NCBI RefSeq assembly: GCF_003003075.1
Contig: NZ_PVTX01000001.1
Span: 62,001 to 126,000 of the forward strand
Direction of reading: 5' to 3'
DNA: 64,000 nt
From: Isoptericola halotolerans
Lineage (GTDB): Bacteria > Actinomycetota > Actinomycetes > Actinomycetales > Cellulomonadaceae
Below the pieces are notes generated by a model, which saw nothing but the letters and a program-made list of their open reading frames with translations, had not been told where the DNA came from and ran no database searches. Within the stretch, counting starts at the first letter, position 1, and the number at the start of each line of letters is the position of its first letter. This document shows, piece after piece, positions 1 to 64,000 of the stretch. The translations under genes and the position numbers were made by a program.

Positions 1-267
1 GCCTTCGCGGGCCTGAGCACCGGAACGCCCTACTACAACACGATGCTCGGCCTCGCCATGCTCGCCGGCCGCTTCGTGCCGATCGTGCTCGTCCTGGCGC
101 TGGCCGGGCGGCTGGCGTCGCAGCGCACCGTGCCGGCCTCGGTGGGCACCCTGCCCACGCACCAGCCCTTGTTCGCCGGCCTGGTCGCCGTCGTCGCGAT
201 CGTCGTCGTCGGCCTCACCTTCGTCCCCGTCCTGTCTCTCGGGCCTGTCGTGGAGGCACTGTCATGA
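1..267 (+). CDS. kdpA: KdpA, potassium-transporting ATPase K+-binding subunit (3' fragment)
   Basis: The window opens inside this gene. Reading frame 1 from the first base gives the KdpA C-terminus, including an [11 protein letters not shown] stretch and a final hydrophobic helix ending [11 protein letters not shown]. KdpA is the K+-selective pore subunit of the KdpFABC P-type pump in the cytoplasmic membrane. Its stop overlaps the start of kdpB as ATGA, so the two are translationally coupled. kdpF, if present, lies outside the window. Identity rests on this C-terminal sequence and on the kdpB-C-D-E genes that follow. Confidence 0.93.
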
Positions 268-2432
268 CCCACCACACCACTCTCACCCCGCCCCAGCCGT
301 CGACCCGGCCCTCGGGCACGACCGCGTCCGCCCCGCTGCGCGGCGCGCGGCAGCGGTCCGTGACCTGGGCCCAGGTGCGTGCGGCGCTCCCGGGGGCGCT
401 GCGCGGCATGGACCCGCGCACGCTGCGGCACAGCCCGGTCCTGCTGGTCGTCGAGGGCGGCGCCGTCCTGACGACCGTGCTCGCCGCCGCCTCGCCGAGC
501 CTGTTCTCCTGGCTCGTCACGCTCTGGCTGTGGGCCACGGTCTTCTTCGCGACCCTGGCGGAGTCGATCGCCGAGGCCCGGGGACGCGCGCAGGCCTCGT
601 CGCTGCGGGCCACCCAGCGCACCACGACGGCCCGCAAGGTGGTGGCACCGCGGGACACCCTCGCGTCGGGGACCAGCCTGGGGGAGCTGCCCGCCGTCGA
701 GGTCGCGTCCGCGGACCTCACCGTCGGCGACGTCGTCGTCGTGGTGGCCGGGGAGACGATCCCGGGCGACGGCGACGTGATCGAGGGGGTCGCGACCGTC
801 GACGAGTCAGCGATCACGGGGGAGTCCGCCCCGGTGATCCGCGAGTCGGGCGGGGACCGCTGTGCGGTGACCGGTGGCACCGTGGTGCTCTCGGACCGGA
901 TCGTCGTCCGCATCACCAACCCGCCGGGGCAGAGCTTCGTCGACCGCATGATCGCGCTCGTCGAGGGCAGCGAACGGCAGCGGACCCCGAACGAGGTGGC
1001 ACTCAACCTGCTGCTGACGGCGCTCACGGCCGTCTTCGTGCTCGCCGTGGCGACGCTCCAGCCGTTCGCGGTCTACAGCGGCGCGCGCCAGGACGTCATC
1101 GTCCTGGTGGCCCTGCTCGTCTGCCTCATCCCGACGACGATCGGCGCCCTGCTGTCGGCGATCGGGATCGCCGGCATGGATCGGCTCGTGCAGCGCAACG
1201 TGCTCGCGATGTCCGGCCGAGCGGTGGAGGCCGCAGGCGACGTGGACGTGCTGCTGCTCGACAAGACGGGGACGATCACCTACGGCAACCGACGGGCCAC
1301 CGACCTGCTCCCCGTCGGTGACGCGGGGGAGGCGGAGCTGGCCGCCGCGGCGCGGCTGGCGTCCCTGGCGGACGACACCCCCGAGGGGCGCAGCATCGTC
1401 GAGCTGGTCGACCACCGGTCCGACGCCCCGGCCGGCGAGCTGCCCGCGGGCAGCGAGCTCGTACCGTTCACCGCGCAGACCCGCATGTCCGGTGTCGACC
1501 TCCCGGGCACGCCTGGCGAGGGAGCGGTGCGACTGCGCAAGGGGGCCGCTTCCGCGGTGCAGCGCTGGCTGCGGAGCACCGCCGCGCAGCCGACCGCCGA
1601 GACGCTCGACGAGCTCTCCCGCCAGGTCGACTCCGTGGCGCGCACCGGCGGCACCCCGCTCGTCGTCGCCCAGCAGCTCGGTGACGCACCCGCTCGCGTC
1701 CTCGGCGTCGTCCACCTCAAGGACGTCGTCAAGGACGGGGTGCGCGAACGGTTCGACGAGCTGCGCGCCATGGGCATCCGCACGGTCATGGTCACCGGCG
1801 ACAACGCCGTGACCGCCCGGGCCATCGCCGCCGAGGCCGGCGTCGACGACGTCCTGGCCGAGGCGACGCCGGAGGACAAGCTCGCCCTGATCCGCCGCGA
1901 GCAGGAGGGCGGACGCCTGGTCGCGATGGCCGGCGACGGGACGAACGACGCCCCGGCGCTCGCCCAGTCCGACGTCGGCGTCGCGATGGCCTCGGGGACC
2001 TCGGCCGCCAAGGAGGCCGGGAACATGGTCGACCTCGACTCGGACCCGACCAAGCTCATCGAGATCGTGGAGGTCGGCAAGCAGCTGCTCATCACCCGCG
2101 GAGCGCTCACCACGTTCTCCGTGGCGAACGACGTCGCCAAGTACTTCGCCATCCTTCCGGCCATGTTCGTGGGGTTCTTCCCCCAGCTCGGGCTGCTCAA
2201 CGTCATGGGGCTGCACTCGCCGGAGTCGGCGATCGTCTCGGCGGTGATCTTCAACGCCCTGGTCATCCTCGCGCTCGTCCCGCTCGCCCTGCGCGGTGTG
2301 CGTTACCGGCCGTCCTCCGCGTCAGCACTGCTCCGACGCAACCTGTGCGTCTACGGGCTCGGTGGTCTGGTCGCACCGTTCCTCGGGATCAAGCTCATCG
2401 ATCTCGCCGTCTCGCTCCTTCCCGGCCTGTGA
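264..2432 (+). CDS. kdpB: KdpB, P-type K+-transporting ATPase catalytic subunit
   Basis: The 722-residue product is slightly longer than typical KdpB (about 680-700) because of a Thr/Pro/Arg-rich N-terminus. It couples ATP hydrolysis to high-affinity K+ import with KdpA and KdpC. Visible hallmarks are the actuator TGES loop ([12 protein letters not shown]), the phosphorylation motif [11 protein letters not shown] with Asp333, the nucleotide-binding KGAAS segment, and the hinge MVTGDN and [10 protein letters not shown] motifs. The start overlaps the kdpA stop. A 25-base spacer precedes kdpC. Confidence 0.97.
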
Positions 2433-2457
2433 GGCCGGCGTCCTCTGGAGGGCACTC

Positions 2458-3117
2458 ATGACTCAGTCACAGGCCGTCACGGCCACCGCACGGCGTGCCA
2501 CGGGCGCGTCGCTCACCCGGCACGCGCTGACCGGGCTCCGGGTGCTGCTGGCGTTCACGCTGCTGGTGGGGGTCGCGTACCCGCTGGCGATGACCGGGGC
2601 GTCCCAGCTCCTGTTCGGCTGGCGTGCGGACGGCTCGCTCGTCCGTGCCGACGGCAGCCCGACGCGGGACCGCTCGGAGGCGGTCGGCTCGGCACTGCTG
2701 AGCCAGTCCTTCGAGGGCCCGGAGTGGTTCCGCTCGCGGCCGTCCGCCGCGGGCGACGGGTTCGACCCGCTCTCCTCCGGGGGCACCAACCTGGGTCCGG
2801 AGAGCCCCGAGCTCGTCGGCTCGGTCCGCGAGCTGCGCGCGGAGGTCGCGGCGACCGAGGGCGTCGACGTCTTCGACGTCCCTGCCGACGCGGTGACGTC
2901 CTCGGCCTCGGGGCTCGACCCGCACATCAGCCCCGCGTACGCCGAGCTGCAGGTGCCGCGCGTCGCTCGGGCGCGCGGGCTGCCCGAAGAGGTGGTCCGT
3001 GAGCTGGTCGCCGACCACTCCGCCGGACGCTCCCTCGGCGTCCTCGGCGACCCGCGCGTCGACGTGCTCGGCCTCAACATCGCGCTCGACCGGTCCGGCC
3101 GTACGATCGGCGGTTGA
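2458..3117 (+). CDS. kdpC: KdpC, K+-transporting ATPase accessory subunit
   Basis: The 219-residue product has one N-terminal membrane helix (LRVLLAFTLLVGVAYPLAM) and a periplasmic-side domain with the family's GGTNLGP-type and DPHISPAYAELQVPRVA motifs. It stabilises the KdpFABC complex and aids ATP binding by KdpB. The ATG at 2458 was chosen over upstream in-frame starts because it follows a purine-rich CTGGAGG site and places the helix at the usual distance from the N-terminus. Confidence 0.95.
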   Translation: MTQSQAVTATARRATGASLTRHALTGLRVLLAFTLLVGVAYPLAMTGASQLLFGWRADGSLVRADGSPTRDRSEAVGSALLSQSFEGPEWFRSRPSAAGDGFDPLSSGGTNLGPESPELVGSVRELRAEVAATEGVDVFDVPADAVTSSASGLDPHISPAYAELQVPRVARARGLPEEVVRELVADHSAGRSLGVLGDPRVDVLGLNIALDRSGRTIGG

Positions 3118-3131
3118 AGGGGAGTGGAGAC

Positions 3132-5675
3132 ATGACGATGCCCGGCGCGGGACCGCGCGCGGCGCGACGAGGCCGCCTGACGGTGTATCTCGGTGCGGCG
3201 CCCGGCGTCGGCAAGACCTACGCGATGCTCGACGAGGCCGAACGACGGCGGGGCCGCGGCACGGACGTCGTCGTCGGCCTCGTCGAGACCCACGGGCGTG
3301 CGGGCACGGCGGCGAAGGTCGGCACACTGGAGGTGATCCCTCGCCGGGAGGTCACCTACCGCGGCACGAGGCTGACCGAGCTGGACGTGGACGCCGTCAT
3401 CGCCCGTGCCCCGGAGGTGGTGCTCGTCGACGAGCTCGCGCACTCCAACGCGCCGGGCTCGAAGCACCCCCAGCGGTGGCAGGACGTGCACGATCTCCTG
3501 GACGCCGGGATCGACGTCGTCACCACGGTCAACGTGCAGCACCTCGCCTCGCTCACGGACGACGTCGAGGCCATCACGGGCGTGCGGCAGCAGGAGACCT
3601 TGCCCGACCAGGTCGTGCGGGACGCGGAGCAGATCCAGCTCGTCGACCTGTCGCCGCACCAGCTCCGACGGAGGCTGGCGCACGGGAACGTGTACCGCTC
3701 GGAGCAGATCGACGCCTCGCTCAGCCAGTACTTCCGGGAGGGCAACCTCACGGCGCTCCGTGAGGTGGCGCTGCTCTGGCTCGCCGACAGGGTCGACGAC
3801 GCGCTCACCCGCTACCGCGTCGACCACGACATCGGGAGCATGTGGCCGGCCCGCGAGCGCATCGTCGTCGCGGTCACCGGTGGCGAGGAGAGCGAGACGC
3901 TCGTCCGGCGGGCCAGCCGGATCGCCCAGCGCGCCGCGGGGTCCGAGCTGCTGGCGGTCCACGTGCTGGCGACGGACGGCCTGCCGTCGGCGCCGCCGGC
4001 GGCGATCGCCGCCCAGCGCAGCCTCGTGGAGTCCCTCGACGGCACCTTTCACACGGTCCTCGGTGAGGACGTCCCCTCCGCGGTGATCGACTTCGCCCGG
4101 GGCGTCAACGCGACGATGGTGGTGGTGGGGGTGTCCCGGCACTCCCGCTGGCGCCAGGCGCTCCTCGGATCCTCGAGCAACGAGATCGCGCGCCTCTCGG
4201 GTGCCATCGACGTCCACCTGGTCACGCACGAGAAGGCGCGGACGGGTGTGCGGGTGCCGTCCCGGTTCTCGTCGCTCTCGCGTGGCCGCCGGGTCGCCGG
4301 GTGGGTCTCGGCGGTCGTCGTCCCCGCCCTGCTGGCGACGCTCTTCGCGTGGCTCGACCGGGATCCCGACAACCTCCCGAGCCACCTGATGATCTACCTC
4401 GCCGGGGTCGTCGCGGTCGCGCTGGTGGGCGGGCGCTGGCCGGCGCTGGTCGCCGCCGTCCTGTCGTTCGTCGTGCTGAACTGGTTCAACACCGAACCGA
4501 CCGGGCAGCTGGTGGTCGACCGGCCGGAGGACGTGCTCGCGCTGGCCGTGTTCGTGGTGGTGGCGGCCTCGGTCGCGTCCGTCGTCGACCTCGCCGCGCG
4601 GCGCACCATCCAGGCGTACCGGGCTCGCGCCGAGGCGTCGACGCTGGCCGCGCTGTCCCGCGCGGTGCTCTCGGGGGAGGACACCGCCGAGGCGATCGTG
4701 CAGCGTCTGAACCTGACCTTCGGCCTCGACGAGGTGCGGCTCGAGGCGCGCGGCGCCGAGCGCGCGCGGTGGGAGCCCGTGGCCACGGCGGGACACGCCC
4801 GGACGTCGTCGACCGCGACCGTCGTCCGCATCGACGACGGACGCCGGCTCGTGCTGCACGGGCGGGCGCTCGCGGCCAGCGACCGTCAGGTGGTCGAGGC
4901 GTTCGGCAGCCAGGCAGGCATAGCGCTCGAGCACCGCGAACTGCGCGAGCAGGCGGCGGCGGCCCGGACGCTGGAGCACGCCGAGGCGACCCGCACGGCG
5001 CTGCTCGCCGCCGTCTCGCACGACCTGCGCACACCGTTGTCCGCCATCCGTGCCGCGGTCGACGGGCTCTCGTCGGACGTCAGCCTCGACCTGGAGGACA
5101 CCGCAGCTCTCGTGGACACGATCCAGGACTCGACGGGCCGCCTGGAGCGGTTGATCGACAACCTGCTGGACCTGTCCCGGCTGCAGACCGGCTCGGTGCA
5201 GCCCGTGCTGCGGCGGGCGTCCTTGGAGGAGGTCGTCCCGGTCGCCGTCGAGCCCTGGGTCGGCGCCCTCGACCTGGACCTGCCGGAGGACCTGCCCCTG
5301 GTGACCACCGACGTCGGCCTGCTCGAGCGGGTGGTGGCGAACCTCGTGTCGAACGCCGTCCGGCACTCTCCGGCGGGGGCGGCCGTGCGGGTGTCCGCCT
5401 CGGCAACCCGGGACAGCATCGAGATCCGCGTGGCCGACGCCGGACCGGGTGTGCCGGACGAGCGCAAGCAGACCATGTTCGCACCGTTCCAGCGCCTGGA
5501 CGACCGGGGAGGCGCGGGGCTCGGGCTCGGACTCGCCGTCGCGGACGGGCTGGCGACGGCGGTCGGCGCGACGGTCACGGCCGAGGACACACCGGGTGGA
5601 GGGCTCACCATGCTCGTCACCGTCCCGCGGGACGGGGTGTCCGCGGACGGGCACCGGGGAGGTGCTGACGGATGA
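3132..5675 (+). CDS. kdpD: KdpD, sensor histidine kinase for K+/turgor
   Basis: The product has about 847 residues. Domains in order are an N-terminal KdpD ATP-binding domain with Walker A GAAPGVGKT and Walker B VLVDELAHSN, a USP-like domain around 250-370, a cluster of four membrane helices around 390-490, a GAF-like region, and a HisKA domain with the phospho-acceptor in AVSHDLRTPLSAIRAAV (His630). A HATPase domain with GLGLGLAVADGL closes the protein. It phosphorylates KdpE to switch on kdp under K+ limitation. A TTG at 3114 is also in frame, but the AAGGGGAG site sits correctly for the ATG at 3132. The 3' end overlaps kdpE as ATGA. Confidence 0.95.
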   Translation: MTMPGAGPRAARRGRLTVYLGAAPGVGKTYAMLDEAERRRGRGTDVVVGLVETHGRAGTAAKVGTLEVIPRREVTYRGTRLTELDVDAVIARAPEVVLVDELAHSNAPGSKHPQRWQDVHDLLDAGIDVVTTVNVQHLASLTDDVEAITGVRQQETLPDQVVRDAEQIQLVDLSPHQLRRRLAHGNVYRSEQIDASLSQYFREGNLTALREVALLWLADRVDDALTRYRVDHDIGSMWPARERIVVAVTGGEESETLVRRASRIAQRAAGSELLAVHVLATDGLPSAPPAAIAAQRSLVESLDGTFHTVLGEDVPSAVIDFARGVNATMVVVGVSRHSRWRQALLGSSSNEIARLSGAIDVHLVTHEKARTGVRVPSRFSSLSRGRRVAGWVSAVVVPALLATLFAWLDRDPDNLPSHLMIYLAGVVAVALVGGRWPALVAAVLSFVVLNWFNTEPTGQLVVDRPEDVLALAVFVVVAASVASVVDLAARRTIQAYRARAEASTLAALSRAVLSGEDTAEAIVQRLNLTFGLDEVRLEARGAERARWEPVATAGHARTSSTATVVRIDDGRRLVLHGRALAASDRQVVEAFGSQAGIALEHRELREQAAAARTLEHAEATRTALLAAVSHDLRTPLSAIRAAVDGLSSDVSLDLEDTAALVDTIQDSTGRLERLIDNLLDLSRLQTGSVQPVLRRASLEEVVPVAVEPWVGALDLDLPEDLPLVTTDVGLLERVVANLVSNAVRHSPAGAAVRVSASATRDSIEIRVADAGPGVPDERKQTMFAPFQRLDDRGGAGLGLGLAVADGLATAVGATVTAEDTPGGGLTMLVTVPRDGVSADGHRGGADG

Positions 5676-6370
5676 CCGGCGAGACGGGCCAGGGGAACCG
5701 CGTGCTGGTGGTCGACGACGACGCCGGGCTCGCGCGGGCGCTGGCCATCAACCTGCGGGCGCACGGCTGGGACGTGACGGTGGCCGCGACGGGGGCGGGA
5801 GGCCTCGACGCGGCGTCGTCGGCGCACCCTGACGTGATCGTCCTGGACCTGGGCCTCCCGGACGTGCCGGGGCTGGAGGTGCTGCAGGGGATCCGCGGGT
5901 GGAGCAGGGTGCCGATCGTGGTGCTCTCGGCACGGGAGCTCAATGAGGACAAGGTCGACGCGCTCGACGCCGGTGCCGACGACTACGTGACGAAGCCGTT
6001 CGCCATGAACGAGCTGCTCGCGCGGCTGCGTGCCGCCGTGCGGCGGGCAGCGCCCGCGGCGCCCGCCGCCGCCGTGGTCGAGGCAGGCCGGCTCCGCATC
6101 GATCTCGCACGGCGGACGGTCGAGCGGGACGGTGCCGACGTCCGGCTCACCCCGACGGAGTGGTCGCTCCTGGAGGTGCTGGTGCGTCAGCGGGGGCGCA
6201 TGGTGGGGCGCCTCCAGCTGCTCCAGGAGGTCTGGGGGCCGGGTTACGACACCGAGACCAACTACCTGCGTGTCTACACCGCACAGCTGCGGCGCAAGCT
6301 CGAGGACGACCCGGGTCGGCCGCGGCACCTCATCACGCACCCGGGCGCCGGGTACCGCTTCGAGGTCTGA
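5672..6370 (+). CDS. kdpE: KdpE, OmpR-family response regulator
   Basis: The 232-residue regulator has a receiver domain with the DD pair (VVDDDAG), the phospho-acceptor in VIVLDLGLPDVPG and the conserved Lys in DDYVTKPF. An OmpR-type winged helix follows, with LTPTEWSLLEVLVRQRGRMV and the final HPGAGYRFEV. It overlaps the kdpD stop (ATGA), is the cognate partner of KdpD, and would activate the kdp promoter upstream of this window. Confidence 0.95.
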   Translation: MTGETGQGNRVLVVDDDAGLARALAINLRAHGWDVTVAATGAGGLDAASSAHPDVIVLDLGLPDVPGLEVLQGIRGWSRVPIVVLSARELNEDKVDALDAGADDYVTKPFAMNELLARLRAAVRRAAPAAPAAAVVEAGRLRIDLARRTVERDGADVRLTPTEWSLLEVLVRQRGRMVGRLQLLQEVWGPGYDTETNYLRVYTAQLRRKLEDDPGRPRHLITHPGAGYRFEV

Positions 6371-6440
6371 ACGGCGTCGGCGCCGCCCGCTCGGTCCGTC
6401 TCGCACTGCCTGGAGAACGGCCTTGCGGTAGGACGAAGTC

Positions 6441-7358
6441 ATGGAGTCGAACGGATCGGTGCGACCGTCGCGCCCGCAGGACGAGGACCCGCGGGTGACG
6501 GTCGTCGTCGTCAGCCGCAACCGTCGCGACGAGCTGCTCCGCAGCCTCGGGCACCACCGGGCGCCCGTCGTCCTCGTGGACAACGGGTCGACGGACGGCA
6601 GCGCCGAGGCGGTGCGCCGGGCGTACCCGGACGTGGAGGTCGTGGAGCTGGGTCGCAACCTCGGTGCCGCGGCCCGGACGGTCGGCGTCGGACGGGCGCG
6701 GACGCCGATGGTCGCGTTCGCCGACGACGACTCGTGGTGGACGCCGGGGTCGCTCCGCGCCGCGGCCGACGCGCTGGCCGGCGCCCCGCGCGTCGGGCTG
6801 GTGACGGTCGAGGTCCGGGTGGGGGAGTCGCAGGAGGTGGACCCGTTCACGCGGGACCTGGCCGCCTCGCCGCTGCGGGCCCCGGGACGCTCGCTGCCCG
6901 GCCTGCGGGTGCTGGGCTTCATGGGGTGCGCGGCGATGGTCCGGCGCAGCGCGTTCCTCGCGGCCGGCGGGTTCGACGACGTCGTCCGCTTCCCCGGGGA
7001 GGAGGAGCGCCTGGCGTGGGACCTCAGCGCGGCGGGATGGGACCTCGTGTTCCTGGACGGGCCGGTGGTGCGCCACTTCCCCTCGCCGCGTCGTGACGGC
7101 ACGGACGACCGGCGCCGGGGGATCGCCCGTGCCCGCGTGCTGACCACGACCATGCGCCTGCCCTGGCGGCGGGTCGCCGCCCGCGTCGCGGCGGAGCTGC
7201 GGGCCGGGCCGGGCCCGCGGCGAGGCGTGCTCGACGCGGCGCAGGACCTGCGCGCCGCGCTGCCCCGACGGGAGGTCCTGCCGCGCCACGTGCTCGCCGA
7301 CCTCGACACGCTCGCCGCGGTGCCCGCACCGCAGGGGGTCGGCACCGGGGGGAGGTGA
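6441..7358 (+). CDS. Family 2 glycosyltransferase
   Basis: The 305-residue protein has a GT-A fold signature: VTVVVVSRNRRDEL at the start, VDNGSTDGSAEAV for nucleotide-sugar binding, and an acidic FADDDSWW motif in the DXD position. The EEERLAWDL segment resembles the catalytic ED/E region. The donor, acceptor and product cannot be read from the sequence; cell-wall or exopolysaccharide decoration is possible. It lies 70 bases after kdpE and is clearly paralogous to the next gene (same VDNGSTDG and DDD.WW motifs), so the pair probably arose by duplication. Confidence 0.85.
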   Translation: MESNGSVRPSRPQDEDPRVTVVVVSRNRRDELLRSLGHHRAPVVLVDNGSTDGSAEAVRRAYPDVEVVELGRNLGAAARTVGVGRARTPMVAFADDDSWWTPGSLRAAADALAGAPRVGLVTVEVRVGESQEVDPFTRDLAASPLRAPGRSLPGLRVLGFMGCAAMVRRSAFLAAGGFDDVVRFPGEEERLAWDLSAAGWDLVFLDGPVVRHFPSPRRDGTDDRRRGIARARVLTTTMRLPWRRVAARVAAELRAGPGPRRGVLDAAQDLRAALPRREVLPRHVLADLDTLAAVPAPQGVGTGGR

Positions 7359-7360
7359 CC

Positions 7361-8302
7361 ATGTCCCCGACCGCCACCAGGACGACCGACCGCAGCGACG
7401 CGGACGCGCCCGACTCCCGGGTGGGCGTGGTCGTCATCACCCACCAGCGACGCGCGGAGGTGCTGCGCACGCTCGAGACGCTCCGCCGGCTGCCCGAGCA
7501 GCCCCGCGTCGTCGTGGTCGACAACGGGTCCACCGACGGCACCGCCGAGGCGATCCGTGCGCAGCACCCCTGGGTGGACCTCGTGGCGAGCGCGGAGAAC
7601 CTCGGGGCCGTCGGCCGGAACGTCGGCGTCGACCGGCTCGACACCCCGTACGTCGCGTTCTGCGACGACGACACCTGGTGGGAGCCCGGGTCGCTCCGGC
7701 GGGCTGCCGACGCGCTCGACGCGCACCCCGGCGTCGCCGTCGTCACGGCGCGGATCCTGGTGGAGCCCGGCGGACGGGAGGACCCGGTCGTGGCCGAGCT
7801 GCGCCACTCCCCGGTGCCGACCGCCGCCGGCCTGCCCGGCCCCGCGCTGGGGAGCTTCCTCGCCGGTGCGTCCGTCCTGCGCGCCGACGCCTTCCGCGCC
7901 GCCGGGGGCTTCCACCACCGGCTGTGGCTCGGCGGCGAGGAGGAGCTGCTGGCCGCCGACCTCGCCGCTGCCGGGTGGGAGCTGTGCTATCTCGAGGCGA
8001 TGACGCTCCACCACCGGCCGTCGTCGGCGCGGGACCCGCACGCCCGGCGACGCGACGGGATCCGGAACACCCTGTGGTTCACCTGGCTCCGGCGTCCGCT
8101 GCCCGCGGCGCTGCGCCGCACCCGCGACCTGGTGCGGTCGCTGCCGCGGGACCGCGTCTCGGCGGCCGGCGTCCTGCAGGCGCTGCGTGGGCTGCCCTGG
8201 GTACTGCGGGAGCGGCGGGCCCTGCCGACCCATGCCGAGCAGCGGTTCCTCGCGCTGGAGGAGTCGCAACGGACCTCGGCCAGCCGCCGGTATGTGAGCT
8301 GA
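7361..8302 (+). CDS. Family 2 glycosyltransferase (paralogue of the preceding gene)
   Basis: About 313 residues with VGVVVITHQRRAEVL, VDNGSTDGTAEAI and FCDDDTWWEPGSL, matching the neighbouring enzyme motif by motif. GGEEELLAADL fills the catalytic-base region. The ATG at 7361 follows GGGGAGG at a good distance. A GTG at 7355 that overlaps the previous stop is also possible. The overlap or near-overlap implies co-translation, and the two enzymes may act successively on one glycan. The substrate is unknown. Confidence 0.84.
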   Translation: MSPTATRTTDRSDADAPDSRVGVVVITHQRRAEVLRTLETLRRLPEQPRVVVVDNGSTDGTAEAIRAQHPWVDLVASAENLGAVGRNVGVDRLDTPYVAFCDDDTWWEPGSLRRAADALDAHPGVAVVTARILVEPGGREDPVVAELRHSPVPTAAGLPGPALGSFLAGASVLRADAFRAAGGFHHRLWLGGEEELLAADLAAAGWELCYLEAMTLHHRPSSARDPHARRRDGIRNTLWFTWLRRPLPAALRRTRDLVRSLPRDRVSAAGVLQALRGLPWVLRERRALPTHAEQRFLALEESQRTSASRRYVS

Positions 8303-8305
8303 CCG

Positions 8306-8323
8306 CGTCCCGGCGCCGGGACG
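8306..8323. terminator. Palindromic GC stem between convergent genes
   Basis: A perfect 18-base inverted repeat (CGTCCCGGC followed by its complement) lies between the glycosyltransferase stop and the convergent small ORF. Without a T-tract it would be a bidirectional factor-independent-like stem at best. Confidence 0.4.
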
Positions 8324-8335
8324 GAGGCGGACGGC

Positions 8336-8500
8336 TCAGCGCCCGAACAGCCGGGCGAGGAAACCTCCGGTCGGGGCCTCGTCGTCGTGCCCGCCGCACC
8401 ACTGCGCGGCGGGGACGCTGCGGCGCACGTCGTCGACGTGCTGGCCGCAGCCGCTCCAGGTGGTCTTGCCGCAGGTGCGGCAGGTGACGGGTCGACACAT
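8336..8500 (-). CDS. Small Cys-rich putative zinc-binding protein
   Basis: A 54-residue ORF beginning MCRPVTCRTCGKTTWSGCG. Two Cys-x2-Cys-like pairs (C2/C7/C10 and C18) followed by a QHVDDV segment and WCGGHDD look like a small metal-binding knuckle. Small actinobacterial proteins with the CxxCGKxTWxGCGxH pattern are familiar, but I know of no established function. It starts 16 bases after the cstR-like stop behind an AGGAG site, so it is the last gene of the sulfur-stress operon. Its position suggests a link to thiol or persulfide chemistry; that is inference only. Confidence 0.7.
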   Translation of the reverse strand: MCRPVTCRTCGKTTWSGCGQHVDDVRRSVPAAQWCGGHDDEAPTGGFLARLFGR

Positions 8501-8515
8501 GGTGGTGCTCCTTCG

Positions 8516-8788
8516 TCAGGCGAGGGTGAGGAAGAGCTTCTCGAGCTCGGCGGCCGTCAGGCCGTCCTCGGTGGTCTGGTCGGGGTCGGTCAGGCAGTCC
8601 TGCATGGCGGTGGAGATGACGGCGTAGCCCGCCTTGTCGAGGGCGCTGGAGACGGCGGAGAGCTGGGTGACGACGTCGCGGCAGGGCTTGCCGGTCTCGA
8701 CGGCGGTGATGAGAGCGTCGAGCTGGCCGCGGGCGCGCTTGAGCCGGTTGGCGATCTTGCGCTGGGCCGCGGGGTCCGGGATGGCCAT
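8516..8788 (-). CDS. CsoR/FrmR-family repressor, CstR-like persulfide sensor
   Basis: This 90-residue all-helical protein has the DUF156 signature (IANRLKRARGQLDALITAVE). Two Cys, C36 (KPCRDVV) and C65 (MQDCL), are spaced as in the family. The position occupied by the copper ligand His in CsoR (four residues before the second Cys) is Ala61 here. Loss of that ligand with both Cys retained is the known hallmark of CstR-type reactive-sulfur sensors rather than Cu(I) sensors. The gene is downstream of a CoA-disulfide-reductase/rhodanese gene whose promoter carries the expected C5G5 palindrome, so it probably represses its own operon. Confidence 0.85.
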   Translation of the reverse strand: MAIPDPAAQRKIANRLKRARGQLDALITAVETGKPCRDVVTQLSAVSSALDKAGYAVISTAMQDCLTDPDQTTEDGLTAAELEKLFLTLA

Positions 8789-8806
8789 GGGGGGTCTCCT
8801 GAGGTG

Positions 8807-10498
8807 TCAGCCGGCGAACGCCGGTTCGTGGGTGGTGAGCAGCTCGTCGGCGGCGGGGCCGAGGGCCGCGCGCAGCGTGAGCATCCCGCCGGACAGCGAC
8901 GCGGAGTCGAGACCGGCCTGCACCAGGACGCGGTGGGCGATGTGCGACCGCACGCCGGAGCCGCACAGCGCCCGGACGGGCCGGCCGGCGGCGGCCTCCC
9001 GGACCTCGTCGAGGCGTTCGCGCAGCTCGGTGTGCGGCACGTTGAGCGATCCGGGGAGGTGACCGGTCGCGAACTCGGCGCGGCTGCGGACGTCCAGGAC
9101 GAGCGCCTCGGCCGTCACCGCGTCGAGCTCCGCGACGTGCCAGGTCCGCAGCGTGCCGTCGAGCACGTTGCTCGCGGCCATCCCGGCCAGGTTCACCGGG
9201 TCCTTGGCGGCGCCGTACGGCGGGGCGTAGGCGAGGTCCAGGTCGATGAGGTCCTCGACGTGCAGGCCGGCGCGGAGCGCGGTCGCGAGCACGTCGATGC
9301 GCTTGTCGACCCCGGCACGGCCGACGGCCTGCGCGCCGAGGAGGCGGCCGTCGTCGGCGCCGAAGTGCACGACGAGGTGGATCTGCTCGCTGCCGGGGAA
9401 CCAGCCGACGTGGTGGCTGGGGTGCAGGTGCAGGGTGTGGAAGGCGGTGCCCGCCGCGGCGAGCGCGGCGCGGTTGGCCCCGGTGGTCGCCGCGGTGAGC
9501 TCGCCGACGCGGACGACGGCGGTCCCGACGGCGGCGGGGATCGGCCGCGCGGACGCCGGGCGCAGGACGTGGTCCGCGACGAGGCGTCCGGCACGGTTCG
9601 CCGGTCCGGCCAGCGCGACCGGTCGCCGGACGCCGGTGACGGCGTCGGTGCTGACGGTCGCGTCGCCGACCGCCCACACGTCGGGGAGGTTGGTGCGGCC
9701 GTGCTCGTCGACGACGATCGCGCCGCGCTCGGTCTCGACACCGGCCCGCGCGAACACCTCGGTGTCGGGCCGGACACCCACGGAGAGGACGACGAGGTCG
9801 GCGTCGGCGCGCGTGCCGTCGGCGAGGACGACGACGTCGTGCGCGGCCCCGGGCAGGACCTCGGTGGCGGCGACGCCGGAGCGGACGGCCACGCCGAGCC
9901 GCCGGAGCTCGTCGGTCACGAGCGACGCGAGCTCCGGCTCCAGCGGTGGGAGCACGTGGTCGGCGAGCTCGACCACGGTCACGTCCAGGCCTTGCTGGGC
10001 GAGGGCCTCGGCGGCCTCCAGCCCGATGAACCCGGCACCGAGCACGACGGCGCGGCGGGCGCCCGCGGTGATCCGCTCCCGCAGGGCGGTGGCGTCGGCG
10101 ACGGTGCGCAGGGTGCGCACGCGCGGCGAGTCGAGGCCGGGCACCGGCGGCCGGACGGCCTGGGCGCCGGGCGAGAGGATGAGCGCGTCGTAGCGGAGCG
10201 TCTCGGTGCCGGCCGCGGTCCGGACGGTGAGGGTGCGGGACGCGGCATCGAGCCCGACGATGTCGTGCCGCGTGCGCACGTCGAGGTTCAGCGCGGCCCG
10301 CAGGGACTCGGGCGTCTGGACGAGGAGGGAGTCGGCGGCGGGGATCTCGCCGCCGACGTGGTACGGCAGCCCGCACCCGGCGAACGAGACGTGCTCGCCC
10401 CGGTCGAGGACGATGATCTCGGCGCTCTCGTCGAGACGCCGCGCCCGGGCCGCGGCGCTCATGCCGCCGCCGACCCCACCCACGATGACGATTCTCAT
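8807..10498 (-). CDS. CoA-disulfide reductase-like FAD enzyme fused to rhodanese
   Basis: The 563-residue protein begins with an FAD Rossmann motif (IVIVGGVGGGMSAA). It has the CoADR-type single active Cys in SFAGCGLPY (Cys42), a second NAD(P)H Rossmann segment (VVLGAGFIGLEAAEAL), and a C-terminal rhodanese domain with a six-residue loop CGSGVR (Cys512). Enzymes of this layout reduce CoA persulfide, polysulfide or CoA disulfide and pass sulfane sulfur to the rhodanese Cys. It heads a minus-strand operon with the CstR-like repressor and the small Cys protein. A C5G5 palindrome overlaps its likely -10 region, so derepression by sulfide-derived persulfides is expected. Confidence 0.9.
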   Translation of the reverse strand: MRIVIVGGVGGGMSAAARARRLDESAEIIVLDRGEHVSFAGCGLPYHVGGEIPAADSLLVQTPESLRAALNLDVRTRHDIVGLDAASRTLTVRTAAGTETLRYDALILSPGAQAVRPPVPGLDSPRVRTLRTVADATALRERITAGARRAVVLGAGFIGLEAAEALAQQGLDVTVVELADHVLPPLEPELASLVTDELRRLGVAVRSGVAATEVLPGAAHDVVVLADGTRADADLVVLSVGVRPDTEVFARAGVETERGAIVVDEHGRTNLPDVWAVGDATVSTDAVTGVRRPVALAGPANRAGRLVADHVLRPASARPIPAAVGTAVVRVGELTAATTGANRAALAAAGTAFHTLHLHPSHHVGWFPGSEQIHLVVHFGADDGRLLGAQAVGRAGVDKRIDVLATALRAGLHVEDLIDLDLAYAPPYGAAKDPVNLAGMAASNVLDGTLRTWHVAELDAVTAEALVLDVRSRAEFATGHLPGSLNVPHTELRERLDEVREAAAGRPVRALCGSGVRSHIAHRVLVQAGLDSASLSGGMLTLRAALGPAADELLTTHEPAFAG

Positions 10499-10510
10499 GC
10501 GGTCGACGGT

Positions 10511-10528
10511 AATACCCCCGGGGGTATT
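10511..10528. promoter_or_regulatory. CstR/CsoR-type operator
   Basis: The perfect 18-base palindrome AATACCCCCGGGGGTATT lies 12 bases upstream of the start at 10498. Its TATT edge runs into TATTAC, a plausible minus-strand -10 hexamer. AT-flanked C-tract/G-tract repeats are the known binding sites of CsoR/CstR proteins, and a CstR-like gene is in this operon. The short leader implies that repressor binding would directly block RNA polymerase. Confidence 0.85.
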
Positions 10529-10543
10529 TGTCGAACCGCCTGC

Positions 10544-11560
10544 TCAGACGTTCGTGCGCACCACCATCTTGCCGACGTTGCCGCCGCGCATCATGTCCAG
10601 GAACGCCTGCGGTGCGTTCTCGATGCCGTCGACGACGGTCTCGTCGTAGGCGATCCTGCCGTCGGCGAACCAGCCCGACATGAGCTCCTGGAACCGGGGG
10701 GCGTGGTCCATGTAGCTCGGCAGCGTGAAGCCCTGGAGCGTCAGGCTCCGCGTGACGATGTTGGACAGGTTGTCCGGCCCGGGCGTGCGCTCGGTGTCGT
10801 TGTACTGCGAGATGGCGCCGCACAGGGCGACGCGCCCACCGGTGTTCATGCGGTCCAGCGCCGCCTCCAGGTGGTCGCCGCCGACGTTGTCGAAGAACAC
10901 GTCGACGCCGTCGGGCGTGACCTCGCGCAGCTGGCGCCGCACGGGGGCGTCCTTGTAGTTGAACGCGGCGTCGTACCCGTACTTGCCGGTCAGCAGCTCG
11001 ACCTTCTCGGCCGATCCCGCCGAGCCGATCACTTGCGAGGCGCCGAGCAGGCGGGCGATCTGCCCGACGGCCGTACCCACGGCGCCGGCCGCACCGGAGA
11101 CGAACACGGTGTCGCCCTCGCGCAGGCCGGCGACGGCGGTGAGGCCGACGTAGGCGGTGAGCCCGGTCAGGCCGAAGATGCCGAGGTAGAGCGACAGTGG
11201 CGCGCCGGGGATCTCCGGCACCACCTGGAAGCCGCGGGCGTCCTCCTGGACGACGTCACGCCAGCCGTACTGGTGCTGGACCACCGCGCCGACCGGGACG
11301 TCGTCGGACGCGGACTCGACGACGCGGCCGACGGCGCCGCCCGTCATGGTCTCGCCGAGCGCGAAGGGCGGGACGTAGCTCTTGGCGTCGTTCATGCGGC
11401 CCCGCATGTACGGGTCGACGGAGACGAACTCGTTGACGACGCGCACCTGGCCGGGCTCGAGGTCGCCGTAGGTCACCTGGACGGTGCGGAAGGTGTCCTC
11501 GGTGGGCCAGCCGGTGGGACGGGCGGCGAGCTGGACCTGGGTGGACGTGACGTCGGACAT
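10544..11560 (-). CDS. NADP-dependent oxidoreductase (MDR superfamily, CurA / prostaglandin-reductase type)
   Basis: The 338-residue medium-chain reductase has no zinc-ligand motifs. Family hallmarks are ARPTGWPTEDTF at the N-terminus, VSVDPYMRGRM, the nucleotide-binding VSGAAGAVGTAVGQIA and FDNVGGDHLEAAL. Members reduce the double bond of alpha,beta-unsaturated ketones and aldehydes with NADPH. The ATG at 11560 was chosen because the family N-terminus starts there; the open frame upstream is unrelated. It lies 62 bases after the DUF1304 gene on the same strand. It may therefore belong to the TetR-controlled unit at 12049-12090, possibly as an electrophile or xenobiotic detoxification enzyme. 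Confidence 0.88.
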   Translation of the reverse strand: MSDVTSTQVQLAARPTGWPTEDTFRTVQVTYGDLEPGQVRVVNEFVSVDPYMRGRMNDAKSYVPPFALGETMTGGAVGRVVESASDDVPVGAVVQHQYGWRDVVQEDARGFQVVPEIPGAPLSLYLGIFGLTGLTAYVGLTAVAGLREGDTVFVSGAAGAVGTAVGQIARLLGASQVIGSAGSAEKVELLTGKYGYDAAFNYKDAPVRRQLREVTPDGVDVFFDNVGGDHLEAALDRMNTGGRVALCGAISQYNDTERTPGPDNLSNIVTRSLTLQGFTLPSYMDHAPRFQELMSGWFADGRIAYDETVVDGIENAPQAFLDMMRGGNVGKMVVRTNV

Positions 11561-11622
11561 GAGGGGACCTGCCTTGGTTCGGGTGCGGTTTCCGGTCAGT
11601 GCACGGGGCTGGGGTGAGCGGT

Positions 11623-12021
11623 TCAGACGGTGAAGCCGACGACGAGCGCGACGACGGCGAGCAGCGGCAGGACGCCCTGCTTCAGCGCCGCCCCGCGCTT
11701 GCCGGGCGAGGAGGCGAACAGCACAAGGGCGGCCGCGGCCATCGACCCGGTGCCGGCGAGCACGAGGGCCGACCCGGCGGCGTCGAGCCCCGAGCCCTCG
11801 GCGCCGGCCGCAGCCAGCACGATGCCGACGGCCGTGACGACCGCGAGGAACAGGTTGTAGAAGCCCTGGTTGAACGCCATCTCTCGGGTGGCGGCCGCCT
11901 CCTGCTCGCTGGTGCCGAACACCGCGCGGGCGCGCGTGGTCCAGACCACCGACTCCAGCCAGAAGATGTAGACGTGGAGGGCGGCGGCGAGGCCGGCCAG
12001 GACGAGTCCGACGACGGTCAC
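11623..12021 (-). CDS. DUF1304 family membrane protein
   Basis: The 132-residue protein has four predicted membrane helices. The family features are ALHVYIFWLESVVWTTRARAVFG and the loop AFNQGFYNLFLA. DUF1304 proteins are small integral membrane proteins of unknown function, often beside TetR regulators. Its start is 28 bases from the first of two TetR operators and it diverges from the TetR gene, so it is the likely regulated target. Confidence 0.85.
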   Translation of the reverse strand: MTVVGLVLAGLAAALHVYIFWLESVVWTTRARAVFGTSEQEAAATREMAFNQGFYNLFLAVVTAVGIVLAAAGAEGSGLDAAGSALVLAGTGSMAAAALVLFASSPGKRGAALKQGVLPLLAVVALVVGFTV

Positions 12022-12048
12022 GGGTGCTCCCTGCTCGCGCTGCGGTTC

Positions 12049-12090
12049 TGAAACGATCGGTCCACAATCTATACTGGAACGATCGTTCCA
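12049..12090. promoter_or_regulatory. Twin TetR operators in a divergent promoter
   Basis: TGGAACGATCGTTCCA at 12075-12090 is a perfect 16-base palindrome. TGAAACGATCGGTCCA at 12049-12064 is a near copy, with centres 26 bases apart. They lie between the DUF1304 gene and a tetR gene, the standard place for autoregulation plus control of the divergent target. The second copy is 17 bases upstream of the tetR ATG. Confidence 0.8.
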
Positions 12091-12107
12091 ACAACCGGAG
12101 GGCAGTG

Positions 12108-12686
12108 ATGGGCAGGGCGCAGGCCTTCGACACCGACCGCGTCGTGCGGGCGGCGCTCGGCGTGTTCTGGCGCTCCGGCTACGAGGCGGCGTCGGTCCCG
12201 GCGCTCGAGGAGGCGACCGGGCTGAACCGGTCGAGCATCTACCACGCCTTCGGGTCCAAGCGCGGGCTCTTCGACGCGGCCGTGCAGACCTACCTCGACG
12301 ACGTCGTCCGGCCGCGCCTGCGCCCGCTGCTCGCCGACCCGGTCGCCCCGGACGCCGTCGTGGAATACTTCACGGGGCTGCGTGACGCGCTCGCGCGCAC
12401 CGGCGAGATCCAGGCGGACAGCGGCTGCCTGCTCGTCAACACCTCCGGCGCGCCGATCGCCCGCGACGAGGCGGTCCGCCGCACGGTGGCGGACTACCGT
12501 GCCGAGCTCCGGGCCGCGCTGGGCCGCGGCGTCGACGCCCGGTTCCCGGCACGCGACCACGCCGAGCGAGACCGGCTCGCCGAGCTGTGCACCTCGCTGG
12601 TGGTCAGCGCCTTCGCGCTCGTCCGCGTCGACCCGGACAGCGCCGTGGGCTCGCTGGACAGCGCTCTCGTGCTGCTCGAGGCCTGA
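12108..12686 (+). CDS. TetR-family transcriptional repressor
   Basis: The 192-residue protein has an N-terminal HTH (FDTDRVVRAALGVFWRSGYEAASVPALEEATGLNRSSIYHAFGSKRGLF) in the TetR_N arrangement and a helical ligand domain with a Cys in DSGCLLVN. The DSGCLLVN signature is seen in the regulators related to AcrR/YxaF-type TetR proteins. The ATG at 12108 has GGAGGG eight bases upstream. The paired palindromes immediately upstream argue that it represses itself and the DUF1304/oxidoreductase genes. The inducer is unknown, perhaps an electrophile handled by the reductase. Confidence 0.9.
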   Translation: MGRAQAFDTDRVVRAALGVFWRSGYEAASVPALEEATGLNRSSIYHAFGSKRGLFDAAVQTYLDDVVRPRLRPLLADPVAPDAVVEYFTGLRDALARTGEIQADSGCLLVNTSGAPIARDEAVRRTVADYRAELRAALGRGVDARFPARDHAERDRLAELCTSLVVSAFALVRVDPDSAVGSLDSALVLLEA

Positions 12687-12702
12687 GCGCGGTGCGGGTC
12701 GG

Positions 12703-13407
12703 TCAGGCGGGTCGGACCGCGGCGAGCGGCGCGGACTCCTCCAGGCGCGCGTCGAGCATGCGCACGGTGGCGTCGACGGTCGCGAGCGTCGAGGCGTCGT
12801 GCGACACCAGCAGCGTCGCCGCCGCCATCTCGCGGGCCAGTCCCGTGATCAGCTCGACCACCTGCGTGCCGCGCTCGTGGTCGAGCGCGGAGGTCGGCTC
12901 GTCGACGAGCAGCACCTCGGGCCGCCCGACGAGGGCGCGGGCGATCGCGACCCGCTGACGCTGCCCGCCGGACAGCTGCGCGGGCCGCTTGTGCGCGTGG
13001 TCGGCCACGCCGACGGCGTCGAGCAGCTCCATGCCGCGCTCGCGCACGCTGGCCGGGCGCTTCCCGCGCAGGTGGGCGTGCAGCTCGAGCTGCTCCAGCG
13101 CCGTCAACGACCCGAGCAGCTGCGGCGACTGGAACACCATGCCGATGCGCTCGAGCCGTACGCGCGTCGAGTCGGCCACCGAGGTGTCGGGCGTGAACAC
13201 GACGTCAGCACCGATGGTGACCGTGCCGCGGCTGGGCTGGGTCAGTCCGGCCGCGACGGCCAGGAGGCTGGACTTGCCGGCACCGGACGGACCCAGCAGG
13301 GCGGTGGTCGTGCCGGCAGGGACGGTGAGGTCGACGTCGTCGACGGCGGTGAGGGTGCTGTCCCCGTCGGGGTAGACGAGGGTGATGTGCTCCAGGTGCA
13401 GGTCCAC
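12703..13407 (-). CDS. ABC transporter ATP-binding protein (MacB/LolD type)
   Basis: The 234-residue ATPase has Walker A GPSGAGKSS, a Q-loop in VFQSPQLL, signature LSGGQRQRVAIARAL and Walker B VLLVDEPTSALD. The sequence class is that of FtsX-type exporters (MacB, LolD, bacitracin-resistance systems). It follows its permease gene by 30 bases on the minus strand. A NarL-type two-component system diverges upstream, so the pair probably answers to a membrane or envelope signal. The substrate is unknown. Confidence 0.9.
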   Translation of the reverse strand: MDLHLEHITLVYPDGDSTLTAVDDVDLTVPAGTTTALLGPSGAGKSSLLAVAAGLTQPSRGTVTIGADVVFTPDTSVADSTRVRLERIGMVFQSPQLLGSLTALEQLELHAHLRGKRPASVRERGMELLDAVGVADHAHKRPAQLSGGQRQRVAIARALVGRPEVLLVDEPTSALDHERGTQVVELITGLAREMAAATLLVSHDASTLATVDATVRMLDARLEESAPLAAVRPA

Positions 13408-13437
13408 GGGTGGCTCCTTCGGTGCGGGCGAGGACGG

Positions 13438-14562
13438 TCAGCGGGCGGCGAGGGCCGCGTGCGGGTCGATGCGGGTGATGCGCGCCACCGAGACGCCGGC
13501 GCCGACGAGGCCGAGGAGGATCAGGCCCGCGGCGGGCACGAGGGTCGTAGCGGTGGTGACGACGACGGGGACGGCGTCCGGCAGCAGGGTCGCGGCGGCC
13601 ACAGACAGCCCGGTGCCGACCGCGACGCCACCGACCAGCAGCACCGCGGCCTGTCCGAGGGCGTCGCGCAGCAGGTAGCCGGTGGAGCCACCGAGGGCCT
13701 TCAGCACGGCGATGTCGCCGGAGCGGCTGATGGTCCAGACGGTGAAGAACGCGCCCACCACGAGGGCGGAGATGACCAGCAGGAACGCCTGCATCGTGGT
13801 CAGCGACGTGTTCTCGCCGGCGAAGGACGACACGGCCGAGCGGGCGTCCGAGGTGGTGACGGTCGTGGTGCCGAGCGCGTCGTCCGCCGCGGCGAGGTCG
13901 GCGTCGTCGGTCGTGGTGAGGGCGACGACGGTCGCCACAGGGTCGGCACCGCCGCCGGCGGTCGCGGAGCCGCGGGCGCCGATGTCCTGCCAGTCGTCGA
14001 GCGAGGTCCACACGACGGGGGTGTGGGAGAACGACTGGTCGGCCTCCACGGTCGCGGCGACGGTGAGGGCGGTCCCGCCGAGCGTCACGATGTCGCCGGT
14101 CTGCGCATCGAGGGCGCCCGCGGCCTCGGGGGTGAGCACGACGGTGCCCGGCTCGACGTCCCCGGCCTCGCCGTCGTCACCCTCGCCGTCAGAACCGGGC
14201 ACCAGGTTCGTGCCCTCGTCGACGCCGAGCGCGGTCACCGACGCCGTGGTGCCGTCCGTCTCGGCGCGGGTCGTCGCCACGCCCAGCGGGTCGGCGGACT
14301 CGACGCCCTCGACGTCGGCCCAGGCATCCCACTGGTCGGCCTCGACGCGCGAGGCGGTGAACTCGGGGGCGTCGTCCTCCGCGGGCATGGAGAACGCGAT
14401 GTGGTCTGCGGGCAGGTCGGTGACGGCGGACGTCGACTCCCGAGCGAGGCCTGCGGTGAGGGAGGCGAGGAACGTGACGAGGAAGGTGATGAGCACGATC
14501 ACCACGGACATCAGGACGAAGCGGCCTCGGGCATGCTGCAGATCGCGCAGGGCGACGAACAC
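13438..14562 (-). CDS. FtsX-like ABC transporter permease
   Basis: The protein has about 374 residues. One N-terminal helix (LMSVVIVLITFLVTFLASL) is followed by a roughly 200-residue extracytoplasmic domain rich in Asp, Glu and Thr, then three C-terminal helices around VAVLKALGGSTGYLLRDALGQAAV, the coupling region of MacB/FtsX permeases. The GTG at 14562 gives the usual MFVALRDLQ start and has GGAGG five bases upstream. A GTG at 14574 is the longer alternative. It forms an exporter or mechanotransmission complex with the downstream ATPase. Confidence 0.88.
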   Translation of the reverse strand: MFVALRDLQHARGRFVLMSVVIVLITFLVTFLASLTAGLARESTSAVTDLPADHIAFSMPAEDDAPEFTASRVEADQWDAWADVEGVESADPLGVATTRAETDGTTASVTALGVDEGTNLVPGSDGEGDDGEAGDVEPGTVVLTPEAAGALDAQTGDIVTLGGTALTVAATVEADQSFSHTPVVWTSLDDWQDIGARGSATAGGGADPVATVVALTTTDDADLAAADDALGTTTVTTSDARSAVSSFAGENTSLTTMQAFLLVISALVVGAFFTVWTISRSGDIAVLKALGGSTGYLLRDALGQAAVLLVGGVAVGTGLSVAAATLLPDAVPVVVTTATTLVPAAGLILLGLVGAGVSVARITRIDPHAALAAR

Positions 14563-14720
14563 GGGAACCTCCACACACGTTGGCTGGGACTGCCTCCAGC
14601 CTCGGTGTGGGCAGGCGTGCGGTCATCGCGATCCGGGGTGATCCTGCGGAGCCGAAGGTGTGGTCCGCCGATCAACCTTTCGGACGATGCGCCGCCGCCG
14701 GGCCTGGCTACCGTGGACAG

Positions 14721-15983
14721 GTGATCCGCCACCCCCTGCCGTCGGCGACCCGCGGCGTCATCCAGGGACTGGACGTCCTGATCGCGGCCCTCGTCGTGGT
14801 CGCCGTGGTGCAGGCGCCCTCGGGCGTCGGCTGGCCTGTGCTGCTCGTCGCGGGAGCGTTCGGCGCGCTCTACGTCTGGGGTCGTCTGGTCGTGCGGGTG
14901 CACGAACGGTCCGTGGACACCCCCAGGGGACGCTGGTGGCCGGACGTCGCGTGGATCGCCGCACTCCTGGTCGCCTGGGCCGCGCTGCTGTGGCTGTCCC
15001 CGGCGGCGCTCTGGCTCGCGTTCCCGCTCATGCTGCTGCAGATGCACGCTCTCGGTCCCCACCGCGGCGTCGTCGCGGTCGTCCTCACCGCGGTGCTCGC
15101 CGTCGCCGACGGCCTGCTGGTGCAGGCCGACGTCGGCGAGCCCTGGACCGGGTTCGTGCTCGGCCCGGTGCTCGGAGCGGCTGTCGCCGTGGGCGTGGTC
15201 AGCGGTATCGAGGCGTTCGTCCGCGAGTCCCAGACGCGCCAGCGCACCGTCGACGAGCTGACCCAGGTGCGCCAGCACCTCGCCCAGGCCGAGCGGGAGC
15301 GGGCCGTCACCGACGAACGGGCCCGCCTCGCCCGGGACATCCACGACACCCTGGCGCAGTCCCTGTCCGCGATCGAGCTGCTGCTCCGCGCGGCGGACGA
15401 CGCCGTCGGCACCGACGACGACAAGGCACGGACGCTGATCGAACAGGCGCGCGCCGCGGCGCGCGACAGCCTCGCCGAGGCGCGGCGCGTCGTCGAGGAC
15501 CTCACTCCCGGTGACCTCGAACGCACCACCCTCGTCGCGGCGCTGCGCCGGGTCGCCGAGCGCGCCGCGACCACCGACGACGACACCGACGACGACACCG
15601 ACGCCGGACGGCGGAGGCCGTTGGCGGTCTCGGTCCGCACCAGCGGCACGCCCCGCCCCCTGCCGGTTCCGCTGGAGACCGCGCTGCTGCGCATCGCCCA
15701 GTCCGCACTCGCCAACGTCACCGAGCACGCGGGCGCCGCCCATGCCCGGATGACGGTGACCTATGACGACGACACCGTCACCCTCGACGTCGTCGATGAC
15801 GGCACGGGGTTCGACGCCGCACGGCTGGGCGACGACCGAGCCCGCGGACGAGGCTTCGGCATCCCCGCCATCCGCTCGCGCGTCCACGAGCTCGGTGGCA
15901 CCCTCGCGCTGGAGACCAGCCCCGGCAGCGGGACCGCCGTCGCCGTCACCCTGCCCACCCGAGGACCGGAGGACGCCCCATGA
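14721..15983 (+). CDS. NarL-type sensor histidine kinase
   Basis: The 420-residue protein has a block of about five N-terminal membrane helices (residues 15-165) with little extracytoplasmic sequence. A coiled linker, a HisKA_3 domain with ARLARDIHDTLAQSLSAIELL and a HATPase domain with RGFGIPAIRSRVHELGG follow. The GTG start is preceded six bases away by TACCGT, a plausible -10, with no ribosome-binding site, so the mRNA is probably leaderless. It overlaps its response regulator by ATGA and diverges from the ABC permease, the likely target. Confidence 0.9.
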   Translation: MIRHPLPSATRGVIQGLDVLIAALVVVAVVQAPSGVGWPVLLVAGAFGALYVWGRLVVRVHERSVDTPRGRWWPDVAWIAALLVAWAALLWLSPAALWLAFPLMLLQMHALGPHRGVVAVVLTAVLAVADGLLVQADVGEPWTGFVLGPVLGAAVAVGVVSGIEAFVRESQTRQRTVDELTQVRQHLAQAERERAVTDERARLARDIHDTLAQSLSAIELLLRAADDAVGTDDDKARTLIEQARAAARDSLAEARRVVEDLTPGDLERTTLVAALRRVAERAATTDDDTDDDTDAGRRRPLAVSVRTSGTPRPLPVPLETALLRIAQSALANVTEHAGAAHARMTVTYDDDTVTLDVVDDGTGFDAARLGDDRARGRGFGIPAIRSRVHELGGTLALETSPGSGTAVAVTLPTRGPEDAP

Positions 15984-16600
15984 TCGACGTCGTCCTCGCC
16001 GACGACCACCCGGTGGTCCGCGCCGGGTTGCGCGCCGTCGTCGACAGCCAGCCGGACATGCAGGTCGTCCACGAGACCTCGACCGCCGAAGACCTGCTCG
16101 CCTGGCTCGACGACGGCGGCCAGGCCGACGTCATCCTCCTCGACCTGCGCTTCGGCGACGCCCGGATGGGCGGGGCCACAGCCACCGGGACCATCGTGCG
16201 CCGGCACCGCACGCCGGTGCTCGTCGTCACCACCTACGGGACCGACGCCGACATCCTCGCCGCCATCGAGGCCGGCGCCACCGGCTACCTCCTCAAGGAC
16301 GCACCCACCGACGAGCTCGCCCGCGCCGTCCGGTCGGCCGCCGCAGGAGAGGTCGCCCTCGGACCGGACGTACAGCGCCGGCTCCTCGGCCGGATGCGGA
16401 GCCCGAGCGAGAACCTCAGCACACGCGAGCTCGAGGTTCTGCGCCTGGTCGCAGCAGGCCGCTCCAACGACGCCATCGCACGCGAGCTCTTCGTCTCCGT
16501 CGCCACCATCAAGTCGCACCTGGCCCACATCAACACCAAGCTCGGCACCCGGTCACGCACCGCAGCCGCCGCGACCGCACGCGACCGCGGCATGCTCTGA
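15980..16600 (+). CDS. NarL/LuxR-family response regulator
   Basis: The 206-residue regulator has a receiver domain (VVLADDHPVVRAGL; acceptor in VILLDLRFGD; Lys in YLLKDAPTDEL). A C-terminal LuxR HTH follows (LSTRELEVLRLVAAGRSNDAIARELFVSVATIKSHL). It is co-translated with the kinase. A spaced repeat around 14652-14696 in the divergent promoter (CCGAAGGT ... ACCTTTCGG) is a candidate binding site, though the arms differ by one base. Confidence 0.92.
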   Translation: MIDVVLADDHPVVRAGLRAVVDSQPDMQVVHETSTAEDLLAWLDDGGQADVILLDLRFGDARMGGATATGTIVRRHRTPVLVVTTYGTDADILAAIEAGATGYLLKDAPTDELARAVRSAAAGEVALGPDVQRRLLGRMRSPSENLSTRELEVLRLVAAGRSNDAIARELFVSVATIKSHLAHINTKLGTRSRTAAAATARDRGML

Positions 16601-16623
16601 CCTCGAAGCTACCTGAATCCTGG

Positions 16624-16674
16624 ATCTGCCTGAATTCGGGCAGATTCTGGACACTCATGCGCGAGGAGCGCATG
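16624..16674. other. Two successive inverted repeats
   Basis: ATCTGCC/GGCAGAT (16624-16630 and 16639-16645, eight-base loop) is followed by CATGCGC/GCGCATG (16656-16662 and 16668-16674, five-base loop GAGGA). They fill the 82 bases between the response regulator and the 86-residue ORF. The second stem buries a GAGGAG purine run. It may be a terminator or a translational control element; neither has a T-tract. Confidence 0.4.
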
Positions 16675-16682
16675 ATGAACCG

Positions 16683-16943
16683 GTGACCGACGCCGAGCTC
16701 GTCTCCCGCGTGGCGCTCACGACGGGCCTGAACCCGTCGGAGGCGGCGCGCGTGGTCGAGGACGTCCTCGCCTGGTACTCCGAACCGGTCGAGGACTACG
16801 TCCGGCGCCGCCACGCGGCCCTGCAGACCTCGGGGCACCGCAACGCCGAGATCTACGCGCGCATCACCACGGAGCTGCAGGACCGCGTCGTGGCCGCGCC
16901 GGAGCTCACCGAGCGCCAGGTCCGCCGGATCGTCTACGGATAG
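16683..16943 (+). CDS. Conserved small protein of unknown function
   Basis: The 86-residue mostly helical protein (MTDAELVSRVALTTGLNPSEAARVVEDVLAWY...) starts at GTG. The two ATGs just upstream are out of frame. LNPSEAARVVEDVL resembles the N-terminal helix pair of small DNA-binding or regulatory proteins, but I do not recognise the family. The ribosome-binding purines may be sequestered in the hairpin at 16656-16674. It lies 53 bases before glmS on the same strand, so co-transcription is possible. Confidence 0.6.
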   Translation: MTDAELVSRVALTTGLNPSEAARVVEDVLAWYSEPVEDYVRRRHAALQTSGHRNAEIYARITTELQDRVVAAPELTERQVRRIVYG

Positions 16944-16996
16944 CCCACCGGCAGGCATCCACCCCTCACACCCGTCACCACCCTGGAGCAGCACCC

Positions 16997-18835
16997 ATGT
17001 GCGGAATCGTCGGCTACGTCGGCCCCCAGCAGGCAGCACCCGTCCTCGTCGAGGGCCTGACACGCCTGGAGTACCGCGGCTACGACTCGGCCGGCGTCGC
17101 CGTGCTCAACCCGCGCTCGAGCGCCAACCCGTCGCGGGTGGTCCGCGCCCAGGGTCGTGTCCGTGACCTCGAGGCCGCCCTGCCCGCGCGCCTGGCCGGC
17201 ACCACCGGCATCGGCCACACGCGCTGGGCGACCCATGGCGAGCCCAGCGAGCGCAACGCCCACCCGCACACCTCGGCCGACGGCCGGGTCCACGTGGTCC
17301 ACAACGGGATCATCGACAACTTCGCGACGCTGCGCAGCCGGCTGGCCGACGACGGCGTCGAGCTCACCTCCGACACCGACACCGAGGTGGTCGCCCACCT
17401 CGTGGCGCGCGAGCTCGCGACCGGGCTGAGCCTCGAGGACGCGGTGCGTGCCGCCGTCGCGCAGATCGTGGGGACCTACGCCCTCGCCGTGCTCGACACC
17501 CAGACCCCCGAGCGGATCGTCGTGGCCCGCAACGGCTCCCCGCTGCTGCTCGGGGTGGGCGACGGCGAGATGTTCGTCGCCTCGGACCCTGCCGCGATCG
17601 TGCGGCACACCAGCCAGGTCGTGCTGCTCGACGACGGCGACTTCGCCACCGTCACCGCCGACGGCTTCCACAGCTTCACCGACGGCGAGGAGCGCACGGC
17701 GCGGGCCGCCGTCACGATCGACCTCACCGTCGAGGAGCTGGAGCTCGACGGCCACGAGCACTTCATGCACAAGGAGATCCACGAGCAGCCGGAGTCCGTG
17801 GAGCGGATGCTCACCGGGCGCCTCGACGACCGCTTCGGCACCGCCAAGCTCGCCGGCCTCAACCTCGAGCCGCGCGACCTGCGCCGCTTCGAGCGCGTCA
17901 AGGTGCTCGGCTGCGGGTCCGCCTACTACGTCGGCCAGCTCGGGGCCTCGATGATCGAGGACCTGGCGCGCATCCCCGCCGACGCCGAGCCCGCGAGCGA
18001 GTTCCGCTACCGCAACCCGATCATCGAGCCGAGCACGCTGTACGTGGTCGTCAGCCAGTCCGGCGAGACCGCCGACACGCTCTTCGCGGTGCGCGAGGTG
18101 CAGCGCAAGGGCGGCACCGTCGTCGGCCTCGTCAACGCCGTGGGCTCGTCCATCGCCCGGGAGGTCGACGGCGGGGTCTACCTGCACGCGGGCCCCGAGG
18201 TCGCGGTGGCCTCCACCAAGGCGCTGACGCACATGTCGATCGGCTTCGCGCTGCTGGCGCTGACCCTCGGGCGGGTGCACGACCTGTCGTTCGCCGACGG
18301 CCGGCGCATCATCGCCGGGCTGCGGGCGATCCCCGGCCAGATCGCCGAGATCCTGGCCGGCGAGGAGGCGCTCGCCGCCGCCGCGAAGGAGCTCTCGACG
18401 GCCCCGAGCCTGTTCTTCGTCGGCCGCGTGCGGGGCTACCCCGTCGCGCGCGAGGGTGCGCAGAAGTTCAAGGAGATCACCTACCGGCACGCCGAGGCGT
18501 ACCCGACGAGCGAGCTCAAGCACGGCCCGCTCGCCCTCATCAGCCCCGAGCTGCCGTCGGTCGCGATCATCCCGGACGACGACCTCGTGGAGCGCAACAT
18601 CACGGCCGCCCAGGAGATCCGGGCACGCGGTGGCGCCGTCGTCGCGATCACGCACCCGGGCGTCGAGCTCGGCGACGCGGCGACCTCCCGGATCGAGGTG
18701 CCGCGCAACGAGGTCGAGCTCGACCCGATCCTCCTGACGATCCCCACCCAGCTCCTCGGCTACCACGCCGCCGTGGCGCTCGGCGAGGACGTCGACCGGC
18801 CGCGCAACCTGGCGAAGTCCGTCACCGTGGAGTGA
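16997..18835 (+). CDS. glmS: Glutamine-fructose-6-phosphate aminotransferase (isomerizing)
   Basis: The 612-residue enzyme makes glucosamine-6-phosphate from fructose-6-phosphate and glutamine, the first committed step to UDP-GlcNAc for peptidoglycan. The class-II amidotransferase domain starts with the catalytic Cys (MCGIVGYVG) and shows GIGHTRWATHG and HNGIIDN. Two SIS domains follow (VVSQSGETADTLFAV; FFVGRVRGYPVAREGAQKFKEITY), and the conserved C-terminus is PRNLAKSVTVE. Length is normal. The cytoplasmic enzyme sits close to a peptidoglycan peptidase gene on the other strand. Confidence 0.97.
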   Translation: MCGIVGYVGPQQAAPVLVEGLTRLEYRGYDSAGVAVLNPRSSANPSRVVRAQGRVRDLEAALPARLAGTTGIGHTRWATHGEPSERNAHPHTSADGRVHVVHNGIIDNFATLRSRLADDGVELTSDTDTEVVAHLVARELATGLSLEDAVRAAVAQIVGTYALAVLDTQTPERIVVARNGSPLLLGVGDGEMFVASDPAAIVRHTSQVVLLDDGDFATVTADGFHSFTDGEERTARAAVTIDLTVEELELDGHEHFMHKEIHEQPESVERMLTGRLDDRFGTAKLAGLNLEPRDLRRFERVKVLGCGSAYYVGQLGASMIEDLARIPADAEPASEFRYRNPIIEPSTLYVVVSQSGETADTLFAVREVQRKGGTVVGLVNAVGSSIAREVDGGVYLHAGPEVAVASTKALTHMSIGFALLALTLGRVHDLSFADGRRIIAGLRAIPGQIAEILAGEEALAAAAKELSTAPSLFFVGRVRGYPVAREGAQKFKEITYRHAEAYPTSELKHGPLALISPELPSVAIIPDDDLVERNITAAQEIRARGGAVVAITHPGVELGDAATSRIEVPRNEVELDPILLTIPTQLLGYHAAVALGEDVDRPRNLAKSVTVE

Positions 18836-18844
18836 CGCGCCCCG

Positions 18845-19741
18845 CTACGCGGCGGGGGAGAACTCCCAGTGCCACGGCTCGTAGGGTCCCGCCCCGCCCT
18901 GGCGGGCCCAGGCCGGGTTGGTCCACCCCGCCGCGGGGCCGTGCTCGGCCAGCCAGGCCCAGCGGTCGCCGGAGTAGGACTCCGGGCAGATGTCGATCGC
19001 CAGGCCCCAGCCGTGGTTCGACGTGCCCGGAGCAGCCGCCAGGCCCGGCTTCTGGGCCTTGAGCACGACCTGCTGGTCGTAGCTGCGGTAGCCGTCCGTG
19101 ATGCACATCCGCTCGCCGAACTGCTCGACGTACGCGTCGTTCAGCGCGGCGAGGGCGGTCGCGGCGTCGGCGCGCAGGAGCACCGCGCCGGCCCACGGCG
19201 CGCAGAGGTCGGCCGTCGAGAGGCGGCCGTTGCTGCCCTGAGGGTCGATGCTCGGGTCGCAGCCCGGTGGCGGCACGCGCTCGTCCGGCGCGGCCGGTGC
19301 CGGCTCGGCCGGCACGATCTTGATCGCGTCCCGGTCGATGCGGTCGCCGTCCCGGGACACCTTGGCCCCCTGGTCGACGACGATCGCTTCCACTGAGCGT
19401 GGCGCGCGGGCCGTGCCGGAACGCGAGGCGGCCGCGCCGTCGGACCGCTCGGCGACGGCCCGCTCGGCCGCGGCCAGGGTCGCCGGGTCGATGGTCGTGG
19501 TGGCGCTGCCCTCGGCGTTGGCCTCCTCCGGCAGGACGGCGGGGGCGACGACGGCGGACGCGGTGGCCAGCGCGAGGGCGAATCCGGCGCCGACCCGGCC
19601 AGCGCGGGGCGGACGGGCGGCGCGCGCGGCACCGGTCGAGCGGGTCGGACCGGCTGAGCGGGTCGCACCGGTCGAGCGGGTCGCGCGGGGAGCGCGGGCG
19701 GGCGGCTCGGCGAAGTGCCGGCCGCGGCGCGCCCGGCTCAT
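18845..19741 (-). CDS. VanY-type D-alanyl-D-alanine carboxypeptidase (peptidase M15), secreted
   Basis: The 298-residue protein has a basic, repeat-rich N-terminus (units like TRSTGATRSAG), a membrane/signal helix (VGAGFALALATASAVVAPAVL) and a low-complexity linker. A C-terminal M15 domain carries the zinc motif SNHGWGLAIDI, the second His motif PWHWEF, and MCITDGYRSYDQQ. It probably trims peptidoglycan stem peptides outside the membrane. The start overlaps the stop of a 30-codon ORF as ATGA, so translation is coupled. Upstream lies a c-di-AMP riboswitch, the class that typically controls cell-wall hydrolases in actinobacteria. Confidence 0.88.
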   Translation of the reverse strand: MSRARRGRHFAEPPARAPRATRSTGATRSAGPTRSTGAARAARPPRAGRVGAGFALALATASAVVAPAVLPEEANAEGSATTTIDPATLAAAERAVAERSDGAAASRSGTARAPRSVEAIVVDQGAKVSRDGDRIDRDAIKIVPAEPAPAAPDERVPPPGCDPSIDPQGSNGRLSTADLCAPWAGAVLLRADAATALAALNDAYVEQFGERMCITDGYRSYDQQVVLKAQKPGLAAAPGTSNHGWGLAIDICPESYSGDRWAWLAEHGPAAGWTNPAWARQGGAGPYEPWHWEFSPAA

Positions 19742-19830
19742 CGGGCCCCCTCGCGGCGGCGCGGGGTCGGGGTGGTGCTGGACGTGGTCGCCCCGCCGGT
19801 GCGGCCGGGCGCGCGGGTGTGCCTGGTCAT
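19738..19830 (-). CDS. Short coupled ORF between riboswitch and VanY gene
   Basis: A 30-residue ORF, MTRHTRAPGRTGGATTSSTT followed by PTPRRREGAR, begins six bases after AGGAG at the 3' edge of the riboswitch. Its TGA overlaps the ATG of the M15 peptidase. It is rich in Arg, Thr and Pro and has no recognised domain. It is the first translatable frame after the aptamer, so ribosomes loading here would deliver translation to the peptidase. It could be a leader peptide rather than a functional protein. Confidence 0.55.
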   Translation of the reverse strand: MTRHTRAPGRTGGATTSSTTPTPRRREGAR

Positions 19831-19838
19831 CGTCATCT

Positions 19839-19990
19839 CCTGTCGCCTTCGGGGTTAGCTGTCGGATTCGGGTCGGAGACTGACCCGGCCGACGCGCACT
19901 GCGCGTCGGCTTCACCCCAAGGGCGCCGTGGCGCCCGTCGTTGGTTCCCCCGCCCCGTGTCTGCTTCGGTCGACGACGCACGGTGACAGG
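19839..19990 (-). promoter_or_regulatory. c-di-AMP riboswitch (ydaO/yuaA motif)
   Basis: Read on the minus strand, this 152-base leader has the recognisable ydaO blocks: GGGGGAACC near the 5' side, a GC hairpin, GGGGTGAAGCC, a second hairpin (CCGACGCGC/GCGCGTCGG), then CCCGAATCCGACAGCTAACC and a closing GGCGACAGG. CCTGTC at 19985-19990 pairs with GACAGG at 19839-19844 as the P1 stem. This class binds c-di-AMP and usually turns off cell-wall hydrolase genes; the downstream peptidase fits. The AGGAG site for the small ORF starts inside the P1 3' strand, suggesting control of ribosome access or early termination. Confidence 0.92.
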
Positions 19991-20036
19991 GCTCGGCGCC
20001 CGCGCGACGTACCCCGCGACCTGGCGAGGTAGGCAG

Positions 20037-20066
20037 AACCTACCCCGCCGGGACCGGGTTTGTCAC
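20037..20066 (-). promoter_or_regulatory. Promoter of the riboswitch-peptidase transcript
   Basis: The minus strand shows GTGACA, an 18-base spacer and TAGGTT, a near-consensus actinobacterial promoter about 47 bases upstream of the aptamer. It diverges from the permease gene at 20202. Confidence 0.6.
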
Positions 20067-20201
20067 GAACGGATAACGGCATGCCGGCTTCTGTCTCGGG
20101 TTGCCTCGGAGAGCGCCTGCGGTGCGCCTCCGGGTGCGCTGCTCCTCGGCGCCTGCCAGGATCGCGAGGACGGCGACCGACGGCGCGGGTGGGGCGGCGA
20201 C

Positions 20202-21647
20202 ATGGCGGAGCGGACTGACGGGGCTGGCCCCTCGACGGGCACCCGCGTGGGCGTGCTCACCCTCACCGCGATGGTGGTCGGGTCGATGGTCGGTGCCGGC
20301 GTGTTCTCGTTGCCGCGCCGCTTCGCCCAGGAGACCGGTGTCGCCGGGGCGATCGTCGCCTGGGCGGTCGCCGGGGCGGGCATGCTCACCCTGGCGCTGG
20401 TCTTCCAGCGGCTCGCGGTCCGCAAGCCGGAGCTCGACGCCGGGGTCTACGCCTACGCCAAGGCCGGGTTCGGCGACTACACGGGGTTCTTCTCGGCGGC
20501 GGGCTACTGGGCGAGCGCCTGCGTCGGCAACGTGACCTACTGGGTCCTCATCATGTCCACGCTGGGCGCGTGGTTCCCGCAGCTCGGTGCCGGCGACACG
20601 CTGCTCGCGGTCGCGCTGTCGTCCGCCGGGCTGTGGCTGTTCTTCCTGCTCGTGCGGCGGGGGATCCAGGAGGCCACGGCGATCAACAGGGTCGTCACCG
20701 TGGCCAAGCTGGTGCCGATCGTCGTCTTCGTGCTGATCGCCGTCTTCGTCTTCGACCCGGCCGTCTTCGCCGGGAACTGGGCGGGGGAGTCCTACGGGTC
20801 CCTCTTCGACCAGGTGCGCGACACCATGCTCGTGACGGTCTTCGTGTTCCTCGGCGTGGAGGGGGCCAGCGTCTACTCGCGGCACGCGCGCCGCCGGGAG
20901 GACGTCGGCCGGGCGACCCTGCTCGGGTTCGGCAGCGTGCTCGCGGTGTTCGCGTCGGTGACGATGGTGTCCTACGGGATCATGCCGGTGGAGGAGATCG
21001 CCGAGCTCCGGCAGCCGTCGATGGCCGGGGTGCTGGAGGCCGCCGTCGGTGACTGGGGGACCGCCTTCGTCAGCGTCGGCCTGATCATCTCGGTGCTGGG
21101 TGCCTACCTCGCCTGGACGCTGATGGCCGCCGAGGTGCTCTACGTGGCAGCCAAGGACCGCGACATGCCGCGCTTCCTCGCGCGCGCCACCGACCGGGAC
21201 GTGCCGGTGAACGCCCTGTTCCTCAGCACCCTGCTGTCGCAGGTCGTGCTGGTGGTCACCCTGTTCTCCGCCGACGCGTTCGACTTCGCGCTCGACCTCA
21301 CCGCCGCGATGTCGGTGATCCCGTTCCTGTTCGCCGCGGCCTACGCGCTCAAGCTCCGCGCGACGCGCGAGACGTACGACGGCGCCCCGCGGGCGACGCT
21401 GCGCGCCGACCTGGTGGTGGCGGTGCTGGCGACGGTCTACACCACGTTCCTGGTCTTCGCGGCGGGACTGTCGTTCCTGCTGATCTCCCTCATCTTCTAC
21501 GCCCCGGCGACGCTGCTGTTCGCGATGACGCGCCGTGAGCAGGGTCGGCGGGTGTTCGCGCCGGCCGAGCTGGTCGTCTTCCTGGCCGTCACGGCCGGGG
21601 CGGTGGCCGGCGTCGTCGGGCTCGTGTCGGGCTGGATATCCCTGTGA
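20202..21647 (+). CDS. APC-family amino acid antiporter (ArcD-like)
   Basis: The 481-residue permease has 12 predicted helices. The APC signature [20 protein letters not shown] lies at the start, with [10 protein letters not shown] and [20 protein letters not shown], as in arginine/ornithine and basic amino acid antiporters. It would exchange extracellular arginine for a product of the deiminase encoded 13 bases downstream. The ATG at 20202 gives the normal N-terminus; the open frame upstream crosses the divergent riboswitch promoter. Confidence 0.85.
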
Positions 21648-21660
21648 GCGAAGGAGAAGC

Positions 21661-22917
21661 ATGACTGCACACGTGGGCGGCGCCGTGACGCACGGCGTCC
21701 ACTCCGAGGTGGGCCGGCTGCGCAAGGTCCTGGTGTGCGCGCCGGGCCTGGCGCACGAGCGCCTGACCCCGACCACCTCCGACGAGCTGCTGTTCGACGA
21801 CGTCATGTGGGTCGAGGCGGCCCAGCGGGACCACCTGGACTTCGTCAACAAGCTGACGAACCGGGGCGTCGAGGTGGTGGAGCTGCACGACCTGCTCGCG
21901 GAGACGATGGCGCTGCCCGAGGCGCGGTCGTGGCTGCTGGACCGCAAGGTGGTGCCGAACCGGGTCGGGCTCGGGCTGGTGGAGGGCACCCGCGCCTATC
22001 TCGACTCGTTGTCCGCGCCGGAGCTGTCCCGGTTCCTGGTGGGTGGGCTGTCCACGGCCGACCTGCCGGGGGACTACCGCACGGGCTACGTGTCGCTCGC
22101 CCAGGAAGCGCCGGACGCCCGGGAGTACCTGCTGCCGCCGCTGCCGAACACCCTGTACACCCGGGACACGACGTGCTGGATCTACGGCGGCCTCACGCTC
22201 AACCCGCTGTACTGGCGGGCACGCAAGGACGAGACGCTGCTGATGAAGGCGATCTACTCGTTCCACCCGGAGTACCGGGACGCCACGGTGTGGTGGGGGG
22301 ACCCGGAGCAGGACTGGGGTCAGGCCACGCTCGAGGGCGGCGACGTCATGCCGGTGGGTGCCGGCGTCGTCCTGGTCGGCATGAGCGAACGGACGTCGCG
22401 CCAGGCCATCAGCCAGTTCGCCAAGGCGTTGTTCGACGCCGGAGCGGCGCAGCAGGTGGTCGTGGCCGGCATGCCGCGGCTGCGGGCGGCGATGCACCTG
22501 GACACCGTGTTCACGTTCGCCGACCGGGACCTGGTCACGGTGCACCCGACCATCGTCGACAGCATCCACCCGTACGTCCTGCGCCCGACCGACCGCTCGC
22601 CCGGCGTGGAGGTCACGGACCGCGGGGGCACCCCGTTCGTCGACGTGGTCGCCCACGCCATGGGGCTGGACCGGCTGCGCGTGGTCGAGACGGCGGGGGA
22701 CGTGTACGCCTCGGAACGCCAGCAGTGGGACTCGGGCAACAACGCGGTGGCGCTCGAGCCCGGGGTGGTCTTCACCTACGACCGCAACACGCTCACCAAC
22801 GCGGCGCTGCGGCGCGCGGGCGTCGAGGTCATCACGATCGTCGGCGCCGAGCTCGGTCGCGGGCGCGGTGGCGGGCACTGCATGACGTGCCCGATCGTGC
22901 GGGACCCGCTGGACTGA
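21661..22917 (+). CDS. arcA: Arginine deiminase
   Basis: The 418-residue enzyme hydrolyses arginine to citrulline and ammonia. Visible features are the N-terminal [28 protein letters not shown], the LEGGDVM motif and the C-terminal catalytic Cys in [15 protein letters not shown]. Length is typical. It starts behind GAAGGAGA, 13 bases after the antiporter gene. Neither ornithine carbamoyltransferase (arcB) nor carbamate kinase (arcC) follows, so ATP yield would need those genes elsewhere. The local pair may serve acid tolerance by ammonia release. Confidence 0.95.
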
Positions 22918-22921
22918 GCGC

Positions 22922-23326
22922 TCACTCCCGGTAGGCCGCGGCGAACGCGGGCGACGGCTCGATCGGCTGGATGACGTCGACGAGGACGCCGTCGGGCGCC
23001 TCGACGATGAAGTGCCGCTGCCCGAAGTCCTCGTCGCGCAGCGCCAGCACGGGCTCGAGGCCGTGCACCGCGACCAGACGGCGGTGCTCCGCGTCGACGT
23101 CGGTCACCTCGAGGTTGAGCAGCAGTCCCTGGACGGGGCGGCCGAACCCGGCGGGCACGGTGGGGTGCGCGGCGTCGAGCAGGGCCAGCTCGAACGCGCT
23201 GCGACGCAGGCTCACGTACCAGTCGGCCTCGAACGTGGTCTCGAAGCCGAGGACGCGGTGGTAGAAGTCGGCCGCGGCGCTCACGTCCGCGGACATGAGG
23301 ACGGGGTAAAAGCTGGTGGCGGTCAT
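22922..23326 (-). CDS. VOC-family (glyoxalase/bleomycin-resistance fold) protein
   Basis: The 134-residue protein has the paired beta-alpha-beta-beta-beta modules of the VOC fold: [35 protein letters not shown], then [17 protein letters not shown] and [19 protein letters not shown]. Members bind metals or small molecules; the specific ligand is not evident. The start at 23326 follows GGAG on the minus strand. Paired TetR operators separate it from a divergent tetR gene, so it is the probable target. Confidence 0.85.
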
Positions 23327-23342
23327 GGCGCTCCTCGGCTCG

Positions 23343-23386
23343 ATACGTACACTGCGTATGCCAACCACTATACATGCGCTGTGTAT
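23343..23386. promoter_or_regulatory. Twin TetR operators
   Basis: ATACGTACACTGCGTAT (23343-23359) and ATACATGCGCTGTGTAT (23370-23386) are 17-base imperfect palindromes sharing ATAC-N9-GTAT, with centres 27 bases apart. They occupy the whole divergent promoter between the VOC gene and tetR. Confidence 0.78.
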
Positions 23387-23399
23387 GTCAGGAGGACCC

Positions 23400-23981
23400 A
23401 TGCCACGCGCTACCGCCGCGGCCGCTGCCGAGACGGCCCGGCGTCTCGTCGAGATCGCCGCCGACCTGTTCGCCGAGCGGGGCTACGCCGCCGTCGCGCT
23501 CGACGACGTCGCCACCGCGGGCGGGGTGACGCGGGGGGCCGTCTATCACCACTACGGGAGCAAGGCCGGCCTGTTCCGGGCGGTGACCGCGCACCTGCAG
23601 CGAGAGGTTGCGGCGACTCTCGTCGAAGCGGCGGAGGCCGCCGGCGGACCCGCAGACCGGCTGCGGGCCGGGAGTCACGCGTTCCTCGACGCGATCACCG
23701 CGCCGCGGATGGTGCGCATCCTGCTCGTCGAGGCGCCCGCCGTCGTCGGCTGGCAGGTGTGGCGGGCGCTGGACGCCGAGTCGTCGGCCGTCCACCTGCG
23801 GGAAGCCCTCGCCGAGGCGGGGGTGCCCGCGGCCCTGCTCGACGCGCTGACGGCCCAGCTCTCCGGCGCGATGAACGAGGCCGCGCTGTGGCTCGCCGAG
23901 CGCGACGGTGACGCGGAGGCGCGTGAGGCCGCGCACCGGGCGCTCGACGTCCTGCTCGACGCGGTGGCGCCGCCGCCCTGA
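23400..23981 (+). CDS. TetR-family transcriptional regulator
   Basis: The 193-residue protein has a TetR_N HTH ([46 protein letters not shown]) and a helical effector domain with the frequently seen [16 protein letters not shown] segment. The ATG at 23400 has AGGAGG six bases before it. Two palindromes upstream indicate autorepression and control of the VOC gene. The ligand is unknown. Confidence 0.9.
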
Positions 23982-24032
23982 CGCGCGGGGGCGCGCAGCG
24001 CCATGACCTGCGGATGCAGAAGTGGCCCGACA

Positions 24033-24065
24033 TTTGCTTGACAGCAAACAGAAGTCGCGTAGTGT
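24033..24065 (+). promoter_or_regulatory. Promoter and ROK-type operator of the ebo-like operon
   Basis: TTGACA (24038-24043), a 16-base spacer and TAGTGT (24060-24065) end seven bases before the ATG at 24073, giving an essentially leaderless mRNA. The perfect palindrome TTTGCTTGACAGCAAA (24033-24048) covers the -35. Half of it recurs with the same promoter geometry at 32362-32394 beside a ROK repressor gene. Confidence 0.75.
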
Positions 24066-24072
24066 GCGCGAC

Positions 24073-25308
24073 ATGGTCAATGATGACGACGTCCGTGGAA
24101 CCCGTACCGGTGTCTGGTTCATCGGCGCTCGCGGCTCGGTCGCGACGACCGCCACCGTCGGCGCGCTCGCCCTCGCCCGGGGCGGCACCGCGCCGACCGG
24201 TCTGGTCACGGAGCTCGAGGAGGTGTCCCGAGCAGGGCTGCCGGCCCTCGACGGCCTGGTGTTCGGCGGGCACGACCTCGCCGGCAGCATGGTCGAACGG
24301 GCCCACGAGCTCGCGCGCTCGGGCGTGGTGCCGCCCGGCACGGTCGCGGAGGTGCTCGACGAGCTCGCCGAGATCGACGCCCGGGTCCGCCCGGGCGCCA
24401 CCGGCGCCGCGGACCGGGCCACCACCGACCGGCTCGAGCAGGACCTGCGGTCCTTCCGGGCCGAGCACGACCTCGACCACCTCGTCGTCGTCGACGTCTC
24501 CAGCACGGAGCCGCCCTCGCCCGAGGCGGCCCGCATCGGCAGCCTCGACGAGCTCGACCGCGCCCTCGACGCCGGGACCGCGGCCCTGCCGCCGTCGTCC
24601 CTCTACGCCTATGCCGCGTTCCGGGCCGACTGCCCGTTCGTGGAGTTCACGCCGTCCACCGGCCCGCACGTGCCCGCGCTCGAAGAGCTCGCCAAGGCCC
24701 GCCACCTGCCGTGGGCGGGGCGGGACGGCAAGACCGGCGAGACCCTGCTCAAGTCGGCGCTGGCGCCCATGTTCGCGATGCGCTCCCTCGAGGTCCGCTC
24801 GTGGGCGGCGTTCAACATCCTCGGGGGCGGGGACGGCCGGACGCTCGCGGACCCCGCCGCCGCGGCCAGCAAGACCGCCACGAAGGCCATGGCGCTCGAG
24901 GCGATCCTCGGCTACCCCGTCGACGGGCCGGTCCGGATCGACCACGTCGCCGACATGGGTGACTGGAAGACCGCCTGGGACCACGTCTCGTTCGAGGGCT
25001 TCCTCGGCACCCGCATGCGCATGCAGGTCACCTGGGAGGGCTGCGACTCCGCGCTCGCCGCGCCGCTGGTCCTCGACCTCGCCCGCCTCCTGGCCCGGGC
25101 GCAGCAGGCCGGCCAGTGCGGCCCCGTCGCCGCGCTCGGGTTCTTCTTCAAGGAGCCGCTGGGCGGCACCTCGCACGCGCTCACCGACCAGTGGCAAGCG
25201 CTCACCCGCTGGTGCGCCGAGCTGGCCGCCGACGCCGGCCCGGCCGCCGACGCCGGCCCGGCCGCCGACGCCGACGCGGCGGTCGCGCCGTCCGACGGCG
25301 TCGCATGA
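24073..25308 (+). CDS. Inositol-3-phosphate synthase-like protein (first gene of ebo-like operon)
   Basis: The 411-residue protein has an NAD-binding start (TGVWFIGARGSVATTATVG). It also has segments matching myo-inositol-phosphate synthases: KTGETLLKSALAPMFAMRSLEV, NILGGGDGRTL and SKTATKAMALEAILGYP, with Lys in the usual catalytic stretches. Family members cyclise glucose-6-phosphate. Whether this divergent version uses that sugar is unknown. The ATG at 24073 is seven bases from a -10. The C-terminus carries a 6-residue AADAGP repeat (about 18-base DNA units), low complexity and probably dispensable. The stop overlaps the prenyltransferase start (ATGA). In canonical ebo operons a dehydroquinate-synthase-like cyclase (EboD) fills this role. 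Confidence 0.85.
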   Translation: MVNDDDVRGTRTGVWFIGARGSVATTATVGALALARGGTAPTGLVTELEEVSRAGLPALDGLVFGGHDLAGSMVERAHELARSGVVPPGTVAEVLDELAEIDARVRPGATGAADRATTDRLEQDLRSFRAEHDLDHLVVVDVSSTEPPSPEAARIGSLDELDRALDAGTAALPPSSLYAYAAFRADCPFVEFTPSTGPHVPALEELAKARHLPWAGRDGKTGETLLKSALAPMFAMRSLEVRSWAAFNILGGGDGRTLADPAAAASKTATKAMALEAILGYPVDGPVRIDHVADMGDWKTAWDHVSFEGFLGTRMRMQVTWEGCDSALAAPLVLDLARLLARAQQAGQCGPVAALGFFFKEPLGGTSHALTDQWQALTRWCAELAADAGPAADAGPAADADAAVAPSDGVA

Positions 25309-26180
25309 GGTGGCGCGACCTCGCCGAGCTCGTCCGGCTCCCCGCGGCGCTCACCGTCCCCGGTGACACGCTGGTCGGCGCCGCGGCCGCAGGCTGGCCG
25401 AGCGGGCGGCGCACGGCGGCGCTGCCCGTCGCCTCGGCGGCGCTCTACTGGGCGGGTATGGCCCTCAACGACTGGTCGGACCGGGAGCTCGACGCCGTCG
25501 AGCGCCCGGAGCGCCCCGTCCCGTCGGGCCGCGTTGCGCCGAACGAGGCGCTGGGTACCGCCGCCGCGCTCACCGGCGTCGGGCTCGCGTTCGCCGCGGT
25601 GGCCGGGCGCCGGCCGCTCGCCGTGGGGACGGCGCTGGCAGCCGCGGTGTGGACGTACGACCTCGTCGCCAAGCCGACGGCGGCCGGTCCCGTGGTCATG
25701 GCGTCGACCCGGTTCCTGGACGTGCTGATGGGCGCCGGCGGCCGACGCGCCGCCCTCGCCCCGGCGGCGGCGCTGGGCGTGCACACGCTCGCCGTCACCG
25801 CGGTCTCGCGGGGCGAGGTGCACGGCACGACCGTCGGCACGGCCCGCGCGGCCGTGGCCGCCACCGTGGGCACGGGCACCGCGGCAGCCCTCGGCGCGCT
25901 GGTGGGTGCGCGCCGCGACACCGGCAGTGGCGCGGCGACGTCGGTCGCCGGACCTGCGCTCGCCGCCACCTACGTGGCCGCCGTCCTCCCGGCCCAGGCT
26001 GACGTCGTCCGGGCGCCCGACGCCGGGAACGCCCGGCGCGCGACCGGCGTCGGCATCCGCGGGATGGTCCCCCTCCAGGCGGCCCTGCTCGCCGGGCAGG
26101 GAGCCGTCGGCGCCGCGCTCGCCCTCCTGGCCGTGGTCCCGTTGGCGCGGGCCGGCGCCCGGGTGGTGAGCCCCACGTGA
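25305..26180 (+). CDS. eboC: UbiA-family prenyltransferase, EboC type
   Basis: The 291-residue polytopic membrane protein has the first Asp-rich UbiA motif as NDWSDRELDAVERPERPVPSG (residues about 54-74), the diphosphate/Mg site. It has about eight helices, and a weaker second motif near ADVVRAPDAGNARRATG. UbiA enzymes transfer a prenyl chain from its diphosphate to a polar head. Coupling to an inositol-phosphate-synthase-like gene upstream makes a cyclitol-derived acceptor plausible (inference). Overlaps both neighbours by ATGA/GTGA. The type resembles the actinobacterial 'SCO3242 family' prenyltransferases known to me. Confidence 0.85.
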   Translation: MRWRDLAELVRLPAALTVPGDTLVGAAAAGWPSGRRTAALPVASAALYWAGMALNDWSDRELDAVERPERPVPSGRVAPNEALGTAAALTGVGLAFAAVAGRRPLAVGTALAAAVWTYDLVAKPTAAGPVVMASTRFLDVLMGAGGRRAALAPAAALGVHTLAVTAVSRGEVHGTTVGTARAAVAATVGTGTAAALGALVGARRDTGSGAATSVAGPALAATYVAAVLPAQADVVRAPDAGNARRATGVGIRGMVPLQAALLAGQGAVGAALALLAVVPLARAGARVVSPT

Positions 26181-27064
26181 TCACTCTGGCGTACGGGACC
26201 AACGGGCTGACCGACCACCGCCTCGACGACGCGCTCGGCCTGCTCGCCGAGCACGGGTACGGCGGCGTGGCCCTCACCCTCGACCACATGCACCTGGACC
26301 CCCTGGCCCCCGGCCTCGCGGCCCGCACGGCGCTGGTGCGGGGGATGCTAAAGCGCCACGGCCTGCAGGTGGTCGTCGAGACCGGCGCCCGCTACGTGCT
26401 CGACCCGCGGCGCAAGCACGAGCCGACGCTGCTGTCCGACGACGGCGCCGAGCGCCGGCTCGACCTGCTGCGTATCGCCGTCGACGTCGCCGCGGACCTC
26501 GGGTCGCGGGTCGTCCACCTGTGGTCCGGGATCCTGCCGGCGGGCACCTCGCCGGCGACGGGGCGGGCGCGCCTGCTGGCCGGCCTCGAGGAGCTGCTCC
26601 CCGTCGCGGAGGCCGCGGGGGTCGTCCTCGCGTTCGAGCCCGAGCCGGGGATGCTCGTCGAACGGGTCGACGACGTGCTCGACCTGCGCCGCGCGCTCGG
26701 CGACCCGGACGCCCTGCGGCTCACCGTGGACGTCGGTCACCTCACCTGCGTGGAGGACGCCCCCGGACCCGACGTGGTGCGGCGGGTGGGGGACCTGATC
26801 GCCCACGTGCAGGTGGACGACATGGTGCGTGGCGTGCACGAGCACCTCGAGCTCGGCACGGGGGCGGTCGACCTGCCCGGGGTCCTGGCCGCGCTGCACG
26901 AGTCCGGGTTCGACGGCCTGGCCGCCGTCGAGCTGCCCCGCCACTCGCACGCCGCCGCACGGCTCGTCGCGTCGAGCGCCGAGGCGATCCGCGCCGCGGC
27001 GCACGCGGCGGACGTCCCGCTCCGGGAGCGGGCCCCGCTCCAGACCCAGGAGGTGACCAGATGA
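26177..27064 (+). CDS. Sugar phosphate isomerase/epimerase-like TIM barrel
   Basis: The 295-residue protein is of the xylose-isomerase-like TIM-barrel class (AP_endonuc_2). It shows LAYGTNGLTDHRLDDALGLLAEHGYGGVALTLDHMHLD, the metal-ligand Glu in LAFEPEPGMLVE, the Asp/His pair in LTVDVGHLTC, and HVQVDDMVRGVHEHLELG. These supply the usual Glu/Asp/His divalent-metal site. The substrate is unknown; a cyclitol or sugar phosphate is likely from context. GTG start overlaps the previous stop; its stop overlaps eboA. Confidence 0.85.
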   Translation: MITLAYGTNGLTDHRLDDALGLLAEHGYGGVALTLDHMHLDPLAPGLAARTALVRGMLKRHGLQVVVETGARYVLDPRRKHEPTLLSDDGAERRLDLLRIAVDVAADLGSRVVHLWSGILPAGTSPATGRARLLAGLEELLPVAEAAGVVLAFEPEPGMLVERVDDVLDLRRALGDPDALRLTVDVGHLTCVEDAPGPDVVRRVGDLIAHVQVDDMVRGVHEHLELGTGAVDLPGVLAALHESGFDGLAAVELPRHSHAAARLVASSAEAIRAAAHAADVPLRERAPLQTQEVTR

Positions 27065-27636
27065 CCGCCGAGGAACGCCTCGCCGCACTCGTCGAGGAGG
27101 TCCGGCACGACCCCGCGGCGCTGCCGCTGGCGTCCGCCCGGGCCGCCCGGGTCGTCGGGCGTGGCCCTGGCCTGGACGGCCGCCGGATCGAGGACGTCGC
27201 CCGGTCCCGGCTGCTGGTGACCGCCTGCGAGGCGGTGGGGCCGGACGGGGCGGCCGACGTCGTCGCCGCGCAGTACGCCGTGGGTGACGCCGACGAGCGC
27301 CGGGCCGTGCTGCTGGCGCTGCCCGAGCTCGCCGACCGGGGGCTCGGCGACGGCGCGGTGCCCGTCGTCCTCGACGCGCTGCGCACCAACGACACCCGGC
27401 TCGTGGCCGCCGCCATGGGGCCGTACGCCGCCGCGCACCTGCCGGCGGACGCCTGGCGCCACGGCGTCCTCAAGTGCCTCTTCACCGGCGTGCCGCTCGC
27501 CGCGGTCGCGGACCTGGACGTCCGCCGGGACGCCGAGCTGGACCGCATGGTCCGCGCGTTCGCCGAGGAGCGCGAGGCCGCCGGCCGGGACGTCCCCGCG
27601 GACGCGCACCGGCTGCTGGCCGCCGCCGACCGCTGA
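27061..27636 (+). CDS. eboA: EboA family metabolite-traffic protein
   Basis: The 191-residue helical protein ends in the segment that marks EboA: NDTRLVAAAMGPYAAAHLPADAWRHGVLKCLFTGVPLAAV. No catalytic motif is visible. In cyanobacteria the ebo genes are needed to move a scytonemin precursor across the cytoplasmic membrane; the biochemical role of EboA is not known. It overlaps the TIM-barrel stop (ATGA). A 56-base spacer to the TatD gene is the longest gap in the operon. Confidence 0.82.
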   Translation: MTAEERLAALVEEVRHDPAALPLASARAARVVGRGPGLDGRRIEDVARSRLLVTACEAVGPDGAADVVAAQYAVGDADERRAVLLALPELADRGLGDGAVPVVLDALRTNDTRLVAAAMGPYAAAHLPADAWRHGVLKCLFTGVPLAAVADLDVRRDAELDRMVRAFAEEREAAGRDVPADAHRLLAAADR

Positions 27637-27692
27637 CCGAGCTGACCGACCGATCCCTCCGCGACGCCGCGGACCGACCCGAGGAGAGTGCC

Positions 27693-28583
27693 GTGCGCAT
27701 CTTCGACCCGCACATCCACATGACCTCCCGGACGACCGACGACTACGAGGCGATGCACGCCGCCGGGGTGCGCGCCGTCGTCGAGCCCGCGTTCTGGCTG
27801 GGCCAGCCGCGCACGTCGGTCGGCTCGTTCGTCGACTACTTCGACGGTCTGCTGGGGTGGGAGAGGTTCCGGGCCGCGCAGTTCGGCATCGCCCACCACG
27901 CCACCATCGCGCTGAACCCGAAGGAGGCGAACGACCCGCGGCTGCTGGAGGTCCTCGACCTGCTCCCGCGCTACCTGGAGAAGGACGGCGTGGTCGCCGT
28001 CGGCGAGGTCGGCTTCGACTCGATGACCGACGCCGAGGAGAAGGTGATGGTGCGCCAGCTCGAGCTGGCCGGCGAGCACGACCTGCCGGTCATGGTGCAC
28101 ACCCCGCACCGCGACAAGGTGGCCGGCACGCGGCGCACGCTGGAGATCGTCGGCCAGGTCGGCCTGCCGCCGGAACGGGTGCTCGTGGACCACCTCAACG
28201 AGAAGACCGTCGACCTGGTCGACGACGCCGGGTGCTGGGCGGGCTTCTCGGTCTACCCGGACACCAAGATGGACGAGGACCGCATGGTCGCGATCCTGGA
28301 CCGCCGTGGGCTCGACCGGGTGCTGGTCAACTCCGCCGCGGACTGGGGGCGCTCGGACCCGCTGAAGACCTACCGCACGGGGCAGGCCATGCTCGCGGGC
28401 GGCTACTCCGACGACGACGTGGACCGCGTGCTCTGGCGCAACCCGGTCACGTTCTACGGCCAGAGCGGGCGGCTGCTGCTCGACGACGTCGCGGACGACG
28501 CCGGGGACTTCGCGGGCAACACGCTCCAGCGGGGGGAGCCGCTGGCGCCGGGCGGCGCGGCCACCGCGGGTTCGGAGGGCTGA
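27693..28583 (+). CDS. eboB: TatD-family metal-dependent hydrolase, EboB type
   Basis: The 296-residue protein is an amidohydrolase-like TIM barrel with the N-terminal metal motif FDPHIHM, GEVGFDSM, a His in MVHTPHRDK, VDHLNEKTVD and a late Asp in NSAADWG. These are the five-ligand positions of TatD/amidohydrolase folds. EboB proteins are TatD-like but their substrate is unknown. The GTG at 27693 has GAGGAG seven bases upstream. The C-terminal 40 residues are unordered-looking. Confidence 0.85.
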   Translation: MRIFDPHIHMTSRTTDDYEAMHAAGVRAVVEPAFWLGQPRTSVGSFVDYFDGLLGWERFRAAQFGIAHHATIALNPKEANDPRLLEVLDLLPRYLEKDGVVAVGEVGFDSMTDAEEKVMVRQLELAGEHDLPVMVHTPHRDKVAGTRRTLEIVGQVGLPPERVLVDHLNEKTVDLVDDAGCWAGFSVYPDTKMDEDRMVAILDRRGLDRVLVNSAADWGRSDPLKTYRTGQAMLAGGYSDDDVDRVLWRNPVTFYGQSGRLLLDDVADDAGDFAGNTLQRGEPLAPGGAATAGSEG

Positions 28584-28586
28584 GCC

Positions 28587-29765
28587 GTGCGCCTGCGTCA
28601 CCCCGACGGGACCGTCCTGCACGTGTCCTACGGCACCAACGTCCACCCGGCGCAGGACGTCGACGGGCTCGTCGAGCAGGTCCGCCGGTTCGCAGGTCCG
28701 GTCCGGCGCCGTCTCGGCGTCGACCGCCTCGGCCTCGGCCTGTGGCTCCCCGCCGAGGCGACGCGTCGGCTCGCGACGGACCCCGCCGCCGTCGGTCTGC
28801 TCCGCAAGGCGCTCGACCGGGAGGGCCTGGAGGTCGTCACCGTCAACGCGTTCCCGTACGGCAACTTCCACGCGCCTGTGGTCAAGAAGGCGGTCTACCG
28901 CCCGGACTGGACCGAGGACGACCGGCTGCACTACACCCTCGACTGCGCGCAGGTGCTCGGCGAGCTGCTGCCCGACGACGTCGCGCGCGGCAGCATCAGC
29001 ACCCTGCCGCTGGGCTGGCGCGAGCCGTGGGACGCCGCCCGGGCGCGGGCGGCCCGCGAGCGGGTCGACCGGCTGGCCGAAGGCCTCGGCGCGCTCGAGG
29101 ACCGGACGGGCCGGACGGTGCGGGTCGCGTTCGAGCCCGAGCCCGGCTGCGTCGCCGAGACCACCGAGGGGCTCGCCGAGCACCTGGACGGGGTCGATAC
29201 CGAGCGCCTCGGTGCCTGTGTGGACCTGTGCCACCTGGCCACGGAGTTCGAGGACCCCGCCGAGGCGCTCGCGAACCTGCACGGCGCGGGGCTGGCCGTG
29301 GTCAAGACGCAGGTCTCCGCCGCGCTGCACTGCGACGACCCGACGGACCCCGAGGCGCTGGCCGCGCTGGAGGAGTTCGTCGAGGCCCGGTTCCTGCACC
29401 AGGTGCGCGAGCAGCGGGACGCGTCCGTGCAGCGCCGCGACGACCTGCCGGACGCGCTGGGCCGGACCGGTCCCGCGGACGCTCTCCCGGGGGAGGGGCC
29501 GTGGCGGGTGCACGTCCACGTGCCGCTCCACGCGGACCCGCGCCCGCCGCTGCGGAGCACGCGAGACGTGCTCACGGACGCGCTGGGGCTCCTGGTCGGG
29601 GGCGCCCACCCGCTCGTGGACCACCTGGAGACCGAGACGTACACGTGGTCGGTGCTGCCCGCGCACCTGCGGCCCCGCGACGACGACGGCCTGGTGGCCG
29701 GCATCGCGGCGGAGCTGGACTGGACGCGCGCGCGGCTCGTCGACCGGGGGATGGAGGTCCTGTGA
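28587..29765 (+). CDS. eboE: EboE metabolite-traffic protein (xylose-isomerase-like TIM barrel)
   Basis: The 392-residue protein starts LRHPDGTVLHVSYGTNVHPAQDVDGLVEQV. It has the EboE hallmarks NAFPYGNFHAPVVKKAVYRPDW, FEPEPGCVAETTEG, CVDLCHLATEFEDP and KTQVSAAL. Glu/Asp/His residues suitable for a metal site are present as in sugar isomerases, but no reaction is established. Its GTG start lies 3 bases after the eboB stop; its own stop overlaps the phosphodiesterase start (GTGA). The HV.VPLHADPRPPLRSTRD segment near residue 310 is also typical of EboE. Confidence 0.87.
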   Translation: MRLRHPDGTVLHVSYGTNVHPAQDVDGLVEQVRRFAGPVRRRLGVDRLGLGLWLPAEATRRLATDPAAVGLLRKALDREGLEVVTVNAFPYGNFHAPVVKKAVYRPDWTEDDRLHYTLDCAQVLGELLPDDVARGSISTLPLGWREPWDAARARAARERVDRLAEGLGALEDRTGRTVRVAFEPEPGCVAETTEGLAEHLDGVDTERLGACVDLCHLATEFEDPAEALANLHGAGLAVVKTQVSAALHCDDPTDPEALAALEEFVEARFLHQVREQRDASVQRRDDLPDALGRTGPADALPGEGPWRVHVHVPLHADPRPPLRSTRDVLTDALGLLVGGAHPLVDHLETETYTWSVLPAHLRPRDDDGLVAGIAAELDWTRARLVDRGMEVL

Positions 29766-31132
29766 ACCGGATGCTGGTGCTCGACGTGGTCGGGCTGACG
29801 CCGCGCCTGCTGGAGCACATGCCGCGCCTGCGGGCGCTGGCCGAGGGGGGCGGCCGGGCCGAGCTGGGCACGGTGCTCCCGGCCGTCACGTGCTCGGTGC
29901 AGTCGACGTTCCTGACGGGCCGGCTGCCGCGGGACCACGGGATCGTCGGCAACGGGTGGTACTTCCGCGACCTCGGCGAGCCGCTGCTGTGGCGTCAGCA
30001 CCACCGGCTGGTGCAGGGCGAGAAGGTCTGGGAGACGATCCGGCGCGAGCAGCCGGGCTACCGGGTCGCCAACGTGTGCTGGTGGTACGCGATGGGGTCG
30101 ACGGCGGACACGACGGTCACGCCGCGCCCCGTCTACCGGGCGGACGGGCGCAAGGAGCCGGACTGCTGGACGTGGCCGCCGGAGCTGCACGACGAGCTCG
30201 AGGCCGAGCTGGGGCCGTTCCCGCTGTTCACCTACTGGGGGCCGACGGCGGGCATCGCGTCCTCGCGGTGGATCGTCGCGGCGGCCCGCAGGTTGCTGCC
30301 GGACCACGACATGACGCTGGTGTACGTGCCGCACCTCGACTACGACCTGCAGCGGTTCGGGCCGGACGGCCCCGAGGCGGTGGCGGCCGCGCAGGCGGTG
30401 GACGAGGTGCTCGCACCGCTGCTGGACGACGCCGAGCGGACCGGGACCACCGTCGTCGCGCTCAGCGAGTACGGCATCACGGCGGCGCGCCGTCCGGTGG
30501 ACGTCAACCGGGCGCTGCGCCGGGCCGGGCTGCTGCACGTGCACACCAACGCGACCGGCGAGCTGCTGGACCCGTGGACGTCGCGGGCGTTCGCCGTCGC
30601 GGACCACCAGGTGGCGCACGTCTACGTGCCCGACGCGGACGACCTGGCCGAGGTGTCCGAGCTGCTGGCGGCCCTGCCGGGCGTGGCCGAGGTGCTGGAC
30701 GCCGCAGGCCGCGCGGCGTACGGCCTGGACCACGAGCGGGCCGGGGACCTCGTCCTCGTCGCGGAGCCGGACGCATGGTTCACGTACTACTACTGGCTGG
30801 ACGACGAGCGGGCGCCGGACTTCGCGCGGTCGGTGGAGATCCACAAGAAGCCGGGCTTCGACCCGGCCGAGCTGTTCTGGGACGGCCCCTGGGCGAAGGT
30901 GCGGGCGGCGATGCACGTGGCCCGCAAGAAGCTCGGCCTGCGCTCGTCGATGCGGGTGGTGCCGCTCGACCCGGCGCCGGTGCGCGGCACGCACGGCCGC
31001 CTGCCCGCCGATCCGGCGGACGGTCCGGTGCTGCTGTCCTCGGTGCCCCTCGACGGCACGGAGCGGCTGGAGGCGACCGAGGTGCGGGACCTGCTGCTCA
31101 GGCTGTCGCGGCGGCGGAGTCCGGTGGGCTGA
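29762..31132 (+). CDS. eboF: Alkaline-phosphatase-superfamily phosphodiesterase/nucleotide pyrophosphatase, EboF-like
   Basis: The 456-residue protein has the NPP arrangement. A metal Asp lies in MLVLDVVGLTP (Asp8), the nucleophilic Thr in LPAVTCSVQSTFLTG (Thr43), then DHGIVGNGWYF, YVPHLDYDLQRFG and the late metal His in AVADHQVAHVYV. There is no signal peptide, so it acts in the cytoplasm or on a membrane face. It may cleave a nucleotide-linked or phosphodiester intermediate made by the upstream enzymes. The letter EboF is assigned from the expected gene set and is less certain than the enzyme class. The last 35 bases overlap the convergent ROK gene. Confidence 0.82.
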   Translation: MNRMLVLDVVGLTPRLLEHMPRLRALAEGGGRAELGTVLPAVTCSVQSTFLTGRLPRDHGIVGNGWYFRDLGEPLLWRQHHRLVQGEKVWETIRREQPGYRVANVCWWYAMGSTADTTVTPRPVYRADGRKEPDCWTWPPELHDELEAELGPFPLFTYWGPTAGIASSRWIVAAARRLLPDHDMTLVYVPHLDYDLQRFGPDGPEAVAAAQAVDEVLAPLLDDAERTGTTVVALSEYGITAARRPVDVNRALRRAGLLHVHTNATGELLDPWTSRAFAVADHQVAHVYVPDADDLAEVSELLAALPGVAEVLDAAGRAAYGLDHERAGDLVLVAEPDAWFTYYYWLDDERAPDFARSVEIHKKPGFDPAELFWDGPWAKVRAAMHVARKKLGLRSSMRVVPLDPAPVRGTHGRLPADPADGPVLLSSVPLDGTERLEATEVRDLLLRLSRRRSPVG

Positions 31133-32300
31133 CGGCCTCCCCGGTGAGCAGCTCCGGGTGGGCGAAGGCGTGCTCGGCGGCGGAGTGCGCGCCGCCGAGC
31201 ACGCCGGCCCGCGGCCCGGCGATGCTGGTGACGACCCGCAGGTGCTGGGTCGCGAGCGGCAGCGACCGCGCATAGACGATCTCGCGGATGCCGGCGATGA
31301 GGTGCTCCCCGGCGCGGGACATGGACCCGCCGACCACGACGGCGGACGGGTTGAGCAGGCTGACGCAGCCGGCGAGCACGGCGCCGATGGACCGGCCGGC
31401 CTCCCGCACGGCCGCAGCGGCCCGGAGGTCGCCGTGCCGGACGAGCTCGACGACGTCGTTGGTGGTCTCGGCCGTGAGCCCCTGCGCGGCGAGGCGGGCA
31501 GCCACGGCGCCGCCGCCGGCGATCGCCTCGAGGCAGCCGGTGTTGCCGCACGTGCACGGGACCGGGTCCGCGCCGGGCACGGCGATGTGGCCGAGGTCGC
31601 CGGCGCTGCCCTGCGCGCCGCGGTGGATCCTGCCGTCGGCGACGATGCCGGAGCCGATGCCCGTGGCCACCTTGACGTAGAGCAGGTGCCCGACGGCGGG
31701 CAGGGCGGTGGCGTGCTCGCCCAGGGCCATGAGGTTGACGTCGTTGTCGACGAGCACGGCGAGGTCGCCCAGCCGGTGTCGGAGCGCTCCCACGACATCG
31801 CTGCCGTCCCAGCCGGGCATGATCGGCGGCTTGGTGGGGCGCCCCGTGGTGTGGTCGACCGGTCCCGGCAGGCCGACGCCCAGGCCCACCACGTCGCGGA
31901 GCGGGCGGTCGAGGCGGGCGACCAGGCCCGTGACGACCTCGGCCACCCGGTCGAGCACGACGTCCGGGCCGTCGGCGATGTGGAGCTGCTCCATGTGCTC
32001 GGCGAGCTCGCGGCCGGTGAGGTCGGTGACGGAGACCCGGGCATGGGTGGCCCCCAGGTCGACCCCGACGACGAGCCGTGCGGCGGGGGCGAGGGCGAAC
32101 GTCGCCGCGGGCCGCCCCCCGGTCGAGCCCGCGTCGCCCACCGGGGCCACGAGGCCGAGGCGCAGGAGTTCGTCGATGCGCGCGGACATCGTGGAGCGGG
32201 AGAGCCCGGCCGTGCGTGCGAGCTCGGCGCGGGTGCGGTATCGCCCGTCGCGGAGCAGCCGCAGGACGGCACCGAGCTCGGGTGCCGAAACGGTCGCCAT
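31098..32300 (-). CDS. ROK-family transcriptional repressor
   Basis: The 400-residue protein has an N-terminal winged HTH (LGAVLRLLRDGRYRTRAELARTAGLSRSTMSARIDELL) and a ROK sugar-kinase-like domain. That domain has VVGVDLGATHARV for the phosphate loop and the zinc motif CTCGNTGCLEA. Both HTH and zinc motif mark it as a NagC/XylR-type regulator. The ATG at 32300 is preferred; 32318 is in frame. It is convergent with the ebo-like operon and divergent from the secreted dehydrogenase gene. The shared TTTGCTTGAC element at both promoters is its best candidate operator. Confidence 0.9.
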   Translation of the reverse strand: MATVSAPELGAVLRLLRDGRYRTRAELARTAGLSRSTMSARIDELLRLGLVAPVGDAGSTGGRPAATFALAPAARLVVGVDLGATHARVSVTDLTGRELAEHMEQLHIADGPDVVLDRVAEVVTGLVARLDRPLRDVVGLGVGLPGPVDHTTGRPTKPPIMPGWDGSDVVGALRHRLGDLAVLVDNDVNLMALGEHATALPAVGHLLYVKVATGIGSGIVADGRIHRGAQGSAGDLGHIAVPGADPVPCTCGNTGCLEAIAGGGAVAARLAAQGLTAETTNDVVELVRHGDLRAAAAVREAGRSIGAVLAGCVSLLNPSAVVVGGSMSRAGEHLIAGIREIVYARSLPLATQHLRVVTSIAGPRAGVLGGAHSAAEHAFAHPELLTGEAVSPPDSAAATA

Positions 32301-32361
32301 GGGCAAAGTCAACCACATTGTCGGTGTTCTGTAAGGGAAGTTGTGCTTCGGGAAGTCATCT

Positions 32362-32394
32362 TTTGCTTGACCGCTGGCATAAGTGGGTTAGAGT
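32362..32394 (+). promoter_or_regulatory. Leaderless promoter and candidate ROK half-site
   Basis: TTGACC (32367-32372), a 16-base spacer and TAGAGT (32389-32394) lie six bases before ATG 32401. TTTGCTTGAC at 32362-32371 repeats the left half of the operator at 24033-24048, and both promoters run into CATGGTCA. It faces away from the ROK gene. Confidence 0.7.
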
Positions 32395-32400
32395 CGTGCC

Positions 32401-32472
32401 ATGGTCAGGGAGGACCGCGCAGCACTGCCGCTGCCGAACGGACATCGCGAGCCCGCGGGGCGGGCCTCGTGA
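32401..32472 (+). CDS. Leaderless 23-residue leader ORF
   Basis: The first codon after the promoter opens a 23-residue ORF (MVREDRAALPLPNGHREPAG then RAS) that ends 240 bases before the secreted dehydrogenase. It resembles no known protein. Its ATG is positioned exactly as the leaderless ATG of the ebo-like operon, so translation from the transcript's first base is likely. A regulatory leader peptide is possible. Confidence 0.45.
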   Translation: MVREDRAALPLPNGHREPAGRAS

Positions 32473-32480
32473 CACAGCGT

Positions 32481-32570
32481 GGGCGGACGGGCCCCGCCCG
32501 CGACGCGACGAGCCCGTGGGAGCGCACGGCGCACCGCGGTGACGGGTGCCAGGGCTCCGAGCCCGTCACC
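32481..32570 (+). promoter_or_regulatory. Leader hairpins upstream of the secreted dehydrogenase
   Basis: Three stems follow the leader ORF. One is GGGCGG/CCGCCC (32481-32499). The second is GGTGACGGG/CCCGTCACC (32538-32546 with 32562-32570). The third, GGGCTC/GAGCCC (32552-32564), shares bases 32562-32564 with the second and so excludes it. No T-tract is present. The arrangement could act as an attenuator. From 32571 to 32712 I see only the AGGAAGG ribosome-binding site. Confidence 0.4.
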
Positions 32571-32712
32571 ACCCTTCGCAGCACAGGACGGCAGAACCGA
32601 CGCTGCAGCCACCGGACGTGAGCGCACCCCGCCAAGGACCCGGGTCCGTCGTGCCAGCGACGGGGGTCCGCGGCGGGGCACTCACGCACCTCATCCACAG
32701 GAAGGTAGTGCG

Positions 32713-35700
32713 ATGGTCAATTCTAGACGTTCACGGGTCTCCGTGGCGCTGGCCACGATGCTCGCGCTGGCGGTGCCGGCAGCGGCCGCGGCGCACGACG
32801 GCGTCGACCACGGCGCCGAGGCTGGCGCCGAGGCGGCGCTCGACTGGTCCAACTACGAGAAGGTCCTGCTCAGCAAGAACACGGGCGAGCCCATCGGCAT
32901 GGCCGTCATGCCGGACGGCAGCGTGCTGCACACCGCCCGGGACGGCGCGATCCGGCACACCGACCCGTCGACCGGCGTCACCGAGGTGGTCAACACCGTC
33001 GACGTGTACGCCAACTCCGAGGACGGCATGCAGGGCATCGCCCTCGCGCCCGACTTCGCCGAGTCCGGCTGGGTGTACCTCTACTACGCCCCGCGGGTCA
33101 TGGAGGGCGACGACTACCCGACCACGACGCCGTCGGGCTCCGCCCCGAACTCGCTGCCCGAGGGCGAGGACGAGTCCTACTGGGACCAGTGGAAGGGTTA
33201 CAACCAGCTCTCGCGCTTCCAGTGGGACGCCGAGGCGCACGCCCTGGACCTGAGCACCGAGCAGAAGATCCTGCAGGTCGAGGTCCAGCGCGGACAGTGC
33301 TGCCACGTGGGCGGCGACATCGACTTCGACGCCGAGGGCAACGTCTACCTCTCCACGGGCGACAACACCCCGGCGAGCACGCCCGGCGCCAACGGGTTCA
33401 CCCCCATCAACAACGCCCCGGGCATGAACCCCGGGTTCGACGCCCGGCGCGGTGCCGGCAGCACGAACGACCTGCGCGGCGCGATCCTGCGCGTGCACGT
33501 CGAGGAGGACGGCAGCTACACCATCCCCGAGGGGAACCTGTTCGAGCCCGGCACCGAGGGCACGCGCCCCGAGCTGTTCGTCATGGGGCTGCGCAACCCG
33601 TTCCGCATCGACGTCGACGACGTCACGGGCGCCGTGAGCTGGGGCGACTACGGTCCCGACTCCGGCGTCGCGAGCGACGAGCGCGGGCCCATGGGCTACG
33701 TCGAGTGGCAGAGCACGACGACGCCGCTCAACGGCGGCTGGCCGTACTGCCACGGGCCGAACACCAACTACAACGAGTGGGACTACGCCACGGCGACGCC
33801 CGGCGAGTGGTTCGACTGCGAGGCCGGGGCCGAGAACAGCTCCACCTGGAACACCGGGCTCGACGTCCTGCCGCCGGCGACCGCGCCGCAGGTCTACTAC
33901 GGCGACAACCCGGGCGACCAGCCGTTCGACGAGTTCGTGGAGTTCGACGCCCAGGGCGGTCAGGGACCGATGGGCGGGCCCACGTTCCACCACGACCCGG
34001 AGGGTCCGGACTCGCAGTGGCCGGAGTACTGGGACGGCAAGGCCTTCATGTACGAGTTCTCCCAGGACTACATCGCCGGCCTGACCATCCCGGACCGGGA
34101 CGGCCCGGTGACCCACGTCGAGCACGTGCTGCCCAACGAGGCCCTGACGGACAACGTCCAGGCGATCACCGACGGGCCGATCGACATGGAGTTCGGGCCG
34201 GACGGCTCGCTGTACGTCCTCGACTACGGCAACGGGTTCTTCCGCCAGAACCCCGAGGCAGGCCTGTACCGCATCGACTACGCCGAGGGGAACAAGTCGC
34301 CGACGGCGCAGATCTCCGCCGACCCGGTCTCCTCGTCCCAGGCGCCCCTGACCGTCACCCTCGACGGGTCGGGCTCCTCGGACCCGGAGGGCGCCGAGCT
34401 CACCTACGAGTGGGACCTCGACGGTGACGGCACCTTCGACGAGACCGGCGCGCAGGTCACCACGACCTACACGGAGCTGGGCCAGTACACCGTCCGGCTG
34501 CGCGTGACCGACCCGGCCGGGCGGCAGGGGCTCACGTCCCAGCTCGTCACCGTCGGCAACGTCGCCCCGACCCTGTCGGCCGACCACCCGGCCGACGGCG
34601 GGTTCTTCGCCTGGGGCGACGCCGTGCCGTACGCGTTCAGCACCTCGGACCCGGAGGACGGCGACGAGACGGTCTGCTCCGAGCTGTCCTGGACCTTCGG
34701 GCTGGGGCACGACACGCACGCGCACCCCGAGGTCCTCGGCAGCGGGTGCTCCGGCGCCTGGGCGACGCCCGCCGACGCCCCGGAGCACGGGGCGACGGAG
34801 AAGCTCTACGGCGTGGTCGTCGCGAACTACACCGACCAGGGCAACGGCGACATCCCGCCCGCCCAGGACGAGGTGTCGCTGCTGCTCAACACCTTCACGC
34901 AGGAGGCGGAGCACGCCGACGTGCTCGAGGGTGTCGAGGTCGTGGCCGACGACTCGGCCGGCGGGCTGTCCAAGGTCACGTCGTTCGGCGCCGGCGACCA
35001 CCTCGCCTGGGACCCGGTGAACTTCACCGGGATCGACGGCGTCGACGTCCGGGGTGCCGGGACCGGCACCGTCGAGCTGCGCTGGGGTGCGGCCGACGCC
35101 GAGCCGTTCGCGACGGCGGACCTCGACGCCGCGGGATGGTCCACGGTCGCGGCCGACGTCGCCGCGTTCCCCGAGGGCACGGGTGAGCTGTTCGTCACCT
35201 CCACCGGGGGCGTCGAGCTCGACACCCTGACCTTCCAGGGGCCGGGCGTCACCGACGTCACGGCGCCGGAGGCCACGGTCACGCTCGACCCGGCCGAGCC
35301 CACCGGCGACAGCGGCTGGTACACCGGACCGGTCGAGGTGCAGCTCGAGGCCACCGACGACGGGCAGATCGGCGACGGCGAGGTCTCCACCGACGGTGGG
35401 CAGACCTGGCAGAGCGTCCGGCACCCGTGGTTCGGCACGCTCCAGCCGTTCACGCTCGACGAGGACGGCGTCCACGAGGTCCTCTACCGGGTCTCCGACA
35501 CCGGCGGCAACGTCTCCGAGACCGGCTCGGTGACGGTGTCCGTCGACGCCACGGCCCCCGAGGTGGCCGTCACCGGCGTCGCCGACGGGGACGAGCCCGG
35601 CTCGTCGCAGACCGTCGAGCTCGGGACCGAGGCGACGGACGCGACGTCCGGTGTGGCGTCGTCGGCCCTGACGCTCGACGGCGAGACCGTCGAGGCCGGG

Positions 35701-36030
35701 GCGATCGACCTGTGGACGCTCGACCTGGGCGAGCACGAGGTCACCGCGACCGCCACCGACGAGGCCGGGAACACGACGGAGGTGACCGTGTCGTTCACCG
35801 TCACGACCTCGTTCGGCGACCTGGCTGCCCACCTCGAGCGGCTCCAGGAGGGCGGCGAGCTCTCGTCGTCCGAGGCCGCCCGCCTCTCGGCGTTCCTCGG
35901 CCAGGCCGAGCGGCACGCCGACGCCGGCCGGGACCGCCAGGCGGCGTCCGCGCTGCAGCGGTTCGTCGACGCGACCGACGAGGAGGTGCTGGTCCGCGAC
36001 GCCGAGGCGCTCGTCGCGCAGCGGGGCTGA
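32713..36030 (+). CDS. Secreted PQQ-dependent glucose/sorbosone dehydrogenase-like protein with PKD and FIMAH-like domains
   Basis: The 1,105-residue protein has a Sec signal peptide (RRSRVSVALATMLALAVPAAAAAHD). Next is a beta-propeller with GMAVMPDGSVLHTARDG, GIALAPDF, HVGGDIDFDAEGNVYLSTGDN, RNPFRIDVD and GPDGSLYVLDYGNGFF, the sorbosone dehydrogenase pattern. A PKD domain follows (SPTAQISADPVSSSQAPLTV... YEWDLDGDGTFDE) around 535-615. Then come a possible carbohydrate-binding beta-sandwich (about 730-850), Ig-like modules and a C-terminal helical FIMAH-like domain. It probably oxidises or binds an extracellular sugar. AGGAAGG precedes the ATG. A leader with an upstream ORF and hairpins precedes it, and the adjacent ROK gene suggests sugar-responsive control. 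Confidence 0.85.
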   Translation: MVNSRRSRVSVALATMLALAVPAAAAAHDGVDHGAEAGAEAALDWSNYEKVLLSKNTGEPIGMAVMPDGSVLHTARDGAIRHTDPSTGVTEVVNTVDVYANSEDGMQGIALAPDFAESGWVYLYYAPRVMEGDDYPTTTPSGSAPNSLPEGEDESYWDQWKGYNQLSRFQWDAEAHALDLSTEQKILQVEVQRGQCCHVGGDIDFDAEGNVYLSTGDNTPASTPGANGFTPINNAPGMNPGFDARRGAGSTNDLRGAILRVHVEEDGSYTIPEGNLFEPGTEGTRPELFVMGLRNPFRIDVDDVTGAVSWGDYGPDSGVASDERGPMGYVEWQSTTTPLNGGWPYCHGPNTNYNEWDYATATPGEWFDCEAGAENSSTWNTGLDVLPPATAPQVYYGDNPGDQPFDEFVEFDAQGGQGPMGGPTFHHDPEGPDSQWPEYWDGKAFMYEFSQDYIAGLTIPDRDGPVTHVEHVLPNEALTDNVQAITDGPIDMEFGPDGSLYVLDYGNGFFRQNPEAGLYRIDYAEGNKSPTAQISADPVSSSQAPLTVTLDGSGSSDPEGAELTYEWDLDGDGTFDETGAQVTTTYTELGQYTVRLRVTDPAGRQGLTSQLVTVGNVAPTLSADHPADGGFFAWGDAVPYAFSTSDPEDGDETVCSELSWTFGLGHDTHAHPEVLGSGCSGAWATPADAPEHGATEKLYGVVVANYTDQGNGDIPPAQDEVSLLLNTFTQEAEHADVLEGVEVVADDSAGGLSKVTSFGAGDHLAWDPVNFTGIDGVDVRGAGTGTVELRWGAADAEPFATADLDAAGWSTVAADVAAFPEGTGELFVTSTGGVELDTLTFQGPGVTDVTAPEATVTLDPAEPTGDSGWYTGPVEVQLEATDDGQIGDGEVSTDGGQTWQSVRHPWFGTLQPFTLDEDGVHEVLYRVSDTGGNVSETGSVTVSVDATAPEVAVTGVADGDEPGSSQTVELGTEATDATSGVASSALTLDGETVEAGAIDLWTLDLGEHEVTATATDEAGNTTEVTVSFTVTTSFGDLAAHLERLQEGGELSSSEAARLSAFLGQAERHADAGRDRQAASALQRFVDATDEEVLVRDAEALVAQRG

Positions 36031-36031
36031 G

Positions 36032-36075
36032 CCGCCGGACGGGGCGGGGCCGCACGGCCCCGCCCCGTCCGGCGG
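36032..36075 (+). terminator. Strong GC hairpin terminator
   Basis: Immediately after the TGA at 36028-36030 there is a perfect 21-base-pair inverted repeat with a two-base centre. A short TT follows, but no long T-run. It should end the dehydrogenase transcript. The rest of the gap to 36208 shows nothing beyond an AGGAG site for the next gene. Confidence 0.75.
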
Positions 36076-36208
36076 TTCCTGCGCGTCGGGGGAATAGCTG
36101 CATCAGTTCCCGGGTTCGACCAGCCGGAAGAGCACCCGACCTGAGGACACCCGTATCCACCCGAGCCAGCCCCGTACCACCCTGCCGCCCCGCCGCGAGG
36201 AGACCGCC

Positions 36209-36670
36209 ATGCCCACCGCCGCCCTGGAGGACCTCGCCTCCCTGCCCACCGCCCAGCTGCTGACGAGCGACGGTGCAGGGCCGGGCAGCCCGGCCTGGCT
36301 GGTGTCGCTCGGTCGCGACCTCTACATGCGGTCCGCCCCCGGCGGGGAACGGCTGCGACCGGGCGGCGGCCGCGCACGCGTCCGGGTGGCCGACGTCGTG
36401 CACCACGTGACGCTCGCCGAGGTGGCGCCCGAGGTGCACGGCCTGCTCGACGACGCCTACCGGGCCAAGTACGGGCACTGCACCCCGGACCGGGTCTCCG
36501 CCGTCGTCTCCGACGTCGCGGCGGCCACGACGTTCCGCGTCAGCACCCGCCGGCCGTCGTTGTGGGAGCGCACGGCGCCCCTGCTTGACCGCGGGCAGGC
36601 GTGGTGGGACCGGGTCCGCCCGGTGCGCGGCGAGGCCCGCGCCGGCGAGGTGCCCTGCCCGACCTGCTGA
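36209..36670 (+). CDS. DUF2255 family protein
   Basis: The 153-residue protein has WLVSLGRDLYMRSAPG, VVHHVTLAEVAPEVHGLLDDAYRAKYG and FRVSTRRPSLWERTAPLL. This is a DUF2255-like pattern related to small flavin-binding split-barrel proteins. Function unknown. AGGAG precedes the ATG. A CPTC at the extreme C-terminus is unusual for the family and could be a metal or redox pair. Confidence 0.65.
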   Translation: MPTAALEDLASLPTAQLLTSDGAGPGSPAWLVSLGRDLYMRSAPGGERLRPGGGRARVRVADVVHHVTLAEVAPEVHGLLDDAYRAKYGHCTPDRVSAVVSDVAAATTFRVSTRRPSLWERTAPLLDRGQAWWDRVRPVRGEARAGEVPCPTC

Positions 36671-36674
36671 GCCC

Positions 36675-37820
36675 TCAGCCGGCGACCCGGCGGACGTCGG
36701 CGGCCGGGACCGCGTCCCACCAGCGGCGGTACCGGCGGTAGACCGTCGGCTCCCGGTCCGCCAGGAACGCCCGCAGTCCGTGGGCCTCGGCCTCCAGCGC
36801 CGACCAGGCGGCCCGGTCGAGCGGCTCGAACGCCGCCACGTCCACCCCGTCCTCCGTGGCCCGCCACACGCCGGCCACGCGGCCGTCCACCAGCACGGTC
36901 GGCAGGGTGTCCCCGTTGCGGCGGACGACGTGCGGGCGGTGCGCGTCGGCGACGACGCGGTTCCGGTCCTCGTGGGCGAGGACGACGCTCTCCCACATGC
37001 CGAGCAGGCGCGGGGGTGCCGGCGTCGCCGGGTCGGGCCGTGGAGCGTCGGGGAGGTCGAGCAGCTCCCTCCCGTCCGGTCCCTCGACGACGACGAGCTC
37101 GTCGCGCAGCGCCGCGACGGCGGGCCGGGTGAACGGCCGCCGCAGCATCGTGAACCGGGCGAAGTCGGCCTCCGACGCCGGGCCGAACGCCGCGAGGTAG
37201 CGCCGCAGCAGGTGCACGACCGCCGGGTCGTCGCCGGGCGGCGGGTCGTCCGCGGCCGTCGCCGCCCCTGCCCGGTAGCGCCGGGCCCGCGGCGAGAAGG
37301 ACCAGGGCGGCCCGGTGGGCACGTGGTGCAGCGGCGCGAGGGTGCGCAGCGCGAACCAGGCCGCCGGTGCCCGGTCGGCGCCGAGGAGCCGCTCGAGCTC
37401 GCCGAGGATCTCGTCCTGGGTGCGCGGCTCCGCGCAGAACGCCAGCAGCGCGTCGCGCACGCCGTCCGCCTCGGTAGGGGTGAGGCGAGCCGGGGCGAAG
37501 CGGCGGTCGTTCAGCCGCGACGCGCGCAGCGGGTGCGTCATCGCGCGGTGGAACGGGGCCCAGTCGTCGCGGTGCACCGCGTGCAGCGTGATGCGCATCA
37601 GCGTGGCGCGCACGACCTCGCCCGACGCGAGGGCGTGGTCCAGGTCGGCGGGGTCGAACCCGGCCACCCGGTTCCAGAGCGCGAGGTACGGGGACGCGGG
37701 CTCCTGGGCCTGGAGCGCACCGACCCGTCGTACGGCCTCGGGCACCGCGACGTCCTCGCGGCCGAGCAGGAGCTGGCGGGCGAGGGTCGCGCGGCCGAGG
37801 GCGGCGTCCGAGAGTCTCAC
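36675..37820 (-). CDS. AlkZ-like winged-helix DNA glycosylase family protein
   Basis: The 381-residue protein belongs to the HTH_42 family (AlkZ/AlkX). It starts LSDAALGRATLARQLLLGRE, with the catalytic Q-x-Q type motif in RVGALQAQEPASPYLALWNRV and several winged-helix repeats (RATLMRITLHAVHRDDW). Characterised members unhook DNA crosslinks or excise bulky N-alkyl bases. The GTG start overlaps the NhaA-DsbA gene stop by four bases on the same strand, so the two are co-translated, though the functional link is unclear. Confidence 0.83.
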   Translation of the reverse strand: MRLSDAALGRATLARQLLLGREDVAVPEAVRRVGALQAQEPASPYLALWNRVAGFDPADLDHALASGEVVRATLMRITLHAVHRDDWAPFHRAMTHPLRASRLNDRRFAPARLTPTEADGVRDALLAFCAEPRTQDEILGELERLLGADRAPAAWFALRTLAPLHHVPTGPPWSFSPRARRYRAGAATAADDPPPGDDPAVVHLLRRYLAAFGPASEADFARFTMLRRPFTRPAVAALRDELVVVEGPDGRELLDLPDAPRPDPATPAPPRLLGMWESVVLAHEDRNRVVADAHRPHVVRRNGDTLPTVLVDGRVAGVWRATEDGVDVAAFEPLDRAAWSALEAEAHGLRAFLADREPTVYRRYRRWWDAVPAADVRRVAG

Positions 37821-39625
37821 CGATCGACCGCCTCCAGGGCCTCGAGCGCGGCGATGAGCGTCTGGGCGTCGTGGGAGCCCTGGTGGCGGGTGCCGTCGAG
37901 GAAGAACGTGGGCGTCCCGCGGGCGCCGCTGGCCGCCGCGCTGACGGCGTGGTCCTGCACGCGGGCGTGCAGGGCGCCGTCGGCGAGGTCGGCGTCGAAC
38001 TGCTCCAGGTCCAGGCCCAGCTCCTCGGCGTAGCCGCGCAGGTCCTCTGGCTCCAGCCGCGACTGGTGGGCGAACAGCAGGTCGTGCATCTCCCAGAATC
38101 GGCCCTGCCGCGCCGCGGCCTCCGACGCCACGGCCGCGACGACGGCGTGCGGGTGCACGTCCTCCAGCGGCAGGTGGCGCACGACGTACCGGATGCGGTC
38201 GCCGAAGTGGTCGCGCAGGTCCCGCCACATCCCGGTCGCCCGGGCGCAGAACGGGCACTCGTAGTCGAGGTACTCCACCACGGTGTGCGGGGCGTCCGGG
38301 TCGCCGCGCACGTGGTCGTGGCGCAGGTCCACCGGCGGGTCCAGCGCCGTCGGCAGGTCGGCGCTCTCCTCGCCCCAGCGCACCCGCGCCATCGCGAAGA
38401 GCCCCCAGGCCAGCAGCGAGGCCACCACCAGGGACAGGAGCACGCCCACGGTGGCCGCCTGCGCCTGCGACTCGTCGGTGAACGCGAGGCCGACGACCAG
38501 CAGCGACACGGTGAAGCCGATCCCGGACAGGGCCGCGCCGCCGAGCACGCTGCCGGGCCCCACGCCGTCGGGCAGCGTGCCGAGGCGGAGCCGGACGGCC
38601 GCCCACGTGCCGACGCTGATGCCCACCAGCTTGCCGACGACCAGCCCGGCGACCACGCCCCACGTGACCGACGAGCCGAGCGCCTCGCCGAGGGCACCGC
38701 CCCGCAGGTCGATCCCCGCGTTCGCGAGGGCGAACAGCGGCACCACGACCAGCGCGACCGGGGTGCTGAGCACCTGGTGCAGCCGGTGGTTCACCGAGAT
38801 GGACCGCGCGAGGCCGAGGTGGACGTCGCGGGCGACGCTCGCGCTGGGCGACTGCCAGTACGCGCGGTACAGGCTCTTGGTCCGCACGACGTCGTCCCGC
38901 CGGGTGAGCGCCGCCGGCACCAGCAGGCCGGCGAGCATGCCGGCGATGGACGGGTGCACGCCGGCCTGCACGGTGGCGCCCCACAGCACGACGACCACGA
39001 GCACGTACGGCGTGCTGCGCCACTCGCGCATCCGGCCCAGCAGCCACAGCGCGCCGAGGCACGCGAGCGCGAGGAGCAGCGGGCCGACGCGGACCTCGTC
39101 GGAGTAGACGACGCCGATGATCGCCACCGCCAGGAAGTCGTCCACCACCGACAGGGTCAGCAGGAAGACGCGGAGCCGGTTCGACATGGCGGGGCCGACC
39201 AGCGCCAGGACGCCGAGCAGGAACGCGGTGTCCGTGCCGACGACGACGCCCCACCCCTCGGGCGCCTCGCGGCCGGCCACCGCCAGGTAGACCAGTGCGG
39301 GGACCGCGACGCCGACGGTGCCGGCGACCAGCGGGACCAGGCGCTGGCTGCGCCGGCGCAGGGAGCCGACGGAGAGCTCCTGGCGGACCTCGAGGCCGAC
39401 GACGAAGAAGAACAGCACCATCAGGCCGTCGTTGACCCAGTGGTGCAGGTCCATGTCGAACGCGAGCTCGCCGATCTCGACGTTGACCGGGGTCTCCCAC
39501 AGCTGTTCGTACACGCCGGACAGCGGGGAGTTGGCCCAGAGCAGGGCCAGCGCCGTGACGGCCAGGAGCAGCAGCGCGGCGCCCGAGTCGGTGCGCAGCC
39601 GGGCTGCGAGCGGTCGTCCGGCCAT
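37817..39625 (-). CDS. nhaA: NhaA Na+/H+ antiporter fused to a DsbA-like thioredoxin domain
   Basis: Residues about 10-400 form an NhaA antiporter with HHWVNDGLMVLFFFVVGLEVRQEL, the paired-Asp transport site in LTLSVVDDFLAVAIIGVVY, and PLFALANAGIDLRGG. Residues about 415-602 are a DsbA-like domain with CPFC in EYLDYECPFCARATGMW and a cis-Pro in GTPTFFLDG. The fusion, about 602 residues, is a known actinobacterial architecture, yet the partner of the redox domain is not established. ATG 39625 has AGGGG upstream; GTG 39631 is an alternative. TAGGCT at 39656-39661 (minus strand) is a plausible -10. Confidence 0.92.
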   Translation of the reverse strand: MAGRPLAARLRTDSGAALLLLAVTALALLWANSPLSGVYEQLWETPVNVEIGELAFDMDLHHWVNDGLMVLFFFVVGLEVRQELSVGSLRRRSQRLVPLVAGTVGVAVPALVYLAVAGREAPEGWGVVVGTDTAFLLGVLALVGPAMSNRLRVFLLTLSVVDDFLAVAIIGVVYSDEVRVGPLLLALACLGALWLLGRMREWRSTPYVLVVVVLWGATVQAGVHPSIAGMLAGLLVPAALTRRDDVVRTKSLYRAYWQSPSASVARDVHLGLARSISVNHRLHQVLSTPVALVVVPLFALANAGIDLRGGALGEALGSSVTWGVVAGLVVGKLVGISVGTWAAVRLRLGTLPDGVGPGSVLGGAALSGIGFTVSLLVVGLAFTDESQAQAATVGVLLSLVVASLLAWGLFAMARVRWGEESADLPTALDPPVDLRHDHVRGDPDAPHTVVEYLDYECPFCARATGMWRDLRDHFGDRIRYVVRHLPLEDVHPHAVVAAVASEAAARQGRFWEMHDLLFAHQSRLEPEDLRGYAEELGLDLEQFDADLADGALHARVQDHAVSAAASGARGTPTFFLDGTRHQGSHDAQTLIAALEALEAVDR

Positions 39626-39707
39626 CGTCACCCCTGTCCAGAGCAGTTGACCGGCAGCCTACGTCCGGCGCTCGCGGGAGTGCACGAGCGCACGCGACAC
39701 TGGGCGC

Positions 39708-40118
39708 ATGAGCGACTGGAACCAGCAGATCATCGAGGAGTTCCGCCGCCACGGCGGGACGGTCACGACCATGGGGTTCGGCCGCCGGCTCGTGCTGCTG
39801 CACAGCCGCGGGGCCCGGTCGGGCGCGGAGCGCGTCAACCCGCTCGCGGCGATCCGCGAGTCCGACGACGCGTGGCTGGTGGCGGCGTCGGCCGGTGGGG
39901 CGGACCGCCACCCGGCCTGGTACCGCAACGTCCTCGCCCACCCGGAGGTGGAGATCGAGACGCCCGACGACGGGACCGTCGCCGTGCACGCCACGGACCT
40001 GGCGGGGGCGGAGCGGGACGCCGGGTGGGCGCGGTTCACGGAGATGTCGGACGGCTTCGCGAGGTACGAGGCCAAGACGTCGCGCACGATCCCCGTGGTG
40101 CGCCTCACCCGGCGCTGA
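39708..40118 (+). CDS. DUF385 / deazaflavin-dependent nitroreductase family protein
   Basis: The 136-residue split-barrel protein of the Ddn family has GFGRRLVLLHSRGARSGAERVNPLAAI, DAWLVAASAGGADRHPAWYRNVLAHPEVEI and a C-terminal KTSRTIPVVRLTRR. Family members bind F420 and reduce quinones or nitro compounds; F420 use here is inferred from family only. No good ribosome-binding site precedes the ATG, and GACACT lies six bases upstream, so leaderless transcription is possible. It diverges from nhaA. Confidence 0.85.
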   Translation: MSDWNQQIIEEFRRHGGTVTTMGFGRRLVLLHSRGARSGAERVNPLAAIRESDDAWLVAASAGGADRHPAWYRNVLAHPEVEIETPDDGTVAVHATDLAGAERDAGWARFTEMSDGFARYEAKTSRTIPVVRLTRR

Positions 40119-40121
40119 GCG

Positions 40122-41600
40122 TCAGTACACGGACGGCCAGCCGTCGTCGTACCGGAGCAGGTTGATGCCGAGGAACGACGCCCCCGACGCCGCGTAGTAG
40201 TGGTACATCAGCACGTCGGCGTCGCTGTCGGCGAAGACGGTCTGGTGCCCCGGGCCGTTGATCGACCCGTGGCTCGCCAGGACCTCCGTGCCGCCGCCGT
40301 CCGTCATCGGCACGCCGGCCCGGTCCACGTAGGGGCCGGTGACCGAGGCGGAACGGCCCACCATGACCCGGTAGGTGCTGTCGGCGCCCTGGCAGCAGGA
40401 GTCGAACGACACGTACAGGTAGTAGTAGCCGTTGCGCTGGTGGATGCTGGGCGCCTCGATCGCGCCGCCGCCTCGGCCGGCGAGCGAGTGGAGCTCGCTC
40501 CCGGACCGCTGCCCGGTGGCGGGGTCGAGGCGGATCATCTTGATGCCGGACCAGAACGAGCCGAAGCTCATCCACCAGGACCCGTCGGTGTCGACGAACA
40601 CGTCCGGGTCGATGGCGTTGAAGTCGTCACCGGCCCCGGACTCGACCACCCTGCCCTGGTGCGTCCAGGTCCCGGCGGCTCCCGACGGGCTGGTGGCCAG
40701 GAAGATCGCCGAGGTGTTCTCGCCGAACGACGACGCCGAGTACCAGAGGTAGTACTGCCCGTTCGCGGAGTGGATCTCGGGTGCCCACAGGTGGGTGCTG
40801 CCACCGGTGTAGGGGTCGGCCCACGGCGTGCCGCCGGGGAACGCCGACCCGGCGTCGGTCCAGCGCGTGCGGTCGCTCGACGTCTTGAGCGGCACGCCCG
40901 GTCCCGTGCTCGCGAGGAGGTAGCCGCCCGACGGCGTCCTCGTCACCTCGGGGTCGTGCACGCCGGTGTCGCCGGTGACGAGTCCCGGGTCGGGGTAGCT
41001 CGTCCCGCCGCCGGTGCCGCCGTCGGCCCCGCCGTCGACACGGACGAGGCGCCAGCGCTGGTTCGCGCCGTCGAGGTCCGCGAACTGCGAGATGCGGGCG
41101 CCGTCGTCGGTGGACCACTCCCAGACCTCGAGCGCCTTGCCGCTGTGGCGGTTGAGCAGCCGCACGGTGCCGTCGGCGGAGTCGGCGAGCCGGAACTGCT
41201 GGTTGGTCCCGCCGGTGTCGGCCCACTGGATCACCTCGGCGCCGTCGGCGGTCGACCGGCCGGAGACGTCGACGACCTTGCCGCTGTGCCGCGACTGCAG
41301 GCGGTGGTAGCCGTCCCCGGAGTCGAGGAAGCGCCACTGCTGCCAGGCGCCGTCGTTGCGCTCCCACTGGACGATCCCGGCGCCGTCCGCGGTCGAGGCC
41401 TCGTAGACGTCGAGGGCTTTGCCGCTGTGCTGGTTGACTAGCACGTACCAGGCGTCCGGGTCGACGGTGGCGGCGCGGGCGGGGGAGCCGACGGCGACGG
41501 TCCAGCCGGCGGCGAGCGCCAGCGCCGTGACGAACGCGGCGAGGAGTGCGGCGACGGTGCGCCGGGGGTGGTGCCGTCGGGCGAGGGTGCGGGCTTCCAT
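40122..41600 (-). CDS. Secreted GH43 arabinanase-like hydrolase with N-terminal ricin-type CBM13
   Basis: The 492-residue protein has a signal peptide (HHPRRTVAALLAAFVTALALAAGWTVAVGSPARA). A ricin-B lectin/CBM13 domain (about 45-185) has three NRHSGKALEVW-like repeats. A Gly-rich linker leads to a five-bladed GH43 propeller starting GDTGVHDPEVTRTPSGGYLLAS. DFNAIDPDVFVDTDGSWWMSFGSFWSGI and GAIEAPSIHQRNGYYYLYVS are typical of endo-arabinanases and arabinofuranosidases. It would degrade plant arabinan outside the cell. A perfect LacI-type palindrome lies 38 bases upstream of the ATG. Confidence 0.9.
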   Translation of the reverse strand: MEARTLARRHHPRRTVAALLAAFVTALALAAGWTVAVGSPARAATVDPDAWYVLVNQHSGKALDVYEASTADGAGIVQWERNDGAWQQWRFLDSGDGYHRLQSRHSGKVVDVSGRSTADGAEVIQWADTGGTNQQFRLADSADGTVRLLNRHSGKALEVWEWSTDDGARISQFADLDGANQRWRLVRVDGGADGGTGGGTSYPDPGLVTGDTGVHDPEVTRTPSGGYLLASTGPGVPLKTSSDRTRWTDAGSAFPGGTPWADPYTGGSTHLWAPEIHSANGQYYLWYSASSFGENTSAIFLATSPSGAAGTWTHQGRVVESGAGDDFNAIDPDVFVDTDGSWWMSFGSFWSGIKMIRLDPATGQRSGSELHSLAGRGGGAIEAPSIHQRNGYYYLYVSFDSCCQGADSTYRVMVGRSASVTGPYVDRAGVPMTDGGGTEVLASHGSINGPGHQTVFADSDADVLMYHYYAASGASFLGINLLRYDDGWPSVY

Positions 41601-41637
41601 GGTTCCTCCACGTTGAGGGTGGCCGCTGGCACCGCGA

Positions 41638-41655
41638 ATGTACATCGATGTACAT
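41638..41655. promoter_or_regulatory. LacI-type operator upstream of GH43
   Basis: ATGTACATCGATGTACAT is a perfect 18-base palindrome with the central CG typical of LacI-family sites. It differs from the sites at 61253-61302 (ATGTTTACGTAAACAT), so a different LacI protein, not encoded in the window, probably binds it. Confidence 0.72.
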
Positions 41656-41764
41656 CGCCCGGCAACGGGTCGCCGACCGGCGAGGGGCAATCTCGCCGGG
41701 CACGCACGCCCGCCGGGCGCTAGCCTGCGCGGGACGGGGATGACGCTGGGGGGCGTAGTTGAGC

Positions 41765-44700
41765 ATGGGAAAGCACGGCCTGACGGGCCGTACCGCAGGT
41801 CGGCGCGGCCTCGCACGAGCCACCGCGGTCGCGGTCGCCGTCGGCCTCGTGGGTGTGTCGGCCACCGCGCCGGCGCGGGCAGCGGTCGAACCGTACGACC
41901 CGTTCGACGTCAACCAGGGCTTCTCGGTCCTGGCCACCGGCGACGCGATGCTCGACAACGGCGAGCTCGAGGGATCGGTGGCGGCGTTCGGCACGGTGTC
42001 GACCACCCGGTCGAACTACCCGTTCATCCACCAGGCCGCCGGGGACCCCGACTACACGGTCCCGCTGGTCGACGGCGACCCGGTCCGTCTCCTCGCCGAC
42101 GCGTACGTCGGGACCGGCGGAGCCGCCGTCACCAACCGCGACGACTCCGGCACGATCGACCCCGCCTCCCCGGAGGCCACGGCCGTCGCCAAGCTCGCCG
42201 ACACCTCGAACCTCACCGCCTCGGCGCGCGGCAGCAACTACACGCGGCTCACGAACACCGAGGGCGGCACGCTCGACCTCGAGGAGCTGCCCTACGACCC
42301 GGCGACCTGGCAGAGCAGCGTCCAGACGCAGGAGCCCACGGTCGCCGACTACTTCCCGGACCTCGACGCGCACGTCGCGCAGACCAACCAGTGCCTGGCC
42401 GCGATGTACACCGACCCCGCGCTCGGCAACGAGGTGACGGTCACCGGGGGCGGCAACGAGGTGTTCGTCTCGGGGTTCAGCTCGTCGGTGCCCAACTGGA
42501 TCGACTACGAGGACGTCGCCGGCCAGGTCATCAAGCTCGACGACGCCGGCGGGTACACCCCGACGGCCCAGGCGCCGCTCGTGGTGCGCGTCTCGGACCC
42601 GACGAACACCGTCGGCCCGCTCAACTTCGAGGGCTGGAACGACCAGGACCTGGCCCGTTACATCATGCTCGACCTGTCCGAGGTGACCAGCCCCGTGACG
42701 GTCGACGGGCTCGAGTACGGCGCGGTGTGGGCGCCGGGGATCGACCTCACCTACACCTCGTCGCGCACGACGAACGGGCAGTGGTTCGCCGACGACTTCA
42801 CCACCGGAGGCGCGGACGGGACCGGCGGCGGCGAGCTGCACCACCACGCGTTCCTCGGCCAGCTGCTCTGCGAGGTCGAGGACGCCGCACCGGTGATCAC
42901 CTCGCAGGCGGCCGTCGCGGACTCCGCCGACGGGCTGCTGCCGACCGACGGCGGCACCGTGGTCGACACCGTGTCCTACACCGGCCTGGAGCCGGGCACC
43001 GAGTACGTGGTCACGGCGTCCGTGGTGACGGCCGACGGCACCGACACCGGGATCACCGCCGCCACGACGTTCACGCCCACGGCGGCGAGCGGCAGCGTCG
43101 AGGTCGAGATCGAGGTCACCGCCGAGCAGGCCGCCGCGTACGCCGGGCAGGACCTGGTGATCTTCCAGTCCCTGACGGCCGGCGGGACCGAGGTCGCCAC
43201 CCACGAGGACCTCGACGACCCCGACCAGACGTTCACGGTCGCGGCGATCCCCGCGACCGGTGGGTTCGACGTCGTCAAGGCGGTCGAGGGGGACGGCGCG
43301 GCGCTCGTCGACCCCGGCACCAGCTTCACCGTGGCGTGGGAGGTGACCGACGGCCCCTCGACCGGCCGGTCCGGCACGCTCGAGGTGCTGGGCGACGGGA
43401 CCGTCGTCGAGGGCCCGGACGACCTCGCCGAGGGCGACGTCGTGACGTTCACCGAGGTCACGCCCCCGGTCGTGGAGGGCACCGCGCCGGCCGAGGTCGC
43501 CGTCTCGCCGGAGACGCTGACGATCGACCCTGCAGCGCCGACCACGCCGGTCGTCACGGTGACCAACACCTACGACAAGGCCGACGCCACCTTCAGCCTC
43601 CGCAAGGAGATCAGCGGCGACGCCGCCGGTCTGGTGCCGCCCGGGACGGAGTTCACGGTGGCCTGGGAGGTCACCGCCGGCGCCGGCGCCGACGTCGGCG
43701 AGTCGGGGACGCTGACGGTGCCGGCGGACGGGACCCCCGTCGACGGCCCCACGCTGTCCCACGGCGACGCCGTGACCTTCAGCGAGCCCGAGCTCCCGGA
43801 GATCGAGGGGGTGGTCTGGGGGACACCGACCATCACCCCCGACCCGCTCGTGCTCGACACAGACGAGCCGGCCGAGGTGGTCGTCGACAACGAGGCCGTC
43901 CCGGAGCAGCTCGAGGGCGGCGCCATCGAGATCGCCAAGACGCTCGACGGCGACGGCGCCGGTCTGGTGTACCCCGACGTCGACAACCCGGACTGCGGGC
44001 CGGACGGCAACCAGGGCGGCGGTAACGACCCGGACTGCGCGGAGCCGCCGTCGTACACCATCGGCTGGACCGTGACCGACGGACCGTCGGCCGGCCGCAC
44101 CGGAGAAGTGGTCGTCACCGGTGACGGCGCGGTCTCGCCGGTCCCGGCCGAGGGCGAGGAGCCGTTCCAGGCCGGCGACGTCGTCGAATTCGACGAGCCG
44201 GAGGGACCGGGCACGGACGGGGCCGAGCTGACCGGCGTGACGTTCGACCCCGCCAGCGTCCTCATCGTGCCCGGCCCGGCGGAGACCGTGACGGTCGACG
44301 TGACCAACACCTACGACCTCGACGACGCGACGTTCACGGCGCACAAGGAGGTCACCGGGCCGGCCGCGGACCTGGTGCCCGACGACGCCGAGTTCGCCCT
44401 GCACTACGAGGTCACCGACGGCGAGTCGGCCGGGGCGACCGGCACGCTCACGCTGCCCGCGGACGGGACGGTGGTCGACGGACCGACGCTCCGCCACGGC
44501 GACACCGTGACGTTCACCGAGGCCACCCCGCCGGTGGTCGACGGCGTGGTCTGGGGCGACGTGGCGATCGACCCGGAGACGATCGTCCTCGACTCCGCGA
44601 CCGGCCCGGTCGACGTGACCGTCACCAACACGGCGGCAGGGGTGCCGGCGCTCAGCTCGCAGGTGGCGGTCGCGGGCCCGAGCACGACGACGGTGCCCGG

Positions 44701-45544
44701 CGCCGGCGGCACCGTCGTGGACACCGTCTCCTACGAGAATCTCGTCCCCGGCACGGAGTACACGGTGGGCGGCCTGCTGGTGACGCCCGACGGCGGGTCG
44801 ACCGGCATCACCGGTGGTCCCGTCGCGTTCGTGCCGACCTCCCCGGACGGCAGCGTCGATGTGGAGTTCGAGGTCACGGTCCAGGACGCGATCACCTACG
44901 CGGGCCAGGACCTGGTGGCCCTCCAGGCGGTGTGGCTCGACGGTGAGCCCGTCGCCGTGCACGCCGACCCGGGCGACCCGGCGCAGACCGTCAGCGTGGC
45001 GGGCCCGGCCCCGACGATCTCCTCGGAGGTCACGGTGCTCGGCTCGGACGACAAGACCGTCCCGCTCTCCGGCGGCACCGTGGTCGACACGATCTCCTAC
45101 ACCGGCCTCACGCCGGGGCGCGAGTACACCGTGGCCGGCGCCGTCATCCTCGCGGGCCTGTCCACGACCGGCGTGGTGGGGGCGACGGCGTTCACGCCCG
45201 ACGCGCCCGACGGCACCGTCGACGTAAAGTTCGAGATCACCGCGGCGCAGGCGGCCGAGTACGCCGGTACCACCGTGGTGGCGTTCCAGGCCGTGTTCCT
45301 CGCGGACGAGCTGGTGGCGAGCCACGACGACTTCGCGGCGGTGGCGCAGACCTTCCGGTTCGCGAGCCCGACGCCGTCACCCACGCCGAGCCCGGCCCCC
45401 ACGCCGAGCCCGGCGCCCGACGACGGCGGCGAGCTGCCGGTCACGGGCCCGGAAGCCGTCGTCGGGATCCTGCTCGTGGCGGCCGCCAGCCTGCTCGTCG
45501 GGACGCTCCTGGTGACGCTCCGCCGTCGGGGGCTGCTGGGCTGA
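41765..45544 (+). CDS. Sortase-anchored surface protein: choice-of-anchor-A, VaFE and DUF5979 repeats
   Basis: The 1,259-residue protein has a signal peptide (ATAVAVAVGLVGVSATAPARAA). A choice-of-anchor-A domain (about 45-370, VNQGFSVLATGDAMLDNGELEGSVAAFG) is followed by a VaFE repeat (about 380-495). Four DUF5979-like Ig modules follow (about 500-955, each with FTVAWEVTDG and ending VTVTNTYD), then two more VaFE repeats (about 960-1195). A Pro/Ser/Thr linker, LPVTG, a helix and RRRG complete a sortase signal. VaFE-type domains can form intramolecular ester bonds that stiffen adhesins. Module three carries a unique Cys-containing Gly/Asn insert. TTG 41759 is better spaced from the G-run than ATG 41765. 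Confidence 0.88.
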   Translation: MGKHGLTGRTAGRRGLARATAVAVAVGLVGVSATAPARAAVEPYDPFDVNQGFSVLATGDAMLDNGELEGSVAAFGTVSTTRSNYPFIHQAAGDPDYTVPLVDGDPVRLLADAYVGTGGAAVTNRDDSGTIDPASPEATAVAKLADTSNLTASARGSNYTRLTNTEGGTLDLEELPYDPATWQSSVQTQEPTVADYFPDLDAHVAQTNQCLAAMYTDPALGNEVTVTGGGNEVFVSGFSSSVPNWIDYEDVAGQVIKLDDAGGYTPTAQAPLVVRVSDPTNTVGPLNFEGWNDQDLARYIMLDLSEVTSPVTVDGLEYGAVWAPGIDLTYTSSRTTNGQWFADDFTTGGADGTGGGELHHHAFLGQLLCEVEDAAPVITSQAAVADSADGLLPTDGGTVVDTVSYTGLEPGTEYVVTASVVTADGTDTGITAATTFTPTAASGSVEVEIEVTAEQAAAYAGQDLVIFQSLTAGGTEVATHEDLDDPDQTFTVAAIPATGGFDVVKAVEGDGAALVDPGTSFTVAWEVTDGPSTGRSGTLEVLGDGTVVEGPDDLAEGDVVTFTEVTPPVVEGTAPAEVAVSPETLTIDPAAPTTPVVTVTNTYDKADATFSLRKEISGDAAGLVPPGTEFTVAWEVTAGAGADVGESGTLTVPADGTPVDGPTLSHGDAVTFSEPELPEIEGVVWGTPTITPDPLVLDTDEPAEVVVDNEAVPEQLEGGAIEIAKTLDGDGAGLVYPDVDNPDCGPDGNQGGGNDPDCAEPPSYTIGWTVTDGPSAGRTGEVVVTGDGAVSPVPAEGEEPFQAGDVVEFDEPEGPGTDGAELTGVTFDPASVLIVPGPAETVTVDVTNTYDLDDATFTAHKEVTGPAADLVPDDAEFALHYEVTDGESAGATGTLTLPADGTVVDGPTLRHGDTVTFTEATPPVVDGVVWGDVAIDPETIVLDSATGPVDVTVTNTAAGVPALSSQVAVAGPSTTTVPGAGGTVVDTVSYENLVPGTEYTVGGLLVTPDGGSTGITGGPVAFVPTSPDGSVDVEFEVTVQDAITYAGQDLVALQAVWLDGEPVAVHADPGDPAQTVSVAGPAPTISSEVTVLGSDDKTVPLSGGTVVDTISYTGLTPGREYTVAGAVILAGLSTTGVVGATAFTPDAPDGTVDVKFEITAAQAAEYAGTTVVAFQAVFLADELVASHDDFAAVAQTFRFASPTPSPTPSPAPTPSPAPDDGGELPVTGPEAVVGILLVAAASLLVGTLLVTLRRRGLLG

Positions 45545-45565
45545 TCCGGCTGCCGCCCGGTGCCG

Positions 45566-46402
45566 TCAGGCCGCGAACAGCGCCTCGAGCACCTGGACCA
45601 CCCCGTGCTCGGCGTTGCTCGGCGCGGTGTGGCGGGCGTGCGCCAGGACGTCCGGGTGGGCGCCGGCCATCGCGAACGACCACTCGGCGGCGTCGAGCAT
45701 CTCGATGTCGTTGAGGTAGTCGCCGAACACCATCGTCTGGGCGGGCGTCACGCCGAGCTCGGCCTGGAGCCGGCGCAGGCCACGGCCCTTGGTGACGCCG
45801 GTGGGCATCACGTCGATCCAGTGGGGGCTGGAGACGACGACCTGGTGGTCGGCACGCAGGTGCTCCAGCGCCGGGAGGGTGCCGGTGGCCGAGTCCACGT
45901 CGTCGTACACGGCGACCTTGAGGGTCTCGTCGTCGACGGCGAGCAGGTCCTCGACGACCTCGAGCTCGCGGTAGTAGGTGCGGACGTGGTCGACGAACCG
46001 CGCGTCGGCGCGCTCGACGTAGGCGCCCCGCTTGCCGGCGAGGACGGCGCCTCCGTCCCGGCTGGTGCCCAGGCCGCGCACGGCGTGGACGACGGCGGTG
46101 ACGGCGTCGCGGTCGAGCGTCTCGGACGAGACCTCGACGCCCCCGCGGGTGACGAGCGTGCCGTTCTCGGCGATGATCACCAGCTCGTCGTGGCCGGGAG
46201 TCACCCCGGCCGGGAACGACGCGGCGATGGTGGCGTGCTGCCGTCCGGAGGCGGGCACGAACGCGATGCCGGCGTCGTGCATCCGGCGCAGCAGCGGCCA
46301 CAGCCCGTCGGGGACGGCACCGTCGGGGTCGAGCAGGGTGCCGTCCATGTCGGTGACGACGAGGCGGACCTGGTCCGGGCGAGGCAGCGGGGGGAGCGGC
46401 AT
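45566..46402 (-). CDS. HAD-superfamily Cof-type phosphatase
   Basis: The 278-residue protein has the HAD nucleophile motif VVTDMDGTLLDPDG, motif II in FVPASGRQ, Lys in GVTKGRGLRRLQAELG, and motif III GDYLNDIEMLDAAEWSFAM. The C2-type cap between motifs II and III places it with Cof/YbiV sugar-phosphate phosphatases. Substrate is undetermined. The start at 46402 lies next to the inverted repeat GACCCATGATGGGTC (46404-46418), with no ribosome-binding site between them, so the mRNA may be leaderless or operator-controlled. Confidence 0.87.
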   Translation of the reverse strand: MPLPPLPRPDQVRLVVTDMDGTLLDPDGAVPDGLWPLLRRMHDAGIAFVPASGRQHATIAASFPAGVTPGHDELVIIAENGTLVTRGGVEVSSETLDRDAVTAVVHAVRGLGTSRDGGAVLAGKRGAYVERADARFVDHVRTYYRELEVVEDLLAVDDETLKVAVYDDVDSATGTLPALEHLRADHQVVVSSPHWIDVMPTGVTKGRGLRRLQAELGVTPAQTMVFGDYLNDIEMLDAAEWSFAMAGAHPDVLAHARHTAPSNAEHGVVQVLEALFAA

Positions 46403-46490
46403 GGACCCATGATGGGTCGAGGCGGCGGGCCGGTGCACCACCGTCCGCTGTGAGCCTCGCCTCGTCGTGGCCCGCGGGCCCTCGCCCTCG

Positions 46491-47183
46491 TCAGGAGTCG
46501 TCGTCCGAGCCGAAGTCGGTGCGGCGGTGCAGCACGTCGTCGATCACCGACCGGAGTGTGCAGGAGCCTGCCAGGGCTCGCGCGCGCAGGACGGCCAGCG
46601 CGTCGCCGGCCGTGGCCCCGAGCTGGGCCATCACCATCCCGATGGCCCGATGCCGGCGGCCGTCGTCGGGCCACCACTGCTCCACCGGTGTGCTCGACGA
46701 CAGCAGGATGGTCGAGGCGGTGTCCGCGAGCTGCTGCGCCGCGTCGGGGCGCAGCGGGGCCCGGTCGGCCTCCTGGTACAGCGTCAGGACCCCCAGGGGC
46801 CGCCGCTCGAGGCGCAGGGGCGCGGCGACGACGGCGGCCGAGAGCCCGGACGTCGCGGCGCCGGACGCGAAGGCGGGGAAGTCGGGGAACTCGATGCTGC
46901 TGGCCTGGCTGCCCACGACCGTCGCGACCGCACGCTCCCGGGAGAACGCCAGCAGTCCCGGACCTTCGCCCAGCACCTCTTGCAGGTCTTCCATCCGCTG
47001 CGTGGTCTCGTCGCCCGTCGTCACGGTCATCTGCTCGAGGGTCATCGGGGCGAACGTCAGCGCACCGCCCCGCGCTCCGAAGGCCCGCGCGCAGGCCCGG
47101 CAGACGCCCTCCGCGAGCGGTATCTCCCGCTCCAGGGTCGTGAGCATGCCGACGAGGCGCGAGAGCAGGTTCGGGTCGACCAT
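46491..47183 (-). CDS. GAF-ANTAR domain antiterminator protein
   Basis: The 230-residue protein has a GAF domain (about 20-160, ALTFAPMTLEQMTVTTGDE ... GVLTLYQEADRAP). A C-terminal ANTAR RNA-binding domain follows with RRHRAIGMVMAQLGATAGDALAVLRARA and TLRSVIDDVLHRR. ANTAR proteins bind tandem RNA hairpins to prevent termination. The GAF ligand is unknown. ATG 47183 is preceded by a GGGGG run. No partner kinase is adjacent. Confidence 0.9.
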   Translation of the reverse strand: MVDPNLLSRLVGMLTTLEREIPLAEGVCRACARAFGARGGALTFAPMTLEQMTVTTGDETTQRMEDLQEVLGEGPGLLAFSRERAVATVVGSQASSIEFPDFPAFASGAATSGLSAAVVAAPLRLERRPLGVLTLYQEADRAPLRPDAAQQLADTASTILLSSSTPVEQWWPDDGRRHRAIGMVMAQLGATAGDALAVLRARALAGSCTLRSVIDDVLHRRTDFGSDDDS

Positions 47184-47291
47184 GGAGCCCCCTCTCGTGG
47201 GTTGCCCTCCAGTCTGGGCGGCGGCTCAGATGCTCGCCCGTCGGGGGTGCCGGCACGCCCGGCGGGCTCCCTCCGGGAGTACCGCCCGCCG

Positions 47292-48977
47292 TCAGGCGTC
47301 GAGCACCAGCGCGATGACGACGGGCTCCCGGCGCGACGTCCGGGCCAGCGACCGGCCGACGGCGCCCGCGAGCAGGTTCTCGAGCTCCTCGCCCTCGGTC
47401 ACGCCGCGGTCGGCCGCGGTGGCCAGCGCCTTCTTGAGGGCGACCGTGGCGGCCTCGAGGCTCTCCGGGCTCTGGACGAACCCGCGGTGCAGGTACTCCG
47501 GGGGCTCGGCGAGCTCGGTCGTGCCGGGCTTCAGCAGGACGAGCACGGTCAGCACGCCGCCGGCGCTGAGCTGGCGGCGCTCGGCCAGGGTGTCCTCGGT
47601 CGCGTGCCCCACCGTCTGCCCGTCGACGAACACCAGGTCCGCCTGGACCTGACCGACGATGCGCGCGGTGCCGTCGACGAGGTCGACCACCACGCCGTCG
47701 CGCGTGATCAGCACCTTGTCCGGGTCGACGCCCGTGCGCTCGGCGAGCGCCCCGTTGGCGTGCAGGTGCTTGGGCTCGCCGTGGACCGGCATGACGTTGC
47801 GCGGCTTGAGGATGTTGTAGCAGTAGACGAGCTCGCCGGCGCTGGCGTGGCCCGAGACGTGCACCCGGGCGTTGCCCTTGTGCACGACGTTCGCCCCGAG
47901 GTCGGTCAGCTTGTTGATGATCCCGTAGATGGCGTTCTCGTTGCCCGGGATCAGCGAGCTCGCCAGCAGGACGGTGTCGCCCTCGCTGACGCGGACCTCG
48001 TGGGACTCGTTGGCCATGCGGGACAGCGCGGCCAGCGGCTCGCCCTGGGAGCCGGTGCAGACCAGCGTGACCTGCTCGGGCGCCATGCCGCGCGTCTTCT
48101 TGTAGTCGATCACCAGGCCGCGGGGCACCGTGAGGTAGCCGAGCTCGCGCGCGATCCGCATGTTGCGCACCATCGAGCGGCCCACGAACGCGACCTTGCG
48201 GCCGGCCGCGTGGGAGGCGTCCAGCACCTGCTGGATCCGGTGGACGTGGCTCGCGAAGCTGGAGACGATGACGCGCCCCGGCGTCGAGCCGAAGACCTGC
48301 TCGATGGCGGGGACCAGGTCGCTCTCGGAGATCGAGAAGCCGGGGACCTCGGCGTTGGTGGAGTCCACCAGCAGCAGGTCCAGGCCCTCCTCGCCGATCC
48401 GGCCGAAGGCCCGCAGGTCCGTCAGCCGTCCGTCGAGGGGGAACTGGTCCATCCGGAAGTCGCCGGTGTGGAGCACGGTGCCGCCGGCGGTCCGGATGAC
48501 GACGGCCAGGCCGTCGGGGATCGAGTGGTTGACCGCGACGAACTCGAGGTCGAACGGACCGGCCGAGTACCGGTCCGTCGCCTCGACACGCTTGAGCACC
48601 GGCTTGATGCCGTGCTCCTTGAGCTTCTCGGCGACGAAGGCCAGCGTCAGCTCGGAGCCGACCACGGGGATGTCGGGGCGGTGCTTGAGCAGGTACGGCA
48701 CGCCGCCGATGTGGTCCTCGTGCCCGTGGGTGAGGACGATCGCCTCGATGTCGTCGAGCCGGTCGAGGATGCTCGCGAAGTCCGGGAGGATGACGTCCAC
48801 GCCGGGCTGGTGGTCCTCGGGGAAGAGGACGCCGCAGTCGACGACGAGCAGGCGGCCTGCCTGCTCGAAGACCGTCATGTTGCGGCCGATCTCCCCGATG
48901 CCGCCCAGCGGCGTGATGCGCAGGGCACCGCGCGGGAGTCGTGGTGGGCGTCCGAGGTCGCGGGGCGCAGTGTGCAT
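47292..48977 (-). CDS. rnj: Ribonuclease J
   Basis: The 561-residue metallo-beta-lactamase/beta-CASP RNase has LRITPLGGIGEIGRNMTVFE, the metal motif VLTHGHEDHIGG, HTGDFRMDQFPLDG, the beta-CASP ISSFASHVHRIQQ region and VHVSGHASAGEL. It degrades and matures RNA 5'-to-3' and endonucleolytically in the cytoplasm. ATG 48977, behind GGAAGGA, gives the normal family length; the ATG at 48998 adds seven residues. Usually found next to dapA in actinobacteria, which is not so here. Confidence 0.95.
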   Translation of the reverse strand: MHTAPRDLGRPPRLPRGALRITPLGGIGEIGRNMTVFEQAGRLLVVDCGVLFPEDHQPGVDVILPDFASILDRLDDIEAIVLTHGHEDHIGGVPYLLKHRPDIPVVGSELTLAFVAEKLKEHGIKPVLKRVEATDRYSAGPFDLEFVAVNHSIPDGLAVVIRTAGGTVLHTGDFRMDQFPLDGRLTDLRAFGRIGEEGLDLLLVDSTNAEVPGFSISESDLVPAIEQVFGSTPGRVIVSSFASHVHRIQQVLDASHAAGRKVAFVGRSMVRNMRIARELGYLTVPRGLVIDYKKTRGMAPEQVTLVCTGSQGEPLAALSRMANESHEVRVSEGDTVLLASSLIPGNENAIYGIINKLTDLGANVVHKGNARVHVSGHASAGELVYCYNILKPRNVMPVHGEPKHLHANGALAERTGVDPDKVLITRDGVVVDLVDGTARIVGQVQADLVFVDGQTVGHATEDTLAERRQLSAGGVLTVLVLLKPGTTELAEPPEYLHRGFVQSPESLEAATVALKKALATAADRGVTEGEELENLLAGAVGRSLARTSRREPVVIALVLDA

Positions 48978-49086
48978 GTCGTCCTTCCGCACGGTCATCC
49001 GTGTCGATGGTCCGGTCCTCCGCGTCGCGGCGTGCGCGCTGCGGCCGACCGGTGAGGTGCGGGCCCCTCGTGAGGGGCCCCTGAGA

Positions 49087-50673
49087 TCAGTGTGCCCCGC
49101 CGAGCCGTCCGGCGAGCAGGTCCAGCCGCGCGGTGGTGTCCGCGTTGGCGCCGACGATCGTCACGCGCTTGCCCTTGGCCTCGTACTTGGTGCGTACGGC
49201 GTCGAGGCTGGCGACGGTGGAGGCGTCCCACACGTGTGCCTTGGTCATGTCGATGACGATCTCGTCCGGGTCGCCCGAGTAGTCGAACTGGTAGACCAGG
49301 TCGTTCGAGGAGGCGAAGAACAGCTCGCCCTCCACAGCGTAGGTGCGGACGGCGTCGTCGTCGCCTCCGGGTCCAGCGCTGTCGTCGAGGCGGGTCACGG
49401 TGGTGAAGTGTGCCACGCGGCGGGCGAAGAGCACCATCGCGACGACCACACCGACCAGGACGCCGTACGCCAGGTTGTGGGTCCAGACCGTGACGACCAC
49501 CGTGGACAGCATGACGGCGGTCTCGGACCGGGGCATGCGACGCAGCGTGTCGGGCCGGACCGAGTGCCAGTCGAAGGTGCCGACGGCCACCATGATCATG
49601 ACGGCGACCAGCGCGGCCATGGGGATGATCGCGACGACGTCGCCCAGGCCGACGACGAGGATCAGCAGGAACACGCCGGCCAGGAACGTGGAGATGCGGG
49701 TGCGGGCGCCCGAGGCCTTGACGTTGATCATGGTCTGGCCGATCATCGCGCAGCCGCCCATGCCGCCGAAGAACCCGGTGATGACGTTCGCCGCGCCCTG
49801 GCCCCAGGCCTCGCGGGTCTTGTTGGAGTGGGTGTCCGTGACGTCGTCGACCAGCTTGGCGGTCAGCAGCGACTCGAGGATGCCCACGAGCGCCATGGCC
49901 AGCGCGAACGGCGCGATGATCTGGAGCGTCTCGAGGTTGAGCGGCACGTCCGGGATCAGCAGGGACGGCAGGGACTCGGGCAGGTCGCCCTCGTCGCCGA
50001 CGGTCGGGACGTTGATGACGGCGAGGACCGTCGCGGCGGTGAGCAGGACGATCGCCACGAGAGGCGCCGGGACGATCTTGGTCCACCGGGGCATCAGCAC
50101 CATGACGACCAGGCCGACGACGACCAGCCCGTAGATCCACCAGCGGTTGTCGGCGTTCACCTTGTCGCCGAACAGGTGGGGGAGCTGGGAGGTGAAGATG
50201 AGGATCGCCAGCGCGTTGACGAAGCCGACCATCACCGAGCGCGGGATGAACCGCATGAGCTTGGCCACGCCGAGCACGCCGAGAGCCACCTGGAGGACGC
50301 CGGCCAGGATGACGGTGGCGATCAGGTAGTCGATGCCGTGGTCCCGCGCGACCGGGGCGATGACCAGGGCGACCGCACCCGTGGCGGCGGAGATCATGGC
50401 CGGCCGGCCGCCGAGGAACGCGATGGAGACGGCCATCGTGAAGGACGCGAACAGCCCGAGCCGCGGGTCGACGCCCGCGATGATCGAGAACGCGATCGCC
50501 TCGGGGATGAGTGCGAGGGCCACGACCAGGCCTGCGAGCACCTCGGTCTTGAGGATGCGGGGCGACCTCAGGGCCTTCAGCACGGAGTAGGTCTCGCCGG
50601 CCTCGGGCGCGCCGCTGACCGGCTGCGGCACGGGAGCGGGATCAGGCAGGGAGGGGCGGGCGTCGTTCGGCAC
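49087..50673 (-). CDS. SulP-family anion transporter with STAS domain
   Basis: The 528-residue membrane protein has the SulP start ILKTEVLAGLVVALALIPEAIAFSIIAGVDPRLGLFAS, GFFGGMGGCAMIGQTMINVKASGARTRIS and about 12 helices. A C-terminal STAS domain follows (VIDMTKAHVWDASTVASLDAVRTKYEAKGKRVTIVG). Transported anion could be sulfate or bicarbonate; the sequence does not decide. GTG start behind GAAGGAAG. The leader contains a palindrome at 50695-50708 of alternating GC, and TAGAGT near 50831 (minus strand) is a possible -10. Confidence 0.9.
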   Translation of the reverse strand: MPNDARPSLPDPAPVPQPVSGAPEAGETYSVLKALRSPRILKTEVLAGLVVALALIPEAIAFSIIAGVDPRLGLFASFTMAVSIAFLGGRPAMISAATGAVALVIAPVARDHGIDYLIATVILAGVLQVALGVLGVAKLMRFIPRSVMVGFVNALAILIFTSQLPHLFGDKVNADNRWWIYGLVVVGLVVMVLMPRWTKIVPAPLVAIVLLTAATVLAVINVPTVGDEGDLPESLPSLLIPDVPLNLETLQIIAPFALAMALVGILESLLTAKLVDDVTDTHSNKTREAWGQGAANVITGFFGGMGGCAMIGQTMINVKASGARTRISTFLAGVFLLILVVGLGDVVAIIPMAALVAVMIMVAVGTFDWHSVRPDTLRRMPRSETAVMLSTVVVTVWTHNLAYGVLVGVVVAMVLFARRVAHFTTVTRLDDSAGPGGDDDAVRTYAVEGELFFASSNDLVYQFDYSGDPDEIVIDMTKAHVWDASTVASLDAVRTKYEAKGKRVTIVGANADTTARLDLLAGRLGGAH

Positions 50674-50837
50674 GCAGCTTCCTTCGGGCTCGGTGGGCGC
50701 GCGCGCCCGCGGACCAGGTCGCGAGACCCGGTCGGGATGGACAAGACGGAGGCACGCGACGCTGCGTACGGAGAGTGTGGGGTGCTCGGCCCGCAGGGTC
50801 GGGGACGCGCGGGAGCCGGGCCGGGTCTGACTCTACC

Positions 50838-52436
50838 CTAACGTGAAGGCAGGTTTGGTGTCAGCGGGTCCAGGGCGATGTCCGGGTGCCCGCGCTCGAA
50901 CGCACGGGCGTGCCACACGTCCCGCAGGAGGGCCAGCGTCGCGCCGTCCCGGCGGCGGGCGACCTCGGCGCCGGGGTAGGCCGCGACGGCGGCCGCGTGC
51001 GCGGGGTCGACGTAGCGGGCCACCGAGAGCGAGAGCGTCTCGAGGACCATCGGCGCCGAGAACTCGTGCTCCATGCGGAACGCGGCGACCTCGAACTGCA
51101 GGGGGCCCACGGCCGCCAGGACGGGGCTCGCGTCGCCGCGCAGGTCGGAGACGAGCACCTGGACGACGCCCTCCTGCTCGAGCTGCGACATGCCCTTGCG
51201 GAACTGCTTGGAACGGCCCGGGTCGGAGGACCGCGCGACGGCGAAGTGCTCCGGCTCGAACGCCGGCATCGGGGGGAACCGGACGGGCGGCCCGGACGGC
51301 TCGTGGACCGTGTCCCCGACGGCCAGCGCGCCGGCGTTGACCAGCCCGACGACGTCCCCGGGGTAGGCGTCCTCCACGGTCGACCGCTCCCGGCCGAACA
51401 CCGACAGGGCGTACTTCGTCGCGAACGGCCGCCCGGAGGGCTCGTGCGTGACGTTCATGCCGCGCTCGAACCGTCCCGAGCACACCCGGATGTAGGCGAC
51501 GTGGTCGCGGTGCTTCGGGTCCATGCCGGCCTGCATCTTGAAGACGAACCCGCTGAACGGCGCCTCGACGGGGCGGTCGCCGCCGTCGGCGGTCGGGCGG
51601 GCGCCGGGCGCCGGGGCCAGGTCGACCACGGCGTCGAGGAGCTGCCGCACGCCGATGTTGGCCAGCGCCGCCCCGAACAGCAGCGGCGTCGTCTCGCCGC
51701 TGCGGAACGTCGCGACGTCGACCGCGTCGAGGAGCTGTGCCCCCTCGACGGCCTCGGTGTAGTCGTCGTCGAGCTCGTCGGCCGCCCGCGACGCGTCGAG
51801 GGTCTCCTCCTCCGCGAGCGAGGCGCCACCCGGGGTCCGGCGGTACCTCGTCACGTGCCCGTCCTGCCGGTCGAGCAGGCCGAGGAACCGGCCCGCCTCG
51901 CCGACGGGCCACGTCACCGGGGTGGGCCGCAGGCCGATCCGTTCCTCGAGCTCGTCGCAGAGGTCGAGGACCTCGCGGCCGGGGCGGTCCCACTTGTTGA
52001 CGAACGTGATGACCGGCACGCCGCGACGCCGGCAGACCTCGAAGAGCTTGAGGGTCTGCGGCTCCAGGCCCTTCGCGGAGTCCAGCAGCATGACGGCGGC
52101 GTCCACCGCGGTGAGCACGCGGTACGTGTCCTCGGAGAAGTCCGCGTGCCCCGGGGTGTCGAGCAGGTTGATCACCACGTCGCGGTAGACGAACTGCAGC
52201 GCGGCGGAGGTGATGGAGATGCCGCGCTTCTGCTCCATCTCGAGCCAGTCGGAGACGACGCCGGAACGGTTGCCCTTGCCGTGCACCGCGCCCGCCTCGT
52301 CGATGGCGCGGGCGTGCAGGGCGAGGGCCTCGGTGAGGGTCGACTTGCCGGCGTCGGGGTGCGAGATGACGGCGATGCTGCGGCGTCGGGCGGCCTCGGC
52401 CGCGACCGACGGGTTCTCGGTGGTGAGCGTGGTCAT
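50838..52436 (-). CDS. prfC: Peptide chain release factor 3 (RF3) GTPase
   Basis: The 532-residue GTPase has P-loop SHPDAGKSTLTEALAL, switch I region RGISITSAALQF, DTPGHADFSEDTYR and NKWDRPGREVLDL, followed by EF-Tu-like domain II and the RF3 C-terminus (VGPLQFEVAAFRMEHEF). RF3 recycles RF1/RF2 after termination. Length is typical. The ATG overlaps the stop of a MerR-family gene (ATGA), an unusual translational coupling. Confidence 0.95.
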   Translation of the reverse strand: MTTLTTENPSVAAEAARRRSIAVISHPDAGKSTLTEALALHARAIDEAGAVHGKGNRSGVVSDWLEMEQKRGISITSAALQFVYRDVVINLLDTPGHADFSEDTYRVLTAVDAAVMLLDSAKGLEPQTLKLFEVCRRRGVPVITFVNKWDRPGREVLDLCDELEERIGLRPTPVTWPVGEAGRFLGLLDRQDGHVTRYRRTPGGASLAEEETLDASRAADELDDDYTEAVEGAQLLDAVDVATFRSGETTPLLFGAALANIGVRQLLDAVVDLAPAPGARPTADGGDRPVEAPFSGFVFKMQAGMDPKHRDHVAYIRVCSGRFERGMNVTHEPSGRPFATKYALSVFGRERSTVEDAYPGDVVGLVNAGALAVGDTVHEPSGPPVRFPPMPAFEPEHFAVARSSDPGRSKQFRKGMSQLEQEGVVQVLVSDLRGDASPVLAAVGPLQFEVAAFRMEHEFSAPMVLETLSLSVARYVDPAHAAAVAAYPGAEVARRRDGATLALLRDVWHARAFERGHPDIALDPLTPNLPSR

Positions 52437-52846
52437 CACGACTCGGTCACCGCCCCGCGCCGGCTCAGCTCGCGGCGCAGGTCGCCGGCGAACTCCTCGG
52501 CGCTCTCGAGCTGGGCGCGCAGGCTCCGGCAGCGCTCCTCGGCCGCCGACTCGAACGCGGTGAGGCGCTCGAGCGTCGCCTCGCGGTTCGCCGCGTCGAC
52601 GTCGTCGCGCTCCAGGTTGTCGAGGGTGGTCAGCAGGTCTCGCATCTCCTCGAGCGTGAAGTCGAGCGGCTTCATGCGCTTGACGACCATGAGCCGCGCG
52701 ATGTCCGACTCGGTGTACAGCCGGAAGCCGCCGTGCGAGCGCGCGGACGGGATGACGAGGCCGACCTCCTCGTAGTAGCGGATCGTGCGCAGGGAGAGGC
52801 CGGTGCGTTCCGACACCTCGCCGATCTGCTTGTGGTCCTGACCCAT
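52436..52846 (-). CDS. MerR-family transcriptional regulator
   Basis: The 136-residue protein has an N-terminal MerR HTH (KQIGEVSERTGLSLRTIRYYEEVGLVIPSARSHGGFRLYTESDIARL) and a coiled dimer helix (LDNLERDDVDAANREATLERLTAF). There is one C-terminal Cys (ERCRSL) but no metal-ligand cluster, so it probably responds to an organic or redox signal. Its stop overlaps prfC, so both are translated together. The upstream leader lies in the 112-base gap to the divergent pentapeptide gene. Confidence 0.9.
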   Translation of the reverse strand: MGQDHKQIGEVSERTGLSLRTIRYYEEVGLVIPSARSHGGFRLYTESDIARLMVVKRMKPLDFTLEEMRDLLTTLDNLERDDVDAANREATLERLTAFESAAEERCRSLRAQLESAEEFAGDLRRELSRRGAVTES

Positions 52847-52958
52847 GACTCTCCGTTCGACGTCCGTACCCTACCGTCGCGGGAGGGACGGACCGGCGCC
52901 CGTGCCTGTGATGCGTGCCGCTCCAGCGCGTCCGAGGGCACCACGTAGCCTGGGTGCC

Positions 52959-53624
52959 GTGCCGCCCCGTCCGAACCAACCCTCCCGGCCCGTGATCGAC
53001 CCCGTCGTGCTCGCCGACCTGGTGGCGGGGAGCGCCGACGACCTCGCCCCGGCGGCGGACCTCGACGGCGTCCGGCTCACCGACGTCGATCTCGACCGGG
53101 TCGAGCTGCGCGGGGCCCGCGCCGACGGATCGCGTCTCGACGGGCTGCGCGCCCGGGAGGCCGACCTGCGCCACCTGACGCTCACCGAGGTCGTCCTGGC
53201 GCGCGTCGACGTCCCGGTCGTACAGGGCGTGCGGAGCCGGTGGCGGGACGTCGAGGTGCGGGACGCGCGCATCGGTTCGGCCGAGCTGTACGAGTCCACC
53301 TGGCAGTCCGTGCACCTCGTGGGCTGCAAGCTGGGCTTCGTCAACCTGCGCGGGGCCACCCTGCAGGACGTCCTCTTCACCGACTGCACCGTCGACGAGC
53401 TGGACCTGGTCCAGGCCCGGGCCACCCGGGTCGCGTTCGAGGGCACGCGGGTGCGCCGGCTGGACGTCCAGGCCTCCACCCTGCAGGACGTGGACCTGCG
53501 CGGTGCCGAGCTCACCGAGCTGGTCGGCACGGACGCCCTGCGCGGCACCACGATCAACGCGGCCCAGCTCGGCGAGCTCGCTCCGCTCCTGGCCGCCAAC
53601 CTGGGGATCTCGGTTGTCGACTGA
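52959..53624 (+). CDS. Pentapeptide-repeat protein
   Basis: The 221-residue protein has about 30 tandem five-residue units of the A(D/N)LXX type (LRGARADGSRLDGLRAREADL, LRGATLQDVLFTDCTVDEL, VDLRGAELTEL), which fold into a right-handed quadrilateral beta-helix. Function is unknown; some relatives mimic DNA or bind gyrase. The GTG has TAGCCT seven bases before it and no Shine-Dalgarno, so the mRNA is probably leaderless. Confidence 0.85.
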   Translation: MPPRPNQPSRPVIDPVVLADLVAGSADDLAPAADLDGVRLTDVDLDRVELRGARADGSRLDGLRAREADLRHLTLTEVVLARVDVPVVQGVRSRWRDVEVRDARIGSAELYESTWQSVHLVGCKLGFVNLRGATLQDVLFTDCTVDELDLVQARATRVAFEGTRVRRLDVQASTLQDVDLRGAELTELVGTDALRGTTINAAQLGELAPLLAANLGISVVD

Positions 53625-54567
53625 CGCCGGCCGCCCCGGCCGTCACCCGTGGGTGGTCCGGGCCGTCGCCGCCGCCGGGCTCCTCGTGGTCGCCTGGGTC
53701 TGCGTGACGGCCTGGGGCGCCGTCGTGCACGGCCACCCCGCCTACGCGGTGCTCCTGGCGCTGACCGCGATGGTGAGCGTCGCCGTCGGCTGGCGCTCGT
53801 TCCGCCCCGCTGCGCCGCGGCGGGGATGGCGCCGGGTCGCGGGGGTGGTCCTGCTCGTCGCCGCGGCCGGGTGGATCGCCGTCGTCGGCTGGCTGCGACC
53901 GTTCGGCGCGGTGGAACCGGCGCTGGACGCGATGCGGTCCGACGGCGCGGTCACCGTCGCCGAGACGTCCACGCAGATCGTGCTGGCACCGACGGACGGC
54001 ACGAGCGGGACGGGTGTGTTCTTCCAGCCCGGGGCGCGCGTCGACCCGCGCGCCTATGCCGCCGTGCTGCACCCGCTCGCGGAGGCCGGGCACACCGTCG
54101 TCGTGGCGAAGCAGCCGCTGGGCATCGCCTTCCTGGCCGTCGGGGCGCTCGACGACGCCCGGTCCGGGCACCCGCAGGTCGACAGGTGGGTGGTGGGCGG
54201 GCACTCGCTCGGCGGCACGGTCGCCGCGATGGAGGCGGACGAGGCCGACGACGACGCGAGCGCACCCGCCGTCGGGCTGCTGCTGTACGCCTCCTACCCG
54301 GCGGGCGACGTCAGGGGTTCCCTCACGGCCGCCGTCGAGTCCGTCTCCGGCACCCGGGACGGGCTCGCCACCCCGCCGAAGATCGAGGCGTCGCGCGCCG
54401 ACCTGCCGCCCGACGCCGGGTTCACCGTCGTGGACGGCGCCTCCCACGCCCAGTTCGGCGACTACGGTCCGCAGCCCGGCGACGGCGTGCCGACCCTCTC
54501 CGACGACGCGGCGCGGGAGCGGATCGCGGCGGCGAGCGTGCGGTTCGTCGCAGGCCTGGCCGGCTGA
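53614..54567 (+). CDS. Membrane-anchored alpha/beta hydrolase
   Basis: About 317 residues from a TTG that overlaps the pentapeptide gene by 11 bases. A downstream GTG would remove about 12 residues. Three N-terminal helices (VRAVAAAGLLVVAWVCV; YAVLLALTAMVSVAVG; RVAGVVLLVAAAGWIAVVG) precede an extracytoplasmic alpha/beta hydrolase domain. That domain has GVFFQPGARVDPRAYAAVLHPLAEAGHTVVVAKQPLG, a nucleophile elbow GGHSLGGTVAA and a C-terminal GASHAQFGDYG His. The substrate is unknown. Confidence 0.8.
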   Translation: MSTDAGRPGRHPWVVRAVAAAGLLVVAWVCVTAWGAVVHGHPAYAVLLALTAMVSVAVGWRSFRPAAPRRGWRRVAGVVLLVAAAGWIAVVGWLRPFGAVEPALDAMRSDGAVTVAETSTQIVLAPTDGTSGTGVFFQPGARVDPRAYAAVLHPLAEAGHTVVVAKQPLGIAFLAVGALDDARSGHPQVDRWVVGGHSLGGTVAAMEADEADDDASAPAVGLLLYASYPAGDVRGSLTAAVESVSGTRDGLATPPKIEASRADLPPDAGFTVVDGASHAQFGDYGPQPGDGVPTLSDDAARERIAAASVRFVAGLAG

Positions 54568-54644
54568 CGATCTCACCCGGCCCCGGGGCGCCCGCGTCCT
54601 GGCGTCATCTATCCGTCGCGCCCGTGCTCGGCTACGGTCGGACC

Positions 54645-55322
54645 GTGCAGCTGCTGGTCGTGGAGGACAACGAGCATGTCGCCGGTGCGCTCGTCTCCGT
54701 CCTGGGCAAGCACGGGTACGAGGCGATCCGGGCGGCCGACGGCGCGAGCGCGCTCGCGGCGCTGAGCCCGCGGACCGACCTCGTGCTGCTCGACCTGGCC
54801 CTGCCGGACATGGACGGGTTCGAGGTCTGCCGCCGGATCCGCAAGGTCTCCGACACCCCGATCATCATGGTGACCGCGCGCACCCAGCTCGAGTCGCGGG
54901 TGCGCGGCCTGGAGCTCGGCGCCGACGACTACGTGACCAAGCCGTACGACATCCGCGAGGTCCTCGCCCGCATCGACGCGGTGCTGCGCCGTGGCCGGTC
55001 CCGCGAGTGGGACGGCCGGGCCCACGTCGCCCAGATCGACGTCGGCGAGGTCCAGGTCGACCTCGCCGCCCGCGTGGTGCGCCGCACCGGCGGCGCCGTC
55101 GTCTCCCTGACCCGCAAGGAGTACGACCTCCTGGCGCTGCTGGTCCGGCACCGCGGCACGGCGCTCGCCCGCGAGCGCATCCTGCGCGAGGTGTGGGGTT
55201 CCAGCTGGAAGGGGCTCGGCCGCACCCTCGAGGTCCACGTCGCCTCCCTGCGCCGCAAGCTCGGCGAGCCCTCGGTGGTGGAGACGGTGCGCGGCGTGGG
55301 GTACCGGGTCGGGCAGCAGTGA
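54645..55322 (+). CDS. OmpR-family response regulator (TctD-like)
   Basis: The 225-residue regulator has a receiver (LLVVEDNEHVAGALV; acceptor in LVLLDLALPDMDGF; Lys in DDYVTKPYD) and a winged helix ending VVETVRGVGYRVGQQ. The GTG at 54645 lies six bases after TACGGT with no ribosome-binding site, so it is probably leaderless. A kinase and a TAXI-type binding protein follow with no gap, the layout of tricarboxylate-sensing TctDE systems. Confidence 0.92.
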   Translation: MQLLVVEDNEHVAGALVSVLGKHGYEAIRAADGASALAALSPRTDLVLLDLALPDMDGFEVCRRIRKVSDTPIIMVTARTQLESRVRGLELGADDYVTKPYDIREVLARIDAVLRRGRSREWDGRAHVAQIDVGEVQVDLAARVVRRTGGAVVSLTRKEYDLLALLVRHRGTALARERILREVWGSSWKGLGRTLEVHVASLRRKLGEPSVVETVRGVGYRVGQQ

Positions 55323-55323
55323 C

Positions 55324-56682
55324 GTGCGGAGCAGACTCGCCGCCGTCGTCTACGTGCCGCTCGCCCTGGTCATCCTGCTGCTCGGCATGCTCTACGCGTC
55401 GAGCGTGACGCGCGCCCACCAGCAGGAGGTCTTCCTGGACCGGTTGCGCGACACGAGCTACCTCGTCCTGCCGGCCCGCCAGGCGATCCTCGCCGACGAC
55501 CCCTCCCTCGTCGCGGGCGACCTGGAGCGGTACCGGCAGGTGTACGGCATCGGGGCCGCCGTCGTCGACCAGGCCGGGGCCACGGTCGCGGCGGAAGGGA
55601 TCGAGGTCCAGGACTACGCCGAGCGGCACGCCGCGCTCGCGGGCCGCCGGGCGGAGATGCGCGAGACGTTCTGGCCCTGGGACGCCCAGCGCACCGTGGT
55701 GGCCGAGCCCATCTTCGACGGCGGCGACCTGGTCGGCGCGCTCGTGACGTCGTCGGACGGCGGGAAGGTCCAGCGCGCCATCTGGAACAGCTGGGCGCTG
55801 CTCGCCGCGGCGGGCGCCGTGATCGCGCTGCTCGCGCTCGTCCTGGCCGACCGGACCGCGGGCTGGCTGCTGCGCCCGGTCCGCGCCGTCGACCAGGCGA
55901 TGGAGAAGATGGGCGACGGGCGGCTCGACGAGCGCATCCCGCCGTCGACGGGGCCTCCCGAGCTCCGTCAGGTGGTGAGCCGCTTCAACGAGATGGCGGA
56001 GCGCGTCGAGCACCTGATGCGCCGTCAGCAGGAGTTCGTGGCCAACGCCTCGCACGAGCTCCGCAACCCGCTCAGCGCCCTGATGCTCCGCGTCGAGTCG
56101 CTCGCGCTGAGCGTCCCGCCCGAGGGTGCCGACGACGTCGCGCACGTGCGGGCGGAGGCCGAACGGATGGCGCAGATCCTCGACGCCCTCCTCCTGCTGG
56201 CCGACGGCTCGAGCATGTCGGCCGCGCAGCCCGTCGACGTCGCCGACCTGGTGGCGCGGCGCGTGGAGGGGCGCAGGATCCTCGACCCGGACCGCGAGCT
56301 CCGGCTGACCACCCCCGGGGGTGAGGTCCTCGGGACCGTCGACCCCACCGCGCTCGAGAGCGCGTTCGACACCGTGGTCGAGAACGCGATCAAGTTCGCG
56401 CCGGAGTCCGAGCCGATCGACGTCTCCGTGGTCCGCGCGGCCGGCTCGATCGAGGTCGTGGTGCGCGACCACGGCCCGGGCGTGCCGGCCGACCAGCTCG
56501 AGCGCCTCACGGAGCGCTTCTGGCGGAGCCCGGGCCACAGCTCGGTGCGCGGTTCCGGCCTGGGCCTCGCGATCGCCTCGGAGCTCCTCGCCGAGCTCGG
56601 CGGCGGGCTGCGGCTCGAGCTGCCCGACGACGGCGGCCTGCGGGTGTGCCTGCAGGTCCCGGCCTGGGAGGAGGGGACGTGA
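55324..56682 (+). CDS. Sensor histidine kinase (TctE-like)
   Basis: The 452-residue kinase has an N-terminal helix, an extracytoplasmic sensor of about 130 residues (HQQEVFLDRLRDTSYLVLPAR...), a second helix (WALLAAAGAVIALLALVL) and a HAMP domain. HisKA with QQEFVANASHELRNPLSALML and HATPase with GSGLGLAIASELL follow. Starts one base after the regulator stop and overlaps the TAXI lipoprotein start (GTGA). The sensor domain may read the ligand-loaded lipoprotein. Confidence 0.9.
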   Translation: MRSRLAAVVYVPLALVILLLGMLYASSVTRAHQQEVFLDRLRDTSYLVLPARQAILADDPSLVAGDLERYRQVYGIGAAVVDQAGATVAAEGIEVQDYAERHAALAGRRAEMRETFWPWDAQRTVVAEPIFDGGDLVGALVTSSDGGKVQRAIWNSWALLAAAGAVIALLALVLADRTAGWLLRPVRAVDQAMEKMGDGRLDERIPPSTGPPELRQVVSRFNEMAERVEHLMRRQQEFVANASHELRNPLSALMLRVESLALSVPPEGADDVAHVRAEAERMAQILDALLLLADGSSMSAAQPVDVADLVARRVEGRRILDPDRELRLTTPGGEVLGTVDPTALESAFDTVVENAIKFAPESEPIDVSVVRAAGSIEVVVRDHGPGVPADQLERLTERFWRSPGHSSVRGSGLGLAIASELLAELGGGLRLELPDDGGLRVCLQVPAWEEGT

Positions 56683-57638
56683 GGAGGATCGTCGCGGCCG
56701 TGTCGTCGCTGCTCGTGGCGGGCGCTCTCCTGGCCGCGTGCGCCCCGGACAGCGACCCGTGGGAAGGCCGGCAGCCCGAGCGGCTCACCATCGCGACCGG
56801 CGGGACCAGCGGCATCTACCACGGCTACGGCCAGGCGTTCGCGTCGCAGCTCGCGGACGAGTACGGGATCGAGGTGGAGGTCCTGAGCACCGGCGGGTCC
56901 GTCGACAACCTGCAGCTGCTCGCCGACGGGACGGCGGACCTGGCCTTCAGCGCGGCGGACGCCGTGGCGGACGCCGTCGACGGCGAGGGAGGCTTCGCCG
57001 AGCCGGTGGAGGTCCGGGCGCTCGCCCGCGTGTACGACGACTTCGCCCACCTGGTGGTGCCCGCGGACTCGGAGGTCGAGGAGATCGCGGACCTGCGAGG
57101 GCTACGGGTGTCCGTCGGCGCGCCACGGTCCGGGACGTCGCTCATCGCGGGTCGCGTGCTCGAGGCGGCGGACGTGCCGATCGCCGACCTCCGGGTCGCC
57201 GAGCTGGGGATCACCGAGTCGATCGACGCGCTGGAGGACGGGCGCCTCGACGCGGTCTTCTGGTCCGGCGGGCTGCGCACGCCCGGCATCGTCGGCCTGG
57301 CCGAGGAGCTGCCCGTCCGGCTGATCCCGCTGGTGGACGTGGTCGACGAGCTCCGCGCGGAGTACGGGCACGGGTACCGGCACGGTGTGGTGCCCGAGGG
57401 CGTGTACGGCATGACCGAGGACGTCGAGACGCTTGCGGTCCCCAACGTCCTGGTGGTGAGCCCCGACATGCCCGAGGGCGTCGCGCACGGGCTGGTGCAG
57501 ACGCTCTTCGACACACGCAGCGAGATCTCCGTGCTCGTCCCCTCGGCTGCGTTGCTCGACCGGTCGCGGGCGATCTACACCGAGCCCGCCGAGCTGCAGG
57601 CCGGCGCGCTGCGGTACTACCAGGACGTCAAGCCCTGA
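56679..57638 (+). CDS. TAXI-family TRAP-type solute-binding lipoprotein
   Basis: The 319-residue protein has a lipoprotein signal (IVAAVSSLLVAGALLAAC, lipobox Cys21). The TAXI pattern is ERLTIATGGTSGIYHGYGQAFASQLA, GSVDNLQLLADGTADLAFSAADA and LRGLRVSVGAPRSGTSLIAGRVLEA. Relatives bind glutamate or carboxylic acids for TRAP transporters, but no DctM/DctQ membrane gene is in this window. Overlap with the kinase stop suggests a sensory role for this binding protein. Confidence 0.9.
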   Translation: MRRIVAAVSSLLVAGALLAACAPDSDPWEGRQPERLTIATGGTSGIYHGYGQAFASQLADEYGIEVEVLSTGGSVDNLQLLADGTADLAFSAADAVADAVDGEGGFAEPVEVRALARVYDDFAHLVVPADSEVEEIADLRGLRVSVGAPRSGTSLIAGRVLEAADVPIADLRVAELGITESIDALEDGRLDAVFWSGGLRTPGIVGLAEELPVRLIPLVDVVDELRAEYGHGYRHGVVPEGVYGMTEDVETLAVPNVLVVSPDMPEGVAHGLVQTLFDTRSEISVLVPSAALLDRSRAIYTEPAELQAGALRYYQDVKP

Positions 57639-57697
57639 GGTCTGTCCGGGCGGGCCGCGGAGACCTGGCCCACGGAGGAGGAGTTCGCCGGGTCCAC

Positions 57698-58831
57698 CTA
57701 GCGGCTGACCGCCGTGGACAGCGGCGGCACCAGCCGCAACCGGTGGCCGACGCCGCCGCGCCACGGCGTCTCCGGGACGAGCGTCGACGGGTAGCCCCGG
57801 GGGTGCTCCCGCTGCCACCGCCAGTGGTCGCGGCAGATCTCGGCGAGGTCCCGGCGGGCCGTCCAGCCCAGGTCGGCCGCCGACCGCGTGACGTCCGCGA
57901 CCGACGACGCGATCGTGCCGGCCGGTGCCGGCAGCACGCGGGAGGACACCTCCCGGCCGGTGACCTGCTCGAACGTGCGCAGGACCTCGCGCACGCTGCT
58001 CCCGTGCCCGGTCCCGAGGTTCCACGTCCGCACGGCGTCCTCGCCCGGCCGGTCCAGAGCCGCCAGCGCGGCGACGTGGCCCGCGGCGACGTCGGACACG
58101 TGGACGTAGTCGCGCAGGGCCGTGCCGTCGGGGGTGGGGTGGTCGCCGCCGTGCACCTCGACGTGGCCGCGCAGGCCCAGGGCCACCTCGCCGAGCCGGG
58201 TCAGCAGGCTGGAGGGCGCGCCGTTGCGGTCCTCGCCGATGCGTCCCGACGGGTCGGCGCCCACGGTGTTGAAGCAGCGCAGCACGGCGACGCGCAGCGC
58301 GGCACCGGCCCGGGTGACGTCCTGCAGGAGCTGCTCGTTGGTGACCATGGTGCGGCCCAGGGGCGAGGCGGGCGCGAGCGGGGCGTCCTCGGCGAACCGC
58401 GTGCCGCCGTCGGGCGAGCCCGCCGTGCCGTGGGCCGTCGCGTCGCCGTAGACCGCGGCGGAGGAGGACAGCACGAGCCGGTCGACCCCGTACCAGGTCA
58501 TGCACCGCAGCAGCGTGAAGGTGGTGGTCAGGTTGGTCTCGTAGGCGTCCAGGGGGCGGTCGACGCACTCCGACGCGGACCGCAGCCCGGCGAGGTGGAC
58601 GACGGCGTCGACGGCCGCGCCCGCGAAGATCCGCTCCATGGAGTCGATGTCGGCGACGTCCGCGGCGTGCGTGCGCACCCGGCGCCGGGAGAGCGCCTCA
58701 CCACGGGCCAGCGACGCCGGGGTGCCGCGGGAGAAGTCGTCCACGACGTCGACCTGGTGGCCCGCCTGCACCAGTGCCAGCACCACGTGGGACCCGAGAT
58801 AGCCGGCGCCGCCGGTGACCAGGACCCGCAT
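57698..58831 (-). CDS. galE: GalE-like UDP-sugar epimerase homologue lacking the catalytic Tyr/Lys pair
   Basis: The 377-residue protein is a GalE-family short-chain dehydrogenase. It has the Rossmann motif VTGGAGYLGSHVVLAL, DDFSRG, VVHLAGLRSASECVDRPLDAYETN, VLSSSAAVYG and LRCFNTVGADPSGRIGE. In the catalytic YxxxK site (normally SPYGxxK) the sequence is SPLGRTM, so Tyr is Leu158 and Lys is Met162. The neighbouring residues are unchanged and the frame is intact. It may bind NAD and a nucleotide sugar without epimerising, or use a different mechanism. A second galE elsewhere is likely. GalE is the closest family name, not an activity claim. Confidence 0.8.
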   Translation of the reverse strand: MRVLVTGGAGYLGSHVVLALVQAGHQVDVVDDFSRGTPASLARGEALSRRRVRTHAADVADIDSMERIFAGAAVDAVVHLAGLRSASECVDRPLDAYETNLTTTFTLLRCMTWYGVDRLVLSSSAAVYGDATAHGTAGSPDGGTRFAEDAPLAPASPLGRTMVTNEQLLQDVTRAGAALRVAVLRCFNTVGADPSGRIGEDRNGAPSSLLTRLGEVALGLRGHVEVHGGDHPTPDGTALRDYVHVSDVAAGHVAALAALDRPGEDAVRTWNLGTGHGSSVREVLRTFEQVTGREVSSRVLPAPAGTIASSVADVTRSAADLGWTARRDLAEICRDHWRWQREHPRGYPSTLVPETPWRGGVGHRLRLVPPLSTAVSR

Positions 58832-58961
58832 CTGACACACCTCGCACCACGTTTGCTGACGTGGGGCCATGATGGTGGCGCCGTGAGGGGCGGCAACAGG
58901 GGAGTTGAGGTAGTCAAGAGCATCTCAGGCGGATTCGTGTGACGTGTGCCACGCTGCTGCC

Positions 58962-59381
58962 ATGCTGAGACTTCTGGCCCGCACCGCGGTCCTGCTGCTC
59001 GCCGTCGCCGTCGGCCTGCTCCTGACCGACTGGGTGTTCGCCGCCCTCGACTGGCAGACGTTCGACATCGACTGGAGCAACCCGCTGGCGTTCGTGGTCG
59101 CCGTCGTCGTGTTCGCGGTGGCCCAAGCCGTGCTCACGCCGTTCTTCGTCAAGCTGGCCCGCAACAACGCGCCGGCGATGCTCAGCGCCGTCGGCCTCAT
59201 CACCACCTACGTGGCGCTCCTCATCGCCGTCCTGGTCGCGCCCGACGGGCTGGACATCTCCGGGTGGCTGGGCTGGCTCGTCGGCCCGATCATCGTGTGG
59301 ATCGTGACCCTGCTCGCGAACTTCCTGCTGCCGGCGCTGCTGCTCAAGAACGCCGTGGAGAAGCGTCGCGACGGGGAGTGA
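58962..59381 (+). CDS. Small four-helix membrane protein
   Basis: The 139-residue hydrophobic protein has helices around LLARTAVLLLAVAVGLLL, FVVAVVVFAVAQAVLTPFFV, VGLITTYVALLIAVLVA and WLVGPIIVWIVTLLANFLLPALLL, with a charged C-terminus EKRRDGE. The topology resembles small actinobacterial membrane proteins annotated as holin-like or DUF; I cannot assign a function. ATG 58962 has no obvious ribosome-binding site. Convergent with the next gene, 15 bases apart. Confidence 0.7.
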   Translation: MLRLLARTAVLLLAVAVGLLLTDWVFAALDWQTFDIDWSNPLAFVVAVVVFAVAQAVLTPFFVKLARNNAPAMLSAVGLITTYVALLIAVLVAPDGLDISGWLGWLVGPIIVWIVTLLANFLLPALLLKNAVEKRRDGE

Positions 59382-59396
59382 CCCTGCGCGGACGGC

Positions 59397-60092
59397 TCAG
59401 AGCTGCTGGCGGACGCCGGCGGCCCGGGCGATGCCCTCGACCTGCTCCTCCAGGTCGTCGCGCAGCGGCTTGATCCCGTCGCCGCGGCGCAGCACGGGGA
59501 GCTGGACCGGGTGGTCGACCTCCTCGAGCACGAAGCCCAGGGCGGCGTAGAGCGCCGCGAGGGCCAGCACCAGCCCGAGCACGCCCGCGGCGGCGTCCCA
59601 CCCGGCGGATCCGGTGAGCTCGGCGACCCCGGTCAGGGCGAACCGTGCCGCGGACCCGACCATGATCCCGGCGGCGAGCAGCTTGCCGTGCGCCGCGGCC
59701 GCCGGGAGGAGCAGGGCGACGGCGGCCGTCAGCAGGAGCACGCCCACGGCGGGGCTCGCCGTGCCGGGCGGCGAGGTGAGCGTCGCGACCGCGAGCATGG
59801 CCCACACCCCGGCGACCATGGCCATCCCGGTCCCGGCGATCGGGTCACGGGCGCCGAACCCCACCACGGCGGCGAGCGACTGCAGCGGCACGGTGAGCAC
59901 CAGCACCGCCAGCGCCACGGTGTTCTCCTCCGTGGTGGGGAGCACGCCGAGCTGCAGGCAGCTGAAGCCGACCGTGCCCAGGGCCAGCGCCATGAAGCCC
60001 AGGGGGAGGGGGTTGCCGCTCGGGCGCAGCACGATGCGCGTCATCTGCAGCTGTTCGCTCTGCCTGCCCCGCGGCTCGGAAGGTTCGCTCAT
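59397..60092 (-). CDS. GPR1/FUN34/YaaH (SatP) acetate-uptake family protein
   Basis: The 231-residue protein has about six helices and the family's N-terminal motif NPLPLGFMALALGTVGFSCLQLG. This matches NPxPLG of succinate/acetate channels. The later parts diverge and the C-terminal tail (LRDDLEEQVEGIARAAG) is an added cytoplasmic helix. Acetate transport is a family-based guess. ATG 60092 was chosen because the upstream residues are unrelated to the family. Confidence 0.72.
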   Translation of the reverse strand: MSEPSEPRGRQSEQLQMTRIVLRPSGNPLPLGFMALALGTVGFSCLQLGVLPTTEENTVALAVLVLTVPLQSLAAVVGFGARDPIAGTGMAMVAGVWAMLAVATLTSPPGTASPAVGVLLLTAAVALLLPAAAAHGKLLAAGIMVGSAARFALTGVAELTGSAGWDAAAGVLGLVLALAALYAALGFVLEEVDHPVQLPVLRRGDGIKPLRDDLEEQVEGIARAAGVRQQL

Positions 60093-60148
60093 CGCATCAC
60101 ACAACACGATCTCGTGGTGTGTCACAACGCAGGGGGCGCCGGGCCAGG

Positions 60149-61168
60149 TCAGGGCGCCGCGGTGCTCGCCCGCTCGACCAGGCGCGTCGGCACGAGCGTG
60201 CGTCCGTGCGGGATGGTGCGGTCGGCCATCTGACGCAGCACCCCGGCGACGCAGCGCCGTCCGACCTCCGCGAAGTCCTGGTGCACCGTGGTCAGCGGCG
60301 GGAGGTAGGCGACGGCGTCGGGGAGGTCGTCGAACCCGACCACGCTGACGTCCTGCGGCACCTTGCGCCCGGCCTCGGCCAGGGCGCGCAGCAGCCCGAG
60401 CGCCATCTGGTCGTTGGCCGCGAAGACGGCGGTCGCGTCGGTGCGGGCGATCTCCTGCCCGGCCGCGTACCCGGAGGCCGCGGACCAGTCCCCGCGGTAC
60501 ACCGGGGGGACGTCCCGGCCGGCCTCGTGCAGCGTCCGGCGCCAGGCGTCCTCGCGTCGCTGGGCGGAGAAGGACTCGGACGGTCCGGCCAGGTGCACCA
60601 CGGTCCGGTGCCCGAGACCGAGCAGGTGCTCCACCGCGGTGCGCGACCCGGCGGCCTGGTCGGTGTCCACCACGGGGTAGCGGTCCCCGGCGTCGGAGTC
60701 GGCGACGACGACCGGCACGTCGGTGGGCAGGGAGATGCTGGCGGCGTCGAGCAGGTGGACCTCCATCAGGAGGATCACGGCGTCGACGGCGAGCTCGCCC
60801 ATGCGGGTGAAGGCGCCGTTGACCCCGTCCTGCGTGGGGGCCTCGACGGGGATCACGGTGATGGCGTAGCCCTCGGCCGCGGCCGACGTCGCGATCGCGT
60901 CCAGGGTGCGGACGTTGCCGGTGGTGGACAGCGAGAACAGGATGACCCCGATGGTGCGGAACCGGCCGGAGCGCAGGGCGCGGGCCGCGCTGTTGGGCCG
61001 GTAGCCGAGCTCACGCATGGCCGCCAGCACCTGCTCGCGCGTGCGGTCGACCACGCCGGGGTGGCCGTTCGAGACGCGCGAGACGGTCTGCGACGAGACG
61101 CCGGCGCGCCGCGCGACGTCGGCCATCGAGACGCGCTGAGGTCGCCCGGTCGGGCTCGGGTCGGGCAA
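60149..61168 (-). CDS. LacI-family transcriptional regulator
   Basis: The 339-residue regulator has the LacI HTH (RVSMADVARRAGVSSQTVSRVSNGHPGVVDRTREQVLAAMRELGYRPNSAARALRSG). A periplasmic-binding-fold sensor follows (TIGVILFSLST; VFAANDQMALGLLRAL; VSVVGFDDLPDAVAYLPPLTTVHQD). TTG 61168 has GGAGGA upstream; ATG 61126 is the conservative alternative. Twin LacI operators lie in the divergent region, so it should repress the sugar ABC transporter until a sugar inducer binds. Confidence 0.92.
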   Translation of the reverse strand: MPDPSPTGRPQRVSMADVARRAGVSSQTVSRVSNGHPGVVDRTREQVLAAMRELGYRPNSAARALRSGRFRTIGVILFSLSTTGNVRTLDAIATSAAAEGYAITVIPVEAPTQDGVNGAFTRMGELAVDAVILLMEVHLLDAASISLPTDVPVVVADSDAGDRYPVVDTDQAAGSRTAVEHLLGLGHRTVVHLAGPSESFSAQRREDAWRRTLHEAGRDVPPVYRGDWSAASGYAAGQEIARTDATAVFAANDQMALGLLRALAEAGRKVPQDVSVVGFDDLPDAVAYLPPLTTVHQDFAEVGRRCVAGVLRQMADRTIPHGRTLVPTRLVERASTAAP

Positions 61169-61252
61169 GGGTCCTCCGCTCGGTCACAGTTCGGTCTCGC
61201 CGACCGCCGGGGTTGACGTACCGCGTCCGGCGATGCACGATCACCTTAGTCC

Positions 61253-61302
61253 ATGTTTACGTAAACATCCGTCCTCGTGGCGCTTGATGTTGACGTGAAC
61301 AT
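61253..61302. promoter_or_regulatory. Twin LacI operators upstream of the sugar ABC transporter
   Basis: ATGTTTACGTAAACAT (61253-61268) is a perfect 16-base palindrome. ATGTTGACGTGAACAT (61287-61302) is a near copy. Centres are 34 bases apart, about three helical turns. Both have the central CG of LacI sites and sit between lacI and the first permease gene. Confidence 0.85.
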
Positions 61303-61327
61303 CCCCGTGACCCCGAGGAAGACCCGC

Positions 61328-62251
61328 ATGACGACGACGTCCCCACCGGTGGCGGCCGCACCGCCCGCGCCGGCCACCCGGCGACCCAGCCGACGGCGAT
61401 GGACCGGCTGGATGTTCGTCGGCCCCTTCATGCTCGTGTTCGCGCTGGTGTTCCTGGCGCCCATCGTCTACTCGCTGTACCTGTCGGTGTTCCGCACCCA
61501 GATGGTCGGCGGCACCACGTTCGTGGGCCTCGACAACTACGCCCGCGCCATGCAGGACCCCCAGTTCTGGGAGGGCCTGGCCCGCGTGAGCCTGTTCCTC
61601 GTGGTGCAGGTGCCGATCATGCTCGGCATCGCCCTGCTCGTGGCGCTGGCCATCGACTCCGGCCGGCTCTACGGCAAGAGCTTCTTCCGCATCTCGATCT
61701 TCATGCCGTACGCGGTCCCCGCCGTCGTCGCCTCGCTCATGTGGGGCTTCATGTACGGCACCCGGTTCGGGCTCGTCGGCAACCTCAACGACGCGCTCGG
61801 CGTCTCCCTGCCCGACCCGCTGTCTCCCGACCTCGTGCTGGCGTCGATCGGCAACATCGTCACCTGGGAGTTCGTGGGCTACAACATGCTGATCTTCTAC
61901 GCGGCGCTGCGCGTCGTCCCGCACTCGCTCTACGAGGCCGCGGAGATCGACGGGGCGACGCAGTGGCAGGTGGTCCGGTCGATCAAGATCCCCGCGATCC
62001 GCGGTGCCCTGGTGATCGCGACGATCTTCTCGATCATCGGCAGCTTCCAGCTCTTCAACGAGCCGAGCATCCTGCAGTCGCTGGCGCCCAACGCCATCAC
62101 CACGTCCTACACCCCGAACCTGTACGCCTACTCGCTGTCCTTCTCCGGCCAGCAGTACAACTATTCCGCGACCGTCGCCATCATCATGGGGCTGATCACC
62201 ATGGTGATCGCCTACGTGGTGCAGCTGCGCGGCATGCGCAAGGAGGCGTGA
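61328..62251 (+). CDS. Carbohydrate ABC transporter permease (MalF type)
   Basis: The 307-residue permease has six helices and a Pro/Arg-rich N-terminus. The EAA motif is EAAEIDGATQWQVVRSIKIPAI. ATG 61328 follows GAGGAAG; an upstream ATG at 61277 would run through the second operator, so it is unlikely. A GTG one base after its stop begins the second permease. The binding protein at 63264 completes the importer, but no ATPase is in the window; MsiK-like ATPases are often encoded elsewhere in actinobacteria. Confidence 0.92.
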   Translation: MTTTSPPVAAAPPAPATRRPSRRRWTGWMFVGPFMLVFALVFLAPIVYSLYLSVFRTQMVGGTTFVGLDNYARAMQDPQFWEGLARVSLFLVVQVPIMLGIALLVALAIDSGRLYGKSFFRISIFMPYAVPAVVASLMWGFMYGTRFGLVGNLNDALGVSLPDPLSPDLVLASIGNIVTWEFVGYNMLIFYAALRVVPHSLYEAAEIDGATQWQVVRSIKIPAIRGALVIATIFSIIGSFQLFNEPSILQSLAPNAITTSYTPNLYAYSLSFSGQQYNYSATVAIIMGLITMVIAYVVQLRGMRKEA

Positions 62252-62252
62252 C

Positions 62253-63179
62253 GTGACCACCGCCCTCACCGCGACCGCCCCGTCCTCCCGGGGGCCGCGC
62301 CTGCGGACCCGGACCGTCAACAAGCACAGCGTCGACCGGCCCCGCCGCAGCCCGCTGCTCACGGTGCTCACCGCCGTCGTGCTCGTGTACTCGCTCGTGC
62401 CGCTCGTGTGGCTGCTCGTCAACTCCACCAAGACCCAGGGAGACCTGTTCTCCTCGTTCGGGCTCTGGTTCGGCGACTCGTTCGCCCTCTGGGACAACGT
62501 CGTCGCCACGCTCACCTACGACGACGGCGTGTTCGTCCGGTGGCTCGGCAACACCGTGCTCTACGTCGTGCTGGGCGCCGGCGGGGCCACGTTCCTCGCC
62601 ATCCTGGGCGGGTACGCCCTGGCCAAGTTCGACTTCCCCGGCAAGCGCGGCGTGTTCGCCGTCGTCATCGGGGCCGTGGCGGTGCCCGGCACCGCCCTCG
62701 CCGTGCCGACGTTCCTCATGTTCAGCCAGATGGGGCTGACCAACACGCCCTGGGCCGTGATCATCCCGTCCCTGATCTCTCCGTTCGGCCTCTACCTCAT
62801 GTGGACGTTCGCGGCCGAGGCGATCCCCACCGAGCTGCTCGAGGCCGCCCGGATCGACGGGGCGGGGGAGTTCCGCACCTTCTTCCGGGTCAGCCTGCCG
62901 CTGCTCGCGCCGGGGATCGTCACCGTGCTGCTGTTCACCATGGTGGCCACCTGGAACAACTACTTCCTGCCGCTGATCATGCTGCGCGACAGCGACTGGT
63001 ACCCGCTGACCCTCGGCCTGAACGCGTGGAACGCGCAGGCCGCCACCGCCGGCGGCGAGGCGATCTTCCACCTCGTCATCACCGGCTCCCTCCTGACGAT
63101 CCTGCCGCTCGTCGCGGCGTTCCTGGTGCTGCAGCGCTACTGGCAGTCCGGGCTCGCCGCCGGGAGCGTCAAGGAATGA
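62253..63179 (+). CDS. Carbohydrate ABC transporter permease (MalG type)
   Basis: The 308-residue second permease has six helices and the EAA motif EAARIDGAGEFRTFFRVSLPLLAPG. WLLVNSTKTQGDLF and NNYFLPLIML are typical of CUT1 transporters. GTG start behind AGGAGG at 62241-62246, one base after the preceding stop. It forms a heterodimer with the MalF-type permease. Confidence 0.92.
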   Translation: MTTALTATAPSSRGPRLRTRTVNKHSVDRPRRSPLLTVLTAVVLVYSLVPLVWLLVNSTKTQGDLFSSFGLWFGDSFALWDNVVATLTYDDGVFVRWLGNTVLYVVLGAGGATFLAILGGYALAKFDFPGKRGVFAVVIGAVAVPGTALAVPTFLMFSQMGLTNTPWAVIIPSLISPFGLYLMWTFAAEAIPTELLEAARIDGAGEFRTFFRVSLPLLAPGIVTVLLFTMVATWNNYFLPLIMLRDSDWYPLTLGLNAWNAQAATAGGEAIFHLVITGSLLTILPLVAAFLVLQRYWQSGLAAGSVKE

Positions 63180-63263
63180 CCTGACCGACGCCGGGCCGGC
63201 GGCGCCACCGATGGAGCCGCCGACCGCCCGACCGACTGTTCCGACAACGAAGTGAGGACCGAC

Positions 63264-64000
63264 ATGACTGCACGAACGACCACCCGGACCACCCGGTGGC
63301 TGCGCGGCACCGCCGTCGCCGGCGTCCTGGCCCTGGGCCTGACGGCCTGCGCGAGCGGCGAGACCGACTCCGGCGAGGCCACCCAGGACGCCGACTCGGC
63401 GCTGGAGGAGGGCGGCGAGATCACCGTCTGGGCCTGGGACCCCACGCTCGAGTCGGTGGCCGCCGACTTCGAGGCGGAGCACCCGAACGTCACCGTGAAC
63501 CTGGAGAACGTCGGGACCGGCAACGACCAGTACACGGCGCTGCAGAACGCGATCGCCGCCGGTGACGGCGTGCCCGACGTCGCGCAGATCGAGTTCTACG
63601 CGCTGCCGCAGTTCGCGCTCTCCGAGGCCCTCGCGGACCTCACGGCCTACGGGGCCGACGAGCTCGACGGCACCTTCACGCCCGGCCCGTGGGGTGCGGT
63701 GCAGCAGGAGGGCGGCGTCTACGCCCTGCCCACCGACTCCGGGCCGATGGCGCTGTTCTACAACAAGCGCGTCTTCGACGAGCACGGCATCGAGGTCCCC
63801 ACCACGTGGGAGGAGTACGTCGAGGCGGCCCGCACCCTGCACGAGGCCGACCCGGACGCCTACCTCACCAACGACGTCGGCGACGCCGGCTTCACCACCT
63901 CGATGATCTGGCAGGCCGGGGGGCGCCCCTACCAGGTCGAGGGCACCGACGTCACGATCGACTTCACCGACGAGGGCACCCAGCAGTTCACCTCCACGTG
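63264..64000 (+). CDS. Extracellular solute-binding lipoprotein for sugars (5' part)
   Basis: The frame is open from ATG 63264 to the window end (245 codons seen). A lipoprotein signal (RGTAVAGVLALGLTAC, Cys29) is followed by EEGGEITVWAWDPTLESVAADFEAEHPNVTV and ALPTDSGPMALFYNKRVFDEHGIEVPTTWEEYVEAARTL, the family-1 sugar-binding pattern. It is the last visible gene of the transporter, behind the two permeases instead of in front as is more common. Confidence 0.93.
   Translation, partial: MTARTTTRTTRWLRGTAVAGVLALGLTACASGETDSGEATQDADSALEEGGEITVWAWDPTLESVAADFEAEHPNVTVNLENVGTGNDQYTALQNAIAAGDGVPDVAQIEFYALPQFALSEALADLTAYGADELDGTFTPGPWGAVQQEGGVYALPTDSGPMALFYNKRVFDEHGIEVPTTWEEYVEAARTLHEADPDAYLTNDVGDAGFTTSMIWQAGGRPYQVEGTDVTIDFTDEGTQQFTST

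Follow-up and report, generated by a model that had tools for sequence, protein, structure and literature searches.

The window examined here, a 64,000-nucleotide stretch of the Isoptericola halotolerans genome, holds a c-di-AMP (ydaO) riboswitch and a short leader ORF whose stop codon overlaps the start of vanY (Table 1), and together these elements probably form a c-di-AMP-sensing translational OFF switch that is relayed to vanY through the leader ORF by termination-reinitiation. The aptamer, the complementarity of its pseudoknot, the leader ORF, the overlap and the conservation of all of these can be read in the DNA.

Table 1. Features of the riboswitch-vanY locus, in window coordinates.
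Feature	Position	Strand	Basis
GTTAT-n6-GTGAC element, likely promoter region with regulator box	20062..20077	-	shared with relatives
c-di-AMP (ydaO) aptamer, P1 to P1	19842..20000	-	RF00379; 5′ boundary from alignment, RNAalifold and pair counts
P2 5′ arm	19991-19985	-	alignment; contains CCTGTC 19990-19985
Pseudoknot loop strand GUCUCC (hairpin 19886-19870)	19875..19880	-	complementary to SD strand; loop-tail matching, 88 distinct pairs
Pseudoknot tail strand GGAGAU, holding four of five SD bases	19835..19840	-	pairing with loop
Leader ORF, 30 codons, SD spacing 6	19738..19830	-	ATG 19830 to TGA 19740-19738
ATGA overlap, leader ORF stop/vanY start	19738..19741	-	sequence
vanY, 298-aa VanY (M15) D,D-carboxypeptidase-like protein	18845..19741	-	PF02557, alignment

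When the whole window was scanned with cmscan, the only Rfam match to reach its gathering threshold was a single c-di-AMP (ydaO) riboswitch, RF00379 (minus strand, 19981-19829; 58.8 bits against a curated gathering score of 38, E 4.5e-11). Class membership is given by this covariance-model score above the cut-off, and the structural hallmarks of the family, a P1 closing helix and a loop-tail pseudoknot, were both found in an alignment of 12 aptamers and in a comparison of 88 loop/tail pairs; the ydaO-type aptamer recognised in the first-pass annotation was thus confirmed by the covariance-model search which that annotation had itself proposed. The source genome carries four RF00379 riboswitches and one diadenylate cyclase domain (PF02457, 96.6 bits).

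Across the 12 aligned aptamers (11 from vanY loci and one from an nlpC locus), RNAalifold and pair counts placed P1 at 20000-19995 with 19847-19842. Five of its six pairs form in the window, with one G.A mismatch, and one pair is compensatory across the alignment. Paired cells made up 94.4% of P1, 90.5% of P2 and 98.6% of the pseudoknot, and 94.3% for the three helices jointly, compared with 40–48% in slid versions; two-sided changes were limited to P1 and P2. Upstream of the Rfam match, the block GCCGAGCCCTG(T/C)C is otherwise invariant, and we attribute the match starting too far 3′ to the long P2 loop. In the window, the 3′ arm of P2 has one extra base (GACA-C-GGG), and in the two of 12 aptamers where the 5′ arm changes from U-A to C-G (CCTGCC), its P2 partner changes as well. 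RNAalifold also offered an alternative in which the P2 5′ arm pairs with the adjacent GRCGGGG instead of GACAGGG, with P1 identical either way. The arms previously drawn for P1 (19985-19990 with 19839-19844) did not hold up: the 5′ arm belongs to P2, one pair out of six is broken in 11 of the 12 aligned sequences, no pair shows a change on both sides, and in the two CCTGCC relatives the supposed partner at the SD is left unpaired. Five of those six pairs, four of which make up the CCUG:CAGG block, nevertheless form in 10–12 of the 12 sequences, and the window alone has all six, so this strand may still engage in an alternative anti-SD pairing.

Directly 3′ of P1 lies the SD of the leader ORF, AGGAG (19841-19837, minus strand), adjoining the P1 3′ arm at the end of the aptamer, where the first-pass annotation had put it. 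By complementarity, this SD is the 3′ strand of the loop-tail pseudoknot of the aptamer (19880-19875 with 19840-19835), the hairpin loop AGUCUCC (19881-19875) matching GGAGAU (19840-19835). In 39 distinct aptamers, the loop-tail helix averaged 6.5 pairs, compared with 4.3 when tails were shuffled, and across 88 distinct pairs the mean helix score of loops with their own tails was 5.63, against 5.14 when tails were permuted among loci (maximum 5.36 of 500) and 3.77 when they were shuffled (maximum 4.02 of 100). Loops and tails change together among types, as in GUCUCC/GGAGAU, UUCUCC/GGAGAA, ACUUCUC/GAGAGGU, GAUCUC/GAGGUC and CCCUUC/GAAGGG; three of the 88 pairs have just 2–3 base pairs, perhaps through misplacement of the loop by the hairpin finder. 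Among the 12 aligned sequences, the pairs of the pseudoknot are nearly constant and hence show no covariation of their own.

Downstream of the SD, the 30-residue ORF, the overlap of its TGA with the ATG of the following gene and the identity of that gene as an M15 peptidase were all recovered as first described, the last by PF02557 (43.5 bits; cut-off 25). An alternative first ATG of the leader ORF at 19836 is in the same frame and would give 32 codons, touching the SD. The VanY protein has an Arg-rich N-terminus and a hydrophobic segment, and its SNHGWGLAxD and EPWHWE blocks, which presumably hold the zinc ligands, are invariant in all 11 aligned VanY sequences.

Conservation of this arrangement was assessed first in a genus sample of 18 genomes, all of which have VanY matches and RF00379 (62 matches, 56 over the cut-off and six below). 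Of these RF00379 places, 35 were fetched, including all those adjoining a VanY match; by coordinates, none of the other 27 lies beside VanY. To the fetched places we added two riboswitch-vanY neighbours from named genomes (Promicromonospora sukumoe, L047, and Xylanimonas oleitrophica, L052) and, further afield in the family, 20 of 22 places that share the aptamer type, X. oleitrophica accounting for the remaining two, together with another 40 loci; Rfam scans of a set of 80 loci found the riboswitch in nine. One uniform rule (find the SD, take the best start 4–15 nt downstream, follow its ORF) was then applied to 97 distinct aptamers carrying the anchor motif, a comparison that covers, among the matches listed, the family and two class-wide loci, the other 28 of the 30 class-wide loci listed lacking that motif. 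Before vanY, 12 of 13 distinct aptamers drive an ORF of 7–45 codons with a 4-nt NTGA overlap (11 ATGA, one GTGA), and the remaining one, L005, the nearest relative of the window locus, is fused in frame and reaches vanY directly. Before other genes, the overlap occurs in 0 of 84 distinct aptamers, 80 of which drive the main gene directly; of the four left over, in L125, L126 and L214 the ATG-first rule skipped a main start at a GTG with better spacing, and the fourth, L212, is an nlpC with a shifted frame. The frame of this nlpC changes near codon 17, through either an assembly error or pseudogenisation.

The 12 leader ORFs, from 12 genomes, are 7, 22, 22, 23, 25, 26, 26, 27, 27, 30, 45 and 45 codons long, with like lengths in the close pairs L007/L008 (45 codons) and L142/L135 (27 codons); L135, from a second Promicromonospora genome, differs at four places in an otherwise identical 27-codon ORF and was merged with L047 by the duplicate filter in the locus count. 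The vanY start is supported independently by an M[KR]H N-terminus in nine of 13 loci, the window not being among the nine. It had been suggested that leaders be aligned to see whether the small ORF and its overlap are conserved: the architecture and overlap are, in 12 of 13 loci, but the peptides are not. The riboswitch-leader ORF-vanY arrangement occurs in Isoptericola and two related genera, where the riboswitch appears to control the small ORF. The riboswitch itself is an ordinary one; the leader relay is unusual, conserved as an architecture, and specific to vanY among the sampled riboswitch genes.

If the vanY start is taken to read NTGA, the SD-proximal start has a chance of 0.23–0.33 per locus of opening a frame that arrives there in the correct phase; multiplied across the 12 riboswitch loci this gives 10^-6.7, or about 10^-3.7 once they are collapsed to seven groups of relatives. 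The tree would move L009 to another group, which leaves the figure almost unchanged, and might join L006 to a group, which by our arithmetic weakens it to about 10^-3.2. L005 is 88% identical to the window locus and is its sister at 100/99, and has 80 nt fewer separating the leader start from the conserved RGRHFAEP. As a result of this shortening, the riboswitch ATG falls in the vanY frame and the two frames are fused, so that the riboswitch SD would still drive vanY. Disruption of the frame in a close relative had been named in advance as grounds for abandoning the coupling idea, and such a disruption was found; yet the SD of the riboswitch is still linked to vanY in L005 and the other 12 loci are intact, and the arrangement in L005 reads as a derived fusion that preserves this connection.

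Nor is the small ORF confined to riboswitch loci, as some vanY paralogues without an intact aptamer retain it. L030 and L033, neither of which is among the genus RF00379 matches, have a 26-codon ORF with an ATGA overlap, and in L035 a 35-codon ORF overlaps vanY by TTGA and stands next to what seems to be the final 34 nt, SD included, of an aptamer otherwise deleted; L035 is thus apparently a natural riboswitch loss in which leader ORF and overlap were retained. Here TTG was chosen as the vanY start because KHARH follows it, and a GTG further upstream was also offered by a lenient scan for overlapping ORFs. Paralogue L031 is fused and L032 starts directly, and the other aptamer-less VanY loci of the genus fell outside this reading: L034 (cut), L036 (the same as L031) and L041–L044 (without the motif). 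Outside the riboswitch set and the genus, the lenient scan flagged L061, L068, L078, L087, L122 and L123, five of which have GTG vanY starts and one (L087) an ATG.

Upstream of the aptamer, a -10-like box, GGTAGGTT (20044-20037, minus strand), lies 17 nt downstream of the GTTAT-n6-GTGAC element, and a sigma-70 consensus promoter was not found upstream of the window's aptamer. Both the window and 15 of 16 riboswitch relatives (L005–L014, L016, L046, L047, L052 and L133; not L128) have GTNAY-n6-GTGAC about 17–18 nt ahead of a TA-containing -10-like box, and the element recurs upstream of five vanY paralogues that lack an intact aptamer (L030–L033 and L035); we take it to resemble an MtrA box. 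In the window, a GlmS-type gene with GATase and SIS domains (16997-18835, plus strand) converges on vanY from one side, and a divergent amino-acid permease frame (19941-21647, plus strand) lies on the other; GlmS supplies the synthesis of cell-wall precursors. Judged by match coordinates, 15 of the 18 genomes in the genus sample contain a pair of riboswitches spaced about 1.2 kb from each other, and in the paired riboswitches L037, L039 and L040 the main genes, nearly all nlpC-like, are driven directly. In L045 and L046, the riboswitch is followed by nlpC and then by vanY as the next downstream gene, an order that may represent another route to control of vanY by the same switch. That order suggested that the leader ORF could be a decayed nlpC 5′ end, an idea rejected at the protein level: scored against a matrix of 28 NlpC N-termini, the 14 leader peptides ranked no higher than shuffled versions of themselves (mean z -0.003, lowest p 0.075).

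For the vanY locus, we infer ligand binding, masking of the SD and reinitiation, in the following order. At low c-di-AMP, the SD at the 3′ edge of the aptamer would be free, and ribosomes would translate the 30-codon ORF, stop at its UGA and restart on the overlapping vanY AUG. Binding of c-di-AMP would stabilise the pseudoknot, in which the loop GUCUCC would hold the SD strand GGAGAU, leaving the leader ORF untranslated and vanY not restarted. An SD-led upstream ORF with a stop that overlaps the downstream start, the arrangement by which we judged termination-reinitiation, was found here. The leader peptide itself is probably irrelevant, with the connection between riboswitch SD and vanY start being what is kept.

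How far vanY depends on this relay bears on an unlikely alternative, in which the small ORF is a chance occurrence or of no importance, vanY uses an SD of its own, and the target of the riboswitch is elongation or stability of the transcript. All of 14 loci have an SD for the leader ORF (-6.4 to -8.7; the set includes L030 and L033), while the stretch before vanY ranges widely: it is almost without an SD (-3.2 to 0) in five (four of the 12 riboswitch loci and L030), middling in four, and scores -7.0 to -10.1, about equal to or above the leader SD, in five, including the window, where GAGGGGG precedes the vanY ATG (-10.1 on the same scale). Good stretches of this kind could let vanY start by itself, and the discussion of one report describes effects on transcription by other ydaO switches (PMC9960051). 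Against this stand the near-absence of an SD in the first five loci, the contrast between 12 of 13 overlaps before vanY and none of 84 elsewhere, the phase between leader and vanY that is maintained despite many changes in length, and the result of a simple consensus scan of 19600-20150, in which no terminator-like hairpin was found. Because the SD before vanY is nearly absent in some loci and good in others, the window among them, some orthologues probably depend on coupling, while the gene in the window may or may not do so. The first-pass annotation had the small ORF as the point of control, with the peptidase reached by coupling, a proposal favoured by the overlap counts and the SD-poor vanY starts, but not as strict dependence, and with reservations that include the P1 arms, the fusion in L005, the good vanY SDs and the ORFs without an intact aptamer in L030, L033 and L035. 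About as unlikely as the transcriptional alternative is a reading in which vanY answers two inputs, low c-di-AMP and normal translation and termination on the leader ORF; in that event either c-di-AMP or translation stress would shut off a cell-wall hydrolase, and the leader peptide would be free to drift because ribosome passage alone is selected.

Two further accounts concern the leader frame itself. That vanY starts further upstream in its own frame, or that one gene has been split by sequencing error or programmed frameshifting, seems very improbable. The vanY frame in the window is open for 405 codons, L005 is one continuous frame from the riboswitch SD, and a vanY-frame start codon lies upstream of the vanY start in seven of 14 loci, among them L013 and L047, with ATGs 0–1 nt from the SD, and L010, where a GTG at spacing 8 would open the frame directly. 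Set against these, the other seven (the window, L006, L009, L011, L014, L030 and L033) have no vanY-frame start codon from the SD region to the vanY ATG, and no two of the 12 loci share an assembly. The substitution test was readable in one pair, L142/L135, most close pairs being too diverged inside the leader ORF, and by our reading its four changes are three synonymous and one non-synonymous in the leader frame, as opposed to one and three in the vanY frame. The chance is slimmer yet that the product of the leader ORF is a peptide with a function or a regulatory role, such as an attenuation peptide whose stalling sets vanY output. The presence of the ORF in 12 of 13 loci and the lengths kept in L007/L008 and L142/L135 would fit such a role, but lengths range overall from 7 to 45 codons and no shared peptide motif was seen among the 14 leader ORFs. 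Pooled leader GC by codon position was 0.75/0.77/0.79 (14 ORFs), against 0.72/0.73/0.92 in the first 80 codons of vanY, and the third-position excess of 0.033 was not significant (p = 0.18, random rotation, 14 ORFs), on which ground we rejected the leader ORF as a gene under coding selection; the window's leader ORF, with a GC3 of 0.97, stands out as a single case.

The preferred relay through the leader ORF resembles a system in M. tuberculosis, where, in the portion of the report available, a B12 riboswitch governs the SD-driven uORF uPPE2, which has an AUGA overlap with PPE2, and PPE2, without an SD of its own, needs translation of the uORF, mainly by termination-reinitiation (PMC11260477). 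Riboswitch, SD-driven uORF and AUGA stop/start overlap are thus common to both, whereas the ligand (cobalamin), the RNA fold and the target (ppe2) differ, and uPPE2 was studied by experiment at one locus while the vanY system is known from sequence, as an orthologue set with variable ORFs. Closer in aptamer is the c-di-AMP riboswitch of C. glutamicum nlpC, which belongs to the same family and also targets a cell-wall peptidase, and which the accessible text describes as an OFF switch, most likely translational according to its authors, who propose CUCC-GGAG pairing with the RBS; its target is NlpC/P60 and not VanY, and that text makes no mention of a leader ORF (PMC9960051). The same text states that B. 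subtilis ydaO acts by premature termination and that terminated transcripts of an S. coelicolor switch were reported in vitro (PMC9960051). A ydaO crystal construct (PDB 4QLM/4QLN) has a fold with a pseudoknot and, in its sequence, a CUCCUUC loop and a GAAGGAG tail, which by our own reading of the sequence are the pseudoknot strands; unlike the vanY aptamer, it is described, in the part of the paper at hand, without a translation start (PMC5393176). In the open-access literature, with few subscription journals covered, we found no paper joining a c-di-AMP riboswitch with an upstream open reading frame, and, on such riboswitches together with translational coupling, just a general riboswitch review.

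If the proposed relay is correct, c-di-AMP would be, to our knowledge, the second riboswitch class, after B12, to use a coupled leader ORF, and the comparative record would be one in which evolution keeps the start/stop link and its phase and discards the peptide and its length. The SD of an actinobacterial ydaO riboswitch would be built into the pseudoknot of the aptamer, a possible reason why translation can be controlled with no separate expression platform, and control of actinobacterial cell-wall hydrolases by c-di-AMP would extend to VanY carboxypeptidases.
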